From assembly GCA_021847605.1 (NCBI GenBank), contig JAJZQN010000017.1, positions 1 to 64,000 on the forward strand: a stretch of DNA of 64,000 nt. Direction: 5' to 3'. The DNA is from Pseudomonadota bacterium. GTDB taxonomy: Bacteria > Pseudomonadota > Alphaproteobacteria > Sphingomonadales > Sphingomonadaceae. The position numbers and the translations under genes were made by a program. Each line of letters starts with the position of its first letter. The first letter of the stretch is position 1. Below, one piece after another: positions 1-64,000 of the stretch. Below the pieces are notes generated by a model. That model did no database searches. It was not told where the DNA came from and saw only the letters and a list, made by a program, of their open reading frames with translations.

Positions 1-134
1 GGTTCGCGGACCCCATCAGGGCCAGCAGTCCCTCCCGACTGCAACAGTAGGCCGGACAGACGACTGCAACCGACCGAACGTCAAAACATCAATTTGTACT
101 TGCAACGCGGGAGCCATCCACAGAGGAGAGGGGT
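1..134. other. Left edge: leader before the tail gene
   Basis: No gene can be supported here. Plus-strand frame 3 is open from the window edge to a TAG at 48-50 (about 15 codons), which could be the last residues of an upstream gene, but nothing in it is recognisable. The remaining 85 bases lead to a good ribosome binding site (GAGGAGAGG) before the ATG at 135. The word GACTGCAAC occurs twice, about 30 bases apart. Confidence 0.3.
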
Positions 135-2314
135 ATGGCGACGCTGGTGCTGACGGCGGTGGGGACGGCGATCGGTGGGCCGATTGGCGGGGCCATCGGC
201 GGGCTGATCGGCAATATGGCCGACCATGCGATATTGTTCCGGCCCAAGGGGCGGCAGGGTGCGCGGCTGAACGAATTACAGGTGCAGACGTCGAGTTACG
301 GGACGCAGGTGCCGCGCCTGTTCGGGACGATGCGGGTGGCCGGCACGGTGATCTGGGCCAGTGACCTGAAAGAAAGCAGCAGCCGGAGCGGCGGGGGCAA
401 GGGACGGGCGAGCGTCACTAGCTATGCCTATTCAGCGAGTTTCGCGGTAGCGCTGTCGGCAAGGGGCGTGCGTGGGGTGAGGCGCATCTGGGCTGACGGC
501 AATCTGCTGCGCGGGGCGGCGGGGGATTTCAAGACCGAGGTCGGGCTTTCCGACTCTATGAAGGGGGCGAGGATCAGCCAGTCGATCCGCTGATCGCGGC
601 GGCGCAGGGGATTGGGGAGACGCCCGCGCATCGCGGCATCGCCTATGCGCTGTTCGAGGATCTGGCGCTGGCCGATTATGGCAATCGCATTCCGTCGCTG
701 ACGTTCGAGGTGGAGGCGGACGATGGCGCTGTGCGCGTCGGTGCGATTGTCGAAACGCTGGGCGAGGGGCGGCTGGCGGGAGAAGCCGACGCGATGCTGG
801 GCGGCTATGCGGCGGGTGGCGCGGATGTGGGGGAGGCGGTGGCGCCGCTGGTCGAGGCTTATGGGCTGGCGCTGATGCGCGGGGCGGAGGGGCTGAGGCT
901 GGGGGTGGCAGCGGATGAGGCGCAGGCGAAGATCGGGCGGGCCATGCTGGCGCGGCGGGTCAACGGGCGTGACGTTGTGGCGCAGGAGCGTTCGGGCGCG
1001 GCGGCGGATGCGGTGCCGGTGGCGCTTTCGGTGCGGCATCATGATGCGGCACGCGATTATCAGGCCGGGGTGCAGCGGGTGATGCGGCCGGGACCGGGGC
1101 GGGTGGAGAGCGGGATCGACCTGCCCGCCATGCTGGATGCGGACGGGGCGCGGGCGATGGCGGCCGAACGGATCGGCGCGGCCTGGACCGGGCGCGCGAC
1201 GATGACGCTGCGCTGTGGATGGGATGCGCTGACCATCGAGCCGGGCATGGTGGTGCGCGTCGAAGGCGCGTCCGGGCTGTGGCGGGTCGAGGAACGGGAA
1301 TGGGAGGCGATGGCGGTGCGGCTGGCGCTGCGGCGGGTGCCGGGCGTGGGCGGGGCGCTGCCTTCGGGCGCTTCGTCGGGCGCGATCGTGCGGCAGGTGG
1401 ATGCGCCGCATGGTGCGACGGCGCTGATGCTGGTGGAGGTGCCGGCGCTGGACGATGGGGCGGCGAGTGTGCCGGTCATTCTGGCGGCGGCGAGCGGTGG
1501 GGCTGGGTGGCGCAACGCGGCTTTGTTCCGGGTTGGCGATACGGGCGAGGCGACGCCGGTCGGGCGCAGCGCCGGGCGGGCGGCGATGGGGACGGTCGAG
1601 CAGGCGTTGCCGTCCGGTAGTATCATGGTGGTGGATGCAGTCCATGCGATTACCGTGACGATGCTGGCGCCGGACATGCTGTTGAGCAACGCGGACGAGG
1701 CGGGATTGGCGCAGGGGCGGAACCTGTGCCTGATCGGGCAGGAACTGATCCAGTTTGGCAGGGCGGAGCAGGTGGCGGTGGGCCGCTATCGGCTGACGGA
1801 CTTGCGCCGGGGGCTGCGCGGTACGGAATGGGCGATGGCGGGCCATGGTGCGGGTGAGCCGTTCCTGATGATCGAGGTGGATCGGGTAGTGGAGCCGGTC
1901 GCCGGGGGTGTGGAACCGGGCAGCCTGTTGCGGGTGCAGGCGCTGGGGCTGGGCGATGCCATGCCGGTCGAGGCGATGCTGACTGTGCGCGGCGAGGCGC
2001 TGATCCCGCCGGCGCCGGTGCATGTTCGGGCAGAGCCGGACGGAGCGGGCGGCTACGTCATCGGCTGGACGCGGCGCAGCCGGGCCGGGTGGCGATGGAC
2101 GAGCGGGAGCGACGTGCCAATCGCCGAGGAGCGGGAGCGCTACACGGTGTTGGTGGTGCGGGATGGCGTGACCGTGCGGCAGGCGGAGTCGGACGGCCCG
2201 ACATGGACCTATTCGGCGGCGATGATGGCGGCGGATGGAGAAGGTTCCCGCCGGATCGCAATTTCTCAGATCGGTGTCCATGCCGGCGGGCGTTCCGCCA
2301 CGCTGGACCTGTAA
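135..2314 (+). pseudogene. GTA/phage-like tail (host-specificity) protein, frameshifted
   Basis: This is the tail protein at the end of gene-transfer-agent-like clusters (RcGTA gp15 family, phage-tail_3 type), expected to act at the tail tip in receptor contact. The N-terminal ORF (135-593, 152 codons) has a glycine-rich hydrophobic start followed by a typical tail-protein block (QVQTSSYGTQVPRLFGTMR). Homology then continues in another frame: near 554 that frame reads LYEGGEDQPVDPLIAA and stays open to 2314, ending in a fibronectin-like C-terminal region. The switch falls at about 545-556 and equals +2 or -1 bases. The reassembled product would be about 725 residues, shorter than the roughly 1300-residue Rhodobacter protein, and I see no TIM-barrel region. 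It may be a true mutation, an assembly error or, less likely, programmed frameshifting. Family assignment is firm; functional status is uncertain. Confidence 0.75.
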
Positions 2315-2337
2315 ATTCAATCTTGGGGAGAATGAGG

Positions 2338-2835
2338 ATGGAGGCGAGTCCACGCTGGGCGTTGCCGTTGCTGTTCGCGGGGCAGGCGCAGAAGGAGATT
2401 TTTCACAATGAGGCGCTGATCCTGATTGATGCAATGTTGCATGGGCGGGTGGAAAGCGCCGATATTGGGGAGGTTCCGGGCGATCCGGCGATCGGGCAAT
2501 GCTGGATCGTGGCCGAAGCGGCGGGCGGCACATGGACGGGGAAAGACGGGCATATCGCCTGCTGGAGCGAAGGGGGATGGCGTTTCATCGCTCCGCGAGA
2601 GGGCACGCGGATGCAGGTAAGCGACCGGAACCATGCGATGATCCATGACGGGAGCCAATGGCGCGATGAAGCGATGCGGCCCGACGGAGTGTATGTGGAA
2701 GGCCAGAAGGTCTTAGGTGTCCGTCAGCCGGCTATTTCGTCACCCGCTGGTGGAACGGTCATCGACGATGAAGCCAGAATGGCGGTGGCAGCGATTTTGA
2801 CGACGTTACGTCAGCACGGAATTATCGATATGTAA
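2338..2835 (+). CDS. DUF2793 domain-containing phage-like protein
   Basis: A 165-residue protein of the DUF2793 family, commonly found directly after the tail/host-specificity gene in GTA-like and prophage clusters of sphingomonads. The early LLFAGQAQKEIFHNEAL block is characteristic. The middle is rich in Trp and Gly (TWTGKDGHIACW), as in receptor- or carbohydrate-binding tail accessories; that role is inference. ATGs lie at 2332 and 2338. The second is preferred because GGGGAG at 2325-2330 then has normal spacing. The ORF-track version starting at 2089 is only an upstream extension overlapping the tail gene. The start follows the tail-gene stop by about 20 bases, so the two are probably cotranscribed. 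The gene appears intact although its upstream partner is frameshifted. Confidence 0.8.
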   Translation: MEASPRWALPLLFAGQAQKEIFHNEALILIDAMLHGRVESADIGEVPGDPAIGQCWIVAEAAGGTWTGKDGHIACWSEGGWRFIAPREGTRMQVSDRNHAMIHDGSQWRDEAMRPDGVYVEGQKVLGVRQPAISSPAGGTVIDDEARMAVAAILTTLRQHGIIDM

Positions 2836-3036
2836 TTCACATGCGTGATGATTTTTTAATAAAAAATACATCAATTTCAACTTAGGCAGAGCTGCATTAA
2901 CTTTTCAGAGGCGGCCTCTGACAGGTTAGTGCGTTATTTTTGCAACGGTTTCACTATTTGTGGACTTGCCATGAAACCTTAGAGCCGATACAGGGTTTCA
3001 GCAGTCCTTCGTGACACTTTTGAAAGGGGAATTCAG
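2836..3036 (+). promoter_or_regulatory. AT-rich intergenic region with hairpin ahead of ompA-like gene
   Basis: The 200 bases are clearly more AT-rich than their surroundings. They contain a 7-bp inverted repeat (TCAGAGG-CGG-CCTCTGA, 2905-2921) that could end the phage-derived transcript or mark an operator. The strong promoter of the ompA-like gene is expected in the second half. The ribosome binding site is the AAAGGGG before the ATG at 3037. No promoter boxes are claimed. Confidence 0.4.
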
Positions 3037-4104
3037 ATGCGGAAGCTTGCCCTCGCGGCTGCTCTTGCGACAAGTGCCCTGGCTTCGCCGGCTTTGGCCC
3101 GTGATGACAGCTGGTATGTTGGCGTTGATGCCGGTGTGCTGCTGGTCGAAGACCAGAACATGACCTTCTCGCCCGCCACTGCGGCCGCCGTGCCTTCGGT
3201 GGATTACCACAAGGGTTATGATTTCGACGCCAACATCGGTTACGACTTCGGTGGCTTCCGCCTCGAAGCCGAAGCCGCTTACAAGCGTGCGAAGATCGAC
3301 CTCGACGAAACCGGCTTCGGCGGTGCTTCGTCGGCTCTCTCGTTCATGCTGAACGGCTTGCTGGACTTCGGTCCCGATGATGGCCTCCAGGGCTTCGTCG
3401 GCGGCGGTGTCGGCGTTTCGCGCGGCAAGGTTGCTTCGGACATCGTGAACGACAGCGACACCGGTTTCGCCTGGCAGGCGATCGCCGGCGTTCGTTACCC
3501 GGTCACCAACAATGTCGACGTTTCGTTGAAGTATCGCTTCTTCAACCAGGACGACATCGGTCTGATCCCGGCCTACGCCAGCGCCTATGGCCCGGCCGGT
3601 GCGGACGTCAGCACCAAGCTGCGTACGCACAGCCTGCTGCTCGGCCTGACCTACAACTTCGGCTCGGCTCCGGAAGCGGCTCCTCCGCCGCCCCCGCCGC
3701 CCCCGCCTCCGCCGCCCCCGCCGCCGCCCCCGCCGCCCCCGCCGGCGCCGGAATGCAGCCCCGGGCCGTACATTGTCTTCTTCGAATGGAACAAGTCGGA
3801 CATCACGCCTGATGCCGCCACCATTCTGGACAACGCGGTTTCGGCCTACAGCAACTGCGGCAGCGCCCAGGTTGTTCTGGCTGGCTATGCGGACCGTTCG
3901 GGTTCGGCCTCGTACAACGTTGGTCTGTCCCAGCGTCGCGCCGATGCCGTCAAGGCCTACATGGCTTCGAAGGGTATCGCTGATGGCGTGATGACGACCC
4001 AGGCGTTCGGTGAAGCGAACCCCCGCGTCGAAACCGCCGACGGTGTTCGCGAACTGCAGAACCGTCGCGTGGAAATCACCTACGGTCCGGGTTCGGGTCA
4101 GTAA
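3037..4104 (+). CDS. OmpA family outer-membrane protein
   Basis: A 355-residue envelope protein. Residues 1-22 form a signal peptide ending ASPALA. An eight-strand OmpA-type beta-barrel follows (about 25-210, beginning DDSWYVGVDAGVLL), then a run of 21 prolines (216-236), then a periplasmic OmpA/MotB peptidoglycan-binding domain (about 240-350) with the typical NVGLSQRRADAVKAYM and NRRVEI segments. The protein should anchor the outer membrane to the cell wall. The proline linker is encoded by near-repetitive CCG/CCC codons and may vary in length by slippage. Even codon use and a strong terminator directly downstream suggest an abundant single-gene transcript. Confidence 0.95.
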   Translation: MRKLALAAALATSALASPALARDDSWYVGVDAGVLLVEDQNMTFSPATAAAVPSVDYHKGYDFDANIGYDFGGFRLEAEAAYKRAKIDLDETGFGGASSALSFMLNGLLDFGPDDGLQGFVGGGVGVSRGKVASDIVNDSDTGFAWQAIAGVRYPVTNNVDVSLKYRFFNQDDIGLIPAYASAYGPAGADVSTKLRTHSLLLGLTYNFGSAPEAAPPPPPPPPPPPPPPPPPPPPPAPECSPGPYIVFFEWNKSDITPDAATILDNAVSAYSNCGSAQVVLAGYADRSGSASYNVGLSQRRADAVKAYMASKGIADGVMTTQAFGEANPRVETADGVRELQNRRVEITYGPGSGQ

Positions 4105-4137
4105 GAGATTTCCGTCCGCAAGGATGGAAAATGAGAA

Positions 4138-4170
4138 GGGGCTGGTCCGGCAAGGACCGGCCCCTTTTTC
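4138..4170 (+). terminator. Rho-independent terminator after the ompA-like gene
   Basis: GGGGCTGGTCC and GGACCGGCCCC form an 11-bp stem with one G-T pair and a short GGCAA-type loop, followed by TTTTTC. Confidence 0.9.
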
Positions 4171-4319
4171 TTTGCGTGATGCGGATTGCGGATCGGCGCT
4201 ATTGCGCAGCGTCGCGACCGCGCGCTTATGCCGACAATGGTGACGAAGGCCGGATGGCTATGGCATGCTTCGTTCGAAGCAGGCGAGGCGCGCCGCAGGG
4301 GCGGATTGGGAGAATGGCA

Positions 4320-4628
4320 ATGGGCGGCGCATTCCTGCATGGCACGGTGCATGAGGCGGGCGCCGATCTTCAGGCGGCGGTGCGGGGCGATCCGGCGGTG
4401 CTGTTGCTATGGGAAAGCCTGACGCCGCTGGGCAGGAACGAATTCATCTGCTGGGTCGAGGATGCGAAACAGGCCGCAACCCGCGCACGGCGTATCGGCC
4501 GCACGCTGGACGAGTTGCGGGAGGGTAAACGGCGCCCCTGTTGCTGGGCAGGATGCATCCACCGCACCGACAAGGCGCCGGGCAAATGGCAACAGGCGGT
4601 GCTGATCGACGGAAAGGCGGGGAAGTAG
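4320..4628 (+). CDS. YdeI/OmpD-associated family protein
   Basis: A 102-residue protein that matches the small alpha-helical C-terminal domain of the YdeI/OmpD-associated (bacteriocin-protection) family. The signature stretch is LTPLGRNEFICWVEDAKQ followed by TRARRIGRTLDELREGKRR. Family members have been linked to resistance to peptides or polymyxin, but the biochemical role is not established. The start was placed at 4320 because GGGAG (4308-4312) lies seven bases upstream; an in-frame ATG at 4314 is too close to it. The longer ORF-track start at 4131 runs through the preceding terminator and is not credible. It stands alone between the ompA terminator and the next gene. Confidence 0.75.
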   Translation: MGGAFLHGTVHEAGADLQAAVRGDPAVLLLWESLTPLGRNEFICWVEDAKQAATRARRIGRTLDELREGKRRPCCWAGCIHRTDKAPGKWQQAVLIDGKAGK

Positions 4629-4728
4629 CAGGTTTCTGAAATAGGTTGGTGGTAGGCTACGGCTTCGCGACGTTTGATTTCCTAAGTCCAGAATTTGGTA
4701 GCGATAATCGTCAGGGAGTTTCGGTAGA

Positions 4729-5565
4729 ATGCCAATCACTTTGCTATTTGCCGGTGCGGTTGCCGTCGAGGCGATATCATGCGGCCAGATACCGGGAGCG
4801 GATGCAATTTTGAATGACCGGGCGATCCGCTGGATTATTGTTGGAGAACGGCACGGTACGTCAGAAGCGCCTGAGATATTTGGGGATCTGGCATGTCTTG
4901 CCGCAATGCGCGGCAGGAAGCCGGTGGTAGCGGTTGAATTTCCCGTCGACGCTACCGATGCTATTCGCCAGTTCGTGACGTCGCCGGATGAAGTTGCTGC
5001 GAGGGATCAACTGCTTGCTCACCCATTCTGGCATGGACCGGTTCATGATGGACGGTCGAGCAGAGCCATGCTGACCCTGTTCGCAAGGTTGCGGCAATGG
5101 AAGCGATCCGACGTCATTGCAGATGTCGTAGCTTTCCAGCCAACGACGGCAGTGACCGGCGAGGCATATGAACAGGCCATGGCGTTCAATCTGGAGAGAA
5201 TGTCGGATGGTGAAAATCTGGTCGTAGCGCTGGTTGGCAATGTTCATGCGCAATTGAAGCGGCGGCAGTTTTCAGGTGGCTCATACTTGCCAATGGCAGG
5301 CTATCTTCCTCGCAGCCAGACGCTGTCTTACAACATTGGCGACAATGGCGGTGCGCAATGGGCCTGTTTTGCCGAGGCAACTGAAAAGAGCAGTATGCAA
5401 TGTGGATCGCGCGATACTGGTCCGGCAGCCCGCAAATATGAACGCGGCTTCGTGCATATCGGCGGTCAGGAAAGAGCCTATTCCGGCTATCTGAACCTTG
5501 GAACGGTGACTACGGCGTCAGAGCCGGCGTTGCCCGACCGCGATAATCATGAGCCGCGAAAATAG
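4729..5565 (+). CDS. Uncharacterised protein, possibly ChaN/EreA-like fold
   Basis: A 278-residue protein I cannot name with certainty. A hydrophobic N-terminus (MPITLLFAGAVAVEAISCG) suggests export. The next segment, IIVGERHGTSEAPEIF, and the later VVALVGNVHAQ resemble the paired His/Glu motifs of the ChaN haem-binding and erythromycin-esterase-like families, in which a GE-x-H near the start and a G-x-x-H later line a shared pocket. Middle region: KPVVAVEFPVD and a basic helix. The C-terminus contains Cys residues (WACFAEA, MQCGSRD). GC content and codon use (many A/T-ending codons) are visibly lower than in the neighbours, which hints at transfer or weaker selection. No operon partner is evident. 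Confidence 0.6.
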   Translation: MPITLLFAGAVAVEAISCGQIPGADAILNDRAIRWIIVGERHGTSEAPEIFGDLACLAAMRGRKPVVAVEFPVDATDAIRQFVTSPDEVAARDQLLAHPFWHGPVHDGRSSRAMLTLFARLRQWKRSDVIADVVAFQPTTAVTGEAYEQAMAFNLERMSDGENLVVALVGNVHAQLKRRQFSGGSYLPMAGYLPRSQTLSYNIGDNGGAQWACFAEATEKSSMQCGSRDTGPAARKYERGFVHIGGQERAYSGYLNLGTVTTASEPALPDRDNHEPRK

Positions 5566-5782
5566 CACCAGCTTTGACCTTGGGTGAAGCGGTCATCGGT
5601 TCCAAAAGATTGGCAATTTCCTGCGCCATCCAGTCTACCCATGGCTGCTGGAGCTGCCCCCGAAACGCTTCTTTTCGATAATGCAACGCATTGCCGGGGT
5701 GACAAATCCTTGCGGATGGGCAACAAACGGGGCGCTTTCGCGTTAGCGATCTATCCCTTTGCCCGTCACCGGAGCTGTTCCC

Positions 5783-6319
5783 ATGAAGATCATCCCCCTG
5801 TTTTCTGCCCTGCCGATCGTTTTGGCGGCATCCGCCTGTGCGACGTCATCCGCTGCGCCGACGGCGGCACCCAGCGTTTCGGCCAAGCTGGCGGCAGGGG
5901 ACGGCAGCGCGCGGGGTACCGCCACCGTGACGGAGGCGGCCGATGGGCTGCATGTGCTGGTCAAGGGCGTAGGTCTGACGCCGGGCATGCATGGCGTCCA
6001 TATCCACACGATCGGCACCTGCACTGGCCCTGATTTCACCAGCGCGGGTGGCCACTGGAACCCGACCGGGCATCAGCATGGCAAGGATAATCCGGCCGGC
6101 ATGCATATGGGCGACATGCCCAATATGCAGGCGGGGTCGGACGGCACCGGCGAAATCGAATATGTGGTGAAGGGTGGCACGATCAGCGACGGCGCGAACC
6201 CGCTGCTCGACGCGGATGGCGCCGCCATCGTGATCCATGCGACGGCGGACGATTATAAGAGCGACCCGGCGGGTAATGCGGGCGGCCGCGTGGCGTGCGG
6301 TGTGTTGAGCAAGGGTTGA
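5783..6319 (+). CDS. sodC: Cu/Zn superoxide dismutase, probable lipoprotein
   Basis: A 178-residue periplasmic superoxide dismutase (SodC) that converts superoxide to peroxide and oxygen. The N-terminus MKIIPLFSALPIVLAASAC looks like a lipoprotein signal, with Cys 19 as the likely acylation site. Metal-ligand motifs are present: GVHIHTIG (copper His pair), GGHWNPTGHQHG (bridging and zinc ligands) and a C-terminal GGRVACGV, whose Cys should pair with the one in GTCTGPDF. A Met/His-rich loop (MHMGDMPNM) is typical of bacterial SodC. The ATG at 5783 follows GGAG at normal spacing and begins the signal peptide directly; the upstream ATG at 5759 would add eight polar residues and is rejected. Confidence 0.93.
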   Translation: MKIIPLFSALPIVLAASACATSSAAPTAAPSVSAKLAAGDGSARGTATVTEAADGLHVLVKGVGLTPGMHGVHIHTIGTCTGPDFTSAGGHWNPTGHQHGKDNPAGMHMGDMPNMQAGSDGTGEIEYVVKGGTISDGANPLLDADGAAIVIHATADDYKSDPAGNAGGRVACGVLSKG

Positions 6320-6372
6320 GCCGGGCCGGAGCCGGGGAGGGGATGCCCTTCCGGCTCTGTCATCTGATCCGC

Positions 6373-6409
6373 GAAAGGGCGTTGGCGCTTTGGGTGTCAG
6401 CGCCCTTTC
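6373..6409 (+). terminator. Weak hairpin terminator after sodC
   Basis: GAAAGGGCG and CGCCCTTTC form a 9-bp inverted repeat with an 19-base loop. There is no downstream T run, so termination is only plausible. Confidence 0.4.
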
Positions 6410-6576
6410 CCATGTTGGAGGAAGGGGGGATGTTCTACATGATTTCCGTCTTTCTCCCTTCATCCACGACTGATCGATGTCGTGAGTGTCATGAACAAAC
6501 TGGCGCAGATCATCTTATTCGCGACGTCATCATGGTGTATCAGTTGGTTATAGAGATCCGACGGTAGGAGATTGCT

Positions 6577-6987
6577 ATGCAGGGATGGAAGATCGGCGCG
6601 TTCATGCTGTGCTGTGGGGCGATGCCGGTCTGTGCGCAGGCGATGACCGTGTCGGATTGGGTGCAGCGGATGGAAGCGCTGAAGGCGCGGGGGAGTGCCG
6701 CCAAAGGCAGCCCGGAATTGATGGCGCTTCAGACTGAGGTGGCATCGGCAGCGGTTCGTTATCGAGCGCAGATCAAGGAAGCGAAAGAGAAAGCGCAGCG
6801 TCCGCGTGCCTGCCCACCCGTGCGGGTGTCGCTTAGCTCCGAAGATCTGATGCTGGAATTTCGGAGGCTGCCGCCCGCTTCCTATGCCGGAGAAGTGTCC
6901 ATCGCATTTGGCGAGGTCATGGATAAGCGTTATCCGTGTGGGGAAGGGCAGGAGATTACTCCGCCTCGAAAGGCTCCAACGATTTGA
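6577..6987 (+). CDS. Small exported protein of unknown function
   Basis: A 136-residue protein with a signal peptide (MQGWKIGAFMLCCGAMPVCAQA, cleavage near residue 22) and a largely helical body. The N-terminal half carries a charged helix (VRYRAQIKEAKEKAQ). The C-terminal half holds two cysteines, in RACPPVRV and RYPCGEG, that probably form a disulfide around the segment SSEDLMLEFRRLPP. The late YPC motif is reminiscent of the Rap1a/Tai immunity-protein fold, but the match is too weak to assign. The start is supported by GGAG at about 6567-6570. It faces the convergent thpR gene with under 80 bases between them. Function unknown. Confidence 0.7.
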   Translation: MQGWKIGAFMLCCGAMPVCAQAMTVSDWVQRMEALKARGSAAKGSPELMALQTEVASAAVRYRAQIKEAKEKAQRPRACPPVRVSLSSEDLMLEFRRLPPASYAGEVSIAFGEVMDKRYPCGEGQEITPPRKAPTI

Positions 6988-7066
6988 GAATGTGAAATCC
7001 CGGCTGAGGGCCAGGATGACTTTAGCGCCGAGCATGTTCGCATCGTGCAGTTGGGGGCAGGCGACC

Positions 7067-7606
7067 TTATCCGCCCTGCGCCGGATAATCGGCGACGGGG
7101 GTGTAGCTGGCGCCGGAGGTGCCGAGGCGGCTTTCGAACAGGGAGAAACTGTCGACAGTGAAGCTGTCGCTGGCAAGGCCGGCATGGACGGCCAGGAAGC
7201 CATCAACGTCGCCTCCGTTGCGGCCGAAGCGGGCCATGGTGGCATGGGGCAGGTAAGCGCGCTCTTCGGGCGGCAGGCCAGTGGAGACGCACGCGCGGTC
7301 CACCTTGCGATGCAGGGCGGCGATGGGATCGCGCGGTTCCACCCCCGCCCAGAGTGCATCGACCACGCCCTTGCGATCGAACAGGCCGACGCCCGACAGG
7401 CGGATGTCGAAGGGGGGGAAGCGGATGGTGCCGAGCGCGTCGGCAATGTCATTGGCGCGGTGGCGATCCACTTCGCCGATGAAGCGCAGGGTGATGTGCA
7501 ACTGGGCGTCATCCTGCCAACGGGCGCCGATGACGCCCCCCATCCTGTCGATCAGAAACGTCCTGATGGGGGCAGGCGGGCGGATGGCGACGAACAGGCG
7601 AAACAT
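7067..7606 (-). CDS. thpR: RNA 2',3'-cyclic phosphodiesterase
   Basis: A 179-residue member of the 2H phosphoesterase (LigT/ThpR) family, which opens 2',3'-cyclic phosphates at RNA ends. Both catalytic His-x-Thr motifs are present: HITLRF about 40 residues in and HATMARF around residue 123. The opening MFRLFVAIRPP is the family's typical first strand. The 227-residue ORF of the track was trimmed to the ATG at 7606 because the extra N-terminal residues have no family character and the trimmed length is standard. An alternative ATG seven codons upstream (7627) is possible. It is divergent from the Bax-inhibitor-1 gene, with about 200 bases between starts. Confidence 0.9.
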   Translation of the reverse strand: MFRLFVAIRPPAPIRTFLIDRMGGVIGARWQDDAQLHITLRFIGEVDRHRANDIADALGTIRFPPFDIRLSGVGLFDRKGVVDALWAGVEPRDPIAALHRKVDRACVSTGLPPEERAYLPHATMARFGRNGGDVDGFLAVHAGLASDSFTVDSFSLFESRLGTSGASYTPVADYPAQGG

Positions 7607-7806
7607 GGTTTCATCATAGTCGATCATGTGACAAATGATGACAAGTCCTGTGACGATTTGAATATTATCCCGTCTTTCCATAAGATTGCAGGGCGAAATA
7701 GGGACAATCTGTCCACCGGGCGCCGATACGACAATGCTTGAAACCGGCATCGAAAATGCCGATAATGGAAGGGCGGCATGAACGCCGCCCCAAGGAGATG
7801 ATTTTC

Positions 7807-8553
7807 ATGGCCAACTGGTCCGATCCCCGTTCCGGCGTCCAGTCCGGTATTCCGGGCTTTGGCGGTCCCAGCGTCGCGCGCGGTGAGGCGTATGACGCCG
7901 GTCTGCGCCGCTATATGCTGTCGGTCTATAATTATATGGCGAGCGGCGTGCTGCTGACGGGTATCGTCGCGCTGCTGTTCGCGGCAAGCGGCATGGCCGC
8001 GCAGATATTCTATGGCCCCGGCATCCTTAAATATGCGGTGATCTTTGCCCCGCTGGTATTCGCCATGGTGATGAGCTTTGGCATTGCCCGCCTTTCGACG
8101 GCGGCGATGCAGGGGCTGTTCTGGGCCTATGCGGCGGTGATGGGCGTTTCGCTGTCCTACATCTTCCTCGCTTACACCGGCACGTCGATCGCGCAGACCT
8201 TCTTTGCGACGGCGGCGGCTTTCGCGGGCCTGAGCCTGTGGGGTTATACCACCAAGAAGGATCTGTCGGGCTTCGGCACGTTCCTGATCATGGGTGTGGT
8301 CGGCCTGCTGGTCGCGAGCCTCATCAACATCTTCATGAAGTCGAACGCGATGAGCCTGGTCATCAGCGGCGTCGGCGTACTGCTGTTCGCGGGTCTGACC
8401 GCTTATGACACGCAGAAGATCAAGAGCATCTATGCCCATGTCGCAGGCACGGACATGATGGGCAAGTCGGTGATCATGGGGGCGCTGAACCTCTATCTCG
8501 ACTTCATCAACATGTTCCTGTTCCTGCTGCGCCTGTTCGGCGATCGCCGCTGA
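7807..8553 (+). CDS. Bax inhibitor-1/YccA family membrane protein
   Basis: A 248-residue inner-membrane protein of the BI-1/YccA (TMBIM) superfamily. A short cytoplasmic N-terminus is followed by about seven hydrophobic helices. Conserved elements include YNYMASGVLLTG in helix 1, GFGTFLIMGVVGLLVASLINIF near the middle and AYDTQKIKS before the last helix (LYLDFINMFLFLLRLF). The Asp residues near the C-terminal half form a pH-sensing calcium-leak gate in studied homologues; here the role is probably proteostasis or ion leak and is not proven. AAGGAGATGA (from 7792) is an excellent ribosome binding site for the ATG at 7807. A strong terminator follows. Confidence 0.93.
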   Translation: MANWSDPRSGVQSGIPGFGGPSVARGEAYDAGLRRYMLSVYNYMASGVLLTGIVALLFAASGMAAQIFYGPGILKYAVIFAPLVFAMVMSFGIARLSTAAMQGLFWAYAAVMGVSLSYIFLAYTGTSIAQTFFATAAAFAGLSLWGYTTKKDLSGFGTFLIMGVVGLLVASLINIFMKSNAMSLVISGVGVLLFAGLTAYDTQKIKSIYAHVAGTDMMGKSVIMGALNLYLDFINMFLFLLRLFGDRR

Positions 8554-8576
8554 TAGCGGGCATCAGGCAGATATGT

Positions 8577-8612
8577 AAAAAGGCCCGGTGGAGCGATCCG
8601 CCGGGCCTTTTT
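8577..8612 (+). terminator. Rho-independent terminator after the BI-1 gene
   Basis: AAAAAGGCCCGG and CCGGGCCTTTTT form a 12-bp stem with a short loop, followed by TTCTTT. The A run on the 5' side makes it usable on both strands. Confidence 0.9.
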
Positions 8613-8665
8613 CTTTATGTGCTTGGTCCGCCTGCATGGCGGTGGGGGAGGCTTTGGCTCTGCCT

Positions 8666-8695
8666 CGTTTCTCGACTGCGCTCGAAACGAACGGA
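8666..8695 (+). repeat. Sphingomonad palindromic repeat, copy 1
   Basis: The unit CGTTTCTCGACTGCGCTCG plus AAACGAACGGA. It contains an imperfect inverted repeat (TTTCTCGA / TCGAAA) and lies in the gap between the convergent BI-1 and GST genes. The same unit recurs at six other places in the window. Confidence 0.85.
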
Positions 8696-8792
8696 GGGTG
8701 TGCTGAATTAAATCAGACACAGATTGCGCGTTTCAAATTTTGCTGTCGCACCGCTTGATGGGGAAACCGATTCCCCCCTTTCGCGCGATGTT

Positions 8793-9419
8793 TCAGCCTT
8801 GCTGCTTTTGCATTTCGGCGATGAGGGTGCCGTCGATTTCCTTTTGGCGTTTATAGGCCGGGCGTTCGCGCAGGCGGGCGGCATAGGCCTCCAGCGTGGG
8901 GGTGGAGGGGATGGATTTGAACATCAGTCCCCAATCGACCTGCGCGCCGACATAGACATCGGCGGCGGTGAATTGATCGCCGCAAATCCATGCGTCACCC
9001 GACACGGCGCTTTCCAGCGTGGCGATGGCTTCGTCGAAGCTGCCATAGCCGGCCATGCGTTCGCGCCCTTCGGGGACGACGAAGCCGAGCGCGCGATTGG
9101 TGACGGCGGCCTCAACCGGGCCGGCGGCGAAGAAGAGCCAGCGATAATAGGCATGGCGATCGGCAGGCGCCGGGGCGAGGCCTGCGTCTGGGAAGGCATC
9201 GGCGAGATAGGCGCAGATGGCCGCGCATTCGGTGACGATGCGGTCGTCATGGACAATTGCGGGAACCTTACCCATCGGATTAATGGCGCGATAGTCGGCG
9301 GCCTTCATGCCGGTGCCATAGTCGAGCAGCACCGTTTCATAGGGGACGCCGACCTCCTCCAGCATCCATCGGGCGATCTGCCCCCGCGACATGGGGTTGG
9401 TGTAGAGGGTAAGGGACAT
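8793..9419 (-). CDS. Glutathione S-transferase family protein
   Basis: A 208-residue cytosolic GST. The N-terminal thioredoxin-like half (about 1-80) starts MSLTLYTNPMSRGQIARWML, where SRG occupies the place of the catalytic Ser/Cys, and contains NPMGKVPAI with the conserved cis-proline and the DDRIVTECAAI glutathione-binding segment. The C-terminal helical half holds FTAADVYVGAQVDW, the folding motif of the family. Likely role: glutathione conjugation or peroxide detoxification; substrate unknown. GGAGAG is the ribosome binding site on the minus strand. A repeat unit lies upstream and another downstream. Confidence 0.92.
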   Translation of the reverse strand: MSLTLYTNPMSRGQIARWMLEEVGVPYETVLLDYGTGMKAADYRAINPMGKVPAIVHDDRIVTECAAICAYLADAFPDAGLAPAPADRHAYYRWLFFAAGPVEAAVTNRALGFVVPEGRERMAGYGSFDEAIATLESAVSGDAWICGDQFTAADVYVGAQVDWGLMFKSIPSTPTLEAYAARLRERPAYKRQKEIDGTLIAEMQKQQG

Positions 9420-9482
9420 GGTGGTGGCTCTCCTGTGGGTCAGTGTTGGAACATATCAGGAACATTGGTGTCGCGCTATGGG

Positions 9483-9510
9483 CTTCTCGACTTCGCTCGA
9501 AGCGAACGGA
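9483..9510 (+). repeat. Sphingomonad palindromic repeat, copy 2
   Basis: CTTCTCGACTTCGCTCGAAG followed by CGAACGGA. Compared with copy 1, both arms carry compensating changes (TTC/GAA), so the stem is kept. It lies between two minus-strand genes. Confidence 0.8.
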
Positions 9511-9580
9511 GATGGGGGAGGCCAATTGTCGTGCAGTCCCTCGACGCGATCCTGTGGGGCGCGCGTCGAGGGGGTGGGCC

Positions 9581-11635
9581 TTACTGTGCCGCAGAAGCCG
9601 GTGCCGGTTTGCCGCGATAGCGGTCGAACCAGGCGATGATCGCGGCGGCCTTGGCTGCTGATTGCGAGGGACGGGCGGCGATGCCGCCATGGCTGGCGCC
9701 CGGCACCTTGACGAGGGCCGTGGGGACGCCGCGGATCTGAAGCGCGGCATAATATTGCTCGGACTCGCTGACGGGCGTGCGGTAATCCTCGCTGCCCACG
9801 ACGACCAGCGTCGGCGTCTTGACGTTACCGACGAGGCTGAGCGGTGAGCGGTTCCAATAGCCCATCGGGTCTTCCCACGGCTTGGCCGGGAACCAATAGC
9901 GTGACGTGAAGAGGGTGTTGTCCATGGTCAGCGCCTCGCTGATCCAGTTGATGACCGGCTTTTGCGTGGCGGCACCCTTGAACCGATCCGTCTTGCCCAC
10001 GATCCAGCTGGTCAGCACGCCGCCGCCAGAGCCGCCGGTGACGAAGAGATTGTCGGGATCGGCTACGCCCGATGCGATGGCCGCATCCACCGCCGCCATG
10101 AGATCCCCATAATCGTCGCCGGGATATTTATGGTGGATAAGCTGGGCAAATTCCTCCCCATAAGAGGTGGAGCCGCGCGGGTTGGTGTAGAGAACGGCAT
10201 AGCCCGATGCGGCATAAAGCTGATCATCGGTCGAGAAATGCGGGCCATAGGCGGTGTGCGGGCCGCCGTGGATTTCGAGGACGAGCGGGACTTTCGTGCC
10301 GGGCTGATAGCCCGGAGGGGTGACGAGCCATGCGGGGACGGTGCGGCCATCAGGCGCGGTGACGGCCAGTTCCTTTACCTGACCCAGCGCCTTGTGCGCG
10401 AACAGGTCTTCATTGAGGTGGGTGAGCTGGCGTGCCTTGCCGCCGCTGCTGATCGACAGATCGGCGGGGCGTTGGGCCGAGCCGCTGGTGAAGGCGAGGG
10501 TTCCACCCTTCGACACGGTGAAGTCGCCGCCGCTATAGGGGCGGTCAAAAGCGGTGCCGGTAAGGCCGCTTGCCAGTTCGGTGACGCGGCCGTCGAGCGT
10601 GATGCGGGCGAGGCGATTGACGCCGCGCTCATCATATTGGGCGTAGAGCGACTTGCCATCGGCGGCCCAGACTGCCTTGTCGATGCTGCGGTCGAAATTG
10701 GCGGTGACGGCGTGCGCGCCGCTGCCGTCGCGGTTCATGACGTAGAGATAGGTGTTCTGATAGGAGAGGCGCTTATCGTCGAAGCCGAGATAGGCGATCT
10801 TGCTGCCGTCGGGCGAGATGGCGGGCGCGACGTCGGGACCGTCGCGGCTGGTGAGCGGGGTGACGGCGCCCGAAGCGAGGTCGAGTGCGTAGATTTCGGG
10901 ATCAAAAACCTTCTGCTGCCAGTCTGGCTTGCGCACGGCGCTGAACAGGATGGCGCGGCCGTCCGGCGTGAAGCTCAGCGGGCCGCCATCCTGATAATCG
11001 CCGAAGCTGAGCTGACGCGGCGGGCCGCCCTCGGCCGAGACGAGGAAGATATGGTCATAGCCCGGCTGAACATAGCCGCCGCCGTCGGCGCGATAATCGA
11101 TGCGGTCGATGACTTCGAGGGGCTTCGCCCATTCGGCGCCCTCCGGCTTGTCGGGCGCCTTGCCCAATCTTGCCGGGTCAGCGGGGACGCGCATGACATA
11201 GGCGATGGAGGTGCCGTCGGGCGACCATGTGACCGATTGCGGACCATCGGGCAGGGTGGTGACGCGGATCGTCGTCCCCTGATCCAGCCAGCGCACGAAG
11301 AGTTGCGGTTTGCCATTGTCGCTGGCGATATAGGCGAGGCGCTTGCCATCGGGCGACCAGCGCGGCTGGCTGGCGTCGGAGACGAGGGGCTGCTGCACGC
11401 CGGTCGTGGTGTCGACCAGCCAGATGCCGCCCTTTTGCCGGTCGGTCATGATGTCGCCCTGGCGGCGGACATAGGCGACATGCTTGCCATCCGGGCTGAT
11501 CTGAGGATCGGTGGCGACCTGAAGCGCGAAAATGTCGCGCCCTTCGAACCAGGTGGTGGGCGCATTCTGGGCGGCGAGGGGGAAGGGCAGCAGGGCGGCG
11601 CCGAGAAGCAGCGCGGGCAGAGTTTTGTGCAGCAT
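9581..11635 (-). CDS. Exported S9 family prolyl oligopeptidase-like peptidase
   Basis: A 684-residue serine peptidase of family S9 (acylaminoacyl/dipeptidyl-peptidase branch). Residues 1-21 are a signal peptide (LLLGAALLPFPLAAQ). Residues about 30-410 form a TolB/PD40-type beta-propeller with repeated PDGKxxAY motifs. The C-terminal alpha/beta-hydrolase holds the triad: Ser in TGGSGGG (about 534), Asp in GSEDYRTP (about 617) and His in GASHGG (about 647). The usual nucleophile elbow is GGSYGG; here Tyr is replaced by Gly. It should trim short peptides in the periplasm. The start was moved to the ATG at 11635, with GAGAGG upstream; the 64 extra residues in the track overlap the next gene and have no family match. 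Confidence 0.93.
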   Translation of the reverse strand: MLHKTLPALLLGAALLPFPLAAQNAPTTWFEGRDIFALQVATDPQISPDGKHVAYVRRQGDIMTDRQKGGIWLVDTTTGVQQPLVSDASQPRWSPDGKRLAYIASDNGKPQLFVRWLDQGTTIRVTTLPDGPQSVTWSPDGTSIAYVMRVPADPARLGKAPDKPEGAEWAKPLEVIDRIDYRADGGGYVQPGYDHIFLVSAEGGPPRQLSFGDYQDGGPLSFTPDGRAILFSAVRKPDWQQKVFDPEIYALDLASGAVTPLTSRDGPDVAPAISPDGSKIAYLGFDDKRLSYQNTYLYVMNRDGSGAHAVTANFDRSIDKAVWAADGKSLYAQYDERGVNRLARITLDGRVTELASGLTGTAFDRPYSGGDFTVSKGGTLAFTSGSAQRPADLSISSGGKARQLTHLNEDLFAHKALGQVKELAVTAPDGRTVPAWLVTPPGYQPGTKVPLVLEIHGGPHTAYGPHFSTDDQLYAASGYAVLYTNPRGSTSYGEEFAQLIHHKYPGDDYGDLMAAVDAAIASGVADPDNLFVTGGSGGGVLTSWIVGKTDRFKGAATQKPVINWISEALTMDNTLFTSRYWFPAKPWEDPMGYWNRSPLSLVGNVKTPTLVVVGSEDYRTPVSESEQYYAALQIRGVPTALVKVPGASHGGIAARPSQSAAKAAAIIAWFDRYRGKPAPASAAQ

Positions 11636-11741
11636 GGAAACCTCTCGCAAAGGATGATGGCGCGCAGACTTGCCGCTTTCGCCTTTTGTTTCAAGGAAAA
11701 GGGCGAGGCGACCGTTGCGGATCGCCGCGCCCGTTCGAGGA

Positions 11742-12968
11742 TCAACAGCCCACGCCCATCGCGCTGCCGAGCATGCCGCCAAGGCCGCCGCCGCATTTCT
11801 TCTTCTTTTTCGGCTGGGCGGGTTCATCGCCGGTATCTTCTGTTCCGGCCTGTCCCATCATGCTGCCCATGTCCGGGCCGTTCAGCATCCACATCGTATG
11901 GGCGCGGAAGCGGACGCGCGTGATCCATTCGGGTTTCCAGGCGATTTTGGGATCGGCGGGGCGCGGCGGATAGGCGAAGTCGGCCTGCGGCCCATAGGCG
12001 TAGAGCGCGCCCATCAGCATGTCGCCAGCAGATTGCTGAACCTGAGCCGGGACGGTGCAACTGGTCTGGCTGGGCGGCATGACGATTTTCTTGCCGATCA
12101 GCGATTGGACTCCGGCCGGAGAAATCCAGTCCCAGACGGGGCCGCCAAAAGCCTGAGACGCGGAAGATGCCCACCAGACCATATCGCCATTCTCCTTCGC
12201 GCCAAAGGCCCAGGCATAATAGCCGGTGGCGGTCGGCAGCGCGTTCCAGCTAAGGTCCGTGGCGCCGCCGGGCAGCGATTTGGAGCGGCCGGTGATGGGC
12301 GGCATGAAATCCTGTTTCAGGGCGAATGTGATGTCCGGGCTATAGGTGCCGGCGATATGATGATCGCCGATGAGTGAGGCGTTGCCGGGGACCATCTTGC
12401 GCGTTTGCGGATTGGGCCAGTCGCCATAGGTGCGGCTGTTGGAAAAACGGACCTGCCAGTCATTGGGGAGGCCGGTGCCGGCCATGAACAGGCCGGGCGG
12501 GAATTGACCACGGGCGACCTTGGCGAAATCGATGATGACGGGTTGACCGGCAGGCGCGCTGGCGCCGCAGCCCCAGAAGATGAGCAGGCGTCCTTTGGGC
12601 CGTTCGCCGGGCATGGTTTCTTCCTCGCCCGGGGGCGCCTTTGGCGTGACGAGCGGGACGGAGGCGCCGAGGCCGGTGGCGGGCGGCAGGAAATGATCGG
12701 CCTTTGGCGCGCCGGTGGGCGCCTGTGTGGAGCCGAGGCGCAGGACCAGTTCATGGATCGGCTGGCTTTTGCCGCCGCCAAACATCGCCCCCATGGCGGC
12801 GCCCATGCCGCCACCGCCATTCCCTATGGCGGCCATGCCGGACATGGTGCCCGCATCCATCGTATATCGAGCGATGGGGGCGGAAGATTGCTGACTGGCG
12901 GAGGGTGCGGCGAGGAGGGTGAGCGTGCCGCCGAGCAGGGCAGCGCGGGTAAGGGCAGGTTTTTGCAC
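11742..12968 (-). CDS. Uncharacterised exported protein with Lys5-Cys-Gly tail
   Basis: A 408-residue protein I do not recognise. A GTG start at 12968 is preferred over the upstream ATG, because AAAGGAAC sits at fair spacing and the product then opens with a signal peptide (ALLGGTLTLLAAPSASQ). A Gly/Met-rich stretch (GGGGMGAAMGAMFGGG) follows, then a large beta-rich domain with LIFWGCGASAPAGQP, GDWPNPQT and ATGYYAWAFGAKENGDMVWW; the last resembles a carbohydrate- or matrix-binding sandwich, but no assignment is made. The C-terminus is odd: PKKKKKCGGGLGG then GSAMGVGC. It lies 106 bases upstream of the S9 peptidase gene on the same strand and may be cotranscribed with it. Confidence 0.7.
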   Translation of the reverse strand: MQKPALTRAALLGGTLTLLAAPSASQQSSAPIARYTMDAGTMSGMAAIGNGGGGMGAAMGAMFGGGKSQPIHELVLRLGSTQAPTGAPKADHFLPPATGLGASVPLVTPKAPPGEEETMPGERPKGRLLIFWGCGASAPAGQPVIIDFAKVARGQFPPGLFMAGTGLPNDWQVRFSNSRTYGDWPNPQTRKMVPGNASLIGDHHIAGTYSPDITFALKQDFMPPITGRSKSLPGGATDLSWNALPTATGYYAWAFGAKENGDMVWWASSASQAFGGPVWDWISPAGVQSLIGKKIVMPPSQTSCTVPAQVQQSAGDMLMGALYAYGPQADFAYPPRPADPKIAWKPEWITRVRFRAHTMWMLNGPDMGSMMGQAGTEDTGDEPAQPKKKKKCGGGLGGMLGSAMGVGC

Positions 12969-13056
12969 GACATCTGTTCCTTTTAAAAAACGGAAGAGAT
13001 GCGACCTTTTTTGTGTGTGGGCTGTGTAGCAGATTCCAGTGGGCTGGGGGAGTGGG

Positions 13057-13836
13057 TCAGTCAGTGGGGTCAAGTTGGTAAATATGGGTTATGGCAGCGA
13101 GTTCATCGGCCATGTCTCCGCGATAGGATGAAGGTCCACTCAGTTTGATCTGAGCCAGAGCGGTCTGGTATCGTGAGCGGATGATCGGATTTGCCCGCAG
13201 ATAGTCCGTCATCGCCTGCGCCGCAGCGTCCGGGCCAAGGGTAGCCAACGCATATTCGATCATGAACGGCTGCCATAATGCGGGGCGGTGCAGAAGTTCG
13301 CTGACGGCGATCTCGGATTGATCGAACAGAGCGAAAAAGGGCAGGGCGATCTTTCGGATGGTTGAGAGGGCGTGATCGATGACGGCTTGGCGCTGACGAT
13401 CATCCGCCAAGTCCCATTCCATCCAATCGGGGCGCGGCAAGAGATTCCCGATCTGACCGCCTATAACCCATGAAAGACCGGCTTTGTCCGTTCCGTGCCA
13501 AGGCATTGGGTTGTTACGGCGCCATGTGGCCATCTGACCCGAACTGATGGAGGCATGTATCCAGATCGCAGCCCGTTGCCCGGCTATGTTGTTGCGGTCG
13601 GACTGAATTTGTATTTCATGCGTGAAATTACCCAACCGACGCTTGAATGATGGTCCGCTTTTGAGAAATGCAAAGCCATCGCCAGCCAACTGATCGCCGA
13701 TGGCTGTGCAGGCTGCGAGAATGACGTCCCTGGGTTTTTCCGCGCCGGTGGACGGGTTGTTTCTGGCGCTTGCGGCCGTCAGCTCTTGTTGGGCGGTGCG
13801 GACGAGTTGCTCTGCAAAATTGAGCGGTTTGGCCAT
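13057..13836 (-). CDS. Hypothetical protein, weakly DUF4304-like
   Basis: A 259-residue cytoplasmic protein without signal peptide or membrane segment. The N-terminal part (GDGFAFLKSGPSFKRRLGN then EIQIQSDRNN) follows the pattern of DUF4304-type proteins, where a short helix precedes a Gly-Phe-x-x-x strand and an IQ-rich strand; this is a pattern match only. The C-terminal half is helical with repeated Ala/Leu (AAAQAMTDYLRAN). The start was moved to the ATG at 13836; upstream codons run into a repeat copy. GC content is lower than in flanking genes. Position between a repeat element and an exported-protein gene suggests an accessory gene. Function unknown. Confidence 0.6.
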   Translation of the reverse strand: MAKPLNFAEQLVRTAQQELTAASARNNPSTGAEKPRDVILAACTAIGDQLAGDGFAFLKSGPSFKRRLGNFTHEIQIQSDRNNIAGQRAAIWIHASISSGQMATWRRNNPMPWHGTDKAGLSWVIGGQIGNLLPRPDWMEWDLADDRQRQAVIDHALSTIRKIALPFFALFDQSEIAVSELLHRPALWQPFMIEYALATLGPDAAAQAMTDYLRANPIIRSRYQTALAQIKLSGPSSYRGDMADELAAITHIYQLDPTD

Positions 13837-13922
13837 TTTATGCGGACACCATTGGGGCTGAATTTTCAGGTGATACTTCTTTGCCCGGAAGCTGTCGAAA
13901 GGCTGATTATATTGAGCGCAGG

Positions 13923-13947
13923 GCTTCGACAGGCTCAGTCCGAACGG
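13923..13947 (+). repeat. Sphingomonad repeat-like variant, copy 3
   Basis: GCTTCGACAGGCTCAGTCCGAACGG is a diverged relative of the other units, with the same TTCGAC core and CGAACGG end. It lies just upstream of the DUF4304-like gene. Confidence 0.5.
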
Positions 13948-14060
13948 CATGTGTAACGCTCTGATGGAGGACGGGTGCTTCCCCCCCTCTTCCAACTGCG
14001 CCTGATCGGCTTTGCCGATAAGGCTGCGTATCCTTCTCTCCCGAGGGGAGAAGGGATATG

Positions 14061-14095
14061 AAAAGGGCGGCCATTGGAGCCGCCCTTTCGTTTTT
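14061..14095 (-). terminator. Terminator downstream of clpA
   Basis: Read on the minus strand, GAAAGGGCGGC and GCCGCCCTTT form a stem with a short loop followed by TTTCAT. The plus-strand side also ends in GTTTTT, so the element could work in both directions. Confidence 0.8.
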
Positions 14096-14112
14096 CGCGT
14101 GGGTGAAGGCGC

Positions 14113-16437
14113 TTATTTGGTGCCTTCGGATGCCTTGGCTTTGCCACCCTTCTTGCCCTTTTTGGGGGCGGCGGGGGTGATTTCGAAGGCGAGGGCTTCA
14201 TCCTTCATGCGGACATGGACTTCGCCGCCATGGACCAGTTTACCGAAGAGAAGTTCCTCGGCCAGCGGCTGCTTGATCTTTTCCTGCATCAGGCGGCCCA
14301 TCGGGCGGGCGCCGTAGAGCTTGTCATAGCCCTTGGCGGTCAGCCATGCCTTGGCATCGTCGTCCAGCGTGATGTGGACGTCGCGGTCGGCCAGTTGCAG
14401 TTCGAGTTGCAGCACGAACTTGTCGATAACGCGGGCGACGATTTCCGGCGGCAGATAGCCGAAGGGGACGATCGCATCGAGGCGATTGCGGAATTCGGGG
14501 GTGAAGAGTTTCTTCACCGCGTCTTCCTGAACATCGTCGCGCGACAGGTCGCCGAAACCGATGCTTTCCTTCGCCATATCCGACGCACCGGCATTGGTGG
14601 TCATGATGAGGATGGTGTTGCGGAAATCGACGGTCTTGCCGTGATGGTCGGTCAGGCGGCCATTGTCCATCACCTGCAACAGGATGTTGAACAGGTCAGG
14701 GTGCGCCTTTTCGATTTCGTCGAGCAGCAGAACGCTGTGCGGATTCTGGTCCACCGCATCGGTCAGCAGGCCGCCCTGATCATAGCCGACATAGCCCGGA
14801 GGGGCGCCGATCAGGCGGCTGACCGAATGGCGTTCCATATATTCTGACATGTCGAACCGCTGGAGCGGGATGCCGAGCAGGGTTGCCAACTGACGCGCGA
14901 CCTCCGTCTTCCCGACGCCGGTCGGGCCGGAGAAGAGATAGTTGCCGATCGGCTTGTCGGGATCGCGCAGCCCCGCACGCGACAGCTTGATCGCGGAGGA
15001 CAGCACCTCGATCGCCTTGTCCTGACCGAAGACGACGCGCTTCAGGTCGGTGGTCAGCGATTCCAGCACGCTCTTGTCGTCGGACGACACGGTTTTCGGA
15101 GGGATGCGAGCCATGGTCGCGATGACCTGCTCAATCTCCTTGGGGGTGATCGTCTTCTTGCGCTTGGACGGCACCACCAGCATCTGCATCGCACCGACTT
15201 CGTCGATCACGTCGATCGCCTTGTCCGGCAGCTTGCGGTCGTTGATGTAGCGGGCGCTGAGTTCCACCGCCGCCTTGATCGCGTCAGGCGTATATTTGAC
15301 CGAATGATGTTCCTCGAACGCGCTGCGCAGGCCGGCGAGAATCTTGATCGTGTCCTCGATAGACGGTTCGTTGACGTCGATCTTCTGGAACCGGCGCAGC
15401 AGGGCACGGTCCTTTTCGAAATGGTTGCGAAACTCCTTGTAAGTGGTCGACCCGATGCACCGGATCGTGCCGCCCGACAGGGCCGGTTTCAGCAGGTTCG
15501 ACGCATCCATCGCCCCGCCGCTAGTAGCGCCGGCACCGATGACGGTGTGAATTTCGTCGATGAACAGAACCGCGTGCGGCATCTTTTCCAGTTCGGTGAC
15601 GACCGCCTTCAGACGCTCCTCGAAATCGCCGCGATAGCGGGTGCCGGCCAGCAGCGCGCCCATGTCGAGCGAATAGATAACGGCTTCTTTCAGGACGTCG
15701 GGCACTTCGCCTTCGATGATCTTGCGGGCCAAGCCTTCTGCAATGGCGGTCTTGCCCACGCCCGGATCGCCGACATAGAGCGGGTTGTTCTTCGACCGGC
15801 GGCAAAGAATCTGGATAGTGCGATCCACCTCGGCGCTGCGGCCGATCAGGGGATCGACCTTGCCGCGGCCAGCCTTTTCATTGAGGTTGACGGTGAACTG
15901 TTCGAGGGCGCTGTCCTTCTTGGCCTTACCGTCCTGCACCTTCTTTTCCTCCTCGGCGGCGCCCTTCGTCTCCTGACGCTCGGGCGCGGGCGCGGGCGTG
16001 CCCTTGCCGACGCCGTGGCTGATATAGCTGACGGCATCGAGACGACTCATATCCTGCTGTTGCAGGAAATAGACGGCATAGGATTCGCGTTCGGAGAAGA
16101 GCGCGACGAGGACGTTGGCCCCGGTCACTTCATCCTTGCCGGAGGATTGGACGTGGAGGATGGCGCGTTGCACGACGCGCTGAAAACCGCTGGTAGGCGA
16201 AGGGTCGCTGGCGCCTTCCACCTTCAGGCTGTCGAGTTCGGTGTCGAGATACTGGGTGACGGCATCGCCCAACTCGCCCAGTTCCACGCCGCAGGCCTGC
16301 ATCACCTTTGACGCATGTTCGTCATCAATCAGTGCCAGAAGCAGATGCTCCAGCGTGGCATATTCGTGCCGACGCTCCGATGCGTGCGTCAGCGCATTGT
16401 GCAAGGTGGTTTCAAGAGCGGGTGCGAACGAAGGCAT
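14113..16437 (-). CDS. clpA: ATP-dependent Clp protease ATP-binding subunit ClpA
   Basis: A 774-residue AAA+ unfoldase that feeds substrates, including N-degron proteins delivered by ClpS, into ClpP. The N-terminal Clp_N repeat domain spans about 1-145. A charged linker of Ala/Pro/Glu/Lys follows. D1 carries Walker A GDPGVGKTA and Walker B LFIDEIHT. D2 carries Walker A GPTGVGKTE and Walker B LLLDEIEKAHPD. The ClpP-docking loop reads ESIGFGD, an IGF version of the usual IGL. A Lys/Gly-rich tail (KKGKKGGKAKASEG) ends the protein. clpS is not adjacent, unlike in many genomes. The gene has its own terminator. Confidence 0.97.
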   Translation of the reverse strand: MPSFAPALETTLHNALTHASERRHEYATLEHLLLALIDDEHASKVMQACGVELGELGDAVTQYLDTELDSLKVEGASDPSPTSGFQRVVQRAILHVQSSGKDEVTGANVLVALFSERESYAVYFLQQQDMSRLDAVSYISHGVGKGTPAPAPERQETKGAAEEEKKVQDGKAKKDSALEQFTVNLNEKAGRGKVDPLIGRSAEVDRTIQILCRRSKNNPLYVGDPGVGKTAIAEGLARKIIEGEVPDVLKEAVIYSLDMGALLAGTRYRGDFEERLKAVVTELEKMPHAVLFIDEIHTVIGAGATSGGAMDASNLLKPALSGGTIRCIGSTTYKEFRNHFEKDRALLRRFQKIDVNEPSIEDTIKILAGLRSAFEEHHSVKYTPDAIKAAVELSARYINDRKLPDKAIDVIDEVGAMQMLVVPSKRKKTITPKEIEQVIATMARIPPKTVSSDDKSVLESLTTDLKRVVFGQDKAIEVLSSAIKLSRAGLRDPDKPIGNYLFSGPTGVGKTEVARQLATLLGIPLQRFDMSEYMERHSVSRLIGAPPGYVGYDQGGLLTDAVDQNPHSVLLLDEIEKAHPDLFNILLQVMDNGRLTDHHGKTVDFRNTILIMTTNAGASDMAKESIGFGDLSRDDVQEDAVKKLFTPEFRNRLDAIVPFGYLPPEIVARVIDKFVLQLELQLADRDVHITLDDDAKAWLTAKGYDKLYGARPMGRLMQEKIKQPLAEELLFGKLVHGGEVHVRMKDEALAFEITPAAPKKGKKGGKAKASEGTK

Positions 16438-16589
16438 ATATTTTTACTCCTGACCCCATGGAGGGGTGAACTTGAACCCTATGTCGGCATTGCTCGACGC
16501 CGGATCAAGGACCATGCCCCGACCAGCGGAATTGCCAGACTGCTCGCGCCCGTTTTTGCCCTGAAGGGGGATGGGAGCGGAGCCATGGT

Positions 16590-16787
16590 TCATCTTTTGA
16601 ATAGCGCCTCGGCGGTTGCCTTATGGTTAACGGCGTATTCCATCCTGGCTCGGGTGCGCGCGATCTTCGTTTCGAGGGCGGCGATGCGGGCTTCCAGGTC
16701 CGTCATGGACAATGGCCCCAAATCCTGCCGCAGCAGGCGGGCCAGCGGATCATCTCCCTTCTTCGGCAGATCGTCATCCAAGTCCAT
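16590..16787 (-). CDS. DUF1192 family small protein
   Basis: A 65-residue acidic protein of the DUF1192 family, restricted mainly to alphaproteobacteria. It opens MDLDDDLPKK, has a central LEARIAALETKIARTRARM heptad-like helix likely to form a coiled coil, and ends in KATAEALFKR. No function is established. The ATG at 16787 is used; the track's 185-residue version merges it with antisense sequence of the neighbouring gene. It is divergent from the quinone oxidoreductase gene, with about 100 bases of shared promoter region, and lies upstream of clpA on the same strand, 152 bases away. Confidence 0.85.
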   Translation of the reverse strand: MDLDDDLPKKGDDPLARLLRQDLGPLSMTDLEARIAALETKIARTRARMEYAVNHKATAEALFKR

Positions 16788-16884
16788 GAATCGTAATGTT
16801 GACCCTGTCGGCCACTCTGTCAATAAGGGCCGCGACGGCGCGGCGCAATTTTGACGCGGCGCAACAGCATCGGGGCACCGGAAT

Positions 16885-17889
16885 ATGGCGGACAGGGACG
16901 CATTGCCTGTGGACATGACGGCGATCGGCATAGCGGCGCCCGGCGGCCCCGAAGCGTTGGTTCCCGAGCAACGCCCCGTGCCGACGCCCGGTCCCGACGA
17001 AGTGCTGATCAAGGTGGCCGCCGCCGGGGTCAACCGGCCCGATGTGTTGCAGCGCATGGGGAAATATCCGCCGCCGCCCGGCGCATCGGACATTCCGGGG
17101 CTGGAGGTTGCGGGAACGATCGTGGCGGCCGGGCAGGGGGCCGACATGCTGGTCGGGCAAAAGGTCTGCGCGCTGCTGGCGGGCGGGGGCTATGCCGAAT
17201 ATGCGGTGGCGCCGGCAGGGCAATGCCTGCCGGTCCCCGATGGCTATGATCTGGCTGAAGCGGCGGCGTTGCCCGAGACATTGTTTACTGTGTGGACCAA
17301 CCTGTTCGAACGGGCCTATGTCGTGGCGGGCGACACGGTACTGGTCCATGGCGGCACCAGCGGCATCGGCACCATGGCGATCCGTCTGTGCAACCTGTTC
17401 GGCGTGACCATCATCGTTACCTGTGGTTCCGATGAAAAATGTGCGCAGGCCAAAAGCTGGGGCGCGGACCATGCGATCAATTACAAGACACAGGATTATG
17501 TCGAGGAAGTGAGCCGCATCACCGGCGGGCAGGGCGTGTCTGCGGTGCTGGACATGGTGGGCGGCGATTATCTGCCGCGTAACCTGAATTGCCTTTCGGA
17601 AGACGGGCGGCATGTGTCGATTGCGGTGCTGGGCGGGGCCAAGGCGAGCGTCTTCATTCCGGCGGTGATGAACAAGCGGCTGACGATCACCGGATCGACG
17701 CTGCGGGCGCGGTCGGTTGGGTTCAAGGGGCTGGTCGCGGATGAGATCATGCGCAACGTCTGGTCGTTTGTGGGCGAAGGCAAGCTGCGCCCGGCGATGG
17801 ACCAGAAATTCGCGCTGACGGATGCGGCCAAGGCACATGCGCGCATGGATGCGGGCGAGCATTTCGGGAAGATCGTGCTGGTGGTGTGA
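16885..17889 (+). CDS. NAD(P)H-quinone oxidoreductase (PIG3-type)
   Basis: A 334-residue zinc-free member of the medium-chain dehydrogenase/reductase superfamily, subgroup TP53I3/PIG3 quinone oxidoreductase. The GroES-like N-terminal half includes VAAAGVNRPDVLQRMGKY and PPPPGASDIPGLEVAG, both diagnostic. The Rossmann domain holds LVHGGTSGIGTMAIRL, the nucleotide-binding loop, followed by the NADPH-specific segment. The conserved C-terminal HFGKIVL is present. It should reduce quinones with NADPH. The start at 16885 precedes the conserved region by 11 residues; ATG at 16915 is a possible alternative that begins MTAIGIAAPGG. Confidence 0.93.
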   Translation: MADRDALPVDMTAIGIAAPGGPEALVPEQRPVPTPGPDEVLIKVAAAGVNRPDVLQRMGKYPPPPGASDIPGLEVAGTIVAAGQGADMLVGQKVCALLAGGGYAEYAVAPAGQCLPVPDGYDLAEAAALPETLFTVWTNLFERAYVVAGDTVLVHGGTSGIGTMAIRLCNLFGVTIIVTCGSDEKCAQAKSWGADHAINYKTQDYVEEVSRITGGQGVSAVLDMVGGDYLPRNLNCLSEDGRHVSIAVLGGAKASVFIPAVMNKRLTITGSTLRARSVGFKGLVADEIMRNVWSFVGEGKLRPAMDQKFALTDAAKAHARMDAGEHFGKIVLVV

Positions 17890-18076
17890 GGGGGGCGGGA
17901 GACAGGTTCCCGCTTTCGCGGCAATGATGCCCTATATGATTTGGTGCGGCAATACAGCGCGTCAGGTCGTCGAAATCCCCGGAAAACGTAGCATTTCCGT
18001 CATATTCGCTGCGGAGTTGTAACATTGGGGCGCTAAAGATTCGCTCCCAAGGACACACGTCTTTGGGGATCGTATC

Positions 18077-18949
18077 ATGAACGCCATCACGCGCCTGCCC
18101 TTTCTGAGCGAACTGGAAGAGGGCGCCGACGACCGCTTTCACATCCCGGAAAGGGAAGGACAGCGCCGCCGTTATCGCACCATCTGGATTTCGGACATTC
18201 ACCTCGGCACGCGGGGATGCAACGCCGCCATGCTGATCGATTTCCTCGATAGCGTGGACAGCGACACCATCTATCTGGTGGGCGACATCATCGACGGCTG
18301 GCGGCTGAAGAAGCGGTTTTACTGGCCGGCCGCGCATAATGATGTGCTGTGGCGGATCATGAAACGGGCCAAGCGGGGCACACGGGTGGTCTACATCCCC
18401 GGCAATCATGACGAGATGTTCCGCCAGTTCACCGGCATGAATTTCGGCGGCGTCGAAATCCGGCGCAAGGCGATCCATGAAACCGCTGACGGGCGCAAGT
18501 TGCTGATCCTGCATGGCGACGAGTTCGACACGATCATGCTGGCGCATCGCTGGCTCGCCTTCGTGGGGGACGCGGCCTACACGACGTTGATGCGGCTGAA
18601 CGTCGTGGTGAATGCCGTCCGCCGACGCATGGGCCTGCCCTATTGGTCGCTCAGCAAGATGGCCAAGCACAAGGTCAAGAATGCCGTATCCTTCATCTGC
18701 CGCTTCGAGGAAGTGGTGGCGCATGAGGCCGGGACGCGGGGCGTCGATGGCGTGGTGTGCGGCCATATCCACAATGCCGAGATGCGCGAGATCGAGGGCA
18801 TCCAATATTATAATGACGGTGACTGGGTAGAAGGCTGCACCGCGCTGGTCGAACATGCCAGCGGCGAGATGGAAGTGCTGCATTGGGCCGACGAGATCGC
18901 CAAGCGCGAGCAGGCCGAACTGGAGAAGCAGGCGCGGATGGCGGCATAA
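18077..18949 (+). CDS. Metallophosphoesterase, LpxH-like (UDP-2,3-diacylglucosamine diphosphatase family)
   Basis: A 290-residue calcineurin-like phosphatase of the alphaproteobacterial branch usually labelled UDP-2,3-diacylglucosamine diphosphatase. The five metal-binding blocks are all visible: SDIHLGT, GDIIDGW, GNHDE, LHGDEFD and CGHIHNA. A C-terminal helix (KREQAELEKQARM) follows. The family hydrolyses the pyrophosphate of UDP-diacylglucosamine in lipid A synthesis or acts on related lipid pyrophosphates; which one applies here is unproven. The next gene is a glycosyltransferase on the same strand, 108 bases downstream past a repeat unit, and this pairing suggests a shared glycolipid or cell-envelope job. 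Confidence 0.85.
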   Translation: MNAITRLPFLSELEEGADDRFHIPEREGQRRRYRTIWISDIHLGTRGCNAAMLIDFLDSVDSDTIYLVGDIIDGWRLKKRFYWPAAHNDVLWRIMKRAKRGTRVVYIPGNHDEMFRQFTGMNFGGVEIRRKAIHETADGRKLLILHGDEFDTIMLAHRWLAFVGDAAYTTLMRLNVVVNAVRRRMGLPYWSLSKMAKHKVKNAVSFICRFEEVVAHEAGTRGVDGVVCGHIHNAEMREIEGIQYYNDGDWVEGCTALVEHASGEMEVLHWADEIAKREQAELEKQARMAA

Positions 18950-19003
18950 AGCCAATCCTGTCCATTCATGGGCGTGGCCTGAGAATGGGCGGGGTGCATT
19001 ATC

Positions 19004-19033
19004 CGTTTCTCGACTTCGCTCGAAACGAACGGA
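19004..19033 (+). repeat. Sphingomonad palindromic repeat, copy 4
   Basis: CGTTTCTCGACTTCGCTCG plus AAACGAACGGA, placed about 25 bases before the start of the glycosyltransferase gene and therefore probably inside its leader. Confidence 0.85.
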
Positions 19034-19057
19034 TGTGGGTGAAGAAGGAATGAACCC

Positions 19058-20086
19058 ATGCGTATAGCGATCGTCACCGATGCCTGGACGCCGCAGGTCA
19101 ATGGCGTGGTTCGCACGCTTCAGACCATCCGTGGCGAACTGGAGCGGATGGGGCATGATGTCGAGGTGATCTCGCCCGACCTCTATGGCTCGATTCCCTG
19201 CCCAACCTATCCCGAGATTCGACTGGCGCTGGTGCGGGCGCGGGTGGTGGGGCAGGCGATCGCCGCTTTCCGCCCCGATGCCGTGCATCTGGCGACCGAA
19301 GGGACTCTGTGCCTGGCCGCGCGGCGATGGTGCCTGCGCAGCGGGGTGCCGTTCACGACGGCCTATCACACCCATTTCCCCGATTATGTGGCGCAGCGCA
19401 CAGGCCTGCCTGCCGCATGGTTCTGGCGCTATATTCGCTGGTTCCATGGCCCGGCGCAGGCGGTGCTGGTATCGACGCGATCGGTGCGTGACCAGTTGCG
19501 GGCGCATGGATTGCCACAGGTGCGGCCATGGGGACGGGGCGTGGACCTGACCGCTTTTTCCCCGGACGTGACCCCGCCTGACCAGTTCGCGGACCTGCCG
19601 GGGCCGATCATGCTCTATGTCGGGCGCGTGGCGGTCGAGAAGAATCTGGAAGCCTTTCTGGCTGCGGATCAACCCGGATCGAAAGTGGTGGTAGGCGACG
19701 GACCGGCGCGTACGGCGCTGGAGAAAGCCTATCCGCAGGCGCATTTCATGGGGCCGCTGTTCGGCGAAGCGCTGGCCGGCGCCTATGCGGGGGCCGATGT
19801 CTTCGTCTTTCCCAGCAAGACCGATACATTCGGGCTGGTGATGATCGAGGCACTAGCCTGCGGGACGCCAGTCGCCGCCTATCCGGTCACGGGACCGATC
19901 GATATTGTGACGCCGGACACCGGCGCTTTGTCCGACGATCTGGCGGACGCGATTGCACAAGCGCTGACGAAGGATCGGGCGGCCTGTGCCGCCTATGGCC
20001 AGCGCTTCACCTGGGACCGGAGCGCGCGCGAATTCCTGTCGGGCCTGCATCCCATTGACCCGGATTTGATGGACAGCGCGGCCTGA
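19058..20086 (+). CDS. Glycosyltransferase family 4 (GT-B fold)
   Basis: A 342-residue retaining glycosyltransferase of the GT4 type. The N-terminal acceptor domain starts MRIAIVTDAWTPQVNGVVRT, the glycine-rich loop of this family, and carries HLATEGTLCLAARRW. The C-terminal donor domain has LYVGRVAVEKNLEAFL and the E-x7-E segment FPSKTDTFGLVMIEALACG. Close relatives include SqdX/MgtA-type enzymes that transfer sugars to diacylglycerol or phosphatidylinositol. Together with the upstream phosphatase, envelope glycolipid synthesis is the likeliest role, by inference. AAGAAGGAA is the ribosome binding site. Confidence 0.9.
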   Translation: MRIAIVTDAWTPQVNGVVRTLQTIRGELERMGHDVEVISPDLYGSIPCPTYPEIRLALVRARVVGQAIAAFRPDAVHLATEGTLCLAARRWCLRSGVPFTTAYHTHFPDYVAQRTGLPAAWFWRYIRWFHGPAQAVLVSTRSVRDQLRAHGLPQVRPWGRGVDLTAFSPDVTPPDQFADLPGPIMLYVGRVAVEKNLEAFLAADQPGSKVVVGDGPARTALEKAYPQAHFMGPLFGEALAGAYAGADVFVFPSKTDTFGLVMIEALACGTPVAAYPVTGPIDIVTPDTGALSDDLADAIAQALTKDRAACAAYGQRFTWDRSAREFLSGLHPIDPDLMDSAA

Positions 20087-20135
20087 CGCTTTTCCTTGCC
20101 CAAATGGGCGTGATGGACTATCTCTCCACGGTCAC

Positions 20136-20160
20136 GGCCGCCCTGCTTGGGCGGCCCTTA
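20136..20160 (+). terminator. Hairpin between glycosyltransferase and trcR
   Basis: GGCCGCCC-TGCTT-GGGCGGCC is a perfect 8-bp stem. Only CTTAT follows, so it is a weak terminator or an attenuator ahead of the next gene. Confidence 0.55.
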
Positions 20161-20185
20161 TCGTATCTAGTGCCGGAGAAACCCT

Positions 20186-20884
20186 GTGTCCCAGCCCCTC
20201 ATGCCCCATGCGACCGCCAGCTGGCTGGTCGACAACAGCGCTCTGAGCTTTGACCAGATCGCCGAGTTTTGCGGGCTTCATATCCTGGAAGTGCAGGCAA
20301 TCGCCGACGACACCGCCAGCATCAAGTACACCGGCCGCGACCCGGTGCGCGCCCATGAAATCACCATGGACGAAATCCACAAGGGTGAGTCCAATCCCGA
20401 CTATCGCCTGAAGATGCTGAAGGGACCGGAGCCGGTCCGCCGCACCAAGGGGCCGCGCTATACCCCGGTCAGCAAGCGTCAGGACAAGCCCGATGGCATC
20501 GCCTGGATCCTGCGCCACCACCCTGAAATTTCGGACGGCGCGATCGGCAAGCTGATCGGCACCACGCGCACGACCATTGCCGCGATCCGCGATCGTACGC
20601 ACTGGAACATCAGCAACATCGTGCCGAAAGACCCGGTAACGCTGGGCCTGTGTTCGCAGCGCGAGCTGGACGCACTGGTGACGAAGGCAGCGAAGAAGGC
20701 GGGCATCGAAGCCCCGACCGATTCGCGTCTGGACGGCGACCGTGAAGCGTTGATCAACGAACTGCGTCGCGAGCGTGAAGACGCCGTGCGTCGTGCTGAA
20801 GAGGCGCTGAAGAGCGAGGCGGAACTGATTTCCGGTGCTGCGACGATCCTTGATCCGTTCAGCAGCAACAAGGGCGAGGTATGA
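20186..20884 (+). CDS. trcR: DUF1013 / cell-cycle transcriptional regulator TrcR
   Basis: A 232-residue cytoplasmic regulator of the DUF1013 family, named TrcR from Caulobacter. The N-terminal half holds a helix-turn-helix-like region around LSFDQIAEFCGLHILEVQAI and the family block VRAHEITMDEIHKGESNPDYRL. A second DNA-binding-like region lies near WILRHHPEISDGAIGKLIGT. A basic/acidic coiled-coil helix (INELRREREDAVRRAEEAL) ends the protein. The family is conserved across alphaproteobacteria and is associated with cell-cycle transcription. The start is a GTG at 20186, preceded by GGAGAA; the product begins MSQPLMP. A strong terminator follows. Confidence 0.9.
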   Translation: MSQPLMPHATASWLVDNSALSFDQIAEFCGLHILEVQAIADDTASIKYTGRDPVRAHEITMDEIHKGESNPDYRLKMLKGPEPVRRTKGPRYTPVSKRQDKPDGIAWILRHHPEISDGAIGKLIGTTRTTIAAIRDRTHWNISNIVPKDPVTLGLCSQRELDALVTKAAKKAGIEAPTDSRLDGDREALINELRREREDAVRRAEEALKSEAELISGAATILDPFSSNKGEV

Positions 20885-20937
20885 TGCCGTAACGTCATTG
20901 GGGCGGCCCTGTAAGCCGCTGCAATGCAGCATTTTTG

Positions 20938-20969
20938 AAGGCCGCGCCGGCATGTCGGCGCGGCCTTTT
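20938..20969 (+). terminator. Rho-independent terminator after trcR
   Basis: AAGGCCGCGCCGGC and GTCGGCGCGGCCTT form a GC-rich stem of about 13 bp with an AT loop, followed by TTG. Strong stem, short T run. Confidence 0.85.
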
Positions 20970-21021
20970 GCTTGCAGGTTGACGCTTGCGTAAAGCGCCC
21001 CTTCGCCATACATTCGAGGGC

Positions 21022-22740
21022 ATGGAGAGCGTAGAAAAGATCCTCACGGACGCATATCGTCATCCCACGCGCTGGGATCAGACATTCCCCCCATTGTCGA
21101 TGGGACAGATGGTGACGGACAGCGCCAAGGCGCATCCCGACGCCCATATGATCGACTTCATGGGACGCAAATATAGCTATGGCGAGATGTACGCCAAGAT
21201 CAGGCGGATCGCCTGCGGATTGCAGGCGATGGGCGTGCGAAAGGGCGACCGGGTCGGCCTGTACCTGCCCAACACCCCCCATTATGTCGCGGCTTATTAT
21301 GGCGCCCTGATGGCAGGCGCGATCGTCGTCAATTTCTCCCCCCTCTACACCGCCGCCGAACTGGAACATCAGGTCGAGGATAGCGGGACCAAGATACTCT
21401 TCACCTTGTCGGCCAAGGCGCTGTTGCCCACCGCGATCGAGGTGCTGGAACATAGCTCGCTGGAAAAGCTGGTCGTGGGATCGGTGGCGGAGGCGCTGTC
21501 GCCGGTGAAGTCGTTGCTGTTCCGCTGGTTCAAGGCAGCGGAGACGGCACATCTGCCCGATGACCCGCGCATCATCCGCTATGACCGGCTGATCGCCAAT
21601 GCCGGCGAATGTGCGGTGGCAGAGATCGATCCGGTCAACGACATAGCCCTGCTGCAATATACCGGCGGCACCACCGGCACGCCCAAGGGCGCGATGCTGA
21701 CCCACCAGAATCTGACCGCCAATGCGCGGCAGGCGCAGGCGATCGACCCGCATCCCAATGAAGAAGACCGCATCATCGCGGTGCTGCCCTTCTTCCATGT
21801 GTTCGCCAATACCTGCACGCTCAACCGGACGGTCGTGAATGGTGGCGAGATGGTCATGCTGCCCCGGTTTGACGCGGCACAGGTATTGGCGGCGGTGCAG
21901 CGCACCCGCGCCACGTCGCTGCCCGGCGTGCCGACCATGTATCAGGCGCTGCTCGACCATCCGGCGATCCGCAATGTCGATTTCTCGTCGCTGCGCGCCT
22001 GCATCTCGGGTGGGGCGCCGCTGCCGCTGGAGGTGAAGCAGAAATTCGAGGCTGCGACGGGCGCGCGGCTGATCGAGGGTTATGGCCTGACCGAGACGAG
22101 TCCGATCGTGTGTGCCAACCCCTATGAAGGGTTGAACAAGACCGGGACGGTGGGGCAGCCGGTGCCGGGGACGCATGTGAAGCTGGTCGACCGGGAAGAC
22201 CCGACGAAGCCGCCGCTGCAGGGTGAGCCGGGCGAATTGCTGTTCGCCGGGCCGCAGATCATGAAAGGCTATTGGAACCGGCCCGATGCTGATGCCGAAG
22301 TCTTTGTCGGCGAATATGTCCGTACGGGTGATGTCGGGATCATCGACGAAGATGGCTATGTGAAGATCGTCGACCGGCTGAAGGACATGATCGCCGTTGG
22401 CGGTTTCAAGGTGTTTCCGAGCCAGGTCGAGGCAATCCTCTATCATAACCCGGCGGTGAAGGAGGCATTGGTGATCGGCGTGCCGGACCGCTATCGCGGC
22501 GAACAGCCCAAGGCGTTCGTCACGCTGAACGAAGGCGCGGAAATCGATGGACCGGCCCTGAAAGAATGGCTGAACCCGCAACTGGGCAAGCATGAACGGG
22601 TGTGCGAGGTGGAGGTGCGCCTGAACCTGCCCAAGACGCTGGTCGGCAAGCTGTCGCGCAAGGAACTGGTGGCCGAAGAACGTGCCAAGGTGGAAGCCGC
22701 ACGCGAAGAGGCCAGTGTTGAGACTGGAACGGCGGCCTGA
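21022..22740 (+). CDS. Long-chain fatty acid--CoA ligase
   Basis: A 572-residue AMP-forming acyl-CoA synthetase. Key motifs: the P-loop YTGGTTGTPKGAMLTH (A3), GYGLTETSP (A5), YVRTGDVG (A7) and VDRLKDMIAVGGFKVFP (A8), with the catalytic Lys region near the C-terminus (PKTLVGKLSRKEL). It activates long-chain fatty acids for beta-oxidation or lipid synthesis. The ATG at 21022 is used; the track start at 20986 is a TTG immediately after the trcR terminator. GAGGG lies one base before the ATG, so spacing is poor and the exact start remains open. msrA follows 39 bases downstream and may share the transcript. Confidence 0.93.
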   Translation: MESVEKILTDAYRHPTRWDQTFPPLSMGQMVTDSAKAHPDAHMIDFMGRKYSYGEMYAKIRRIACGLQAMGVRKGDRVGLYLPNTPHYVAAYYGALMAGAIVVNFSPLYTAAELEHQVEDSGTKILFTLSAKALLPTAIEVLEHSSLEKLVVGSVAEALSPVKSLLFRWFKAAETAHLPDDPRIIRYDRLIANAGECAVAEIDPVNDIALLQYTGGTTGTPKGAMLTHQNLTANARQAQAIDPHPNEEDRIIAVLPFFHVFANTCTLNRTVVNGGEMVMLPRFDAAQVLAAVQRTRATSLPGVPTMYQALLDHPAIRNVDFSSLRACISGGAPLPLEVKQKFEAATGARLIEGYGLTETSPIVCANPYEGLNKTGTVGQPVPGTHVKLVDREDPTKPPLQGEPGELLFAGPQIMKGYWNRPDADAEVFVGEYVRTGDVGIIDEDGYVKIVDRLKDMIAVGGFKVFPSQVEAILYHNPAVKEALVIGVPDRYRGEQPKAFVTLNEGAEIDGPALKEWLNPQLGKHERVCEVEVRLNLPKTLVGKLSRKELVAEERAKVEAAREEASVETGTAA

Positions 22741-22779
22741 TCATCCCTATCTGTGCGCCCTCACATGGATAGGAATGAT

Positions 22780-23316
22780 ATGATGGCCGACGAAGTCGCG
22801 ACGCTGGCGGGTGGATGTTTCTGGTGTACCGAGGCGGTGTATCAGGGGCTGAAAGGCGTGAAGGCCGTGGAAAGCGGCTATATCGGCGGGAAAGTGCCGA
22901 ACCCGACCTATGAACAGGTCTGTTCAGGGGCGACCGACCATGCCGAGGCCATTCGCATCAGCTATGACCCGGCGGTCATTTCCTATGCCGATCTGCTCGA
23001 CATCTTCTTTGCGACGCATAATCCCACGACGCTGAACCGTCAGGGCAATGACGTCGGCACGCAATATCGGTCGGCGATCTTCCCCCATTCGGCCGAGCAG
23101 GAAGCGCAGGCGCTGGCCGGAATCGAGCGGGCGCAGGTCGATCAGAGCGCGCCGATCGTCACCGCGATCGAACCCGATGCACCCTGGTATCCGGCGGAGG
23201 ATTATCACCAGAAATATTGGGACCGGGTGGGCGACCAGAATCCCTATTGCATGGCCGTGATCCCGCCCAAGCTGGCGAAGCTGCGCAAGGGGTTTGCCGA
23301 GCGCATAGAGGCCTAA
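22780..23316 (+). CDS. msrA: Peptide-methionine (S)-S-oxide reductase MsrA
   Basis: A 178-residue enzyme that reduces methionine-S-sulfoxide in proteins. The catalytic GGCFWCTE motif lies at about residues 12-19, giving the nucleophilic Cys. [15 protein letters not shown] and [23 protein letters not shown] are standard substrate-pocket and fold motifs. The late Cys in NPYCMAV is a candidate resolving residue. AGGA at 22771-22774 fits either of the adjacent ATGs at 22780 and 22783; the first is chosen. The track's ATG at 22753 would place the ribosome binding site inside the gene. Confidence 0.95.
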
Positions 23317-23416
23317 AAGTCCTGCAACGGCCTGTCGCTTTTTGCGGCGTCTTTAGTCAACGGTTCATATGAACCATGCTAAAGGCGTCGCTGAAGCCAA
23401 TGGTCGGGGGACCGAA

Positions 23417-23680
23417 ATGAAGAAATCTGTTTTGATTGCAGCACCGTTGATGATGCTGGCGTTGCCCGGGTGCGTCCGCACGGTGGCCAGCGTCGTGACG
23501 GCGCCGGTGCGTGCCGGGGCGCAGGTCGTCGACTGGTCCACGACGAGTCAGGAAGAAGCCGATCGCAATTACGGCCGCAAGATGCGCAAGCAGGAAGCTC
23601 GCGAGGGCAAGGAGCGCAAGAAGGCGGACAAAGAACGGCGCGAACAGTGCCGCCGGGCTGGTTACGACAATTGCGGTTAG
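23417..23680 (+). CDS. Small lipoprotein with highly charged tail
   Basis: An 87-residue predicted lipoprotein. The signal MKKSVLIAAPLMMLALPGC ends in a good lipobox (LPGC, acylated Cys 19). A short Val/Ala segment follows. The C-terminal half is very rich in Lys, Arg and Glu (RKMRKQEAREGKERKKADK) and should form a single charged helix. Two cysteines near the end (EQCRR and DNCG) could pair. Basic helical lipoproteins may contact peptidoglycan or lipid A phosphates, but no function is known here. The ATG at 23417 was chosen because it starts the lipoprotein signal; the track adds 16 upstream codons. Confidence 0.75.
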   Translation: MKKSVLIAAPLMMLALPGCVRTVASVVTAPVRAGAQVVDWSTTSQEEADRNYGRKMRKQEAREGKERKKADKERREQCRRAGYDNCG

Positions 23681-23746
23681 GGCGGATGCTATCCAGTTGA
23701 TCTGATATTTCGGTTCGCTTCTAGAGTTTGATGATTTTGCATTGAC

Positions 23747-23815
23747 CCGTTCGTTTCGAGCGCAGTCGAGAAACGGCGCGCTGATCGTTTCTCGACTGCG
23801 CTCGAAACGAACGGA
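23747..23815. repeat. Inverted pair of sphingomonad repeats, copies 5a/5b
   Basis: CCGTTCGTTTCGAGCGCAGT continuing to GAGAAACG (23747-23775) and its reverse complement (23786-23815) flank only about 10 bases. The result is a near-perfect 29-bp hairpin between the convergent lipoprotein and threonylcarbamoyl-AMP synthase genes, where it could stop transcription from both sides. Confidence 0.9.
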
Positions 23816-23867
23816 GATTTGTGATTCAACCGGATTTCATCCTGCCCTAGGCTGGCGATGCGGATTG

Positions 23868-24824
23868 TCAGGCCGCCGCGCGTTTCAGTCGGTCGTTGAT
23901 GGCGACGCCGATGCCGTCCATCGGGATCGGTGCGACGGCGATCCGGTCCTGCGCGCTGGCGTCGGCGATATGCAGGGCCGCGAAGAGATTGGCCGCCGCT
24001 TCGCCAATATCCGCTTCCTGACTGAGATTGATGTGGCACGGCATCAGGCCGAAACCGATCAGATATTCGTCGCGTTCGGCGCGCAGCGCATTGAGGCGCA
24101 CTGGCTTTGACGGGGCATAATGGCTTTCGAGCTGGCCGGGCGCTTCGATCTTGGCGCCTTCCGTGCCGACAATGACCGGCAGGCCGGTCGATTCCGTCAG
24201 CATGTCCGCCGTGACCGATCCGGGGCGCAGCAGGCGAATATTATCCTCTTCCGGTGCGGCGATGGTCGATTCCACGCCTTCGCTGGTCGGCCCTTCGTCC
24301 AGGATCATGCGGATTTTGCCATTGAGGCTGGACAGGACATGTTCGGCGCGGGTCGGGCTGATCGCGCCGCTGCGATTGGCAGAGGGGGCGGCGAGTGGTC
24401 GGCCGCTTTCGCGGATCAGCGCGCGCATCGCAGGATGAGCGGGCAGGCGCAGCGCGACAGTCGGCAGGCCAGCCATGACGAGCGGCGACAGGCCGCTGTC
24501 GGCGCGCGCGGGCAGCACCAGCGTCAGCGGGCCGGGCCAGAAACGATCGGCCAGCAGGCTGGCGACAGGCGAAAATATGGCGAGGCGCTCGGCCATTTCG
24601 CGATCGGACACATGGACGATCAAAGGATTGAAACTGGGGCGCCCCTTTGCGCTGTATATAGCGGCCACGGCGTGGCTGTCCGTCGCGTCGGCAGCCAAGC
24701 CATAGACGGTTTCGGTGGGGACGGCGACTGGCTCGCCTGCCCGGATCAACAGGGCTGCCTCCCGAAGCGCTTCGGCGCTGTAACGGCAGGATCGGGTTTG
24801 GAAGGCTGGATTTGCGATAGTCAC
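23868..24824 (-). CDS. tsaC: L-threonylcarbamoyladenylate synthase (Sua5/YrdC type)
   Basis: A 318-residue enzyme that makes threonylcarbamoyl-AMP from threonine, bicarbonate and ATP for the universal t6A modification at position 37 of ANN-decoding tRNAs. The YrdC domain (about 15-200) shows VAVPTETVYGLAADA, KGRPSFNPLIVHV, RFWPGPLTLVL and APSANRSGAISPT. The length and the SHYAPSKPVRL linker followed by a second domain identify the longer Sua5 form rather than the short TsaC form. It is divergent from the DUF815 gene; the two starts are about 110 bases apart. Confidence 0.95.
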   Translation of the reverse strand: MTIANPAFQTRSCRYSAEALREAALLIRAGEPVAVPTETVYGLAADATDSHAVAAIYSAKGRPSFNPLIVHVSDREMAERLAIFSPVASLLADRFWPGPLTLVLPARADSGLSPLVMAGLPTVALRLPAHPAMRALIRESGRPLAAPSANRSGAISPTRAEHVLSSLNGKIRMILDEGPTSEGVESTIAAPEEDNIRLLRPGSVTADMLTESTGLPVIVGTEGAKIEAPGQLESHYAPSKPVRLNALRAERDEYLIGFGLMPCHINLSQEADIGEAAANLFAALHIADASAQDRIAVAPIPMDGIGVAINDRLKRAAA

Positions 24825-24934
24825 GGCCCCTGCGCTATAATCCCGTGCGCCGACGAGTAAAAGGCCATTACGACAGAGGTATGACAGGCTGGGCTGGCTT
24901 GCAGTCTGGTAGCGCGCCGATTAAGGCCCGCAGC

Positions 24935-25753
24935 ATGAACGACGCACTCCTGACCCGTATCGCTGAAGCGCTGGAGCGACTGGCTCCACCGCCTGCATCA
25001 TCCGCTGATCTGTCCGCGTCGCCCGCCTATATGTGGGATGGTCGAGCCATTCATGCGATAGAGGCGTTCGCGCCGGTGAACTATGATTTGCTGACCGGGA
25101 TCGATGCGCAAAAGGCTGCGCTGCTGGAAAATAGTCGACGCCATGGGGCGGGATATGCGGCGCATGACGTGCTGTTGTGGGGCGCGCGGGGAACTGGAAA
25201 GTCGGCAACGGTGGCATCGGTTGTCGGCAAGCTGCGGGATGAAGGGCAGGATATTGCCCTGTTGCAATGCGCGATCGACGAGTTGGCGAGTCTGCCGACA
25301 CTGTTTTCGCTGCTTCGCGGGACTCAGCGCCCCTTCATCCTGTTTCTCGACGACCTTGGCTTTGATGATAATGGGGTGGGCGATGCCCGGTCGCTGCGGT
25401 CGCTGCTTCAGGGCGGGACGGCGGCGCGGCCGGCCAATGTGCGCCTTTATGTGACATCCAATCGCCGCCATATTGTGCCGCGCCACCTGTCTGAGCAGGA
25501 CGATCCGGTCAATCCGCGCGACGTGATCGATGACAAGATGGCGCTGGCTGATCGTTTCGGGTTGAGCCTGGGTTTTCATGCGATCGATCAGGATGCCTAT
25601 GTCGCGATCGTCAGCGGTTATGCCGGGCAACTGGGCCTGACTTTCGATCCATTGGAGGCAATTCAGTGGGCGACCCAGCGGGGCAGCCGCTCGGGGCGTG
25701 TTGCCTGGCAATATGTGGCTGAACTGGCCGGACGGAACGGCGTTCGAATCTGA
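24935..25753 (+). CDS. DUF815 family AAA-type ATPase
   Basis: A 272-residue P-loop ATPase of the DUF815 family. A helical N-terminal region (ERLAPPP) leads into the AAA core with Walker A LLWGARGTGKSAT, the Walker B-like FILFLDDLGFDD and a sensor-1 segment VRLYVTSNRRH. RHIVPRHLSEQDD and DDKMALADRFGLSLGF are diagnostic for the family. The substrate is unknown; members resemble small AAA helicase-loader or remodelling ATPases. ATG 24935 follows AAGG at normal spacing. An in-frame ATG at 24881 has an AGAGG only one base away and would add an unconserved extension. Confidence 0.88.
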   Translation: MNDALLTRIAEALERLAPPPASSADLSASPAYMWDGRAIHAIEAFAPVNYDLLTGIDAQKAALLENSRRHGAGYAAHDVLLWGARGTGKSATVASVVGKLRDEGQDIALLQCAIDELASLPTLFSLLRGTQRPFILFLDDLGFDDNGVGDARSLRSLLQGGTAARPANVRLYVTSNRRHIVPRHLSEQDDPVNPRDVIDDKMALADRFGLSLGFHAIDQDAYVAIVSGYAGQLGLTFDPLEAIQWATQRGSRSGRVAWQYVAELAGRNGVRI

Positions 25754-25766
25754 TTATCGCTTTCTT

Positions 25767-25816
25767 CGTTTCGAGCGTGTTGGAGCATGTTTCCAGACGC
25801 GCTCGAAACGAACGGA
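25767..25816. repeat. Diverged inverted repeat pair, copies 6a/6b
   Basis: CGTTTCGAGCG and CGCTCGAAACG are perfect inverted arms around an interior that also partly pairs (TTGGA / TTCCA). The right arm continues to the family end AACGGA. It occupies the convergent gap between the DUF815 and sugar dehydrogenase genes. Confidence 0.85.
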
Positions 25817-25825
25817 TCTTACCGC

Positions 25826-27151
25826 TTACTTCGCTTTCGTAACGCGCCACACGACGCCGCCGACATCGTCGGTGACGAGCAGGGCGCCCTTTGCATCTGC
25901 GGTCACATCCACCGGGCGGCCATGGGCAGCGCCATCCTTGTCGAGGAAGCCGGTGAGGACGTCGATCGGCTTTGCCTTGCCCGCTTCGCCATCGGCAAAG
26001 CCGACGAACACGACCTTGTAACCGGCGGCAGGCTTGCGATTCCAGCTGCCGTGCAAGCCGACGAAGGCGCCCTCGGTGTAAGGGGCGCCCAGTTGCACCT
26101 TGTCGGCAAAGGTCAGGCCGAGCGGTGCGACATGGTTGCCCAGCGCATAGTCGGGGCGCTTGGTATATTCACGGATTTCGGGGCGTTGCGGCTGGACCCG
26201 GCGATCTTCATAACCGCCCCAGTAATTCCATGGCCAGCCATAGAAGGCGCCAAATTCGACGCGGGTGAGATAGTCGGGGACGAGATCGCTGCCCGCCATG
26301 TCGCGTTCGTTGACGACGCCCCACAATTCGCCGCTTTTGGGTTCGAAGGCGAGGCCGACGGGGTTGCGCAGGCCGTTGGCGAATATGCGCTTATAGCCGG
26401 TCTTGGGATTGACCTCATAGACGGCGGCGCGCTTGGCTTCCGCTTCCAGGCCATTGTCTGCGATGTTGCTGTTGGACCCCACGCCGATGTACAGCAGGCC
26501 ATTGGGGCCGACCGTCAGGCTTTTCGTCCAATGCTGATTGGGCGACTGGGCCGGCAAGTCGATGATCTTCTTACCGGCGACCGTGATCTTTGTCTCACCC
26601 TCCTTATAAGGGAAGGCGATCAGCGCATCGGTGTTGGCGACATAGAGCGTGCCGTCGAGCAGGGCCATACCATAAGGCGAGTTGAGGCCGGTGAGGAACG
26701 CCGTCTTCGTTTCGGCGCGGCCATCGCCATCAGCGTCCCGCAGCAGCGTGATACGGTTGGCCGACGGGCTGCCGGCGCCCGCGCGGCTCATGAAATAATT
26801 GGTGATCCGCTGGACAAGGCTGTCCTTGGGGCGTGGCGGGCTGTTTGTCTCGGCGACCAATATGTCGCCATTGGGCAGGCGCAGCATCGATCGGGGGTGG
26901 GCGAGGCCATCGGCGAAGCGGGCAACCGCCAGCCCTTTCGCCGCGACAGGCTGCTGCCCGGCGGTCCATGGCTTTACATCTGCAATGTTGATCGTCGGGA
27001 ATGTCTCATTACGCGGTGTGGTGAAAACCGGTTCGCGCCCCTGATCCGCGCCGGGCGGCAATTCAGCCGTATCGCCGCGCGAGAGGTAGATATAGGTGCC
27101 GCCAGCGAGGACGATCACAAAAAGGGGGAGGGCGATCAGATGCTTGTTCAT
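25826..27151 (-). CDS. PQQ-dependent sugar dehydrogenase (sorbosone dehydrogenase-like)
   Basis: A 441-residue six-bladed beta-propeller of the glucose/sorbosone dehydrogenase family. A membrane anchor or uncleaved signal (LIALPLFVIVLAGGTYIYL) occupies the N-terminus. The propeller follows with FADGLAHPRSMLRLPNGDIL, GLLYIGVGSNSNIADNG, FANGLRNPVGLAFEP and GLHGSWNRKPAAGYKV, all hallmark strands. Enzymes of this group oxidise sugars in the periplasm with PQQ and pass electrons to the chain; the substrate is not predictable and PQQ genes are not in the window. The start was placed at the ATG at 27151; the track adds three codons. Confidence 0.9.
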   Translation of the reverse strand: MNKHLIALPLFVIVLAGGTYIYLSRGDTAELPPGADQGREPVFTTPRNETFPTINIADVKPWTAGQQPVAAKGLAVARFADGLAHPRSMLRLPNGDILVAETNSPPRPKDSLVQRITNYFMSRAGAGSPSANRITLLRDADGDGRAETKTAFLTGLNSPYGMALLDGTLYVANTDALIAFPYKEGETKITVAGKKIIDLPAQSPNQHWTKSLTVGPNGLLYIGVGSNSNIADNGLEAEAKRAAVYEVNPKTGYKRIFANGLRNPVGLAFEPKSGELWGVVNERDMAGSDLVPDYLTRVEFGAFYGWPWNYWGGYEDRRVQPQRPEIREYTKRPDYALGNHVAPLGLTFADKVQLGAPYTEGAFVGLHGSWNRKPAAGYKVVFVGFADGEAGKAKPIDVLTGFLDKDGAAHGRPVDVTADAKGALLVTDDVGGVVWRVTKAK

Positions 27152-27211
27152 AGCCCACATCTATGTCGGTGATGCGTGTCGGGCAAGGCGTATGGCGAGG
27201 GTCGTCGGTCG

Positions 27212-27385
27212 TTAGCGATTGCGTTCCCGCAGCCAGATGACGAGCGCCAGAAGCACGCCGAGCGCAAGGCCCGCGAGAAGGCCGATGCTGGGCTGGCCAA
27301 GCAGCCCGCCGCCAATGGCGCCGGCCAGAATGAGGAGGGCGATGAAGGCTCCGGCGCCGGTGGGATTTTTTCTGCCTTGGCTCAT
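27212..27385 (-). CDS. Small two-helix membrane protein
   Basis: A 57-residue protein with a polar N-terminus (MSQGRKNPTG) and two Gly/Ala/Leu-rich membrane segments, AFIALLILAGAIGGGLLG and IGLLAGLALGVLLALVIWL, ending in RERNR, which by the positive-inside rule puts both ends in the cytoplasm. No family is recognised. The ribosome binding site is weak. It lies 60 bases upstream of the sugar dehydrogenase gene on the same strand and may be the first gene of that transcript. Many alphaproteobacteria carry comparable small hydrophobic proteins of unknown function. Confidence 0.65.
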   Translation of the reverse strand: MSQGRKNPTGAGAFIALLILAGAIGGGLLGQPSIGLLAGLALGVLLALVIWLRERNR

Positions 27386-27612
27386 AAGCAAGCCATTGCC
27401 ATGCGGCGACGGGCAATGCCAGTGCTTTGCCATGGAGAACGCGATCGCCCCGCAACGGGACCATATGTCCTGTATCGGGAAGGCTGTATCACGCTGGGAC
27501 TTGGCTAATGGCCTGTTCACTCTCGTATCCGGCCATGGGCGCTAAACCTCTGAAATGGCATGCCCCTTGAACCAATCGCGGCATAATAGTCGCTATGACT
27601 GTCGGGGGTCGA

Positions 27613-27822
27613 ATGCAGTTGCCATATCTTGCTGACCGTAAAAGCTATGATGATGCGGCAGAACTGATGAGCCTGTTCGGCGATGACGCCGGCTATGAGG
27701 CTGCGGCGCGTGCCGACCGCAGTCTGGATCAGGGCAATCATATTCATTTCTGCCACTGGCGCCAGATTGAGCGGCTGATTGTGTTGCTCGCTTATGAGCA
27801 GCCATTGGGCACCATCCACTGA
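27613..27822 (+). CDS. Small conserved hypothetical protein
   Basis: A 69-residue soluble protein. The start at 27613 is preferred over 27595 because GGGGG lies close upstream. The sequence shows LADRKSYDDAAELMSLFG in the N-terminal half, then a conserved-looking block DQGNHIHFCHWRQIERLI. The His/Cys cluster (HIHFCHW) could bind a metal, which is inference. Small proteins with this block recur in sphingomonads as far as I recall. A strong terminator lies immediately downstream, which supports a real transcription unit. Confidence 0.7.
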   Translation: MQLPYLADRKSYDDAAELMSLFGDDAGYEAAARADRSLDQGNHIHFCHWRQIERLIVLLAYEQPLGTIH

Positions 27823-27854
27823 AAACGGCCCGCCGATGCGTGGCGGGCGTTTTT
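27823..27854 (+). terminator. Rho-independent terminator between convergent genes
   Basis: AACGGCCCGCC and GGCGGGCGTT form a stem with one bulge, flanked by AAAA on the left and TTTTT on the right. It can serve both the small plus-strand gene and argC on the minus strand. Confidence 0.85.
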
Positions 27855-27864
27855 AGTGCTGGGA

Positions 27865-28809
27865 TCAGAGGCGGAGGCCTGCTGTTTCGGGCAGGCCGCT
27901 CAGGATGTTCAGATTCTGTACGGCTGCGCCGGCCGCACCCTTGCCCAGATTGTCCAGAGTGGCCACCAGTCGCGCCTGACCGCTGTCGGCATTACCGAAC
28001 ACGAACAGGGCAAGGCGATCGGTGGCGCCGACATGCTCCAGCGTGGCCTGACCCATGGCGGCGCTTTCCTCAAGCGAAGCAACGCTCACGATCGGCGACC
28101 CTGCATAGGCGGTGGCAAGGGTGGCATGTATATCGGCAAGCGCGGGCTTGCCCGGCATGGCGCGCAGTTGCAGCGGCACTTCCACCAGCATCCCGCGATA
28201 AGCCGCAGCAACGGCTGGCGCAAAAAGCGGCGGATGGGAAAGACCCGAATAGCGGGTCATTTCCGGCACATGCTTATGCCCAAGGCCAAGGCCATAGGCA
28301 CGAAACGCGGTGGGAACGCCATCCACGCCCTCATATTCGGCGATCATCGACTTGCCGCCGCCCGAATAGCCCGACGCGCCCGATACGGTCACGGGCCAGT
28401 CGGTCGGAAGAAGACCCGCCAATGTGAGCGGGCGGACCAGCGCGAGGAAGCCCGTTGGCCAGCAACCCGGATTGGCGACGAAGCGGCTGTTTGCGAGCCG
28501 ATCCCGATGGCCGGGTTCCAGTTCGGGGAAGCCATAGGTCCAGCCATCGGCCACGCGATGCGCGGTCGATGCGTCGATGACGCGGGTATGGTCATTGTCG
28601 ATCAGCGACACCGCTTCGCGCGCTGCATCATCGGGCAGACACAGGATGACGATGTCGGCGGCATTGAGCGCGTCGCGACGGGCGCCGGCATCCTTGCGCT
28701 TTGCATCATCGAGCGTGATGAGCGACAATTCAGGGCGACCAGCCAGCCGGTCGGCGATTTCGATGCCGGTGGTGCCATGACCGCCGTCGATGAAGATGCT
28801 GGTGGTCAT
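27865..28809 (-). CDS. argC: N-acetyl-gamma-glutamyl-phosphate reductase (ArgC, type 2)
   Basis: A 314-residue NADPH enzyme that reduces N-acetylglutamyl-phosphate to the semialdehyde in arginine synthesis. The N-terminal Rossmann loop is FIDGGHGTTGIEI, the short form typical of type 2 ArgC. The catalytic Cys is in ANPGCWPTG (Cys 116), and GASGYSGGGKSMI and YGLGLGHKHVPEM (catalytic His region) follow. The start codon overlaps the stop of the upstream NlpC/P60 gene (ATGA), implying translational coupling. This linkage of an arginine gene to a wall hydrolase is unexpected functionally; no other arg gene is in the window. Confidence 0.95.
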   Translation of the reverse strand: MTTSIFIDGGHGTTGIEIADRLAGRPELSLITLDDAKRKDAGARRDALNAADIVILCLPDDAAREAVSLIDNDHTRVIDASTAHRVADGWTYGFPELEPGHRDRLANSRFVANPGCWPTGFLALVRPLTLAGLLPTDWPVTVSGASGYSGGGKSMIAEYEGVDGVPTAFRAYGLGLGHKHVPEMTRYSGLSHPPLFAPAVAAAYRGMLVEVPLQLRAMPGKPALADIHATLATAYAGSPIVSVASLEESAAMGQATLEHVGATDRLALFVFGNADSGQARLVATLDNLGKGAAGAAVQNLNILSGLPETAGLRL

Positions 28810-29714
28810 GCGCCGATTCTCCGCCGGGCGATAATGGGTTGGGCGTGCGTGTCGGCAAGGCGCGCAACAACGTCGGCCAGAGGCTCAGCCACGACGGCCA
28901 TCCAATAGGCATTGGCGTGCAGCAGCGTCTTTGCGTCGCTCATGATGCCGACATGGCCGGGGAAGAAAACCAGATCGCCGCGACGCAGGGCTGTATCGCT
29001 GTCGATGGGCGATCCGATGCCTTCGCATTGCAGGTCAGTATCACGCGGCACGGCGATTCCGCACTGGCTGAGCGCGACCTGCACGAGGCCCGAACAGTCG
29101 ATGCCGCGATGGCCGCGCCCGCCCCAGATATAGGGCTGGCCCAGATAGCGTTCGGCCACCGTTACCCAGTCCGTGTCGACACTGTCGATCGGGGTGGCAT
29201 GACGGACATGGACGAAGCCGTCGGCACAGGCGATGAAATCGCCGTCGCGCTCACCTGCAAAAACGCTGCCGATCGGCCAGTGGTCGACGATGGGCGCCTT
29301 GATGCTGGGCGCGCTGAACAGAGGCGCAGTCGTCGCCACGATGCGGTGAGTGGGTGTCTCCAGCAGGTCCAGCGCATCCCGGCGCACATAGCCGACATAG
29401 CCGTCATGACCGCAAAAGCCCCATGCCCAATCCGTCGTCACATCCAGCGCGTAAAAGGTTTCGCCGCGCAGCAATTCGCTGACCGCTTCCGCATTGCCCG
29501 ACGTGTCATTGAGTAATGGCGCGCCCGAGGCGGCGCAGGTCAAAGGAACCGCACGGGCATAATGAGCCGAAAACAAGGTGCCGGCGAGTGCCAGATCGGC
29601 AAGGTCGCCGCGGGCAGCATGGATGCGCCGGTCGAGCGCAACCGACCGGCCGTTCAGGTGAAAGCGAACGCGCTCAGGCGCTGTGGTCCGCGCGGATGTG
29701 ATCTTGCCTTTCAT
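28806..29714 (-). CDS. NlpC/P60 family peptidoglycan endopeptidase with SH3-like domains
   Basis: A 302-residue cysteine peptidase that cleaves D-Glu to mDAP-type stem-peptide bonds or related links. Residues about 50-175 form two bacterial SH3-like segments (SGNAEAVSELLRGETFYALD, then APIVDHWPIGSVFAGERDG). The NlpC/P60 domain follows, with the catalytic Cys 207 in GIDCSGLVQV and His in PGHVGIM. The WGGRGHRGIDCSG entry is typical. No signal peptide is visible, as in related cytoplasmic recycling enzymes. The start at 29714, after AGGAACC, overlaps the end of the MarR gene by 41 bases; the longer track version would deepen that overlap. Confidence 0.9.
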   Translation of the reverse strand: MKGKITSARTTAPERVRFHLNGRSVALDRRIHAARGDLADLALAGTLFSAHYARAVPLTCAASGAPLLNDTSGNAEAVSELLRGETFYALDVTTDWAWGFCGHDGYVGYVRRDALDLLETPTHRIVATTAPLFSAPSIKAPIVDHWPIGSVFAGERDGDFIACADGFVHVRHATPIDSVDTDWVTVAERYLGQPYIWGGRGHRGIDCSGLVQVALSQCGIAVPRDTDLQCEGIGSPIDSDTALRRGDLVFFPGHVGIMSDAKTLLHANAYWMAVVAEPLADVVARLADTHAQPIIARRRIGA

Positions 29715-30081
29715 TGCGCGCGGTTCCTGCGATGAAATGGTGAAAGGCGTCAAGAAATTCCGCCCCTTTTGGGGTCCGGGTGATGAAAATATTGCGACGA
29801 TCGGCCGCATCACGCTCTCGTCGGAGGTAGCCGAGCGCCGATAGCTTGTTCAGGGCGCGGGTGATGACCGGCTTCGAAACGTTCAGCGCCTCGGCCAAGC
29901 CGCGCACCGTATGAGGACCAGCGGCGATGTAGACCGTCATCATCAGGGCCATCTGGCGATTGGTCAGGTCCGGCTTGCCCGAGCGGACATAGTCGACCAG
30001 CGTACGCATCCACTGGCCAAGAGGTTGAAAGCCGGAGCGTTCAAAATCGGTTGTGGAGTTGGATAGCGATGTCGCGTTCAT
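29674..30081 (-). CDS. MarR family transcriptional regulator
   Basis: A 135-residue winged-helix regulator. The DNA-binding core runs TNRQMALMMTVYIAAGPHTV, then RGLAEALNVSKPVITRALNKL (recognition helix) and GYLRRERDAADRRNIFITRT (wing). Flanking helices form the dimer. The ATG at 30081 is used; a GTG two codons earlier is also possible. It heads the block MarR-NlpC/P60-ArgC on the minus strand, overlapping the next gene by 41 bases, so it may control that operon. The 72 bases to the neighbouring peptidase gene would hold its promoter. Ligand unknown. Confidence 0.9.
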   Translation of the reverse strand: MNATSLSNSTTDFERSGFQPLGQWMRTLVDYVRSGKPDLTNRQMALMMTVYIAAGPHTVRGLAEALNVSKPVITRALNKLSALGYLRRERDAADRRNIFITRTPKGAEFLDAFHHFIAGTARNERQDHIRADHSA

Positions 30082-30153
30082 GGCCACCTAACGCATGATG
30101 GCCAATCCGGTTGCGTAACGGATGCCGGAATATGATGCGAAAGCCTCGCAATC

Positions 30154-31545
30154 CTACGTCACCGTGCCGTAGCGTCCCTGAAGCATGCGGAAAACCGCGC
30201 GCATTCCCAGCGCTTCGCCACCCTTGGGGCGGCCCGGTTTCGATGCCGGGCGCCAGGCGAATGTGTCGAGATGCAGCCAGGGGACGTCATCGGGCACGAA
30301 GCGTTTGAGGAACAAAGCGGCGGTGATGGCACCGGCGAAACCGCCTTCGCCCGCATTGCTGATGTCGGCCACATCCGACTTCAGCATGTCGGCATAGCCG
30401 TCCCACAGCGGAAGCCGCCATGTCGGATCGTCGGTTTCCGTTCCGGCGCGGGCCATGTCGGCCGCCAGATCATCGTCATTGGCGAACAGGGCGGGAAGGT
30501 CTGGCCCCACGGCGACGCGAGCCGCCCCGGTGAGGGTCGCGAAATCGATGACGAGTTCGGGCTTTTCCTCACCGGCGCGCGTGAGGGCGTCTCCCAGCAC
30601 CAGCCGTCCCTCCGCATCGGTATTGCCGATTTCGACACTCAATCCCTTGCGCGTGCGCAATATGTCGCCGGGACGGAAAGCATTGCCGCCAATCGCATTT
30701 TCGGCGGTCGGGATCAGCAGGTGCAGGCGCACGGGCAGCCGGGTCGCCATAATGAGTTGTGCCAGCGCCAGCGCATGAGCGGCTCCGCCCATATCCTTCT
30801 TCATCCAGCGCATGGCCGAGGATGGCTTGATGTCGAGGCCGCCGCTGTCGAAACAGATGCCCTTGCCGATGATGGCGATGCGCGGTGCTGCGGGATCGCC
30901 CCATGTCAGTTCGACAAGGCGCGGTGCAAAGCTGCGGTCCGCTGCCTTGCCGACGGCATGGATCATGGGATAGCCCTGTTCCAGCGCATCGCCCTTTGTC
31001 ACGCTGATGTCGGCATCGAATGTCGCGCCGACCTGGCGCACGGCGGCTTCCAGCTCGGCTGGACCAAGATCGGCGGCGGGCGTGTTCACCAGATCGCGGA
31101 CAAGCGCGACGGCACGGGCGAGATGCACCGTCTGGTCGATACGGGCGACGTCGCGGCTGAGCAGGATGCGGGGGCCGGTGGCATTGTCTTCCGCGCGATA
31201 GCGGTCGAACCGATATTGGGCGGTCAGCCATCCGAGCGCCGCCGGGCCGGGACCGCCCTCGCTCAAGCGATAGCTGCCCTCGGGCAGGGTTTCCGCTAGC
31301 TTCGCGAGGCACCATGAGCCGAGGGCTGCCCTGTCGGTGACGCAGGCGACGACCGACCAGTCCTGATCGCCCGGCATGATGGCATGTTCGCCCGCCTTGC
31401 CCCGGAATTTCTGTGCCGTCAGCATGGCGCGGACCGGAAGGGGCTGCTGCCCCAGCCAGCTTTCATACTCTGTCGGCTCGATCAGGTGGATCGAATGGGC
31501 AGGCTGGGCGTTGTCTGCTTTCAGCAGGTCGGACGGATCGATCAT
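30154..31545 (-). CDS. Leucyl aminopeptidase family protein (M17)
   Basis: A 463-residue two-metal aminopeptidase. The N-terminal macro-like domain (about 1-150) is divergent. The C-terminal catalytic domain (about 160-455) shows GKGICFDSGGLDIKPSSAM with Lys and Asp ligands, MKKDMGGAAHALA, the signature EIGNTDAEGRLVLGDAL and the late segment LHLDTFAWRP. It should release N-terminal residues from peptides in the cytoplasm. The start at ATG 31545 is chosen because the extra 31 residues of the track have no family character; the ribosome binding site is weak. It reads toward the MarR gene but is separated by a spacer. Confidence 0.92.
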   Translation of the reverse strand: MIDPSDLLKADNAQPAHSIHLIEPTEYESWLGQQPLPVRAMLTAQKFRGKAGEHAIMPGDQDWSVVACVTDRAALGSWCLAKLAETLPEGSYRLSEGGPGPAALGWLTAQYRFDRYRAEDNATGPRILLSRDVARIDQTVHLARAVALVRDLVNTPAADLGPAELEAAVRQVGATFDADISVTKGDALEQGYPMIHAVGKAADRSFAPRLVELTWGDPAAPRIAIIGKGICFDSGGLDIKPSSAMRWMKKDMGGAAHALALAQLIMATRLPVRLHLLIPTAENAIGGNAFRPGDILRTRKGLSVEIGNTDAEGRLVLGDALTRAGEEKPELVIDFATLTGAARVAVGPDLPALFANDDDLAADMARAGTETDDPTWRLPLWDGYADMLKSDVADISNAGEGGFAGAITAALFLKRFVPDDVPWLHLDTFAWRPASKPGRPKGGEALGMRAVFRMLQGRYGTVT

Positions 31546-31685
31546 GCTGTGGATGTAGGTGAAAGGAGCGGCCGATGAAAAGGCCCATTTTGGCGGAACC
31601 CTGGAAAGGCACCGCTTTCCCTTTGCGTCCATGGCCATCCCGGCCTAATCCTTCCCCATCAAAAGAAAATGCAGGAGATTAAAGG

Positions 31686-31886
31686 ATGACTGTTCAGGAC
31701 GATCGCGGCCTTCAGGCCGCGCGGGCGCGGGCCTATACGCTCGCTGAGACTGGAAAATTTCATACTATCAACGATGTGCAACAGGCGCTGATCGCCGAAG
31801 GCTGGCCTAATGCGGCCGAAGCCCTGTCAGGTGACTATGCCCGCGAAGCTGTGAGCGAACGTTGCCGCGTGGCGCAGGCCCACTGA
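31686..31886 (+). CDS. Small soluble protein of unknown function
   Basis: A 66-residue protein with a strong ribosome binding site (AGGAGATTAAAGG) before the ATG. It is all-helical in appearance: RGLQAARARAYTLAETGKF, then INDVQQALIAEGWPNAAEAL, then REAVSERCR. The middle looks like a small helix-turn-helix fold without a basic face. The TGA stop overlaps the ATG of the following lipoprotein gene by one base (TGATG), so the two are translationally coupled and probably work together. I do not recognise a family. Confidence 0.75.
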   Translation: MTVQDDRGLQAARARAYTLAETGKFHTINDVQQALIAEGWPNAAEALSGDYAREAVSERCRVAQAH

Positions 31887-32719
31887 TGCGGAGCGGGGGG
31901 CGGGTCGCGCAGACCGGATTGTTGATTGTCGTTCTGGCACTGGGAGCCTGCAAACAGGCGCCAGCGCCGAATGAGGCTGACAAGGTGGATAATGCGGCAG
32001 CGGCGCGTTACGCCGACCGAATGTCCGGTACGCCAGCGCCGGTACCGGCGGCGAAACCATATAATGTCGCGGAAAAGAGCGACATGCTCGAATTTTCCTA
32101 TGCCTATCCGGCGCAGGCCGCCGCCATCCCGTTTCTGGTCGACAAATTCGGTAAGGAACTTGCGTCGTCAAAGACGGATGCACTGGGCATGGCCAAGGAC
32201 GACAAGGCAGCCGCTGCACAATCCGGCTTTCCTTTCCATGCCCATAGTCTGGAAACCAAGTGGACGGTCACTGGCGACACGCCCCGCTTTCTGGCCCTGC
32301 GCTCCGAAACCTATGTCTATACCGGGGGCGCGCACGGCATGACCGGCTATGACTCGCTGCTATGGGACAAGGCCCGCAAGCGTGAGACGAGCGTGAAGGC
32401 GGTGATGACATCGCCGGCGGCCTTTACCAAGGCCATTCACGATCGTTTCTGCAAGGAACTGGACCGGCAGCGAGCGGAAAAGCGCGGCGAGCCGGTGGTG
32501 CGGGGGGATGATGATTTCACCAAATGCATCGATCCGATGGATCAGGTGCTGACCTATACGTCGAAAGACGGCAGGCTCATCGATGGCGTCACCATCATCA
32601 TCGGTCCCTATAATGCCGGTCCCTATGCGGAGGGCAGTTACGACATTGCCCTGCCGGTCGATGCGGCGCTGCGCAAGGCGATCAAGACCGAATATCAGGA
32701 CGGGTTTGTGAAGCAGTAA
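31886..32719 (+). CDS. DUF4163/DUF3298 lipoprotein
   Basis: A 277-residue lipoprotein. The signal TGLLIVVLALGACKQ contains a clear lipobox (LGAC). A Pro/Ala-rich linker leads to a DUF4163 (PdaC-like) domain, SYAYPAQAAAIPFLVDKF through SETYVYTGGAHGMTG, and then a DUF3298 domain that ends in the typical GPYNAGPYAEGSYDIALPV. This pair is found in proteins related to the accessory part of the deacetylase PdaC and in RsiV-like lysozyme sensors. By family, an envelope protein possibly binding polysaccharide or lysozyme. Start by TGATG overlap with the upstream small gene. A repeat pair follows. Confidence 0.85.
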   Translation: MRSGGRVAQTGLLIVVLALGACKQAPAPNEADKVDNAAAARYADRMSGTPAPVPAAKPYNVAEKSDMLEFSYAYPAQAAAIPFLVDKFGKELASSKTDALGMAKDDKAAAAQSGFPFHAHSLETKWTVTGDTPRFLALRSETYVYTGGAHGMTGYDSLLWDKARKRETSVKAVMTSPAAFTKAIHDRFCKELDRQRAEKRGEPVVRGDDDFTKCIDPMDQVLTYTSKDGRLIDGVTIIIGPYNAGPYAEGSYDIALPVDAALRKAIKTEYQDGFVKQ

Positions 32720-32726
32720 ATACCCA

Positions 32727-32803
32727 TCCCGTTCGCTTCGAGCGAAGTCGAGAAGCGGATGACGCGCCGCTTCTCGTTGCTCGACATGCTCGAAACGAAC
32801 GGA
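32727..32803. repeat. Inverted pair of sphingomonad repeats, copies 7a/7b
   Basis: CCCGTTCGCTTCGAGCGAAG followed by TCGAGAAGCGG, and a partial reverse complement ending ATGCTCGAAACGAACGGA, form an imperfect long hairpin. It lies between the convergent lipoprotein and rimO genes. Confidence 0.85.
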
Positions 32804-32812
32804 GGTTCTGGC

Positions 32813-34186
32813 TCAGTTGTCGACCGGAACGCCATAAAGATCATGGTCGTCGGCATCCTCGATCAGGACGTCGAACATGTCACCAGCCTTTCGGCCTTCG
32901 TCCACGTCGCGCAGGAAGACGTTGCCGTCGATTTCCGGCGCATCGGCCTGAGAGCGGGCGGTGGCGCCGATGCTGCCATCTTCCTCGTCCGGTTCGCCGA
33001 CTTCATCGAGGATGACGGGGATCACGCGACCGACCTTGGCCTCCAGCTTGGCGGCGCTGATCGCAGCGGTCTTTTCCATGATCCGCTGATAGCGTTCCTC
33101 CTTGACCTCTTCCGGCACGGCGCCGGGCAGATCATTGGCGGCTGCGCCCTCTACGGGTTCGAAGCGGAAGGCGCCGACGCGATCAAGTTGCGCCTCTTCC
33201 AGCCAGTCGAGCAGATATTGGAAATCCGCTTCCGTCTCGCCGGGGAAGCCGACGACGAAGCTGGAACGGATCGCGATGTCAGGACAGATGTCGCGCCATT
33301 TGCGAATACGGTCCAGCACCTTGGCTTCGTTGGCTGGGCGCTTCATCGCTTTCAGCACGCTGGGCGCGGCATGCTGGAAAGGAATGTCGAGATAGGGCGT
33401 CAGCAGCCTCTCGGCCATGAGTGGAACGACATGATCGACATGGGGGTAGGGATAGACATAATGGAGGCGCACCCACGGCGCCTTGCCATCTGCGGTGCGC
33501 AGCTGGCCCAGCTCACGCGCCATGTCGGTCATGTGCGCGCGGACCTCGCGGCCCTTCCAGTTGCGCGGCTCGTGGCGCCTGTCGACGCCATAGGCGGACG
33601 TGTCCTGACTGATGACCAGCAGTTCCTTGGTACCGGCGGCGACCAGCTTCTCCGCTTCGCGCAGCACCGCGTCGATGCGGCGGCTGACCAGATCGCCCCG
33701 GATCGAGGGGATGATGCAGAAGGAGCAGCGATGGTTGCAGCCCTCTGAAATCTTCAGATAGCTGTAATGACGCGGCGTCAGCTTCAGGCCGCCTTCCGGC
33801 ACCAGATCGACGAAGGCGTTGGGGATGGGCGGCGATGCATCATGCACCGCATTGACCACCTGCTCATATTGATGCGCGCCGGTGACGGCCAGAACCTGAG
33901 GGAATTTGGCGCGGATCACGTCCGCCTCATCGCCCATGCAGCCGGTGACGATGACGCGGCCATTTTCGGCCATCGCCTCGCCGATCGCTTCGAGCGATTC
34001 TTCCTTGGCGGAATCGAGGAAGCCGCAGGTATTGACCAGCACGACGTCGGCGCCGGCATAGTCGGCGGACATCTGATAGCCGTCGGAGCGCAGCTTGGTC
34101 AGGATACGTTCGGAGTCCACCAGGTTTTTCGGACAGCCGAGCGAAACCATGCCGATCTTCGGCGCGTCTGGGATTTTGGTTGCCAT
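32813..34186 (-). CDS. rimO: Ribosomal protein S12 methylthiotransferase RimO
   Basis: A 457-residue radical SAM enzyme that adds a methylthio group to the conserved Asp of ribosomal protein S12. The N-terminal UPF0004 domain has [12 protein letters not shown] and [14 protein letters not shown] plus the third cluster Cys in VTGCMGDEA. The radical SAM core carries the CxxxCxxC cluster in [22 protein letters not shown] domain (about 385-457) is rich in acidic residues. The ATG at 34186 directly precedes the conserved region; the track adds 48 codons that overlap the next gene. It is the last gene of a minus-strand run that starts at serS. Confidence 0.96.
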
Positions 34187-34236
34187 GATCGGCGCGCACA
34201 TAGGGATTTTTGCGCCAAATGTCACGGGGGGACGAT

Positions 34237-35295
34237 TTAGTCCTTTTCGAACAGCATTGCCGGTTTGTCCCCTTCGGCGATTTCGATGATCACATCGCCG
34301 GTCTGGAGCCGTGCGGCATCCGCTTCCCAAAAGCCGATGGGCCGGTCATTGCGATAAATGCGTACGCCAAGACCAGTCTTGATCGCCGACAATGGTCCAC
34401 CGATTTCGTCGGGCAGGACCATGCGTTCATTGAGCTTTACGCGCCCGCCCGATGCCGCAAGATCGGCCATGTAATCAGCAAGATGCTTGCCACTGGTGCT
34501 GCCCGCCAGCAGCAGCCCGGCAAAGCTGACCGGGTTGATGACGGTGGTGGCGCCCGCCTGCCGTGCAGGCAGTTCATTATCCTCGTTCCGCACGACGATG
34601 CTGATGGGCAGGCGCGGAGCAAGATGGCGCGCGGTGAGGGTGATAAGGATGGAGGTATCGTCCCGGCCAGCCGACACGATCATGCTGCGCGCGCGATGGA
34701 TGGCGACATCCTTCAGCGTCTTGTCCCGTGTCGAGTCGCCGCACAGGACGTTGCATCCCATCGTTTCAGCAAGGTCGAGCGCCTTTTCGCTGCCGTCGAT
34801 GACGACGATTTCACGGGGGTCCGTACCGCGTGCCAGCAGTTCATGCACCGCTTCCTGCCCGCTGGTGCCAAAGCCGGTGACGATGATGTGGTTATGCAGA
34901 TCGGCCTGAATACGTGCCATGCGCCACCTGTAGAGGATGTTGCGGAAAAAGAGATTATAGGCCGTTCCGAGGAAAATCAGCCAGACGAAGAGGCGGATAG
35001 GCGTCACGAAGATGGATTCGAACAGGCGCGCTTCGGGCGTGACCGGAACGATGTCGCCATATCCGACGGTCGTGACCGTCACGGTAGTAAAGTACAGAAC
35101 ATCGATGAAGCTGATGTGATTGTCGTAATTATCCTTCAGGCCATCGCGACCGACCCAGTGGAGCAGCAGCACGACGCCGATCAGGCCAAAGACCAGCGCC
35201 ACCCGCCAGCACAGATCCGCCCACATGGGCAAGGCGGACCGGCGGCGCAGAAATCCGGCGGTTCCCGATTTTGGCTGCGGCTCGTTGATCCTCAT
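34237..35295 (-). CDS. Potassium channel with RCK (TrkA-N) domain
   Basis: A 352-residue two-helix potassium channel. Outer helix [18 protein letters not shown] is followed by the pore loop with selectivity filter TVGYGD (76-81) and the inner helix [18 protein letters not shown]. The cytosolic RCK domain starts with the nucleotide-binding strand [18 protein letters not shown] and continues through [18 protein letters not shown] TrkA-C-like region ([15 protein letters not shown] to the end) completes it. It should gate K+ flux in response to nucleotides or ions. The stop region overlaps no neighbour; its own ATG overlaps the stop of the M23 gene by four bases (ATGA). Confidence 0.94.
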
Positions 35296-36338
35296 GCCGG
35301 CGGCAGTTTTTCCAGGGGATTGACGGGGGCACGGTCCTTGCGGATTTCGAAATGCAGCTTGGGCTGGCTGGCATAGCCGCTGTCGCCCGTAAGGCCGATG
35401 ATCTGGCCCTTCGTCACCTTTTGCCCGCGCACCACATCGACCCGGCTGGCATGGCCATAGGCGCTGACCCAGCCGCTGCCATGGTTGATGAGGACGAGGC
35501 CGCCGAATACGGCCACCTTGTCCCCGGCATAGGCGACGACGCCATCGGCCGATGCGCGGATCGGCGTGCCGGCCGGCACGCCGATGTCGATGCCGTTATT
35601 CTTCGCGCCGCTTTGTCCCGGACCGAAGCGCGAGACGATCTTGCCGGTGGCGGGCCAGACGAAGCTGCCGCTGAACGATCCGGGCTGGGCGGCAGGTACG
35701 TTGGAGGGCAGGGGGCGCGGCGCTGCGGTCGTTCGGGCGGCAGGCGCCTTGTCGCTGGTCGCGGGTTGACCGCCGGTCAGAACATCGTCGATGTCGATAT
35801 GGAAGGCGGCGGCGCGCTCCTCAATGCTGGCGGAGCGGGACTGGCTTTGTTCGGGCAGCAGCAGTCGTTGCCCCCGGCGCAGGACATAGGGTTCGGACAG
35901 GCCATTGACGTCCAATATGCGGCGCCATGCAATGCCATAAGCGGTGGCGATGCCGATGCCGGTTTCGCCCTCCGCCACCAGATGATAGCGGCCGCCGGGT
36001 ATCTGGAGCCGCTGACCCGCCTGAATCATATAGGGGGCATTAAGGTCATTGGCGCGGGCGATCGCTTCCGACCCGGCGCCGGTCCTATTGCCGACGCCGC
36101 GCAACGTGTCGCCCGGCTTTACGATATAGGTGGACGACGCGATTATCTGCGCGCGAGGCACGACCTGCTGCGCCGTCCAGACGGGTTCCTGCTCGACCAC
36201 CTTTACGGTTGATGCATCCGCATCCATGCGCGGCGGTGCGGTGGGCGCGACCGGGCGGTCCGGCTGGTTGGGAATGCAGGCGGTCAGCGCCAGCAGCGTG
36301 ATGGTGACAGGCAACATGGTGAACGAACGCTTCATCAT
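35292..36338 (-). CDS. NlpD-like lipoprotein with LysM repeats and degenerate M23 domain
   Basis: A 348-residue lipoprotein. The signal ends LLALTAC (acylated Cys 21). Two LysM peptidoglycan-binding repeats follow (YIVKPGDTLRGVGNRTG, about 70-115, and YHLVAEGETGIGIATAYG, about 118-162). A Pro/Ala linker leads to an M23/LytM domain. The zinc site is altered: the usual HxGxDI reads NNGIDIG and the final HLHFE reads KLHFE, so two His ligands are missing. The same substitutions occur in E. coli NlpD, which activates amidases rather than cutting. Likely role: septal amidase activation. In many alphaproteobacteria serS, surE, pcm and this gene are adjacent; here surE and pcm are absent. Confidence 0.9.
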   Translation of the reverse strand: MMKRSFTMLPVTITLLALTACIPNQPDRPVAPTAPPRMDADASTVKVVEQEPVWTAQQVVPRAQIIASSTYIVKPGDTLRGVGNRTGAGSEAIARANDLNAPYMIQAGQRLQIPGGRYHLVAEGETGIGIATAYGIAWRRILDVNGLSEPYVLRRGQRLLLPEQSQSRSASIEERAAAFHIDIDDVLTGGQPATSDKAPAARTTAAPRPLPSNVPAAQPGSFSGSFVWPATGKIVSRFGPGQSGAKNNGIDIGVPAGTPIRASADGVVAYAGDKVAVFGGLVLINHGSGWVSAYGHASRVDVVRGQKVTKGQIIGLTGDSGYASQPKLHFEIRKDRAPVNPLEKLPPA

Positions 36339-36380
36339 GCTTTGTCTATCGCCTTGCCGCAGCGATGTCACACCCTGCGT

Positions 36381-37667
<1,287 letters not shown>

Positions 37668-37752
37668 CTATGCCGTTCTGCGACGAGCCGCGCAACCCTG
37701 CGCACCGCCATCCGTTGGTTGAGATAGCGCAAAATAATCAAAGGAGACTGCA

Positions 37753-38190
37753 ATGCAGATCGACCATGACGCAATGATTTTGGTGGCGGACGGCCGCAAG
37801 ATGCTCTTCTTCCGTAATAAGGGCGACGCCGCCTACCCCAATCTGGAAGCGGAGGAGGTCAGGCAGCAGGATAATCCCGCGCATCTGGATCAGGCTTCGG
37901 ACCGGGCCGGGCAGTCATCCTCGACCGGCACAGCGTCCGGCACGATGGGCGAGAATGATTTCCACGAACTGGAAGAGCAGCGTTTCGCCGCCAAGGCAGC
38001 CGACCTGCTGAAGCGTCGGGCTTTGACGCAGGATTATGAAAAGCTGATCGTGGTCGCGCCGCCCTCTGCGTTGGGCGAAATGCGCAAACATTATCACAAG
38101 GAAGTGCAGAGCCGGCTGGTCGGAGAGATTGCCAAGGATCTGGCCAACCATCCGGTTCCTGAAATCGAGCGGGTTATCGCCGCCAGCTGA
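37753..38190 (+). CDS. Host attachment family protein (release-factor-like fold)
   Basis: A 145-residue protein of the family annotated as host attachment protein, named from Agrobacterium attachment loci and structurally related to bacterial versions of the archaeo-eukaryotic release factor domain. N-terminal strand MILVADGRKMLFFRNKGD, a Gly/Ser/Thr-rich loop (DQASDRAGQSSSTGTASG) in place of the longer loop, then an alpha/beta half with EKLIVVAPPSALGEMRKHYH and the closing LANHPVPEIERVI. The GGQ-like tip motif of true release factors is not seen. A role in plant attachment is not proven for this family. AAGGAG (37741) precedes the start well. Confidence 0.88.
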   Translation: MQIDHDAMILVADGRKMLFFRNKGDAAYPNLEAEEVRQQDNPAHLDQASDRAGQSSSTGTASGTMGENDFHELEEQRFAAKAADLLKRRALTQDYEKLIVVAPPSALGEMRKHYHKEVQSRLVGEIAKDLANHPVPEIERVIAAS

Positions 38191-38202
38191 TCATTCGCTG
38201 AG

Positions 38203-38243
38203 CAAAAAAAAGGGGCGCTCCGTTCCAACGGAGCGCCCCTTTT
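38203..38243. terminator. Bidirectional terminator between convergent genes
   Basis: AGGGGCGCTCCGT-TCCA-ACGGAGCGCCCCT is a perfect 13-bp hairpin with eight A on the left and TTTTC on the right. It fits the 3' ends of both the host-attachment gene and the minus-strand surface protein gene. Confidence 0.93.
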
Positions 38244-38263
38244 CATTATTTCTATTTCGCGTT

Positions 38264-39508
38264 TCAGGCCGCGTCCTGATCCTTGCGCTGAGCAAAGCGA
38301 CGACGGGCGACGAGAGCAACCGCAGCTGCGCCAAACAGCAGGACCATGGGCGGGGCAGGGACGTCCGTGCCACCCGTGCTGGTCGATCCGCCGCTGGAGC
38401 TGCTCGAAGACGAGCTGCTGCTCGACGACGAACTGCTGGAAGAGGAGGAGCCGCTGGACCCCGAGCTACCGCTGCTTCCGCTCGAACCCGAACTGCCGCT
38501 GGACCCGGTGCTGCCGAAGCTGGACGACCCGCCGGAAGAGGAGGAGCTTCCGCTCGACGAACTGGACGAAGAACTGCTGCTCGACCCGCTGCTGCCCGAG
38601 CTTCCGCTCGACCCCGAGCTGCCACTTGAGCCGCTGCTGCCCGAGCTTCCGCTCGAACCATTGCTGCCCCCGCTGGAGCCGGGATGCGGATGGCCCGGTT
38701 TCCCGCCGCTGGAACCGCCCGAAGAACTGGACGACGAAGAGGAAGATGATGACGAACTGGATGAACTCGACGAAGACGAGGAGCTGGAACTGCTGACACC
38801 CGACGACGTCGATACGTTGCCGCTGGAGGTGGAAACCCCGCTGGACGTAGACACATTACCACTGGATGTAGAGATGCCGCCCGTTGAAATGCCGCCGGTG
38901 GACACGCCGCCGGTCGAGGTCGATACGCCACCCGTCGACGTCGATATGCCGCCCGTTGAAATGCCGCCGGTGGATACACCGCCGGTCGATGTCGAGATAC
39001 CCCCGGTCGAAGTCGATACGCCGCCGGTCGAAGTCGATACGCCGCCCGTGGTCGAACTGGTTGAACTGCTGATGCCGCCGGTCGAACTGCTGGTCGAGGA
39101 AATGACGACGGAGCCGCCGCCGCTTCCACCGCCGCCGCCGCCGCCGAAGAAGCCGCCAAAGAAACCGCCACCGCCAAAGCCGCCGCCACCGCCCATGACG
39201 ACGGGTACGGCGCCACCGCCGCCGGACATGACAGGCATTTCAGCCATCGGGGCTGGCATGGGGAGCGGGATGGGAGCCGACTGAGTGGTGACAGTCACCG
39301 TCTGCGGTTTCGTAACCGTGACAGTCTTGACCACCTTACGCTTCACCGTGCGGACGGCGTAACGCTTCTTGGGCGCTGCCTTCACGCTCTTGTAGCTGTG
39401 AACCACCGCCGGCCGAGCATTTTCGGCCACATGCACAGCGCCGCCGCCAATGATGGCGCCGCCACATGTGCAGGCACATAATTTCGCCAACGCCATCCTT
39501 ACCGACAT
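38264..39508 (-). CDS. Ser/Gly-rich low-complexity surface protein with PEP-CTERM-like tail
   Basis: A 414-residue protein in which most of the sequence is repeats. The N-terminus has a Cys/Gly-rich hydrophobic start (AKLCACTCGGAIIGGG) and a Lys/Val/Thr segment (KRKVVKTVTVTKPQTVTV). A glycine-rich block follows, then STGGVSTSTGG-type repeats and long serine and SGS runs. The C-terminus is VPAPPMVLLFGAAAVALVA followed by RRR, which matches the PEP-CTERM/VPxPA layout of motif, membrane helix and basic tail recognised by exosortases. No exosortase gene is in the window. The start is ATG 39508; the track start at 39535 is a TTG. Likely an extracellular polysaccharide-associated or surface-sorted protein. 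Confidence 0.8.
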   Translation of the reverse strand: MSVRMALAKLCACTCGGAIIGGGAVHVAENARPAVVHSYKSVKAAPKKRYAVRTVKRKVVKTVTVTKPQTVTVTTQSAPIPLPMPAPMAEMPVMSGGGGAVPVVMGGGGGFGGGGFFGGFFGGGGGGGSGGGSVVISSTSSSTGGISSSTSSTTGGVSTSTGGVSTSTGGISTSTGGVSTGGISTGGISTSTGGVSTSTGGVSTGGISTGGISTSSGNVSTSSGVSTSSGNVSTSSGVSSSSSSSSSSSSSSSSSSSSSSSSSGGSSGGKPGHPHPGSSGGSNGSSGSSGSSGSSGSSGSSGSSGSSGSSSSSSSSSSSGSSSSSGGSSSFGSTGSSGSSGSSGSSGSSGSSGSSSSSSSSSSSSSSSSSSSGGSTSTGGTDVPAPPMVLLFGAAAVALVARRRFAQRKDQDAA

Positions 39509-39730
39509 AGGATCACTCTTATCTCTTTGCCCCAATCACCCGATGCTGGACGATCCAGGTCGGGCGGTGAGAAATTCCTGTACGTACCAACGCAAAATAA
39601 AGCGTTAACTGCAACGCCGTTAACCCTGATTGAGTGCTTCAAGTCGAGAGGAAATCAGAATTGCAGCCAATGAGAATGGTTAACGTCCCACATTGAAACG
39701 TCTGTTTATGCGACCGTAAAGAGGATTGCC
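39509..39730. promoter_or_regulatory. Intergenic region with TTAAC-type half sites
   Basis: The gap between the divergent surface-protein and dksA-side genes is unusually AT-rich. It contains three TTAAC-type sequences: 39605, 39620 (with a following CC) and 39680 (GGTTAAC). These resemble CtrA half sites, but none has the full TTAA-N7-TTAA spacing (the first two are 11 apart), so binding is only a suggestion. Nothing else is recognised. Confidence 0.35.
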
Positions 39731-39886
39731 ATGCAGATCACTCCTGGTCGCATGAAGTGGACTCGCCGAAATGGGCGACGATCGGTGCCGGAATACGATC
39801 TTTGTAATGATTGCGCGCTTGTGTCGCCCCGCACCCATGGCTATGAGGCGCGCTCAATGAAAAGTCATGGGCGCCCGGACCTTTAG
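39731..39886 (+). CDS. Possible small ORF, 51 residues
   Basis: A reading frame below the track's size cut-off: ATG at 39731, TAG at 39884-39886. AAAGAGGA lies about six bases upstream of the start, a good ribosome binding site. The product is basic at the start (GRMKWTRRNGRRSVPEY) and has a Cys-x2-Cys (LCNDCAL), which could be a half zinc site. It ends 29 bases before the dksA start, so it could be a leader peptide or an independent small protein. No family recognised, and coding character is not certain. Confidence 0.4.
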   Translation: MQITPGRMKWTRRNGRRSVPEYDLCNDCALVSPRTHGYEARSMKSHGRPDL

Positions 39887-39915
39887 CGCCGGGGCCTCTC
39901 GAGTCGGAGAGCCAG

Positions 39916-40380
39916 ATGGCATCGGTGTTGAATTCCGATAAAGACGGCGACAAGCCGCCGAAATCGACTGTAGCGCTTCCTGCGGACTATCGGCCCTCGT
40001 CTGACGAGGAGTTCATGAACCCCCTTCAGTTGGAATATTTCCGGCAACGACTTTGGGACTGGAAGAAACAGATACTGGCCGAAGCGGAAGGGACGCTGGC
40101 GGTATTGCAGAAAGAACCTCTCCGCGAGCCGGATCTTAACGATCGTGCTTCCAGCGAAACCGACTGGTCGATCGAACTGCGGACCCGCGACCGCCAGCGC
40201 AAGCTGATTTCCAAGATCGATGCTGCCCTCCGCCGCATTGAAGACGGTGAATATGGTTATTGCGAAGTTACCGGTGAACCGATTTCGCTGGGTCGTCTGG
40301 AAGCTCGTCCGATCGCGACGATGACTGTCGAGGCTCAGGAGCGTCACGAGCGGCAGGAAAAAATCTCTCGCGACGATTAA
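39916..40380 (+). CDS. dksA: DksA/TraR family RNA polymerase regulator, Cys-poor zinc site
   Basis: A 154-residue DksA homologue that binds the RNA polymerase secondary channel and acts with ppGpp. Residues about 1-35 are a polar extension. A coiled coil follows (FRQRLWDWKKQILAEAEG and RQRKLISKIDAALRRIE) with the Asp-x-x-Asp/Ala tip region DLNDRASSETD between the helices. The zinc finger reads YGYCEVTGEPISLGRLEARP and lacks three of the four cysteines of E. coli DksA; VEAQERHERQEK replaces the second pair. This pattern is normal for alphaproteobacterial DksA, which folds without zinc. It is followed at 60 bases by a PilZ gene on the same strand. Confidence 0.95.
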   Translation: MASVLNSDKDGDKPPKSTVALPADYRPSSDEEFMNPLQLEYFRQRLWDWKKQILAEAEGTLAVLQKEPLREPDLNDRASSETDWSIELRTRDRQRKLISKIDAALRRIEDGEYGYCEVTGEPISLGRLEARPIATMTVEAQERHERQEKISRDD

Positions 40381-40439
40381 CCCTTTGTCCATCCGGTCCG
40401 CATAAGGTGCCGTTCATTCGGATTTATGCGGACAGGGCA

Positions 40440-40811
40440 ATGGGCGAACAACAGGGATTTTCGGATCGTGGACCGGCGCGCTCAGCGCCGCGCGACAGCC
40501 TGTTTCTACTGACCAATCTCATGACACCCGAAGGTGTTCCGCTTGGTAAGGCGCGCGTCCGAAACCTGTCGGCCACCGGCCTGATGGCAGATTGCGAGCG
40601 GGCGGTTCCCGCCGGCGCTCGGGTGGAATTCGAGTTGCGGGGCATTGGCAAGATCGCGGGATCGGTGGCCTGGTCCCGCGAAGATCGCATCGGCATCTCC
40701 TTTGAAGAGGCTATCGATCCACAACTGGCTCGCAAGCCTGTGGGCACGGGGCAGGGGCAGGCGGTACCCGACTATTTGCGCGCTTCCCGAACGACAACCC
40801 CTCGGCGCTGA
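40440..40811 (+). CDS. PilZ domain protein, c-di-GMP-binding motifs present
   Basis: A 123-residue single-domain PilZ protein. Both c-di-GMP contact motifs can be read: RSAPR (RxxxR) followed about 25 residues later by RNLSATGL (N-x-S-x-x-G). The beta-barrel continues through ARVEFELRGIGKIAGSVAWSREDRIGISFEE, and a polar tail (QLARKPVGTGQGQA) ends it. It should act as a stand-alone c-di-GMP receptor in motility, attachment or polysaccharide control. The ATG at 40440 is preferred; an in-frame GTG at 40407 would add 11 residues. It follows dksA on the same strand. Confidence 0.88.
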   Translation: MGEQQGFSDRGPARSAPRDSLFLLTNLMTPEGVPLGKARVRNLSATGLMADCERAVPAGARVEFELRGIGKIAGSVAWSREDRIGISFEEAIDPQLARKPVGTGQGQAVPDYLRASRTTTPRR

Positions 40812-41091
40812 TCTATTGCCTTTATTTGCGGCCCGACTGTTTCAGGCTGGCTGACGCCTATTCTCTTCGACGATTATCAAGTCGTGAAGGCGAAGTTGAT
40901 GGGCAATCATGCTTCTCCGCTGGAGCGGTGATGATCCAACGGCGTTGGATCGATCGTTGCAGGCTGCCGATTTCAGCCATGCTCCAAGCCGCCAGATCAT
41001 TCTATCTGGTTCGAAAGCGCTGAATATAGACGGCGGCCCGGCGGCTCGTCGCCGCCGGAACCCGATCTTCATTTTTCAGCGAAAATGACCG

Positions 41092-41250
41092 TCAATGTTG
41101 CGCGGCCATTTCCTCCTTCAGCCGTAATTTCTGCTTTTTGAGCGAGGCCACCAGGATTGCGTCGGGCATGGGCCGACTCGACTCTGCCTTGATTCGGGCT
41201 TCAAGGCCGGCATGCTTGGCTGAAAGAGCTGAAATATGGCTGTTTTCCAT
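41092..41250 (-). CDS. DUF465/YdcH family protein
   Basis: A 52-residue helical protein of the YdcH (DUF465) family. It has the pattern SALSAKHAGLEARIKAES with a final LKKQKLRLKEEM, which makes an antiparallel helical hairpin. Members are abundant in alphaproteobacteria with no agreed function. AAGGAGAATGTC directly precedes the ATG at 41250. It is divergent from a second DUF465 gene; the two proteins share the LKKxKLRL motif, so they are likely local duplicates. The 280 bases upstream, to the PilZ gene, hold nothing I recognise. Confidence 0.85.
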   Translation of the reverse strand: MENSHISALSAKHAGLEARIKAESSRPMPDAILVASLKKQKLRLKEEMAAQH

Positions 41251-41442
41251 GACATTCTCCTTACGAGGGCAATGGACGATCAAGTAGATCATGAAACAGT
41301 GAGTCTGTCGCTGCCAGATTCGGTCTTTGCGATGGGCCGCACTGAAATTTGCGATGGTCCGCGCCAGTCCATCGGGCTATCAGGCGCAATCGAACAGGCA
41401 GGGTATCGGAGGTCGCAAAGCGTCGTGAGCCGGGAAGACATC

Positions 41443-41622
41443 ATGCGGCGGCTGGAACTGCTGCGGATCGAGCATCGCGATCTGGATGACGCCATCGCTG
41501 CACTGGTCGATGGGGGCGGTCGTGACCAGATGCAGATTGCACGGCTTAAGAAGCGCAAGTTGCGCCTGAGGGACGAGATCGCTCTGCTGGAGGATCAACT
41601 GGTCCCCGACATCATAGCCTGA
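41443..41622 (+). CDS. DUF465/YdcH family protein, second copy
   Basis: A 59-residue DUF465 protein: LELLRIEHRDLDDAIAALV then RLKKRKLRLRDEIALLED, ending in the typical PDIIA. The ATG at 43 of this line follows GGAAG at normal spacing; a GTG at 41425 is an alternative. The track's 128-residue ORF starts inside the divergent neighbour, and its first 65 residues have no family match, so the shorter start is chosen. It is paired with the opposite-strand copy and with the DUF1465 gene downstream, an arrangement seen in sphingomonads. Function unknown. Confidence 0.78.
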   Translation: MRRLELLRIEHRDLDDAIAALVDGGGRDQMQIARLKKRKLRLRDEIALLEDQLVPDIIA

Positions 41623-41727
41623 ACGCGGCAGGGTTAAGATGCCCGAAACGCCCCTGAATGGGACAAGCTGAGTTTGGTGATGCATGATCCCGCTGACAAA
41701 TTTGCAATAATATGTCAGGCAGCATCT

Positions 41728-42207
41728 ATGCAGCGCGCAGCTCATCTTAATCGCGGCCTTCACCGCCGGCTGGTCGACAGCCTCTACCTTGAGTCCATGG
41801 TCATGGCCGACGAGGCGCGATCCTATTTCGATGGTGCTTCCGCGGGTGAGGATGTCATGAGCAACCCGTTGCAACGGGTTGCTTTCGCGTGCGAATCGCT
41901 GAAGGTGACGACACGCCTGATGCATGTCATTGCCTGGTTGCTTAGCCAACGCGCCTGGCAGCGTGGTGAGATTGCCGATGTCGACCTGAGTGAGGAAAAA
42001 TATCGGCTCGGGCGGGCTACCGAAACCGATCCGGCGGTCAGCGAGGCTTTTCCTTTCGCCGCCCGGTCGCTGATCGAGGCCAGCCAGGAGCTTTACGGTC
42101 GCGTCGCCCGGCTTCAGGATCGTATGGATGCCATGCTCAGTACGACCGCTCAGCCAGACGCAAGTCCTGCGCGCGCCCTGATGGATCGTCTTTACGGCGC
42201 TTTCTGA
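41728..42207 (+). CDS. DUF1465 family protein
   Basis: A 159-residue, mainly helical protein of the DUF1465 family. Diagnostic segments are RLVDSLYLESMVMADEARSYF, the C-terminally following FACESLKVTTRLMHVIAWLLSQRAW and ASQELYGRVARLQDRM. Family members are confined to alphaproteobacteria and have been linked to cell-cycle regulons by occurrence; no biochemical role is established. The ATG at 41728 is chosen because the conserved region begins soon after it; the track start is 18 codons earlier. tamA begins 68 bases downstream on the same strand. Confidence 0.85.
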   Translation: MQRAAHLNRGLHRRLVDSLYLESMVMADEARSYFDGASAGEDVMSNPLQRVAFACESLKVTTRLMHVIAWLLSQRAWQRGEIADVDLSEEKYRLGRATETDPAVSEAFPFAARSLIEASQELYGRVARLQDRMDAMLSTTAQPDASPARALMDRLYGAF

Positions 42208-42275
42208 CGCTCCTGCGCGATGAAGCGCATTTTCTGCACTGGCGCAGGCGCGGTCATTTGGTCTAGACCCGTGGC

Positions 42276-44324
42276 ATGACCCAAGGTTTGCGGAACCGAC
42301 GCCGCGTTTCCGGCCGCCCGCATGCCGCCCGGCTCCTGATTGTGCCGCTGTTGCTGAGCCTGCCCTGCGTCGGCTGGGCGCAGGAGGTGCCGCCACCCGA
42401 TGTCGATGGGCCACTGGATGCCATGCCCGACATTGGCGTCGATTGGCCGGACATGCAGCAATCTGACGATGTAGAACCATTACCGTCCGATCCGGCCGAT
42501 GCTCAGGTTGATGCGGCACCGAATGCCGAACCGGTTCAGGTGGCTGAACCCGATGTCGATGCCACCGGCGTCGATGCCGACAGCTTCGCCGATACGGGGG
42601 AGGAACGGCGCTATATGGTGTCGCTCAATGGACTGGACGCCATTGCCGACCCGCAATTCACGCTGCGTTTCGACGAATTGTCGGTGCTGCGGCAGGGGCA
42701 GTCCAAGCCCGCGAATCTTGCCCAGATCAACCGCCGTATCAAGGAAGACAGCGAATTGCTGGACCGCCTGCTGCGGGCAAAGGGCTATTATGCGGCCCGC
42801 ATCCGGGGGGCGGTGTCCGCCCCTGCGGCAGGCAGCGACCGGCTTTCGGTTATTTTCAATATCGTTCCGGGCACCCAATATCTGCTGGAATCCGTCGATG
42901 TTGAAGGGCTGGCCGAGACGGGCGAGCGAGAGGCCAAGTTGCGGGAGGCATTCCCGCCCAAGGCGGGCGATCCCATCGACGCGGATCGCATATTGGCGGG
43001 GCGCGACGCCATGGCGACCGCGCTGTCCGAAAGCGGATTCCCCTTTGCCAAAGTGGACGAACCGGAAGTTCGTATTGATCATGAGGATCGCAAGGGCGAT
43101 CTGGACATGATCGTGACGCCCGGCGGCTATCGAACCTTCGGCGCAATCCGCATGAGTGACGAGCGATTGTTCGACGCGCATCATGTCCAGGAAATTGCCC
43201 GGTTCGATCCGGGCGATACCTATATGGCGTCGGATGTGGAGGATTTGCGGCGGGCCATCGTCGCGACCGGCCTCGTCTCGACGGTCAGTCTGAAGCCGGT
43301 CGATGCCGGGGATGGCGAGCATGTCGATCTGGCGGTCGATACCCGGCCGGCGCCGCTTCGCACGATTGCGGGCGAACTGGGCTATGGCACGGGTGAAGGT
43401 TATCGTGCGGAGGCGAGCTGGCAACATCGTAATTTCTTCCCGCCCGAAGGCGCGGTGACGCTGCGCGGCGTGATCGGTACGCAGGAACAGACGGCGTCCT
43501 TCACCTATCGGCGCAGCAATTTCAAACGTCGCGACAATGTGCTGACCGGCCTCTTGTCGATCAGCAATATCCGGCGTGATGCCTATGATGCGCGGACGAT
43601 AAACCTGTCGGGCGCGATCGAGCGGCAGACCAATATATTGTTCCAGAAAAACTGGGTCTGGCGCGTTGGCGCGGAACTGATTGCGTCGGATGAAGCGGAT
43701 GCCTTTTCGGGAGGGGCGCGACGCACCTTCCTGATCGCGGCGGTGCCACTCAGCCTGACCTATGATGGCAGCGACGATCTGCTCAATCCCACCAAGGGCT
43801 TCCGTCTGGGCGGGCGTGTCAGCCCTGAATTATCGTTCCAGAATACGACGTTCGGCTATGCCAAGGTGCAGGTCGATGGCAGCGTCTATCAGCCGATGAA
43901 CGACCGGGTGGTCGTGGCGGCGCGGGCGCGGTTTGGTACCATATTGGGATCGACCGTGGATCAGATCGCACCATCGCGGCGCTTCTATGCCGGTGGTGGC
44001 GCATCGGTGCGCGGCTATGGCTATCAGGCGATCGGGCCGCGCTATGGTGAGGACGACGATCCGGTGGGCGGCAAGAGCCTCGCCGAATTCTCGCTGGAGG
44101 CGCGGGTGCGCTTCGGCAATTTCGGCGTGGTGCCGTTTGTCGATGCCGGCAATATTTCCACCAGCTTCCTGCCGCGCTTTCGCGACCTTCGCATCGGTGC
44201 TGGCATGGGCGTGCGCTATTACAGCAATTTCGGGCCGATCCGCGTCGATGTGGGGACGCCCATCAACCCGCAGACGGGCGATCCGAAAATCGCGGTCTAT
44301 GTTTCTTTGGGGCAGGCCTTCTGA
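42276..44324 (+). CDS. tamA: Translocation and assembly module protein TamA (BamA superfamily)
   Basis: A 682-residue Omp85-family outer-membrane protein that works with TamB in envelope assembly and phospholipid transport. A signal peptide (LLIVPLLLSLPCVGWAQ) is followed by an unusual acidic linker of about 75 residues (VPPPDVDGPLDAMPDI, DVEPLPSDPADAQVD, DVDATGVDADSF). Three POTRA-type domains span about 110-370; the barrel follows with RRFYAGGGASVRGYGYQ, the conserved L6-loop VRGY/RGF motif, and ends in a typical aromatic terminus (VSLGQAF). Its TGA overlaps the tamB ATG by one base (TGATG). Confidence 0.95.
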   Translation: MTQGLRNRRRVSGRPHAARLLIVPLLLSLPCVGWAQEVPPPDVDGPLDAMPDIGVDWPDMQQSDDVEPLPSDPADAQVDAAPNAEPVQVAEPDVDATGVDADSFADTGEERRYMVSLNGLDAIADPQFTLRFDELSVLRQGQSKPANLAQINRRIKEDSELLDRLLRAKGYYAARIRGAVSAPAAGSDRLSVIFNIVPGTQYLLESVDVEGLAETGEREAKLREAFPPKAGDPIDADRILAGRDAMATALSESGFPFAKVDEPEVRIDHEDRKGDLDMIVTPGGYRTFGAIRMSDERLFDAHHVQEIARFDPGDTYMASDVEDLRRAIVATGLVSTVSLKPVDAGDGEHVDLAVDTRPAPLRTIAGELGYGTGEGYRAEASWQHRNFFPPEGAVTLRGVIGTQEQTASFTYRRSNFKRRDNVLTGLLSISNIRRDAYDARTINLSGAIERQTNILFQKNWVWRVGAELIASDEADAFSGGARRTFLIAAVPLSLTYDGSDDLLNPTKGFRLGGRVSPELSFQNTTFGYAKVQVDGSVYQPMNDRVVVAARARFGTILGSTVDQIAPSRRFYAGGGASVRGYGYQAIGPRYGEDDDPVGGKSLAEFSLEARVRFGNFGVVPFVDAGNISTSFLPRFRDLRIGAGMGVRYYSNFGPIRVDVGTPINPQTGDPKIAVYVSLGQAF

Positions 44325-47300
44325 TGGCGGTCGAAGAAGAAGCAACCGTGATGCCGCCAGTGGAGCCGCGTCGCCGCATGTGGGACGGGCGCTGGCAGCG
44401 ATGGGTGCTGGCCATTCTGTCGGGTCTGTTGCTGATTATCGTGGGCGCGCTGGTCTGGCTGGATACGTCGCCGGGACATCGGTTTCTGGCGTCGCGTATC
44501 GCTGCGGTTCGCACATCGTCGGGCCTTCGCATCGCTGTCGGCCGGATCGATGGCAGCATTTATCGCCGGGCGATATTGCATGACATGCGACTGTCCGATC
44601 CCAAGGGCGTATTTCTGGACGCCCCGCGCATCGAACTGGACTGGTGGCCCTTTGCCTGGCTGTCCAACCGGCTGGACATTGACCGGCTGGCGATAGCGCA
44701 GGCGAATTTGCGTAAGCTGCCGAAACTCAATCCGACCCGCCGGGAAGGGCCGATCCTGCCCGGATTCGATATCCGATTGATGCAATTTTCAGTGGGGCGC
44801 CTGAACATCGCCCCCGCCGTTACCGGCAAGGCGCAGATGGCCATCATGTCGGGTGACGCGGATATTCGCGGCGGTAGGGCCATCATCGATCTGTCGGCCC
44901 GGACGATCGATGGGCGCGATGCCCTGAATATCGCGCTGGATAGCCGCCCGGACAATGATCGCTTTGCACTGGACGTCACGGTCAATGCGCCGAAAGGCGG
45001 CGTTCTGGCCACCATGGCGGGCCTGAAACAGGACGCCAATCTGCGCATCGGTGGCAAGGGAGGCTGGACCCGCTGGGACGGTCGGCTGTCCCTGACACTG
45101 GATGCGGCGCCAGCCGCCGACCTCATCCTGTCGGCACGCAGCGGGCAATATGCAGCGCGCGGCTCTGTGGAAGGCGCGGCCCTGGCCGAAGGCGGCCTAG
45201 CCCGCAAACTGGCCGATCCGCGTGTGACGCTTCAGGCGAACGGGTCGATGCAGGATCGTGTGATCGACGGGACATTGACGATCCGGTCGGCATCGGTCGA
45301 CATGATGGCCGACGGCGCCATCGACCTGCGCAACAATGCGCTCGACAATATGCGGATCGACCTGAAGCTGGCGCGCCCGCGCGGCCTGCTCAAGAATATG
45401 GATGGGCGTGATGTTACCGCAAGGATGCGGCTGGACGGTCCGTTCGATACGCTGGGTTACGAATATCTGGTGACGGCGCGTCAACTCTCGTTCGATCGCG
45501 CGGTGATCCACGACCTGCGAGCGGAAGGAAAAGGGCGGGCATCGCGCAGCGGTCCGGCGCTGATTCCGCTGCGCCTGCGTGCATCGCGGCTCGATGGGCA
45601 GGGGGAACTGGTCGACGAGATCGTGCGCAATTTCGCGCTGGATGGCGTGCTGCAACTGGACGGGCATCAGTTGCGCAGCAATCCGATGACGGTGCGGTCG
45701 AACAAGATCAACGGCAAACTGGTCGCGATCGCGGACCTGAAGACCGGCCGATATGATCTGGCGCTGGATGGGCGGATCAGCGCCTTGGCGATCCATGGCC
45801 TTGGCATCATCGATCTGACGTCGAAGCTGCGCGCGGTGCCGCGTACCGATGGCAGCTTTGGCCTGACCGGCAATGTGCTGGCGCAATTGCGGCGGCTCGA
45901 TAATGAATTTCTGCGGACGCTTGGCGGTGGCCTTCCGACTGTGCGGGGTGGCGTGGAGTTGTTGCGGGACGGCAATCTGACGCTGAGCAATTTGCGCCTT
46001 GAGTCGCCGTTGATGACGCTTGCCGGGCGGGGGTTGCGCTACACCAACGGCGACGTTCATCTGGAAGGCAATGGCCGGCATCAACGCTATGGTCCCGTCG
46101 CATTGAAGCTGGATGGTCGTATCGAGCGGCCCATCATCGACGTGACGTTGCAGCGCCCGATGGATGCGCTGGGCCTTCGAGACGTGCATGCGAAGCTGAA
46201 CCCCGATGCCAATGGGTATAGCTATACGGCTGAGGGTGGCTCGACGCTGGGTGCCTTTACCGGACGCGGCGTCATATTGCTGCCGCCCGGCGGGCAGGCA
46301 GTCATTCGTGTCGCCAATCTCGCGGTATCGGGCATTACCGCGAGTGGGGAAATCCGTCCGATCGGCGGCGGGCTGGACGGGCAACTGAGCGTTATCGGGC
46401 CGGTGACGGGCTATGTCGGTTTCAAACCGATCGACGGCAACCAGCAGGTTCAGTTGAAACTCAACGCCAATGATGCCGAATTTGAAGGGCCGACTGCCAT
46501 TGCCGTGCGGCGTGGGTCGATTGATGGCACCATCCTGCTCGATCCCACCGGGACGACCATTAACGCGACCGCGCAGGCGCGCGGATTGCGGGTCGGTGGC
46601 ATCCTGATCGGCCGTTTCGCTGCCAATGCCGATCTGGTCGATGGCAAGGGGCGGGTGCGTGGCAGCCTGTCCGGGCAGCGCGGCAGGCTTTTCGAATTGC
46701 AGGGAGAGGCTGATGTCGAACCCGGTCGCATCCGCCTGTCCGCCAACGGCACGATCGATAAACGCCCGATCCGGCTGACGAGATCGGCATTGCTGACGAA
46801 GACGGAAGACGGCTGGAAGCTGTCGCCGGTGACGGTCAGCTATGCCGGTGGATCGCTGCAACTGGCTGGCGATGTGGGAAGCGCATCCACCCATGTCGAA
46901 GCACGGATGGAGCGGCTGCCCTTGGCTCTGCTGGACATTGGTTATGACAATCTGGGGCTGGGCGGCACGGCCACCGGATCGCTCAGCTATGCCCAGCCAC
47001 GCGGGGGTTTGCCGAGTGGCAAGGCGGAATTGCGTATTCGTGGGCTGTCGCGGTCGGGCCTGTCGCTCAGTTCCCGGCCGGTGGACGTGGGCGTGAATGC
47101 GGTGCTGACACAGGATAGGCTGGCGACCCGCATGATGTTCGTGTCCGACGGCAAGACGATCGGTCGTGCGCAGGCGCTGCTCAATCCACTGGGCCATGAT
47201 GGCGGGCTGGTGCAGCGATTGAATGCCGCGCCGCTTATCGCCCAGCTTCGTTATAATGGTGCGGCCGATACGCTGTGGCGACTGACGGGTGTCGAGATCG

Positions 47301-48511
47301 TCGACATTGGCGGGCCGGTCGCCGTTTCCGCCGACATGCGCGGTACATTGGGCGATCCTGTCATCAGCGGTAGCCTGTCCACCGATAATGCGACGATCAA
47401 CAGTCCGGTGACGGGCATGCGGCTGCGCAGCGTGAAGGCGCGTGGGCGCTTTTCCGGCGCGCAACTGGTCATTTCCAGCTTCTCGGCGGCGGCCCAGAAT
47501 GGTGGATCGGTGAACGGCACCGGGCAATTCACCTTCAACGGCATTGCTGGCGTGGGCATGGACTTGTCGCTTCAGGCGGATAACGCCGCCCTTTTGGAAC
47601 GGGACGATATTGCCGCCACGGTGACGGGGCCGATTACACTCAAGTCCGATGGCGTGGGTGGCACGATCGGCGGCGATCTGGTGCTGAACAAGAGCCGCTT
47701 CACCATGGGGCGTGCGGCTGCTGTCGCGGAAATCCCCGAATTGCAGGTCATCGAAATCAAACGGCGCGGCGATGAGATTGAAAAGCCGCGAACCAATGTC
47801 CCATGGGCCATGGCGGTCAAGGCACGTGCGCGGAACCGGCTGACGGTGACGGGCTTGGGCCTCGACAGCGAATGGCGCGCGGCACTCGATATTGGTGGCA
47901 CCGTCACCAACCCGGCTATTGCGGGTCGGGCGGAGCTGGTCCGGGGCGGCTATGAATTTGCCGGGCGACGGTTCGAACTGCGCGAAGGGCATATCCAGTT
48001 TGATGGCCGGGTGCCGGTCAATCCGACGCTGGACATCAGTGCGGAGGCCGATGTCAGTAACCTGTCCGCCATCATCCATGTCGGCGGCACCGGTCTGAAA
48101 CCCGACATCACGTTCACCAGCACCCCGGCGCTGCCGCAGGACGAGCTATTGTCCCGCATTTTGTTCGGAACCTCGATCACCAATCTTTCCGCGCCCGAAG
48201 CGCTGCAACTCGCGTCGGCGGTCGGATCGCTACAGGGGAATGGCGGGCTAGACCCGATCAATGCGGTGCGAAAGGCGGCAGGCCTCGACCGGCTGCGCAT
48301 CATCGCTGCCGACCCGACGCAGGGACAGGGGACGTCGATTGCCGCGGGCAAATATCTGACGCGCAAGACCTATGTGGAACTGATCACCGATGGGCAGGGC
48401 TATTCCGCGACGCGCATGGAATATCAGGTGACGCGCTGGCTTTCATTGCTAGGGGCGATTTCCACGCTCGGCCGCGAAAGTGCGAACGTGCGCGTGTCGA
48501 AGGATTATTGA
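44324..48511 (+). CDS. tamB: Translocation and assembly module protein TamB (AsmA-like)
   Basis: A 1395-residue inner-membrane-anchored periplasm-spanning protein. A single signal anchor ([18 protein letters not shown], about 28-45) precedes a very long beta-rich region of taco-like groove repeats, recognisable from recurring short strands ([33 protein letters not shown]). The C-terminal DUF490 domain, about 1080-1395, contains [19 protein letters not shown] and [14 protein letters not shown], which docks to TamA. Likely role: lipid transport and outer-membrane protein assembly. It is coupled to tamA by a one-base stop-start overlap and followed two bases later by the sdaA start. Confidence 0.95.
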
Positions 48512-48512
48512 C

Positions 48513-49907
48513 GTGACGAAGAGCCGGATCGACGCTGCCACCGCGATCAGCGTCATGGACCTGTTCACCATCGGCATCGGGCCGTCCAGCTCGCACACCG
48601 TCGGGCCGATGCGCGCCGCGCTGATGTTCATGGATACGTTGCCGGCCATTCCGGTCCGCGTGCGGTGCGAATTATTCGGATCGTTGGCGCTCACTGGCAA
48701 GGGGCATGCGACCGACAGCGCCATTCTGCTGGGCCTGTCCGGTTATCGCCCCGAGACGGTCGATCCCGATGCGATCCCCGATATATTGGCCGCCATCCGC
48801 AGCGACGGGCGCATCCGGGCTGGCAGCGCCCTTGGCCATTGGGTGGCGTTCGACGAAGAGCGTGACCTGCTGCTCCACATGGCCGAATTTCTGGAAGCGC
48901 ATAGCAACGGCATGCGTTTTACCGCCTGGATCGACGGGCGGGATGAGCCGCTGGTGCGGGACTATTATTCCATCGGCGGTGGTGCGGTGTTGCCCGGTTC
49001 GGTGCCCATCGGGGACGAAGCGCCGCTTGGCCATAATGTCGTTCAGCCCTTTCCCTTTTCTTCAGGGCAGGAAATGCTGGAGCAGGGGGAAAGGCACGGC
49101 TTGTCCATCGCCACTCTGGTCCTGCGCAATGAAGGCGCCTGGCGCGTGCAGGCAGAAACGGACGCCTTTCTCGACAGCGTGATCGACGCCATGTCTGCTT
49201 CTATTGATCGGGGATTGATGCAGGAGGGGCTGCTGCCAGGCGGATTGAAGGTCCGCCGTCGTGCCCGCGCCATCCATCAGCGATTGCGCCTGCAACAGGA
49301 TGCACTGGGGCCGGCGCAGATATTCGAGTGGGTCAGCCTGTTCGCTCTGGCGGTGAATGAGGAGAATGCGGCGGGCGGTCGCGTCGTCACCGCGCCGACC
49401 AATGGAGCGGCGGGGGTGATCCCGGCGGTGCTGCATTATTATCGTCGCTTCGTGCCGGGCGCGGACCGGGATGGAGAGCGCCGCTTTCTGCTGACGGCGG
49501 CGGCGATCGGTTTCCTCTACAAGAAACGCGCCTCCATTTCGGCCGCCGAAATGGGGTGTCAGGGCGAAGTCGGCGTCGCCTGTTCGATGGCGGCGGCGGG
49601 GCTGGCGGCGGTGCTGGGCGGCACCAACAGCCAGATCGAAAATGCCGCCGAAATCGGTATGGAACATAATCTGGGCCTGACCTGCGATCCGATCGGCGGG
49701 CTGGTTCAGATACCCTGTATCGAACGCAACACGATGGGCGCGGTCAAGGCGATCAATGCCGCCTATCTGGCGCTTCAGGGGGATGGCAGGCACATCGTCA
49801 GTCTGGATGCGGTCATCGAAACGATGCGACAGACGGGTGAGGATATGGCGAGCCGGTACAAGGAAACGTCGCTTGGCGGTCTGGCCGTCAATGTCGTGGA
49901 ATGCTGA
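48513..49907 (+). CDS. sdaA: L-serine ammonia-lyase
   Basis: A 464-residue iron-sulfur L-serine deaminase that converts serine to pyruvate and ammonia. The N-terminal beta half carries [20 protein letters not shown] and the C-terminal alpha half has [18 protein letters not shown] and [18 protein letters not shown], which provide the three Cys ligands of the [4Fe-4S] cluster. KATNGAAGV-type segment [14 protein letters not shown] is also present. The start is a GTG at 48513, with AAGGA upstream. The gene begins two bases after tamB, so it is cotranscribed, although functionally unrelated. A small hairpin follows before the next gene. Confidence 0.94.
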
Positions 49908-50041
49908 CCGGACCAATATCGGCTCATCGTCCAAACTGCACGGCGACGCGGTGGAATGAGCTGATTTCGTGCCATTAATGCCACATAATCAGCCGTTTAT
50001 CTTAGGTTCATGAAACCAGTCAGGGCGCTCCGGCTTGTGCG

Positions 50042-50066
50042 TCTCACCCCCTGAAAGAGGGGGAGA
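50042..50066 (+). terminator. Short hairpin between sdaA and the porin-like gene
   Basis: CCCCCT and AGGGGG form a 6-bp stem around GAAAG, extended by TCTC/GAGA-type pairing. There is no T run; it may be a 5'-leader structure of the next gene instead. Confidence 0.4.
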
Positions 50067-50088
50067 GAATGTCGAACGGAGAATTTCT

Positions 50089-50742
50089 ATGCGTAAGTTT
50101 GTGGTCGCAACCTTCCTGACCGGCGCGGCAGTCGCCAGCCCGGCTCTGGCGCAGGATGTCAGCCCGACCTTCACCGGCCCCCGCGTCGAGGCGATCCTAG
50201 GCTATGATCATGTCGGCGCGGGCAGCGATGTCGATAATGACAATGGCCGCGACGATGAATCGATTGATGGCCTGCTCTATGGTGTCGGTGCGGGATATGA
50301 CGTCAATCTGGGCAGCGCGGTCGTCGGCGTCGAGGGCGAATGGACAGACTCCACGGCCAAGAGCAATCGGAACGACTTTACCGGCCAGTTCGGCTTCGGC
50401 CGCGTGAAGCAGGGACGCGACCTGTATGTCGGCGCGCGTGCCGGCATTCTCGCCGATCCCGCAACGCTGGTCTATGTGAAGGGCGGTTATACCAACAGCA
50501 AATTGAACGTGCTGGCGGGCAACACCAACGAAGTCACTGATACGTCGTTCAAGCTGGACGGCTGGCGCGTGGGTGCCGGTGTGGAACGGGCGATCAACGC
50601 CAACACCTTCGCCAAGGTGGAATATCGCTATTCCAAATATAGCGATGCCCATATCGATTTCGCCAACGGTGCGACCAGCGACGAATTCGGCATCGATACC
50701 GACCGGCATCAGGTGGTGGCCAGCGTCGGCTGGCGCTTCTGA
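50089..50742 (+). CDS. Porin-like outer-membrane beta-barrel protein
   Basis: A 217-residue outer-membrane protein with a cleavable signal (MRKFVVATFLTGAAVASPALA, cut after ALA). The mature part is an eight-strand barrel of the OmpA-like/Omp25-31 type: EAILGYDHVG, GLLYGVGAGYDVNLG, VVGVEGEWTDS, LYVGARAGIL, LVYVKGGYTNSKL, WRVGAGVERAIN, FAKVEYRYSKYSD and QVVASVGWRF, the last ending with the aromatic C-terminus needed for BAM recognition. Two acidic loops (DVDNDNGRDDESID) may bind cations. No peptidoglycan-binding domain follows. GGAG precedes the ATG at 50089; a terminator lies downstream. Confidence 0.92.
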   Translation: MRKFVVATFLTGAAVASPALAQDVSPTFTGPRVEAILGYDHVGAGSDVDNDNGRDDESIDGLLYGVGAGYDVNLGSAVVGVEGEWTDSTAKSNRNDFTGQFGFGRVKQGRDLYVGARAGILADPATLVYVKGGYTNSKLNVLAGNTNEVTDTSFKLDGWRVGAGVERAINANTFAKVEYRYSKYSDAHIDFANGATSDEFGIDTDRHQVVASVGWRF

Positions 50743-50753
50743 TCCTCTATGCG

Positions 50754-50783
50754 GAAAGGGCCGGTCATCCGGCCCTTTCTTTT
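50754..50783 (+). terminator. Rho-independent terminator after the porin-like gene
   Basis: AAAGGGCCGG-TCAT-CCGGCCCTTT is a perfect 10-bp stem followed by CTTTTA. Confidence 0.9.
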
Positions 50784-50829
50784 AACGGCCCCCTTTCGGG
50801 GGGCTTGCAGGGATGTTATTTACACTGGT

Positions 50830-51249
50830 GTGAGTAACGCGATTCCCCATCTCTATCCGGTCGGCATCGAACCGGACGACATCGACTTCATGGGTCATGT
50901 CAACAATGCCAGCTATCTGAAATGGGTGCAGGCGGCGGTGCTGGACCATTGGAATGCGCTGGCTCCGGCTGAGGCTGTGGCCGAACATCTCTGGGTCGCG
51001 CTGAAGCATGAGATCACCTATCGCAAGCCAACATTCCTCGACGATGACGTGATCGCGACCGTCCTGCTGGAAAAGGTGCAGGGCGCACGGGCTTTCTATG
51101 AAACCATCATCCGGCGCGGGGAAGAGGTATTGGCGGAGGTCCGGTCAAGCTGGTGCTGCCTTGACGCTTCGACTTTGCGTCCGGCCCGGCTGGCGCGTGA
51201 TGTGATCGCGCATTTCTTCGCCACCGACGAAGACACGAAGTCCGACTGA
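50830..51249 (+). CDS. Acyl-CoA thioesterase (4-hydroxybenzoyl-CoA thioesterase fold)
   Basis: A 139-residue hot-dog-fold thioesterase. The early block DDIDFMGHVNNASYLKWV contains the conserved Asp and the helix start of 4HBT-type enzymes; LKHEITYRKPTFLDDDVI is the next conserved strand pair. It should release acyl groups from CoA; substrate unknown. A GTG at 50830 is the best start, since the track start lies inside the porin terminator. The ribosome binding site upstream is distant and weak, so the start is uncertain. The C-terminus is VIAHFFATDEDTKSD. Two hairpins follow before the convergent wrbA. Confidence 0.82.
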   Translation: MSNAIPHLYPVGIEPDDIDFMGHVNNASYLKWVQAAVLDHWNALAPAEAVAEHLWVALKHEITYRKPTFLDDDVIATVLLEKVQGARAFYETIIRRGEEVLAEVRSSWCCLDASTLRPARLARDVIAHFFATDEDTKSD

Positions 51250-51257
51250 TATTTGTA

Positions 51258-51332
51258 AAGAGAGCCGGCACATAGTCCCGATGTGCCGGCTCCCGCTACA
51301 TACCCTGCCTTCGTGCGACCCGAAGGCAGGGT
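51258..51332. terminator. Two adjacent hairpins between convergent genes
   Basis: GAGCCGGCACAT-AGTCCCG-ATGTGCCGGCTC (51262-51292) and ACCCTGCCTTCG-TGCGACC-CGAAGGCAGGGT (51302-51332) are two perfect 12-bp hairpins. Neither has a T run, but their position in a convergent gap suggests termination in both directions. Confidence 0.65.
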
Positions 51333-51364
51333 GGGTTGCATGGTCTTGACGACGCGACCGTCGA

Positions 51365-51964
51365 TTAACCGTGCAGCTTGATCGCGGTTTCCGCGATACG
51401 CTTGCCCTGATAGCGGGCGCCGTCCAGTTCTTCTTCGCTCGGCTGACGGCTGCCATCGCCATCGGCTAGCGTCGTCGCGCCATAGGGCGAACCGCCGCGC
51501 ACCTTGTCCACGCCCATCTGCCCGGCAAAGCCATAGTCGAGGCCAACGATGGTCATGCCGAAATGCAGCAGGTTGGTGATGATGGAAAAGAGGGTGACTT
51601 CCTGACCGCCATGCTGCGAAGCGGTGGAGGTGAAGGCGCCGCCGACCTTGCCGTTCAGCGCGCCGCGCGCCCACAGGCCGCCGGCCTGATCGAGGAAGGA
51701 GGCGAGTTGGCTCGACATGCGGCCAAAGCGCGTGCCGGTGCCGACGATGATCGCGTCATAATCCGCCAGTTCGGCGACGGTCGCGATCGGGGCTTCCTGA
51801 TCCAGCTTGAAATGCGCGTTCTTGGCAACTTCCAGCGGCGCGGTTTCCGGCACGCGCTTGATGTCGACCTGCGCACCGGCGGACGCGGCGCCTTCGGCCA
51901 CGGCCTTGGCCATCGTCTCGATATGACCGTAAGAGGAATAATAGAGAACCAGAACCTTGGCCAT
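51365..51964 (-). CDS. wrbA: NAD(P)H:quinone oxidoreductase WrbA
   Basis: A 199-residue flavodoxin-fold enzyme that reduces quinones by two electrons with FMN. N-terminal FMN phosphate loop [11 protein letters not shown]; second FMN site [13 protein letters not shown] (usual form is GTPTRFG); [14 protein letters not shown] is the typical third contact. GYPYGAST-type segment reads [20 protein letters not shown]. The start ATG 51964 follows AAGGAGACACATC. It is 97 bases downstream of the pirin gene on the same strand, opposite a LysR gene, so the pair probably forms a redox-responsive operon. Confidence 0.95.
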
Positions 51965-52061
51965 GATGTGTCTCCTTCTGTTGGATGAATGAAAAAATGT
52001 GGCCGCCCGCACGAGGGAGGGGATGGTGCGGGCGGCCGGTCGGCCCGTCGGGAGAACGGGC

Positions 52062-52781
52062 CTATTCGCTGTCGACGAGGATGATTTCGCTATCCTCGAT
52101 CGCGGTGATGGTGATGGGCTGGCCGCCGATAATGGCTGCGCCGTCCCGTGCGGAAAAGACTTCGCCATCTATCTCGATCTGGCCGGTGGCCGGTACGAGA
52201 TAGAGGTGGCGTCCATCGCCGCTGTCATAAGTCATGCTGTCGCCCGCCTTTATGGTGCCGCCGAGCAGGCGGGCATCGGTACGGATACGCAGCGCGTCAC
52301 GATCTTCGTCATAGCCACTGGCCAGAATGGCCAGTTTGCCCGAGCGTTCCCCACGGGGAAACGGCTTTGTGCCCCAACTCGGTTGACCGCCCCGCGCACG
52401 CGGCATGATCCATATCTGGAAGAGGGTGGTGGTTTCCTCCTCCAGATTATATTCGGCATGGCGGATGCCTGTCCCGGCCGACATGACCTGAACATCGCCA
52501 GCTTCCGTACGCCCCCGGTTGCCCAGACTGTCCTGATGCGTGATCGCGCCGGACCGGACATAGGTGATGATTTCCATGTCGCTATGCGGATGCGGCGGAA
52601 AACCCGATCGTGGCCCGATTTCGTCATCGTTCCATACCCGGATCGCGCCCCAGTTCATGCGGTTGGGGTCATAATAATCGGCGAACGAGAAATGGTGGCG
52701 CGCGTTGAGCCAGCCATGGTCGGCATGGCCCAGCGACGCGAAGGGGCGGCGTTCGATGCGGCCCTTTGTCGTCGTGGTCAT
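52062..52781 (-). CDS. Pirin family protein
   Basis: A 239-residue bicupin of the pirin family. The N-terminal cupin holds the metal-binding set [16 protein letters not shown] followed by [18 protein letters not shown], which give the His/His/His/Glu iron ligands. [17 protein letters not shown] lies between the domains. Bacterial pirins can have quercetinase activity or act as redox-sensitive partners; which applies is unknown. The ATG at 52781 has better spacing to AAAGG than the ATG at 52787. It is transcribed divergently from the LysR gene and lies upstream of wrbA, an arrangement that points to quinone or flavonoid stress. Confidence 0.92.
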
Positions 52782-52849
52782 AGGCATTGCCTTTCGGTTC
52801 GTCAGGCCGGTGCTTCCGGCTTGCTTTCCGTCAATCTAGCAATCAGGAT

Positions 52850-52886
52850 CGTTTCTTGAATAAGCAGCATTGAAACGGATTGTTTC
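52850..52886. promoter_or_regulatory. Candidate LysR operator in the pirin/LysR divergent gap
   Basis: CGTTTC (52850) and GAAACG (52872) form an inverted repeat with 16 bases between, and GAAACGGATTGTTTC (52872-52886) is a second, overlapping dyad directly before the LysR start. The layout matches a LysR autoregulation site controlling both directions; this is inference from position and symmetry. Confidence 0.5.
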
Positions 52887-52889
52887 CTC

Positions 52890-53783
52890 ATGCGACTACC
52901 CGATTTTGAAGCCTGGGCGATGTTTGCGGCGGTTGTCGAACATCGCAGTTTTACCGATGCGGCTAAAGCGCTCAGCGTATCGAAGGCGACCGTTTCAAAG
53001 GCCGTGACCCGGCTGGAGGAGCATCTGGACACCAGCCTCTTCAACCGGACGAGCCGCCGTCTGGCTCTGACCGAAAGCGGGAAAAGACTGGCCGATCATG
53101 CGCAACGCATATTGGCGGAAGGACAGGCCGCCGAAGAAGCGGCACGGGATGAAACGGCAGAATTGTCGGGGGTGGTCCGTCTGGGTGCGCCAATGACCTT
53201 TGGATTGCTGCGTATCGCGCCGCTAATCGCGCAATTTACCAAGGAAAATCCCTCGGTGGACGTCGACCTCCATCTGTCCGACGCGCAGATCGACATTGTC
53301 GAGATGGGGCTGGATGCGACAATCCGCATTGCCGACATGCCGGACAGTTCGCTGCGTGCGCGGCGTCTGGCCGATGTGACGCTTTATACCATCGCTTCGC
53401 CGGCCTATCTGGATGCACGGGGGAGGCCGCTGCATCCCTCCGACCTCGGCACGCATGATTGCCTATGCTATTCCAACACGACCACGCCGGACGTGTGGCG
53501 TTTCGCCGGACCCGGGCAACAGCAGGTCGTGGTGCAGGTCCGATCCCGCATTATCGTTAACAGCGGAGAGGCGATGCTGCCTGCGCTCAGGGCAGGAGTG
53601 GGCATCGCCCGTTTACCCGATTTCATCATCGGTGACGCCCTGGCCAGCGGTGAAGTCGAGGAAATATTGGTAGATTGGCGTCCGCCACCCTTTGGATTGC
53701 ATCTGGTGACACCGCCGTCGCGTTTACGGCCTGCCCGCGTTGATGCTTTGTTGGATTTCCTGACGAAACATCATGGTTGCTGA
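52890..53783 (+). CDS. LysR family transcriptional regulator
   Basis: A 297-residue LysR-type regulator. The winged helix-turn-helix (about 1-65) reads FEAWAMFAAVVEHRSFTDAA then LSVSKATVSKAVTRLEEHL and FNRTSRRLALTESG. The C-terminal effector domain (about 90-295) starts ELSGVVRLGAPMTFGLLRIAP and includes RLPDFIIGDALASGEVEEIL, as in the CrgA-like branch. It should sense a small aromatic or quinone and control the divergent pirin-wrbA pair. An inverted repeat lies immediately upstream of its start. The 3' gap to ctrA carries the ctrA control region. Confidence 0.94.
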   Translation: MRLPDFEAWAMFAAVVEHRSFTDAAKALSVSKATVSKAVTRLEEHLDTSLFNRTSRRLALTESGKRLADHAQRILAEGQAAEEAARDETAELSGVVRLGAPMTFGLLRIAPLIAQFTKENPSVDVDLHLSDAQIDIVEMGLDATIRIADMPDSSLRARRLADVTLYTIASPAYLDARGRPLHPSDLGTHDCLCYSNTTTPDVWRFAGPGQQQVVVQVRSRIIVNSGEAMLPALRAGVGIARLPDFIIGDALASGEVEEILVDWRPPPFGLHLVTPPSRLRPARVDALLDFLTKHHGC

Positions 53784-53809
53784 TCGGCTGCGCGTCTCGT
53801 TTCGCAGGT

Positions 53810-53889
53810 GAATCTTCATTGACTCTGCCTCAATCGTTTCGGCTTCAACTCTTTGTAAACAGATTCATTTTCACTCGACTCGTGGAATC
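53810..53889 (+). promoter_or_regulatory. Cluster of five GANTC (CcrM) sites upstream of ctrA
   Basis: GANTC occurs at 53810, 53821, 53862, 53877 and 53885, five sites in 80 bases where about 0.3 would be expected by base count. In Caulobacter, a GANTC in the ctrA P1 promoter makes its use depend on adenine methylation by CcrM. The density here suggests the same kind of replication-linked control. Confidence 0.7.
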
Positions 53890-53907
53890 CTGCGGGTTAG
53901 CGAAAAA

Positions 53908-53940
53908 TTAACCTTTGTCCTTCAGAAGTTTTTTGGTTAA
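53908..53940 (+). promoter_or_regulatory. Candidate CtrA half sites before ctrA
   Basis: TTAACC (53908-53913) and its inverse GGTTAA (53935-53940) flank a 21-base spacer. They match CtrA half-site sequence, but not the usual TTAA-N7-TTAA spacing. Autoregulation is plausible and unproven. Confidence 0.5.
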
Positions 53941-54001
53941 TAAATTTCTGCAGAAGCCGTTCTGGTGGGGTGAACGGACCTGCGACGCAAAGGGGCTTCA
54001 C

Positions 54002-54709
54002 ATGCGCGTGCTGCTGATTGAGGACGAACCGACAACCGCCAAGGCGATTGAGCTTATGCTCACGACCGAGGGGTTCAATGTCTATACGACGGACCTGGGT
54101 GAGGAAGGCCTCGATCTGGGCAAGCTGTATGATTATGACATCATCTGCCTGGACCTGAACCTGCCGGACATGCACGGCTATGACGTGCTGAAGAAGCTGC
54201 GCGCCGCCCGCGTGCAGACGCCGGTTCTGATCCTGTCGGGCATTTCGGAGATGGACAGCAAGGTCCGTTCCTTCGGATTTGGCGCCGACGATTATGTGAC
54301 GAAGCCCTTCCATCGCGAAGAACTCATCGCCCGCATCCATGCCGTGGTGCGCCGGTCGAAGGGGCATTCGCAATCGGTCATCCGCACCGGCAAGCTGTCC
54401 GTCAATCTGGATGCCAAGACGGTCGAAGTGGACGGCAACCGCGTCCACCTGACCGGCAAGGAATATGCGATGCTGGAACTGCTGTCGTTGCGTAAGGGCA
54501 CGACGCTGACCAAGGAAATGTTCCTGAACCATCTTTACGGCGGGATGGACGAGCCGGAACTCAAGATCATTGACGTCTTCATCTGCAAGCTGCGCAAGAA
54601 ACTGGCGCTGGCCTGCGGTGGCGACAATTATATCGAAACCGTCTGGGGCCGCGGCTATGTGCTGCGCGACCCGGAAGAAGCGCTGGAGACGCAGGCGAAG
54701 GTCGCCTGA
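54002..54709 (+). CDS. ctrA: Cell cycle response regulator CtrA
   Basis: A 235-residue OmpR-family response regulator and the master cell-cycle regulator of alphaproteobacteria. The receiver domain (1-118) has the acidic pocket [13 protein letters not shown], phosphorylation site Asp 51 in [16 protein letters not shown] and Lys in [12 protein letters not shown]. The winged-helix DNA-binding domain (about 125-225) reads [21 protein letters not shown] and [21 protein letters not shown] followed by [12 protein letters not shown], which is close to CtrA throughout. A hydrophobic-charged tail ends in QAKVA; the Ala-rich terminus is the degradation signal in Caulobacter. The ATG at 54002 starts the conserved receiver; the track adds 29 residues that belong to the leader. 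Confidence 0.97.
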
Positions 54710-54734
54710 TCGAAATTCCCTGTCGCGGGGTGCG

Positions 54735-54770
54735 AAGGGGCCGGTGATCCAGATGGATTACCGGCCCTTT
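54735..54770 (+). terminator. Terminator after ctrA
   Basis: AAGGGGCCGGTGATCC and GGATTACCGGCCCTTT pair over about 15 bp with wobble around AGAT, followed by GCGTTTT. Confidence 0.8.
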
Positions 54771-54852
54771 GCGTTTTGCGTAATTTACATACCGGGTTAA
54801 TCGCTTCTTTACCAAATGGCCTCTAACTGGAGGCTTGAAGGAGACTTATTTG

Positions 54853-55461
54853 ATGGGCCATGCCCTTTCTCACAGTCATGATACGGCATGGGATGCCATT
54901 TGCCGCTCTCAGGCTGTGATCGAATTCACTCCTGACGGGACGATCGTGTGGGCCAATGACCTCTTTCTGCGTACCATGGGTTATGAACTGGAAGAGGTGA
55001 GGGGGCGGCATCATCGTCTTTTCTGCGAAGCGGCTTACGCTCAGTCTGCGCCCTATGCCAATTTCTGGGCAAAGCTGGCTCAGGGCCAATATGATGCCGG
55101 GGAATATTGTCGCCTGATGAAAACGGGCGGCCGTGTGTGGCTACAGGCTACGTACAATCCGGTTCTGGATGCTGACGGCCGCGTGTCCCGCATCCTGAAG
55201 ATCGCGGCGGACATCAGCCTGTCCTATCGTCTGAAAGACGAGTTGAAGGACAAGGTCGACGGCCTCATCGATATCGTCGATTCCATCGGCCTGATCGCAC
55301 GACAGACCAATTTGCTGGCACTCAACGCCTCCATTGAAGCGGCGCGGGCCGGGGATGCCGGGCGCGGCTTTGCCGTGGTAGCGGCCGAGGTCAAGAAGCT
55401 GGCCGACGATACCCGCAGCGCCACCGAACGCGCACGCGCCATGGTGATCAACGAGCTATGA
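54853..55461 (+). CDS. Mini chemoreceptor: PAS domain plus MCP tip
   Basis: A 202-residue cytoplasmic protein. Residues about 25-120 form one PAS domain ([23 protein letters not shown] then [20 protein letters not shown]). A short linker leads to only the tip of a methyl-accepting signalling hairpin, [20 protein letters not shown] followed by [17 protein letters not shown], about 55 residues; normal MCPs have about 250. No membrane segment or HAMP domain is present. The tip that contacts CheA/CheW is retained, so it could join arrays as an adaptor or sense redox/ligands in the cytoplasm. The ATG at 54853 follows AAGGAGA. The gene ends two bases before a hairpin. Confidence 0.88.
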
Positions 55462-55468
55462 ATGGAAA

Positions 55469-55498
55469 GGCCGGCGATCCGATCAGGGATCGCCGGCC
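55469..55498. terminator. Hairpin between convergent genes
   Basis: GGCCGGCGATCC and GGATCGCCGGCC pair perfectly over 12 bp around GATCAG. It is placed between the MCP and repeat-protein genes and may act on both; there is no T run. Confidence 0.6.
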
Positions 55499-55555
55499 GG
55501 CCCAGACGGTAAGATCATGTTCAGGCCTCAAAGGCCTTTCCATGCGCTTGCGGGG

Positions 55556-56296
55556 TCAATTCTCCGTCTGGGTACGGGGAGCGGGGTCGGCTTCCGCCGT
55601 CGGAGCTTCATTCCTGCTGGCCTGACCCGAGGCTTCGCCCGAAATCTGACCGCTGGCATCGACCGACGCGATACCGTTCAGCGCGCCGGCGCCATTGCCC
55701 GCTGCGGTCCCGGCCGTACCAGCCGCATTGCCAGCAGCAGAGCGGGCCTGACCCACAGCATTGGCGGCCCGATCCCGTGTATTGCCCGCCGCCATGGTGG
55801 CGCGGTCACGGGCTGCGCCAGCCGCATTTTCGGCACGATCCCGGGTGGAGGCGACGGCATTGCCGGCCCGGTCACTGGTTGCGGCGACCGTGCTGCCGGC
55901 CCGGTCACGGGCAGCGCCAGCGGCGGTTCCGGCGCGGTCGCGGACATCACCGACAGCGTTGCGTGCATCATTGGTGCCCAGCGTGTCGACGGCTAGGTTG
56001 CCGCTGGCTGATCCGGATGCGTTCCCGCTGGCCTTGCGTTCAGCGCGGCTGGCGCGGCCAGAAGCGCGGCCATGGCCCGAACCGCCGGCACCGACCTGTC
56101 CATTTTCAAGGTCCATGCTGCGGCTGAGCGAACCGGCGCCACCCAGTGAACCGCCGATCGAACCGCCAAGGCCACCGAGCGAACCACCCAGAGCGCCGCC
56201 GCCAAGGCCGCCGCCACCGCCCAGCAACTGGGCCGAAGCAGGCGCAGCGCTCAGCGCGGTGAGGCAGGCTGCAGCGAGGATGATTTTGGCTTTCAT
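55556..56296 (-). CDS. Exported protein with 11-residue LEA-like repeats
   Basis: A 246-residue exported protein with a clear signal peptide (MKAKIILAAACLTALSAAPASA). A glycine-rich block (LLGGGGGLGGGALGG) follows. The middle (about 105-205) holds about seven to eight tandem units of 11 residues with the pattern DRAGNAxGxAR: DRAGTAAGAAR, DRAGSTVAATS, DRAGNAVASTR, DRAENAAGAAR, DRATMAAGNTR and DRAANAVGQAR. The 11-residue period with Ala/charged positions resembles group 3 LEA proteins, which form amphipathic helices on drying. The tail is acidic and Ser/Ala-rich. A sigma-type promoter motif shared with the neighbouring ECF locus lies 40 bases upstream. Confidence 0.8.
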   Translation of the reverse strand: MKAKIILAAACLTALSAAPASAQLLGGGGGLGGGALGGSLGGLGGSIGGSLGGAGSLSRSMDLENGQVGAGGSGHGRASGRASRAERKASGNASGSASGNLAVDTLGTNDARNAVGDVRDRAGTAAGAARDRAGSTVAATSDRAGNAVASTRDRAENAAGAARDRATMAAGNTRDRAANAVGQARSAAGNAAGTAGTAAGNGAGALNGIASVDASGQISGEASGQASRNEAPTAEADPAPRTQTEN

Positions 56297-56335
56297 GGAT
56301 TGTCTCCTTAGTCCTGTTCAATCTGATGCAAGGAC

Positions 56336-56358
56336 AACGGGAGGCGGGTGCAGTTTCA
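56336..56358 (-). promoter_or_regulatory. Candidate ECF promoter of the repeat-protein gene
   Basis: On the minus strand the sequence reads TGAAAC-TGCACCCGCCTCC-CGTT, spacing 13. The same two boxes and the same spacing occur before the ECF sigma gene and before the S8 protease gene. The -10 box lies about 40 bases from the start codon. Confidence 0.6.
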
Positions 56359-56396
56359 TCCCGAACCCATGAAAAATTCATACAATATACTGAAAT

Positions 56397-57650
56397 TCAA
56401 TCTATATTTCTGCAATTGTCGCAGATGATGCCGGCGCCGTAGCCGCGTTTGCCGCCCTTCGGCTCAGCGGCCTCGCTCTTGAGGGCGTCGATCGAACCAC
56501 GGGTGAACAGCCGCCCGGCGACCAGCGGAGTGGCAAAGCTGGTGCCACGCACCGATGCCTTGCCGCCGTCCGCCGAGGCGGCCTTCATATCGGCGCCCGG
56601 CGCGGCGAAATCGACATGCAGCGCCCGTCCGGCTTCTGGCAGCAATCGGTCCCGGCCATCGACACCCGTCACCGCGATGACGCCGGGATAGGAGGCGGGG
56701 TAGGCGGGCGGCGCGGCCGGGCCATCATTGCCGACCGCCGCGACCAGCATCACGCCCCGTTCCCGCGCCAGCCGGATTGCACCGTCCAGCAGGGGATTGG
56801 CCGGTCCCACCAGACTGACGGTCACGACGCGCGCGCCGCGCCCGACCAGCCAGCCCAATGCTCGCGCAATGGCAAAGGCGCCACCGCCCGCCGGATCGTC
56901 GCCATAAACGTCGGCGGCCAGCAACGGCGCGCCGGGCGCGGCGCCGCGCACCATGCCGTTGCCGCTCAACAGAGAAGCAACCGCCGTGCCATGGCTGCTG
57001 GCGCGCGGTGCGCCGCTCGCAAAGCCGCGCTGCTCGATCGGGCCGGTGAGGGCAGGGTGCCGCGCTACGCCTCCGTCGATCAGGCCGATGGCTCGTCCGC
57101 TGACGGGTGCCCCAGTCGCCAGAGCTTCAGCGGAGAGAGCCATGGCGGAGCCGCTGGGAAAATAGAGATTGTCGGCGCTGACCTGTGCATCCGGCGCCAT
57201 CTTGCGTACCTCCCGCATCGCGCGGGCAAGGTTGCGGCCCCTGGGTATGGTCAGCCTGGCGACGCTGAGGTCGATACCCTCCACTTGCTCGCTCTCAACA
57301 CCGTAGCCTGCCTTGCGCAGCGTATCGAGAGCGGTGTCATCCGCCCCGCTCAACAGGATGACGCCCCGTCGGGCTGGCTGTCGCTGATCGTCCAGTTCGA
57401 TCCGGTCGCCATGTCGCCGCAGAAGTTCATCGATGCGCGCCGCGCGTGCGGCCGCCAGCCGACTGCCGAGGCGAGTGGGCGATAGCTGGTCCAGACCCGT
57501 CTGATCCACCACCCCGCCAACCCGGTTCAGGACATCGGGCACCACCTGCCCCAATGCACCCGGCGCTGGCAGCAACTGGGCCTGCGCGCCGGGAATGCCG
57601 CCGGCCATCAGGGCGATGCCGGCAAGGATATAGGCGCGGGTCAGCGGCAT
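56397..57650 (-). CDS. Exported S8 family serine peptidase
   Basis: A 417-residue subtilisin-type protease. A signal peptide ends GGIPGAQAQ. A propeptide-like region (about 30-180) precedes the catalytic domain. The triad is Asp in IGLIDGGVARHP (about 190), His in SSHGTAVASLLSGNG (about 219) and Ser in RGTSFATPLVAG (about 370); the oxyanion Asn sits in VAAVGNDGPAAP. The C-terminus ends in a Cys-x2-Cys (IICDNCRNID), unusual in S8 enzymes. The ATG at 57650 starts the signal peptide; upstream in-frame ATGs at 57689 and 57716 exist. It faces the ECF sigma gene across about 130 bases. It may degrade envelope proteins or process a sensor. Confidence 0.92.
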   Translation of the reverse strand: MPLTRAYILAGIALMAGGIPGAQAQLLPAPGALGQVVPDVLNRVGGVVDQTGLDQLSPTRLGSRLAAARAARIDELLRRHGDRIELDDQRQPARRGVILLSGADDTALDTLRKAGYGVESEQVEGIDLSVARLTIPRGRNLARAMREVRKMAPDAQVSADNLYFPSGSAMALSAEALATGAPVSGRAIGLIDGGVARHPALTGPIEQRGFASGAPRASSHGTAVASLLSGNGMVRGAAPGAPLLAADVYGDDPAGGGAFAIARALGWLVGRGARVVTVSLVGPANPLLDGAIRLARERGVMLVAAVGNDGPAAPPAYPASYPGVIAVTGVDGRDRLLPEAGRALHVDFAAPGADMKAASADGGKASVRGTSFATPLVAGRLFTRGSIDALKSEAAEPKGGKRGYGAGIICDNCRNID

Positions 57651-57725
57651 GATGGTCGGTTCGGTCCTTTCGGTTGCAAAATCATCCATGGCAGATTTAT
57701 TTCCGATGCTGTCCATTTTTCAGGA

Positions 57726-57748
57726 TGAAACGGCTGCGACTGCACGTT
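57726..57748 (+). promoter_or_regulatory. Candidate ECF promoter of the sigma/anti-sigma operon
   Basis: TGAAAC-GGCTGCGACTGCA-CGTT, spacing 13, ends 30 bases before the sigma start. Together with the opposite-strand promoter it forms the inverted repeat GGATGAAAC...GTTTCATCC. Confidence 0.65.
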
Positions 57749-57751
57749 TCA
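57729..57751 (-). promoter_or_regulatory. Candidate ECF promoter of the S8 protease gene
   Basis: Minus-strand TGAAAC-GTGCAGTCGCAGC-CGTT, spacing 13, overlaps the divergent promoter of the sigma gene almost completely, so both genes could be started from one DNA segment by the same sigma factor. Confidence 0.6.
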
Positions 57752-57778
57752 TCCCCGAACGGTGGAAATGGAGGCCCG

Positions 57779-58267
57779 ATGTCGTTCGAGCGTGATCTGC
57801 TTGCCCTGCTGCCAAGGTTGCGGCGTTTTGCCGCCAGCCTGTCGCGGGACCGCGCCGATGGCGACGATCTGTGCCAGGCGGCACTGGAGCGCGGCCTCAA
57901 GTCGCGGGACCAGTGGCAGCCGGGTACCCGCCTCGACAGCTGGATGTATCGGATCATGCGCAACCTGTGGATAGATGAGGCCCGCGCCCGGCAAAGGGCA
58001 GCCAGAACCTTCGCTCCCGAAGAGGCCGGGGAAGGCGTTGGCTATGCCGGGGATCGGGATGTGGAGGCGCATATGATGCTGTCCGACGTGGACCGGGCGA
58101 TGCAGGCGTTGCCCGATGAGCAGCGGGAGGCGATCGCCCTCGTGCTGGTGGAGGGGCTTTCGTACAAGGAAGCGGCCGCTGTGCTGGACATACCGATGGG
58201 CACGCTGACCTCGCGGCTTGTGCGGGGACGCGGTGCATTGATCGAACTGATGGGAGAGGCGGCATGA
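57779..58267 (+). CDS. ECF (group 4) RNA polymerase sigma factor
   Basis: A 162-residue extracytoplasmic-function sigma factor. Region 2 reads LLPRLRRFAASLSRDRADGD then LCQAALERGL and LDSWMYRIMRNLWIDEAR (the -10-recognition helix). Region 4 holds LPDEQREAIALVLVEGLSYK then EAAAVLDIPMGTLTSRLVRGR (the -35-binding helix-turn-helix). The ATG at 57779 follows GGAGGCCC; the track adds 35 residues that lie across the promoter. The stop overlaps the anti-sigma start (ATGA). It probably drives its own operon, the divergent S8 protease and the repeat-protein gene from TGAAAC-N13-CGTT promoters. Confidence 0.93.
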   Translation: MSFERDLLALLPRLRRFAASLSRDRADGDDLCQAALERGLKSRDQWQPGTRLDSWMYRIMRNLWIDEARARQRAARTFAPEEAGEGVGYAGDRDVEAHMMLSDVDRAMQALPDEQREAIALVLVEGLSYKEAAAVLDIPMGTLTSRLVRGRGALIELMGEAA

Positions 58268-58953
58268 ACCAGATTGATGAAGCCATGCTGATCGCGCTGG
58301 TCGATGGCGAACTGGATGAGGTGAACAGGCGCCGGGTGGAACGCGCCGTGGCGGATGACCCTGCGCTGGCGCAACGACTGGCGCAGCATCGGGCGATACG
58401 GGAAAGCCTGTCGGGCCATTATGCCCCGGTCGCCGAAGAGCCGGTACCCGATCGGTTCCGTGTGCTGCTGACGGAAAGCGAAGCCGTGGTGTCGGTGACG
58501 CGGCCGGTCCGCCGCTGGGGCGGTTGGGCAGTGGGCGGCGCCATCGCGGCCAGTCTGGTGCTGGGCCTGGCTGTGGGGCGCTTCTCAGGCGGCGAAGCCG
58601 GGCCGATCGGCATGCAGGGCGGAACGCTGGTGGCGCAGGGCGAACTGGCACGGGCGCTCGATGGGCAACTGGCCTCGGCTCAGGATGGCGCGACGGTCCG
58701 CATGGAATTGAGCTTTCGGCGTAAGGGCGGTGGCTGGTGCCGCAGCTTTGATGGTGCCGTTGCCGGTGTGGCCTGCCGGCAGGATGATGGCTGGCAGGTG
58801 CAACAGATACTCCCCGGCATGACGCAGGGCAGCGACTATCGGCAGGCCTCCTCTGCCGACGCTCGTCTGATGGCGACGGTCGATGCGCTGATCGATGGTG
58901 CGCCAGTCGATGCTGCTGCGGAGAGGGCGGCTCAGGCCAAAGGATGGCGCTGA
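58264..58953 (+). CDS. Membrane-anchored anti-sigma factor
   Basis: A 229-residue protein with an N-terminal cytoplasmic anti-sigma-like domain (MNQIDEAMLIALVDGELDEV and RRVERAVADDPALAQRLAQ). The HxxxCxxC zinc motif of ZAS domains is absent. One membrane helix (GWAVGGAIAASLVLGLAVG, about 87-105) crosses the inner membrane. The periplasmic part has a Cys pair (GGGWCRSFDGAVAGVACRQ) that may sense redox or folding. It should hold the sigma factor inactive until a periplasmic signal triggers release; the nearby S8 protease is a candidate part of that signalling, by inference. The ATGA overlap couples the two genes. Confidence 0.88.
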   Translation: MNQIDEAMLIALVDGELDEVNRRRVERAVADDPALAQRLAQHRAIRESLSGHYAPVAEEPVPDRFRVLLTESEAVVSVTRPVRRWGGWAVGGAIAASLVLGLAVGRFSGGEAGPIGMQGGTLVAQGELARALDGQLASAQDGATVRMELSFRRKGGGWCRSFDGAVAGVACRQDDGWQVQQILPGMTQGSDYRQASSADARLMATVDALIDGAPVDAAAERAAQAKGWR

Positions 58954-58964
58954 CCAGCGGAAGT

Positions 58965-58999
58965 CGTCACCCCTCGCAATCCTGTTGCAAGGGGTGACG
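58965..58999. terminator. Terminator hairpin between convergent anti-sigma and TonB receptor genes
   Basis: CGTCACCCC and GGGGTGACG pair over 9 bp, with inner GCAA/TTGC pairing. Flanking T runs are short. Position supports termination from both sides. Confidence 0.7.
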
Positions 59000-59015
59000 C
59001 TCGTTTCTCAACCCA

Positions 59016-61853
59016 TCAGAACTCCAGATTGAAACGGCCATAATAGAAGCCGCCGCTGATGCCATAGGGGGCATAGGCGTTGTACAGGCTGCCCGCCGTA
59101 CGGTTCACCGGCTTCAGTTTGTTGGGATAGGTGTTGAGCAGATTGTTCGCACCCAGCGATAGTTTCACGCCCTTTGCCAGCTTATAGCCGACCTCCAGGT
59201 CGAGAATGGTCTTGGGATCGAGCTTTTCGTCGACATAATCATATAGGCATCCGGCGCTATTGGCTGTGCAGGATACGAAGTCGCTGGTGTGATAGACGCG
59301 CGCGCTGGCCCGCTGTGTGATCTTGCCATAGCGGGTGGCGCGCAGGTTCAGGTTGAAATCATCCTTTTCCCACAGGATGTTGGCGATGAACTTGTTGCGG
59401 GGGGTACCTTCCGACAAATCGCCGATCTTCGCGCGGCCGATCAATGGCAGGCCCGACGCTGCAATCGGGGCTGGCACCGGATCGATATGGGTAAAGATCG
59501 TCTTGTTGAAATTGGCCGACAGGCTGAACGTCGCAGTCCCCATATTGCCAAGCCCGGCGCGATAGGTGCTGACGATGTCGAGGCCGCGTGTCCGGGTGTC
59601 TGCGGCGTTGGAGAAGAGCAGGCCGCCGGCGATGCCCTGAATACCGGCCGCCTGTAGAGCCGCGATGACCGTGGGACCGCTGAGTGTTTCGCTGAGCAGG
59701 ATGCGGTCGCGTATCTTGATCTGATAGGCGTCGACCGTGACGTTGAAATTGGGCGCAGGGGTCAGCACCACGCCCGCCGAGAAGTTGGTCGATTTTTCCG
59801 GCTTGAGCGGTACCGCGCCCAGAGCCCGCGCCGCTGCGCCATCCACCGGCAAAGCCTGCACCGGCAACAACTGGTTCACGCCGTTAATGTTGACGTTGAT
59901 GGTCGAGGATGACGCATAATGTTGCTGTTGCAGGGTCGGCGCGCGGAACCCCGTGCTGGCTGTGCCGCGAATGGCGAAGCCGCGTGTCGGTTCGATGCGC
60001 AGCGAAGCTTTGCCGGTGTCGGTGGTGCCGAAATCGGAATAATCCTCGTGCCGGCCGGCCAGGCCGAATTCGATGCCGTCGATCAGCTCGCCCTCGACAC
60101 TGGCATAGGCGCTCCAATTGTCGCGGCTCCAGCTTCCCGCGCCTTCGGGGACGAAGCCGGTGACGCCCTGTGATCCGACGCCTGTGCGGACCTGCCCCGC
60201 CAGCCATGTGCCGGGGGGCGAACGATAGCCGCCATCGATATAGGAAACCGGATCGCCTTGCCCGATCAGGAACTTGTTTTTCTTATACTCGGCGCCCACC
60301 GCAACGGCGATCGGCCCGGCCAGCCCCAGATCGAATTCCTTGCTGAGGTCCAGATTGCTGGTCCATTCGTCGAAGCGGATTTTGCCCAGATAGAAATGGG
60401 TCGGGCTGGCGGTGCCGAGCGAGGGGTTGAGCGAAGTCGTCTGCGAATATTTGACCTCATCCTGTGCATAACTTGTGGATAAGTCGAAATGCACGCCGCC
60501 GCCCAGCTCGCCGCGCAGGCCCGCAGCCGTCTGAAAATCCTCGTCATAAACATGGATGCGGGGGATATAGCCTTCGGGATAGATTTCGATGATGTTGTTG
60601 AGCGCCGCTGGCGTGCGATAGGTCAGCCATCCGGCGGCATGGCGTTTCGAATAGGTGCCGAAACTATAGAGTTCCAGCGCTTCGCCCACCGGCAGCATCG
60701 CGTCATAGCTTGCATTGCCGCCGATGACCTGAGGCTGGCCATATTTGGCGCGGATGCGCTGTGGATTGGCATTGCGCGGATCGCCGGTGGGGTAGAATGT
60801 CCCGGCGATCGGGCTGCTGGGCGTCACGGTGTTGTCCTGCAACACGCCATCGCCGGAGAAATGGATATAGCCCCCGTCCTGACCGAGCGAGAAACCTTTG
60901 TCGATCTGCCACCGGCCCTGCCAGCCGCCATTGTCGGCGGTCGCGCCCATGGTCAGTGCGGCGCCGCCCGATGTGTCGTTTTTCAGGATGATGTTGACGA
61001 CACCTGCGATCGCGTCGGAACCATATTGGGCCGATGCGCCGTCGCGCAGAACCTCGATCCGCTGGATCGAATTGCCGGGAATAAGGTCCAGATCGGGCGG
61101 TGACTGGCCGTTCTGCACCGAACCGTTGATGAAGAGCGTGGCAGTATTATGCCGCCGCTTGCCGTTCACCAGCACCAGCAACTGGTCGCCGCCAAGGCCG
61201 CGCAGCGACAGGGTTCGCACGGCCCAACTGGCGCCCGCGCCGTTGTTGGACACGTTGATCGACGGGACGAGCGTACCAAGCAGATCGCGAACCGATTGCT
61301 TGCCGCTATTTTCCAGATCCTTGGCACCCAGAACGTCGATCGGTGCCAAGCTTTCGGCAACGGTGCGGGTCGTCTGGCGCGTGCCGGTCACGATGATCGG
61401 AGTGGCATCTTCGACAGGTTCCGGCGCGGGCGCCATGGCGGTCGCGCTGATCGGGCTGCCGGGCAGGGTGGCCTGTGCGAACTGAAAGGATAAGGGGCTG
61501 CGTCGCGCCGCGCTGCTGCGCGATGCCGGTACGGCCAGAGCGATCACCCCGCTGCCGGCTTCCGACATTTTGAGGTCGGTCCCGGCCAGCAGGCGGCGCA
61601 GGGCGTCTTCTGTCGAAAGCCATCCCTGAATACGGCGACTGCGGATCGCAGCGACTTCGTCATAGGGGAAAAGGATGCGGACCCCGGACTGGCTCGACAA
61701 TTGACGCAGCGCACCGCTGAGCGGCTGAACATGAATATCGAATTTATGACGTTGGCTAAGTCCCGCGTCCGCTTTTGCGGCAGCGAAAGAGTAAGTAGGC
61801 GAAACAAGGCATGTGGCAAGGGTTAACCCTGCCAGGGCATGGCGCATCTGCAT
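59016..61853 (-). CDS. TonB-dependent receptor with N-terminal STN signalling domain
   Basis: A 945-residue outer-membrane transporter. After the signal peptide (LAGLTLATCLVSPTYSFA), an STN domain (about 35-110: FDIHVQPLSGALRQLSSQSG then DEVAAIRSRRIQGWLS) precedes the TonB box and plug (IIVTGTRQTTRTVAESLAPI and LRGLGGDQLLVLVNGKR, IEVLRDGASAQYGSDAIAGV). The 22-strand barrel follows to the aromatic end (YYGRFNLEF). STN domains usually talk to FecR-type anti-sigma proteins. No FecI/FecR pair is adjacent; the nearby ECF pair is of a different type. Substrate unknown, possibly an iron complex, oligosaccharide or cobalamin. The ATG at 61853 has better spacing to GGGA than the one at 61847. Confidence 0.95.
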   Translation of the reverse strand: MQMRHALAGLTLATCLVSPTYSFAAAKADAGLSQRHKFDIHVQPLSGALRQLSSQSGVRILFPYDEVAAIRSRRIQGWLSTEDALRRLLAGTDLKMSEAGSGVIALAVPASRSSAARRSPLSFQFAQATLPGSPISATAMAPAPEPVEDATPIIVTGTRQTTRTVAESLAPIDVLGAKDLENSGKQSVRDLLGTLVPSINVSNNGAGASWAVRTLSLRGLGGDQLLVLVNGKRRHNTATLFINGSVQNGQSPPDLDLIPGNSIQRIEVLRDGASAQYGSDAIAGVVNIILKNDTSGGAALTMGATADNGGWQGRWQIDKGFSLGQDGGYIHFSGDGVLQDNTVTPSSPIAGTFYPTGDPRNANPQRIRAKYGQPQVIGGNASYDAMLPVGEALELYSFGTYSKRHAAGWLTYRTPAALNNIIEIYPEGYIPRIHVYDEDFQTAAGLRGELGGGVHFDLSTSYAQDEVKYSQTTSLNPSLGTASPTHFYLGKIRFDEWTSNLDLSKEFDLGLAGPIAVAVGAEYKKNKFLIGQGDPVSYIDGGYRSPPGTWLAGQVRTGVGSQGVTGFVPEGAGSWSRDNWSAYASVEGELIDGIEFGLAGRHEDYSDFGTTDTGKASLRIEPTRGFAIRGTASTGFRAPTLQQQHYASSSTINVNINGVNQLLPVQALPVDGAAARALGAVPLKPEKSTNFSAGVVLTPAPNFNVTVDAYQIKIRDRILLSETLSGPTVIAALQAAGIQGIAGGLLFSNAADTRTRGLDIVSTYRAGLGNMGTATFSLSANFNKTIFTHIDPVPAPIAASGLPLIGRAKIGDLSEGTPRNKFIANILWEKDDFNLNLRATRYGKITQRASARVYHTSDFVSCTANSAGCLYDYVDEKLDPKTILDLEVGYKLAKGVKLSLGANNLLNTYPNKLKPVNRTAGSLYNAYAPYGISGGFYYGRFNLEF

Positions 61854-62036
61854 TGTCTGTTCCCCTGTATCGGCGGCGCTCCAGGCCGCTCTGATCCCAC
61901 CTAACGAAGGAGATTCTATATTCCGCTATTGTGTATTCACCTGCGGCGACAGACGGAATTGCTTATGCGTTGATGAGAATTACAGACGATCAAGTAGCCG
62001 CTCAATATAATGAGCATTCCTGTCGCGATACAGCGA

Positions 62037-62804
62037 TCAGGATGTTTGCAAAAACCACCGGCGCGATGCTTCCAGTCCAATCGCGGTCAATCGGCCGGAA
62101 TGATAGGCGCCGGTGTCGATGCCGATGCGATTGGGCTGTTCGTCCACATCTTCGCTGATCGTGTGGCCGTGGACGACCATCCACGGATGTGCGCCCCGAT
62201 GCGCCAGAAATTCCTGCCTGATCCAGCGGAGGTCTGCGCCGTCCTGCTCCTCGATCGGCTTGCGCGGACGGATGCCGGCATGGACGAACAGATAATCGCC
62301 GATGATGGTGAAATCGCCCATGCCATCGATGAAGTCGACATGAGCGCGCGGAATGCTCGTCAGCATCCATGATGCAATATCGTCATCGTCCATGCGCCGA
62401 TAATCGGCTTCGTCCAGCCCATAGCTGATCAGCGTCGCCGCCCCTTCCATACGGCGGAAAATGGGTATGGCGCGCACATCGCCCCGCGCCGCCAGCACGA
62501 ACACCTCTTCATGATTGCCCTTGAGGCACCGTATGTCGCCGCCTGTAGCGATCAGCGCCATGGCGCGTTCGATCACCTGTCGCGAGGAAGGACCACGATT
62601 GATGAAATCGCCCAGAAAGACGATGTGCGGGGCAAGGGGCTGCCTGACCGCATCATCCTGACCCACCATGTCGAGCAATATGTCGAGCAGGTCGGCGCGC
62701 CCATGAATGTCGCCAATGGCATAGACGCGCGTGTCTTCGCCGACGCTGGGTGCGGGCCTGTCGGAAGGGGCGCGGGGTCGCAGCCATGTGCGCCACCGGG
62801 TCAT
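62037..62804 (-). CDS. Serine/threonine-type metallophosphoesterase
   Basis: A 255-residue calcineurin-like phosphatase of the bacterial PPP type (PrpA/ApaH relatives). The metal and catalytic motifs are present in order: YAIGDIHGRADLL, VFLGDFINRGPSS, LKGNHEEVFV and the later FVHAGIRP and VVHGHTISED. A basic N-terminus (MTRWRTWLRPRAPS) precedes them. Likely substrates are phosphoproteins or dinucleoside polyphosphates. It begins 15 bases after the dcd stop and is therefore the last gene of a minus-strand run with cytidine and dCTP deaminases. Confidence 0.9.
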   Translation of the reverse strand: MTRWRTWLRPRAPSDRPAPSVGEDTRVYAIGDIHGRADLLDILLDMVGQDDAVRQPLAPHIVFLGDFINRGPSSRQVIERAMALIATGGDIRCLKGNHEEVFVLAARGDVRAIPIFRRMEGAATLISYGLDEADYRRMDDDDIASWMLTSIPRAHVDFIDGMGDFTIIGDYLFVHAGIRPRKPIEEQDGADLRWIRQEFLAHRGAHPWMVVHGHTISEDVDEQPNRIGIDTGAYHSGRLTAIGLEASRRWFLQTS

Positions 62805-62820
62805 GGACAGGCCCGTCGCA

Positions 62821-63375
62821 TCACAGGCGCGGCAGCGTTACGCCCCGTTGCCCCATATATTTGCCGGCGCGGTCGGCATAGCTGACCTCGCATGGTTCAT
62901 TCCCCTGAAGGAACAGGAATTGGCATGCGCCTTCATTGGCATAGATTTTTGCGGGCAGCGGCGTGGTGTTGGAAAATTCCAGCGTCACATGACCTTCCCA
63001 GCCCGGCTCCAGCGGCGTCACATTCACGATGATGCCGCAGCGCGCATAGGTGGATTTGCCGAGGCAGATGACCAGCACATCGCGCGGCACCCGGAAATAT
63101 TCGACGGTGCGGGCGAGGGCAAAGCTGTTGGGCGGGATGATGCAGCAGTCGGTCTTGCGATCGACCAGGCTTTTGCCGTCGAAATTCTTGGGATCGACGA
63201 CCGCGCTGTCGACATTGGTGAAAATCTTGAACTCGTCGGCGACGCGCGCGTCATAGCCATAGGATGACAGGCCGTAGCTGATGCAGCCGTCGCGCTTCTG
63301 ATTTTCCACGAACGGCTCGATCATGCCGTTCGTCATCGCCTGTTCGCGAATCCATTTGTCGGAAAGAATGGCCAT
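62821..63375 (-). CDS. dcd: dCTP deaminase
   Basis: A 184-residue trimeric enzyme that deaminates dCTP to dUTP. Conserved motifs: [11 protein letters not shown] at the start, [31 protein letters not shown] (catalytic Glu/substrate loop), [20 protein letters not shown] and [22 protein letters not shown]. The last carries the active-site residues, and ends in the short tail [16 protein letters not shown]. It lies between the cytidine deaminase and phosphatase genes, nine bases below the former, so the three are likely one operon for pyrimidine nucleotide balance. Confidence 0.96.
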
Positions 63376-63384
63376 GGGCGTGTG

Positions 63385-63846
63385 TCAGCTCTTCCTGATG
63401 GGGGTTATGCCCAGATCGGCGGGGCCGAATGCGTCGGGCAAAAGGTCGGTGATACGATAATGGGCGATGCGGTCGCCCGATGGCGTCGCGCAATGGATGG
63501 CGATTTCGCGTCCCGCCATCTGTTCCGCCTCGTTGATGATCTGGCGGCATCGGCCGCATGGGGTGACGAGTGCTTCTCCGCTGCCGTCCATTGCGCCCCC
63601 GACGACGGCGATTTCCTCGACATCGGCAAAGCGGCCCTGCGCGTTGACGCAGGCCAGCGCGACGGTTTCGGCACACAGGGACAGGCCATAGCTGGCATTT
63701 TCGAAATTGCAGCCGACCACGACGCTGCCATCGGTCAGGCGGACGGCGGCGCCGACGGCGAAGCGGCTATAGGGCGCATGGGCATGCTCCATGGCCGACC
63801 GGGCGGCGGCCACCAGTTCCGTCAATTTCCTGTCATGCTCCGTCAC
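63385..63846 (-). CDS. cdd: Cytidine deaminase
   Basis: A 153-residue tetrameric-type cytidine deaminase that makes uridine. The zinc and catalytic motifs are in NFENASYGLSLCAETVALAC, where Cys-Ala-Glu replaces the usual His-Ala-Glu, and VTPCGRCRQ, which gives the other two Cys ligands. The GTG at 63846 is chosen as start: it overlaps the stop of the upstream gene (GTGA), the typical coupling in this operon. The ATG at 63864 in the track would lengthen the overlap. The gene is followed nine bases later by dcd. Confidence 0.93.
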   Translation of the reverse strand: MTEHDRKLTELVAAARSAMEHAHAPYSRFAVGAAVRLTDGSVVVGCNFENASYGLSLCAETVALACVNAQGRFADVEEIAVVGGAMDGSGEALVTPCGRCRQIINEAEQMAGREIAIHCATPSGDRIAHYRITDLLPDAFGPADLGITPIRKS

Positions 63847-64000
63847 GGCGCCACTACATCCCATCTAACCGGTCCATCGACCCCGTCGATATGCCGCATA
63901 TCCGTCGCTGTCCACATCACCCATGGGCGGCTGGCATAGTCGGGCGGAAAGAAGTTGCCGTCCAGCCACAGGGTACGGTTGATACCGCCGCCGATGTCGT
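63843..64000 (-). CDS. 3' end of an uncharacterised gene at the window edge
   Basis: A partial minus-strand reading frame of about 51 codons running off the right edge and ending at the TGA at 63843-63845. The visible C-terminus reads GGGINRTLWLDGNFFPPD, then YASRPWVMWTATDMRH and ends VDGPVRWDVVAP. The Trp/Pro-rich segment suggests an exported or enzyme C-terminus, but no family is recognised. It shares the GTGA overlap with the cytidine deaminase gene, so it is the upstream member of the same operon. Confidence 0.7.
   Translation of the reverse strand, partial: DIGGGINRTLWLDGNFFPPDYASRPWVMWTATDMRHIDGVDGPVRWDVVAP

Follow-up and report, generated by a model that had tools for sequence, protein, structure and literature searches.

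Organization of the locus

The window, which is the whole 64,000-nucleotide stretch of DNA analysed here, contains a gene for an ECF sigma factor, a stress-response regulator (57779–58267, + strand). The 162-residue product has sigma2 and sigma4 domains only (Pfam PF04542, residues 9–73, and PF08281, residues 103–154), falls in the size class of ~160–200 residues, and matches NCBIfam TIGR02937 with 77.8 bits against a cutoff of 42.9. The stop of this gene is overlapped by the start of a second gene (58264–58953, + strand), for a predicted anti-sigma factor of 229 residues with one membrane segment predicted from hydropathy at approximately residues 87–105. Matches of this protein to NCBIfam anti-sigma models are weak and below cutoff, and a sub-threshold match to NepR is found in Pfam. 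Divergent from the sigma gene is the gene for an S8 (subtilisin-like) serine protease (PF00082; 56397–57716, − strand), whose true start is likely the ATG at 57650 (MPLTRAY...), which opens a signal peptide. The catalytic Asp, His, Asn and Ser are invariant in 79 of 79 orthologs.

The third gene (55556–56296, − strand) encodes an exported Gly/Ala-rich protein of 246 residues, in which a signal peptide is followed by AQLLGGGG and by 11-residue RDRA repeats. The original prediction described this gene as having 11-mer repeats and its product as LEA-like. The 11-residue period is clear in the window protein and in some Sphingobium relatives, but it is absent or weak in other genera and is not the conserved part; what the orthologs have in common is the signal peptide, AQ[LI]LGG and a Gly/Ala/Ser-rich sequence. 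No family match was found in Pfam or NCBIfam, including none to Pfam LEA. Between the Gly-rich gene and the gene for a CtrA response regulator (53915–54709) there is a short PAS and MCP-signalling protein of 208 residues with a partial MCP domain (54835–55461, + strand), which is recognisable in few related loci only (L024, L025 and L037).

A conserved palindrome between the sigma and protease genes

The three TGAAAC-N13-CGTT boxes that had been predicted were all recovered by a pattern scan of the window, with zero mismatches, at 56336–56358 (− strand), 57726–57748 (+ strand) and 57729–57751 (− strand). The last two lie within an inverted repeat between the sigma and protease genes, which is slightly longer than had been claimed: a perfect 32-bp repeat (57723–57754, both strands) with 10-bp arms and a 12-bp middle, GGATGAAACG-GCTGCGACTGCA-CGTTTCATCC. 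Taken alone, the short form TGAAAC-N13-CGTT is weakly specific and not rare genome-wide, with 11 exact genome matches versus 3 for a reversed-pattern control; when up to one mismatch is allowed, four matches are found in the window versus 2.4 expected, which is not above chance. When two further upstream bases are included (GATGAAAC-N13-CGTT), the only exact matches in the 4.26-Mb genome are these three sites, which lie within 1.4 kb.

That the element is beyond chance is indicated by comparison of 81 sigma loci. A promoter-blind protein similarity search with the sigma factor gave 80 loci (81 with the window), mostly from Sphingomonadales and including Sphingobium, Sphingomonas, Novosphingobium, Erythrobacter, Qipengyuania, Croceicoccus, Stakelama and other genera. 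All of the 80 related loci have the adjacent anti-sigma gene and the divergent S8 gene. The sequence GGAT[G/T]AAACG-N12-CGTTT[C/A]ATCC is located directly before the sigma gene, between it and the protease gene, at 81 of 81 loci, with small changes in two. The search pattern fixed most of the arm letters and permitted spacers of 9–13 bases, although the arm-to-arm spacer is exactly 12 in every case. The 69 distinct palindromes carry 69 distinct 12-bp spacers; the arms are near-invariant and the middle varies freely. Two of the palindromes (L087 and L088) are partly broken, with the protease-direction −35 altered and the sigma-direction boxes intact. The palindromic design appears, from the loci recovered, to have been kept across an order.

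Exact copies of the palindrome are also present beside sigma and S8 genes in three genomes from two further alphaproteobacterial families. The module of sigma, anti-sigma and S8 genes with its palindrome occurs on plasmids as well (L150, L180 and, in L151, the Novosphingobium conjugative plasmid p4). Since one of these plasmids is predicted to be conjugative, the module may move between strains.

One-directional sites and the promoter elements

The Gly-rich gene and its orthologs are preceded by a one-directional site, GGATKAAR-N14-CGTTnTC, which has the same spacing as the palindrome. In the window, this predicted promoter reads GGATGAA-N15-CGTT followed by GTC (56336–56361, − strand), and the gene starts 40 bases downstream. 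With GGATKAA and CGTT fixed, 77 distinct one-directional sites were collected, most of them before Gly-rich orthologs and some before other exported-looking proteins; a few loci deviate from the pattern, with variants such as GAATTAAAC or with 14-bp spacing. Outside palindromes, GGATKAA and CGTT in the loci set are separated by 15 bases 78 times, and by any other distance from 8 to 23 at most twice.

These sites separate the −35 from the −10 requirements. Only 39% of the 77 sites have C as the final base of TGAAAC, and the upstream GGA is kept. Because this C is dispensable, GGA is retained and the 15-bp spacing is non-random, the −35 element would be GGATKAA(R), placed N15 from CGTT. The original prediction of superimposed ECF promoters fits the comparative data, but its register is three bases off. 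In the revised register, the candidate promoter agrees with the usual ECF spacing and with the ECF26 pattern GGAATA-N15/16-CGTT, and the deduced −35 shares a single A with the AACG that is complementary to the opposite CGTT. By this consensus, the predicted sigma-direction promoter spans 57723–57748 (+ strand; −35 GGATGAA at 57723–57729, −10 CGTT at 57745–57748, N15 between them), and the predicted protease-direction promoter spans 57729–57754 (− strand; −35 GGATGAA at 57754–57748, N15, −10 CGTT at 57732–57729). A single element therefore carries complete promoter sequences on both strands.

The palindromes and the one-directional sites differ at defined positions. C9G10 is present in 69 of 69 palindromes versus 8 of 77 one-directional sites, and the right arm T[CA]ATCC in 67 of 69 versus none of 77. 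GGATKAA(R) and CGTT are maintained in the one-directional sites, with a preference for CGTTnTC, whereas the −10 of the palindrome is without the preferred TC at positions 28–29, so that both of its directions may be weaker. At position 5, most one-directional sites have T (62:13) and the palindrome arms have G (110:27). The shift is also seen when sites are paired within loci (43:1 on the sigma side and 44:0 on the protease side), with a nominal p of ~1e-12 that is inflated by kinship, since the loci are related and p-values overstate their independence, although the shift runs consistently one way. Position 28 of the one-directional sites is T, C or G and never A. If position 5 of the palindrome were T, position 28 in the −10 region of the opposing promoter would become A, which may be why G is found at position 5; the G looks like a trade-off between promoters that share the same bases.

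A probable pair of superimposed promoters for one sigma factor

We consider it highly probable that the palindrome comprises a complete promoter on each strand, the two being fully superimposed and used by the same ECF sigma factor. In each arm (GGATKAAACG), sigma domain 4 would recognise the first seven bases as the −35 for one direction; on the opposite strand the last four (AACG) read CGTT, the −10 that sigma domain 2 would recognise for the other direction. Sigma–RNA polymerase would then most likely occupy the palindrome in one orientation at a time, so that binding is mutually exclusive. One orientation would yield the sigma and anti-sigma factors, with autoregulation, and the other the exported S8 protease; the third, one-directional copy would drive the exported Gly-rich protein. 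Assuming a typical gap between −10 and start, which is ~9 bases at the protease promoter of S. meliloti, the start points are predicted just outside the repeat, ~34–38 bp apart. An envelope signal would presumably act through the membrane anti-sigma factor, with the protease either acting on the anti-sigma factor or serving as an effector.

Among other explanations, the one that survives best, though still improbable, is that only the sigma-direction promoter works and that the protease-direction match results from symmetry or merely aids polymerase recruitment. In L087, L088 and L151, where arms are slightly defective, only the protease direction suffers, as this explanation would allow. However, at almost every locus the protease-direction −35 is about as invariant as its counterpart, down to the G/T at position 5, and the corresponding S. 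meliloti protease, SMa0142, is a strong target of the distantly related sigma factor RpoE6 (PMC6180224).

The palindrome might instead be bound as an operator by a dimeric transcription factor, acting on both genes as a repressor or an activator, with the promoters located elsewhere; we regard this as slightly less probable again. A perfect dyad between divergent genes is what one would typically expect of an operator, and the arms here are invariant around a free spacer. A symmetric site would be expected at all target genes, but none of the 77 one-directional sites has the second arm, even though their GGATKAA and CGTT stay strictly 15 bp apart. The bases that are free in these sites (C9G10 and the outer arm) are exactly those that form the opposite-strand −10 and −35 in the palindrome, which fits superimposed promoters and not a repressor operator. 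An operator also offers no explanation for the position-5 trade-off, and relatives carry ECF26-type boxes, GGAATA-N15/16-CGTT, at the same intergenic position. Finally, a literal TGAAAC −35 with an unusually short 13-bp spacer would make a promoter class like that of Bacillus sigmaW but differently spaced. It has in its favour the three literal occurrences of TGAAAC-N13-CGTT, but is made very improbable by one-directional sites that do not require the final C and mostly have T at position 5, and by the poor genome-wide specificity of the short form.

Relatives and origin of the element

In a class-wide search and tree, the sigma factors with palindromes group as one lineage (with one or two label changes) adjoining relatives that include S. 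meliloti RpoE6, which belongs to the sister set and is 48.5% identical to the window sigma over 81% of the query. Outside the palindromic lineage, the GGAATA-N15/16-CGTT promoters are separate or single. At L194, L198, L199 and L201, which have a divergent protease, these boxes are back to back but separate; L186, L188, L191 and L195, at which no S8 gene was detected, have a box in the sigma direction only. S. meliloti has a single protease-direction box and no palindrome; RpoE6 is a member of group ECF26, and the mapped promoter of SMa0142 is GGAATA-N15-CGTT (PMC6180224). The mapped promoter of rpoE6 itself has RpoD/RpoH-like motifs, so no such box is used there (PMC6180224). Overexpression of RpoE6 raises both rpoE6-ecfR6 and the divergent protease SMa0142 (PMC6180224). 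Together with the gene pair found in relatives, this argues that the pair and its dual control came first; the fused element, whose −35 has changed, looks like the derived form.

Superimposed promoters of this kind suggest a fuller account, to which we give moderate confidence, in which the 32 bp act as a single, obligate two-way ECF promoter. The specificity of the sigma factor would have changed from GGAATA to GGATKAA, with the distance one base longer, in the lineage where the two promoters collapsed together so that the −35 region contains the −10 complement. The arrangement would then have been frozen across the order, with production of sigma and anti-sigma coupled to that of the protease because polymerase can bind in only one orientation at a time. 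In Sinorhizobium fredii (L181, ~3842–3873) and Aminobacter (L182, ~3849–3880), ECF26-type boxes are imperfectly superimposed between the sigma and S8 genes; these partly overlapping boxes, in a similar frame, are possibly intermediates, although the indication is weak.

Relationship to known promoter systems

The closest known system is S. meliloti RpoE6–EcfR6–SMa0142 of group ECF26, which likewise has an ECF sigma factor, a downstream membrane anti-sigma factor and a divergent serine protease, a GGA-type −35 and CGTT −10 at 15–16 bp spacing, and reported autoregulation and protease activation (PMC6180224). The adjacent, predicted membrane anti-sigma factor and the divergent protease (RpoE6 subtype; all 80 related loci) are features of this group, and CGTT agrees with its (C)GT −10. 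The −35 differs (GGATKAA instead of the GGAATA found in relatives), the distance from the first base of one box to that of the other is one base shorter in S. meliloti, and the superimposed palindrome is missing there.

Bidirectional sigma70 promoters share a symmetric −10 hexamer, with starts typically 18 bp apart (7–25 by definition), and often give noncoding RNA (Warman/Grainger, Nat Microbiol 2021; PMC10268837; PMC12825309). They resemble the palindrome in being single symmetric elements read by RNA polymerase in two orientations. Unlike them, each arm here would be shared by one −35 and the other −10, starts are expected ~34–38 bp apart, and the output on either side is a conserved coding gene. 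The expected start spacing lies outside the 7–25 bp calling range, so such sites may escape start-site surveys.

Promoters of the EcfG general stress response have the form GGAAC-N16/17-CGTT. The present sites are similar in being alphaproteobacterial ECF promoters with a CGTT −10. They differ in the −35, and the sigma factor is linked to a membrane anti-sigma factor and not to NepR/PhyR, despite the sub-threshold NepR match.

Bidirectional sigma70 promoters and ECF26 sigma factors with a divergent serine protease (PMC6180224) are thus already known. Our literature search found no superimposed or bidirectional ECF promoter sharing both boxes, so the fully superimposed form would be new relative to the literature searched; the central ECF classification paper lay outside that scope, and an earlier description may exist. 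The element would provide a natural, deeply conserved case in which selection for two coding outputs acts on promoter symmetry, and a test bed for polymerase competition on a single site. Because −35 and −10 are interleaved on opposite strands, point mutations should have predictable and separable effects in each direction.

Extent of the regulon

The comparative data fit a small local autoregulated regulon, as the original prediction had it, with regulation by the sigma factor probably direct; they define its likely promoter and target genes for a widespread sphingomonad sigma factor. In its own genome, the regulon looks confined to the three promoters. With up to one mismatch, the refined site matched there only before the Gly-rich gene and at two other places, about as often as the reversed-pattern control, and a larger regulon was rejected on this ground. 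Two candidates from the same genome were also set aside: a near-palindrome with the same spacing (C88:8251–8280) lies inside a virB4-like coding region and was taken as chance, and the gene start downstream of a match at C58:13503–13528 is not convincing. Across 40 Sphingobium genomes, extra GGATKAA-N15-CGTT matches are scattered or belong to one repeated sequence, which may be a stretch of conserved coding DNA.

Additional one-directional sites are present in other genera. In several Sphingomonas loci (L040, L048, L050, L051 and L053; ~5190–5240, + strand), an extra site follows the anti-sigma gene; the exported protein of ~270–310 residues behind it (AQQ...GAEYQTGDYGTG) is a possible extra regulon member. 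Erythrobacter-like and Novosphingobium-like loci (L073, L075, L078, L081 and L089; ~5650–5760, − strand) have a one-directional site before a conserved small exported protein (~115 residues, LYEEQ.AR.EE...PIAGI), which may be another.
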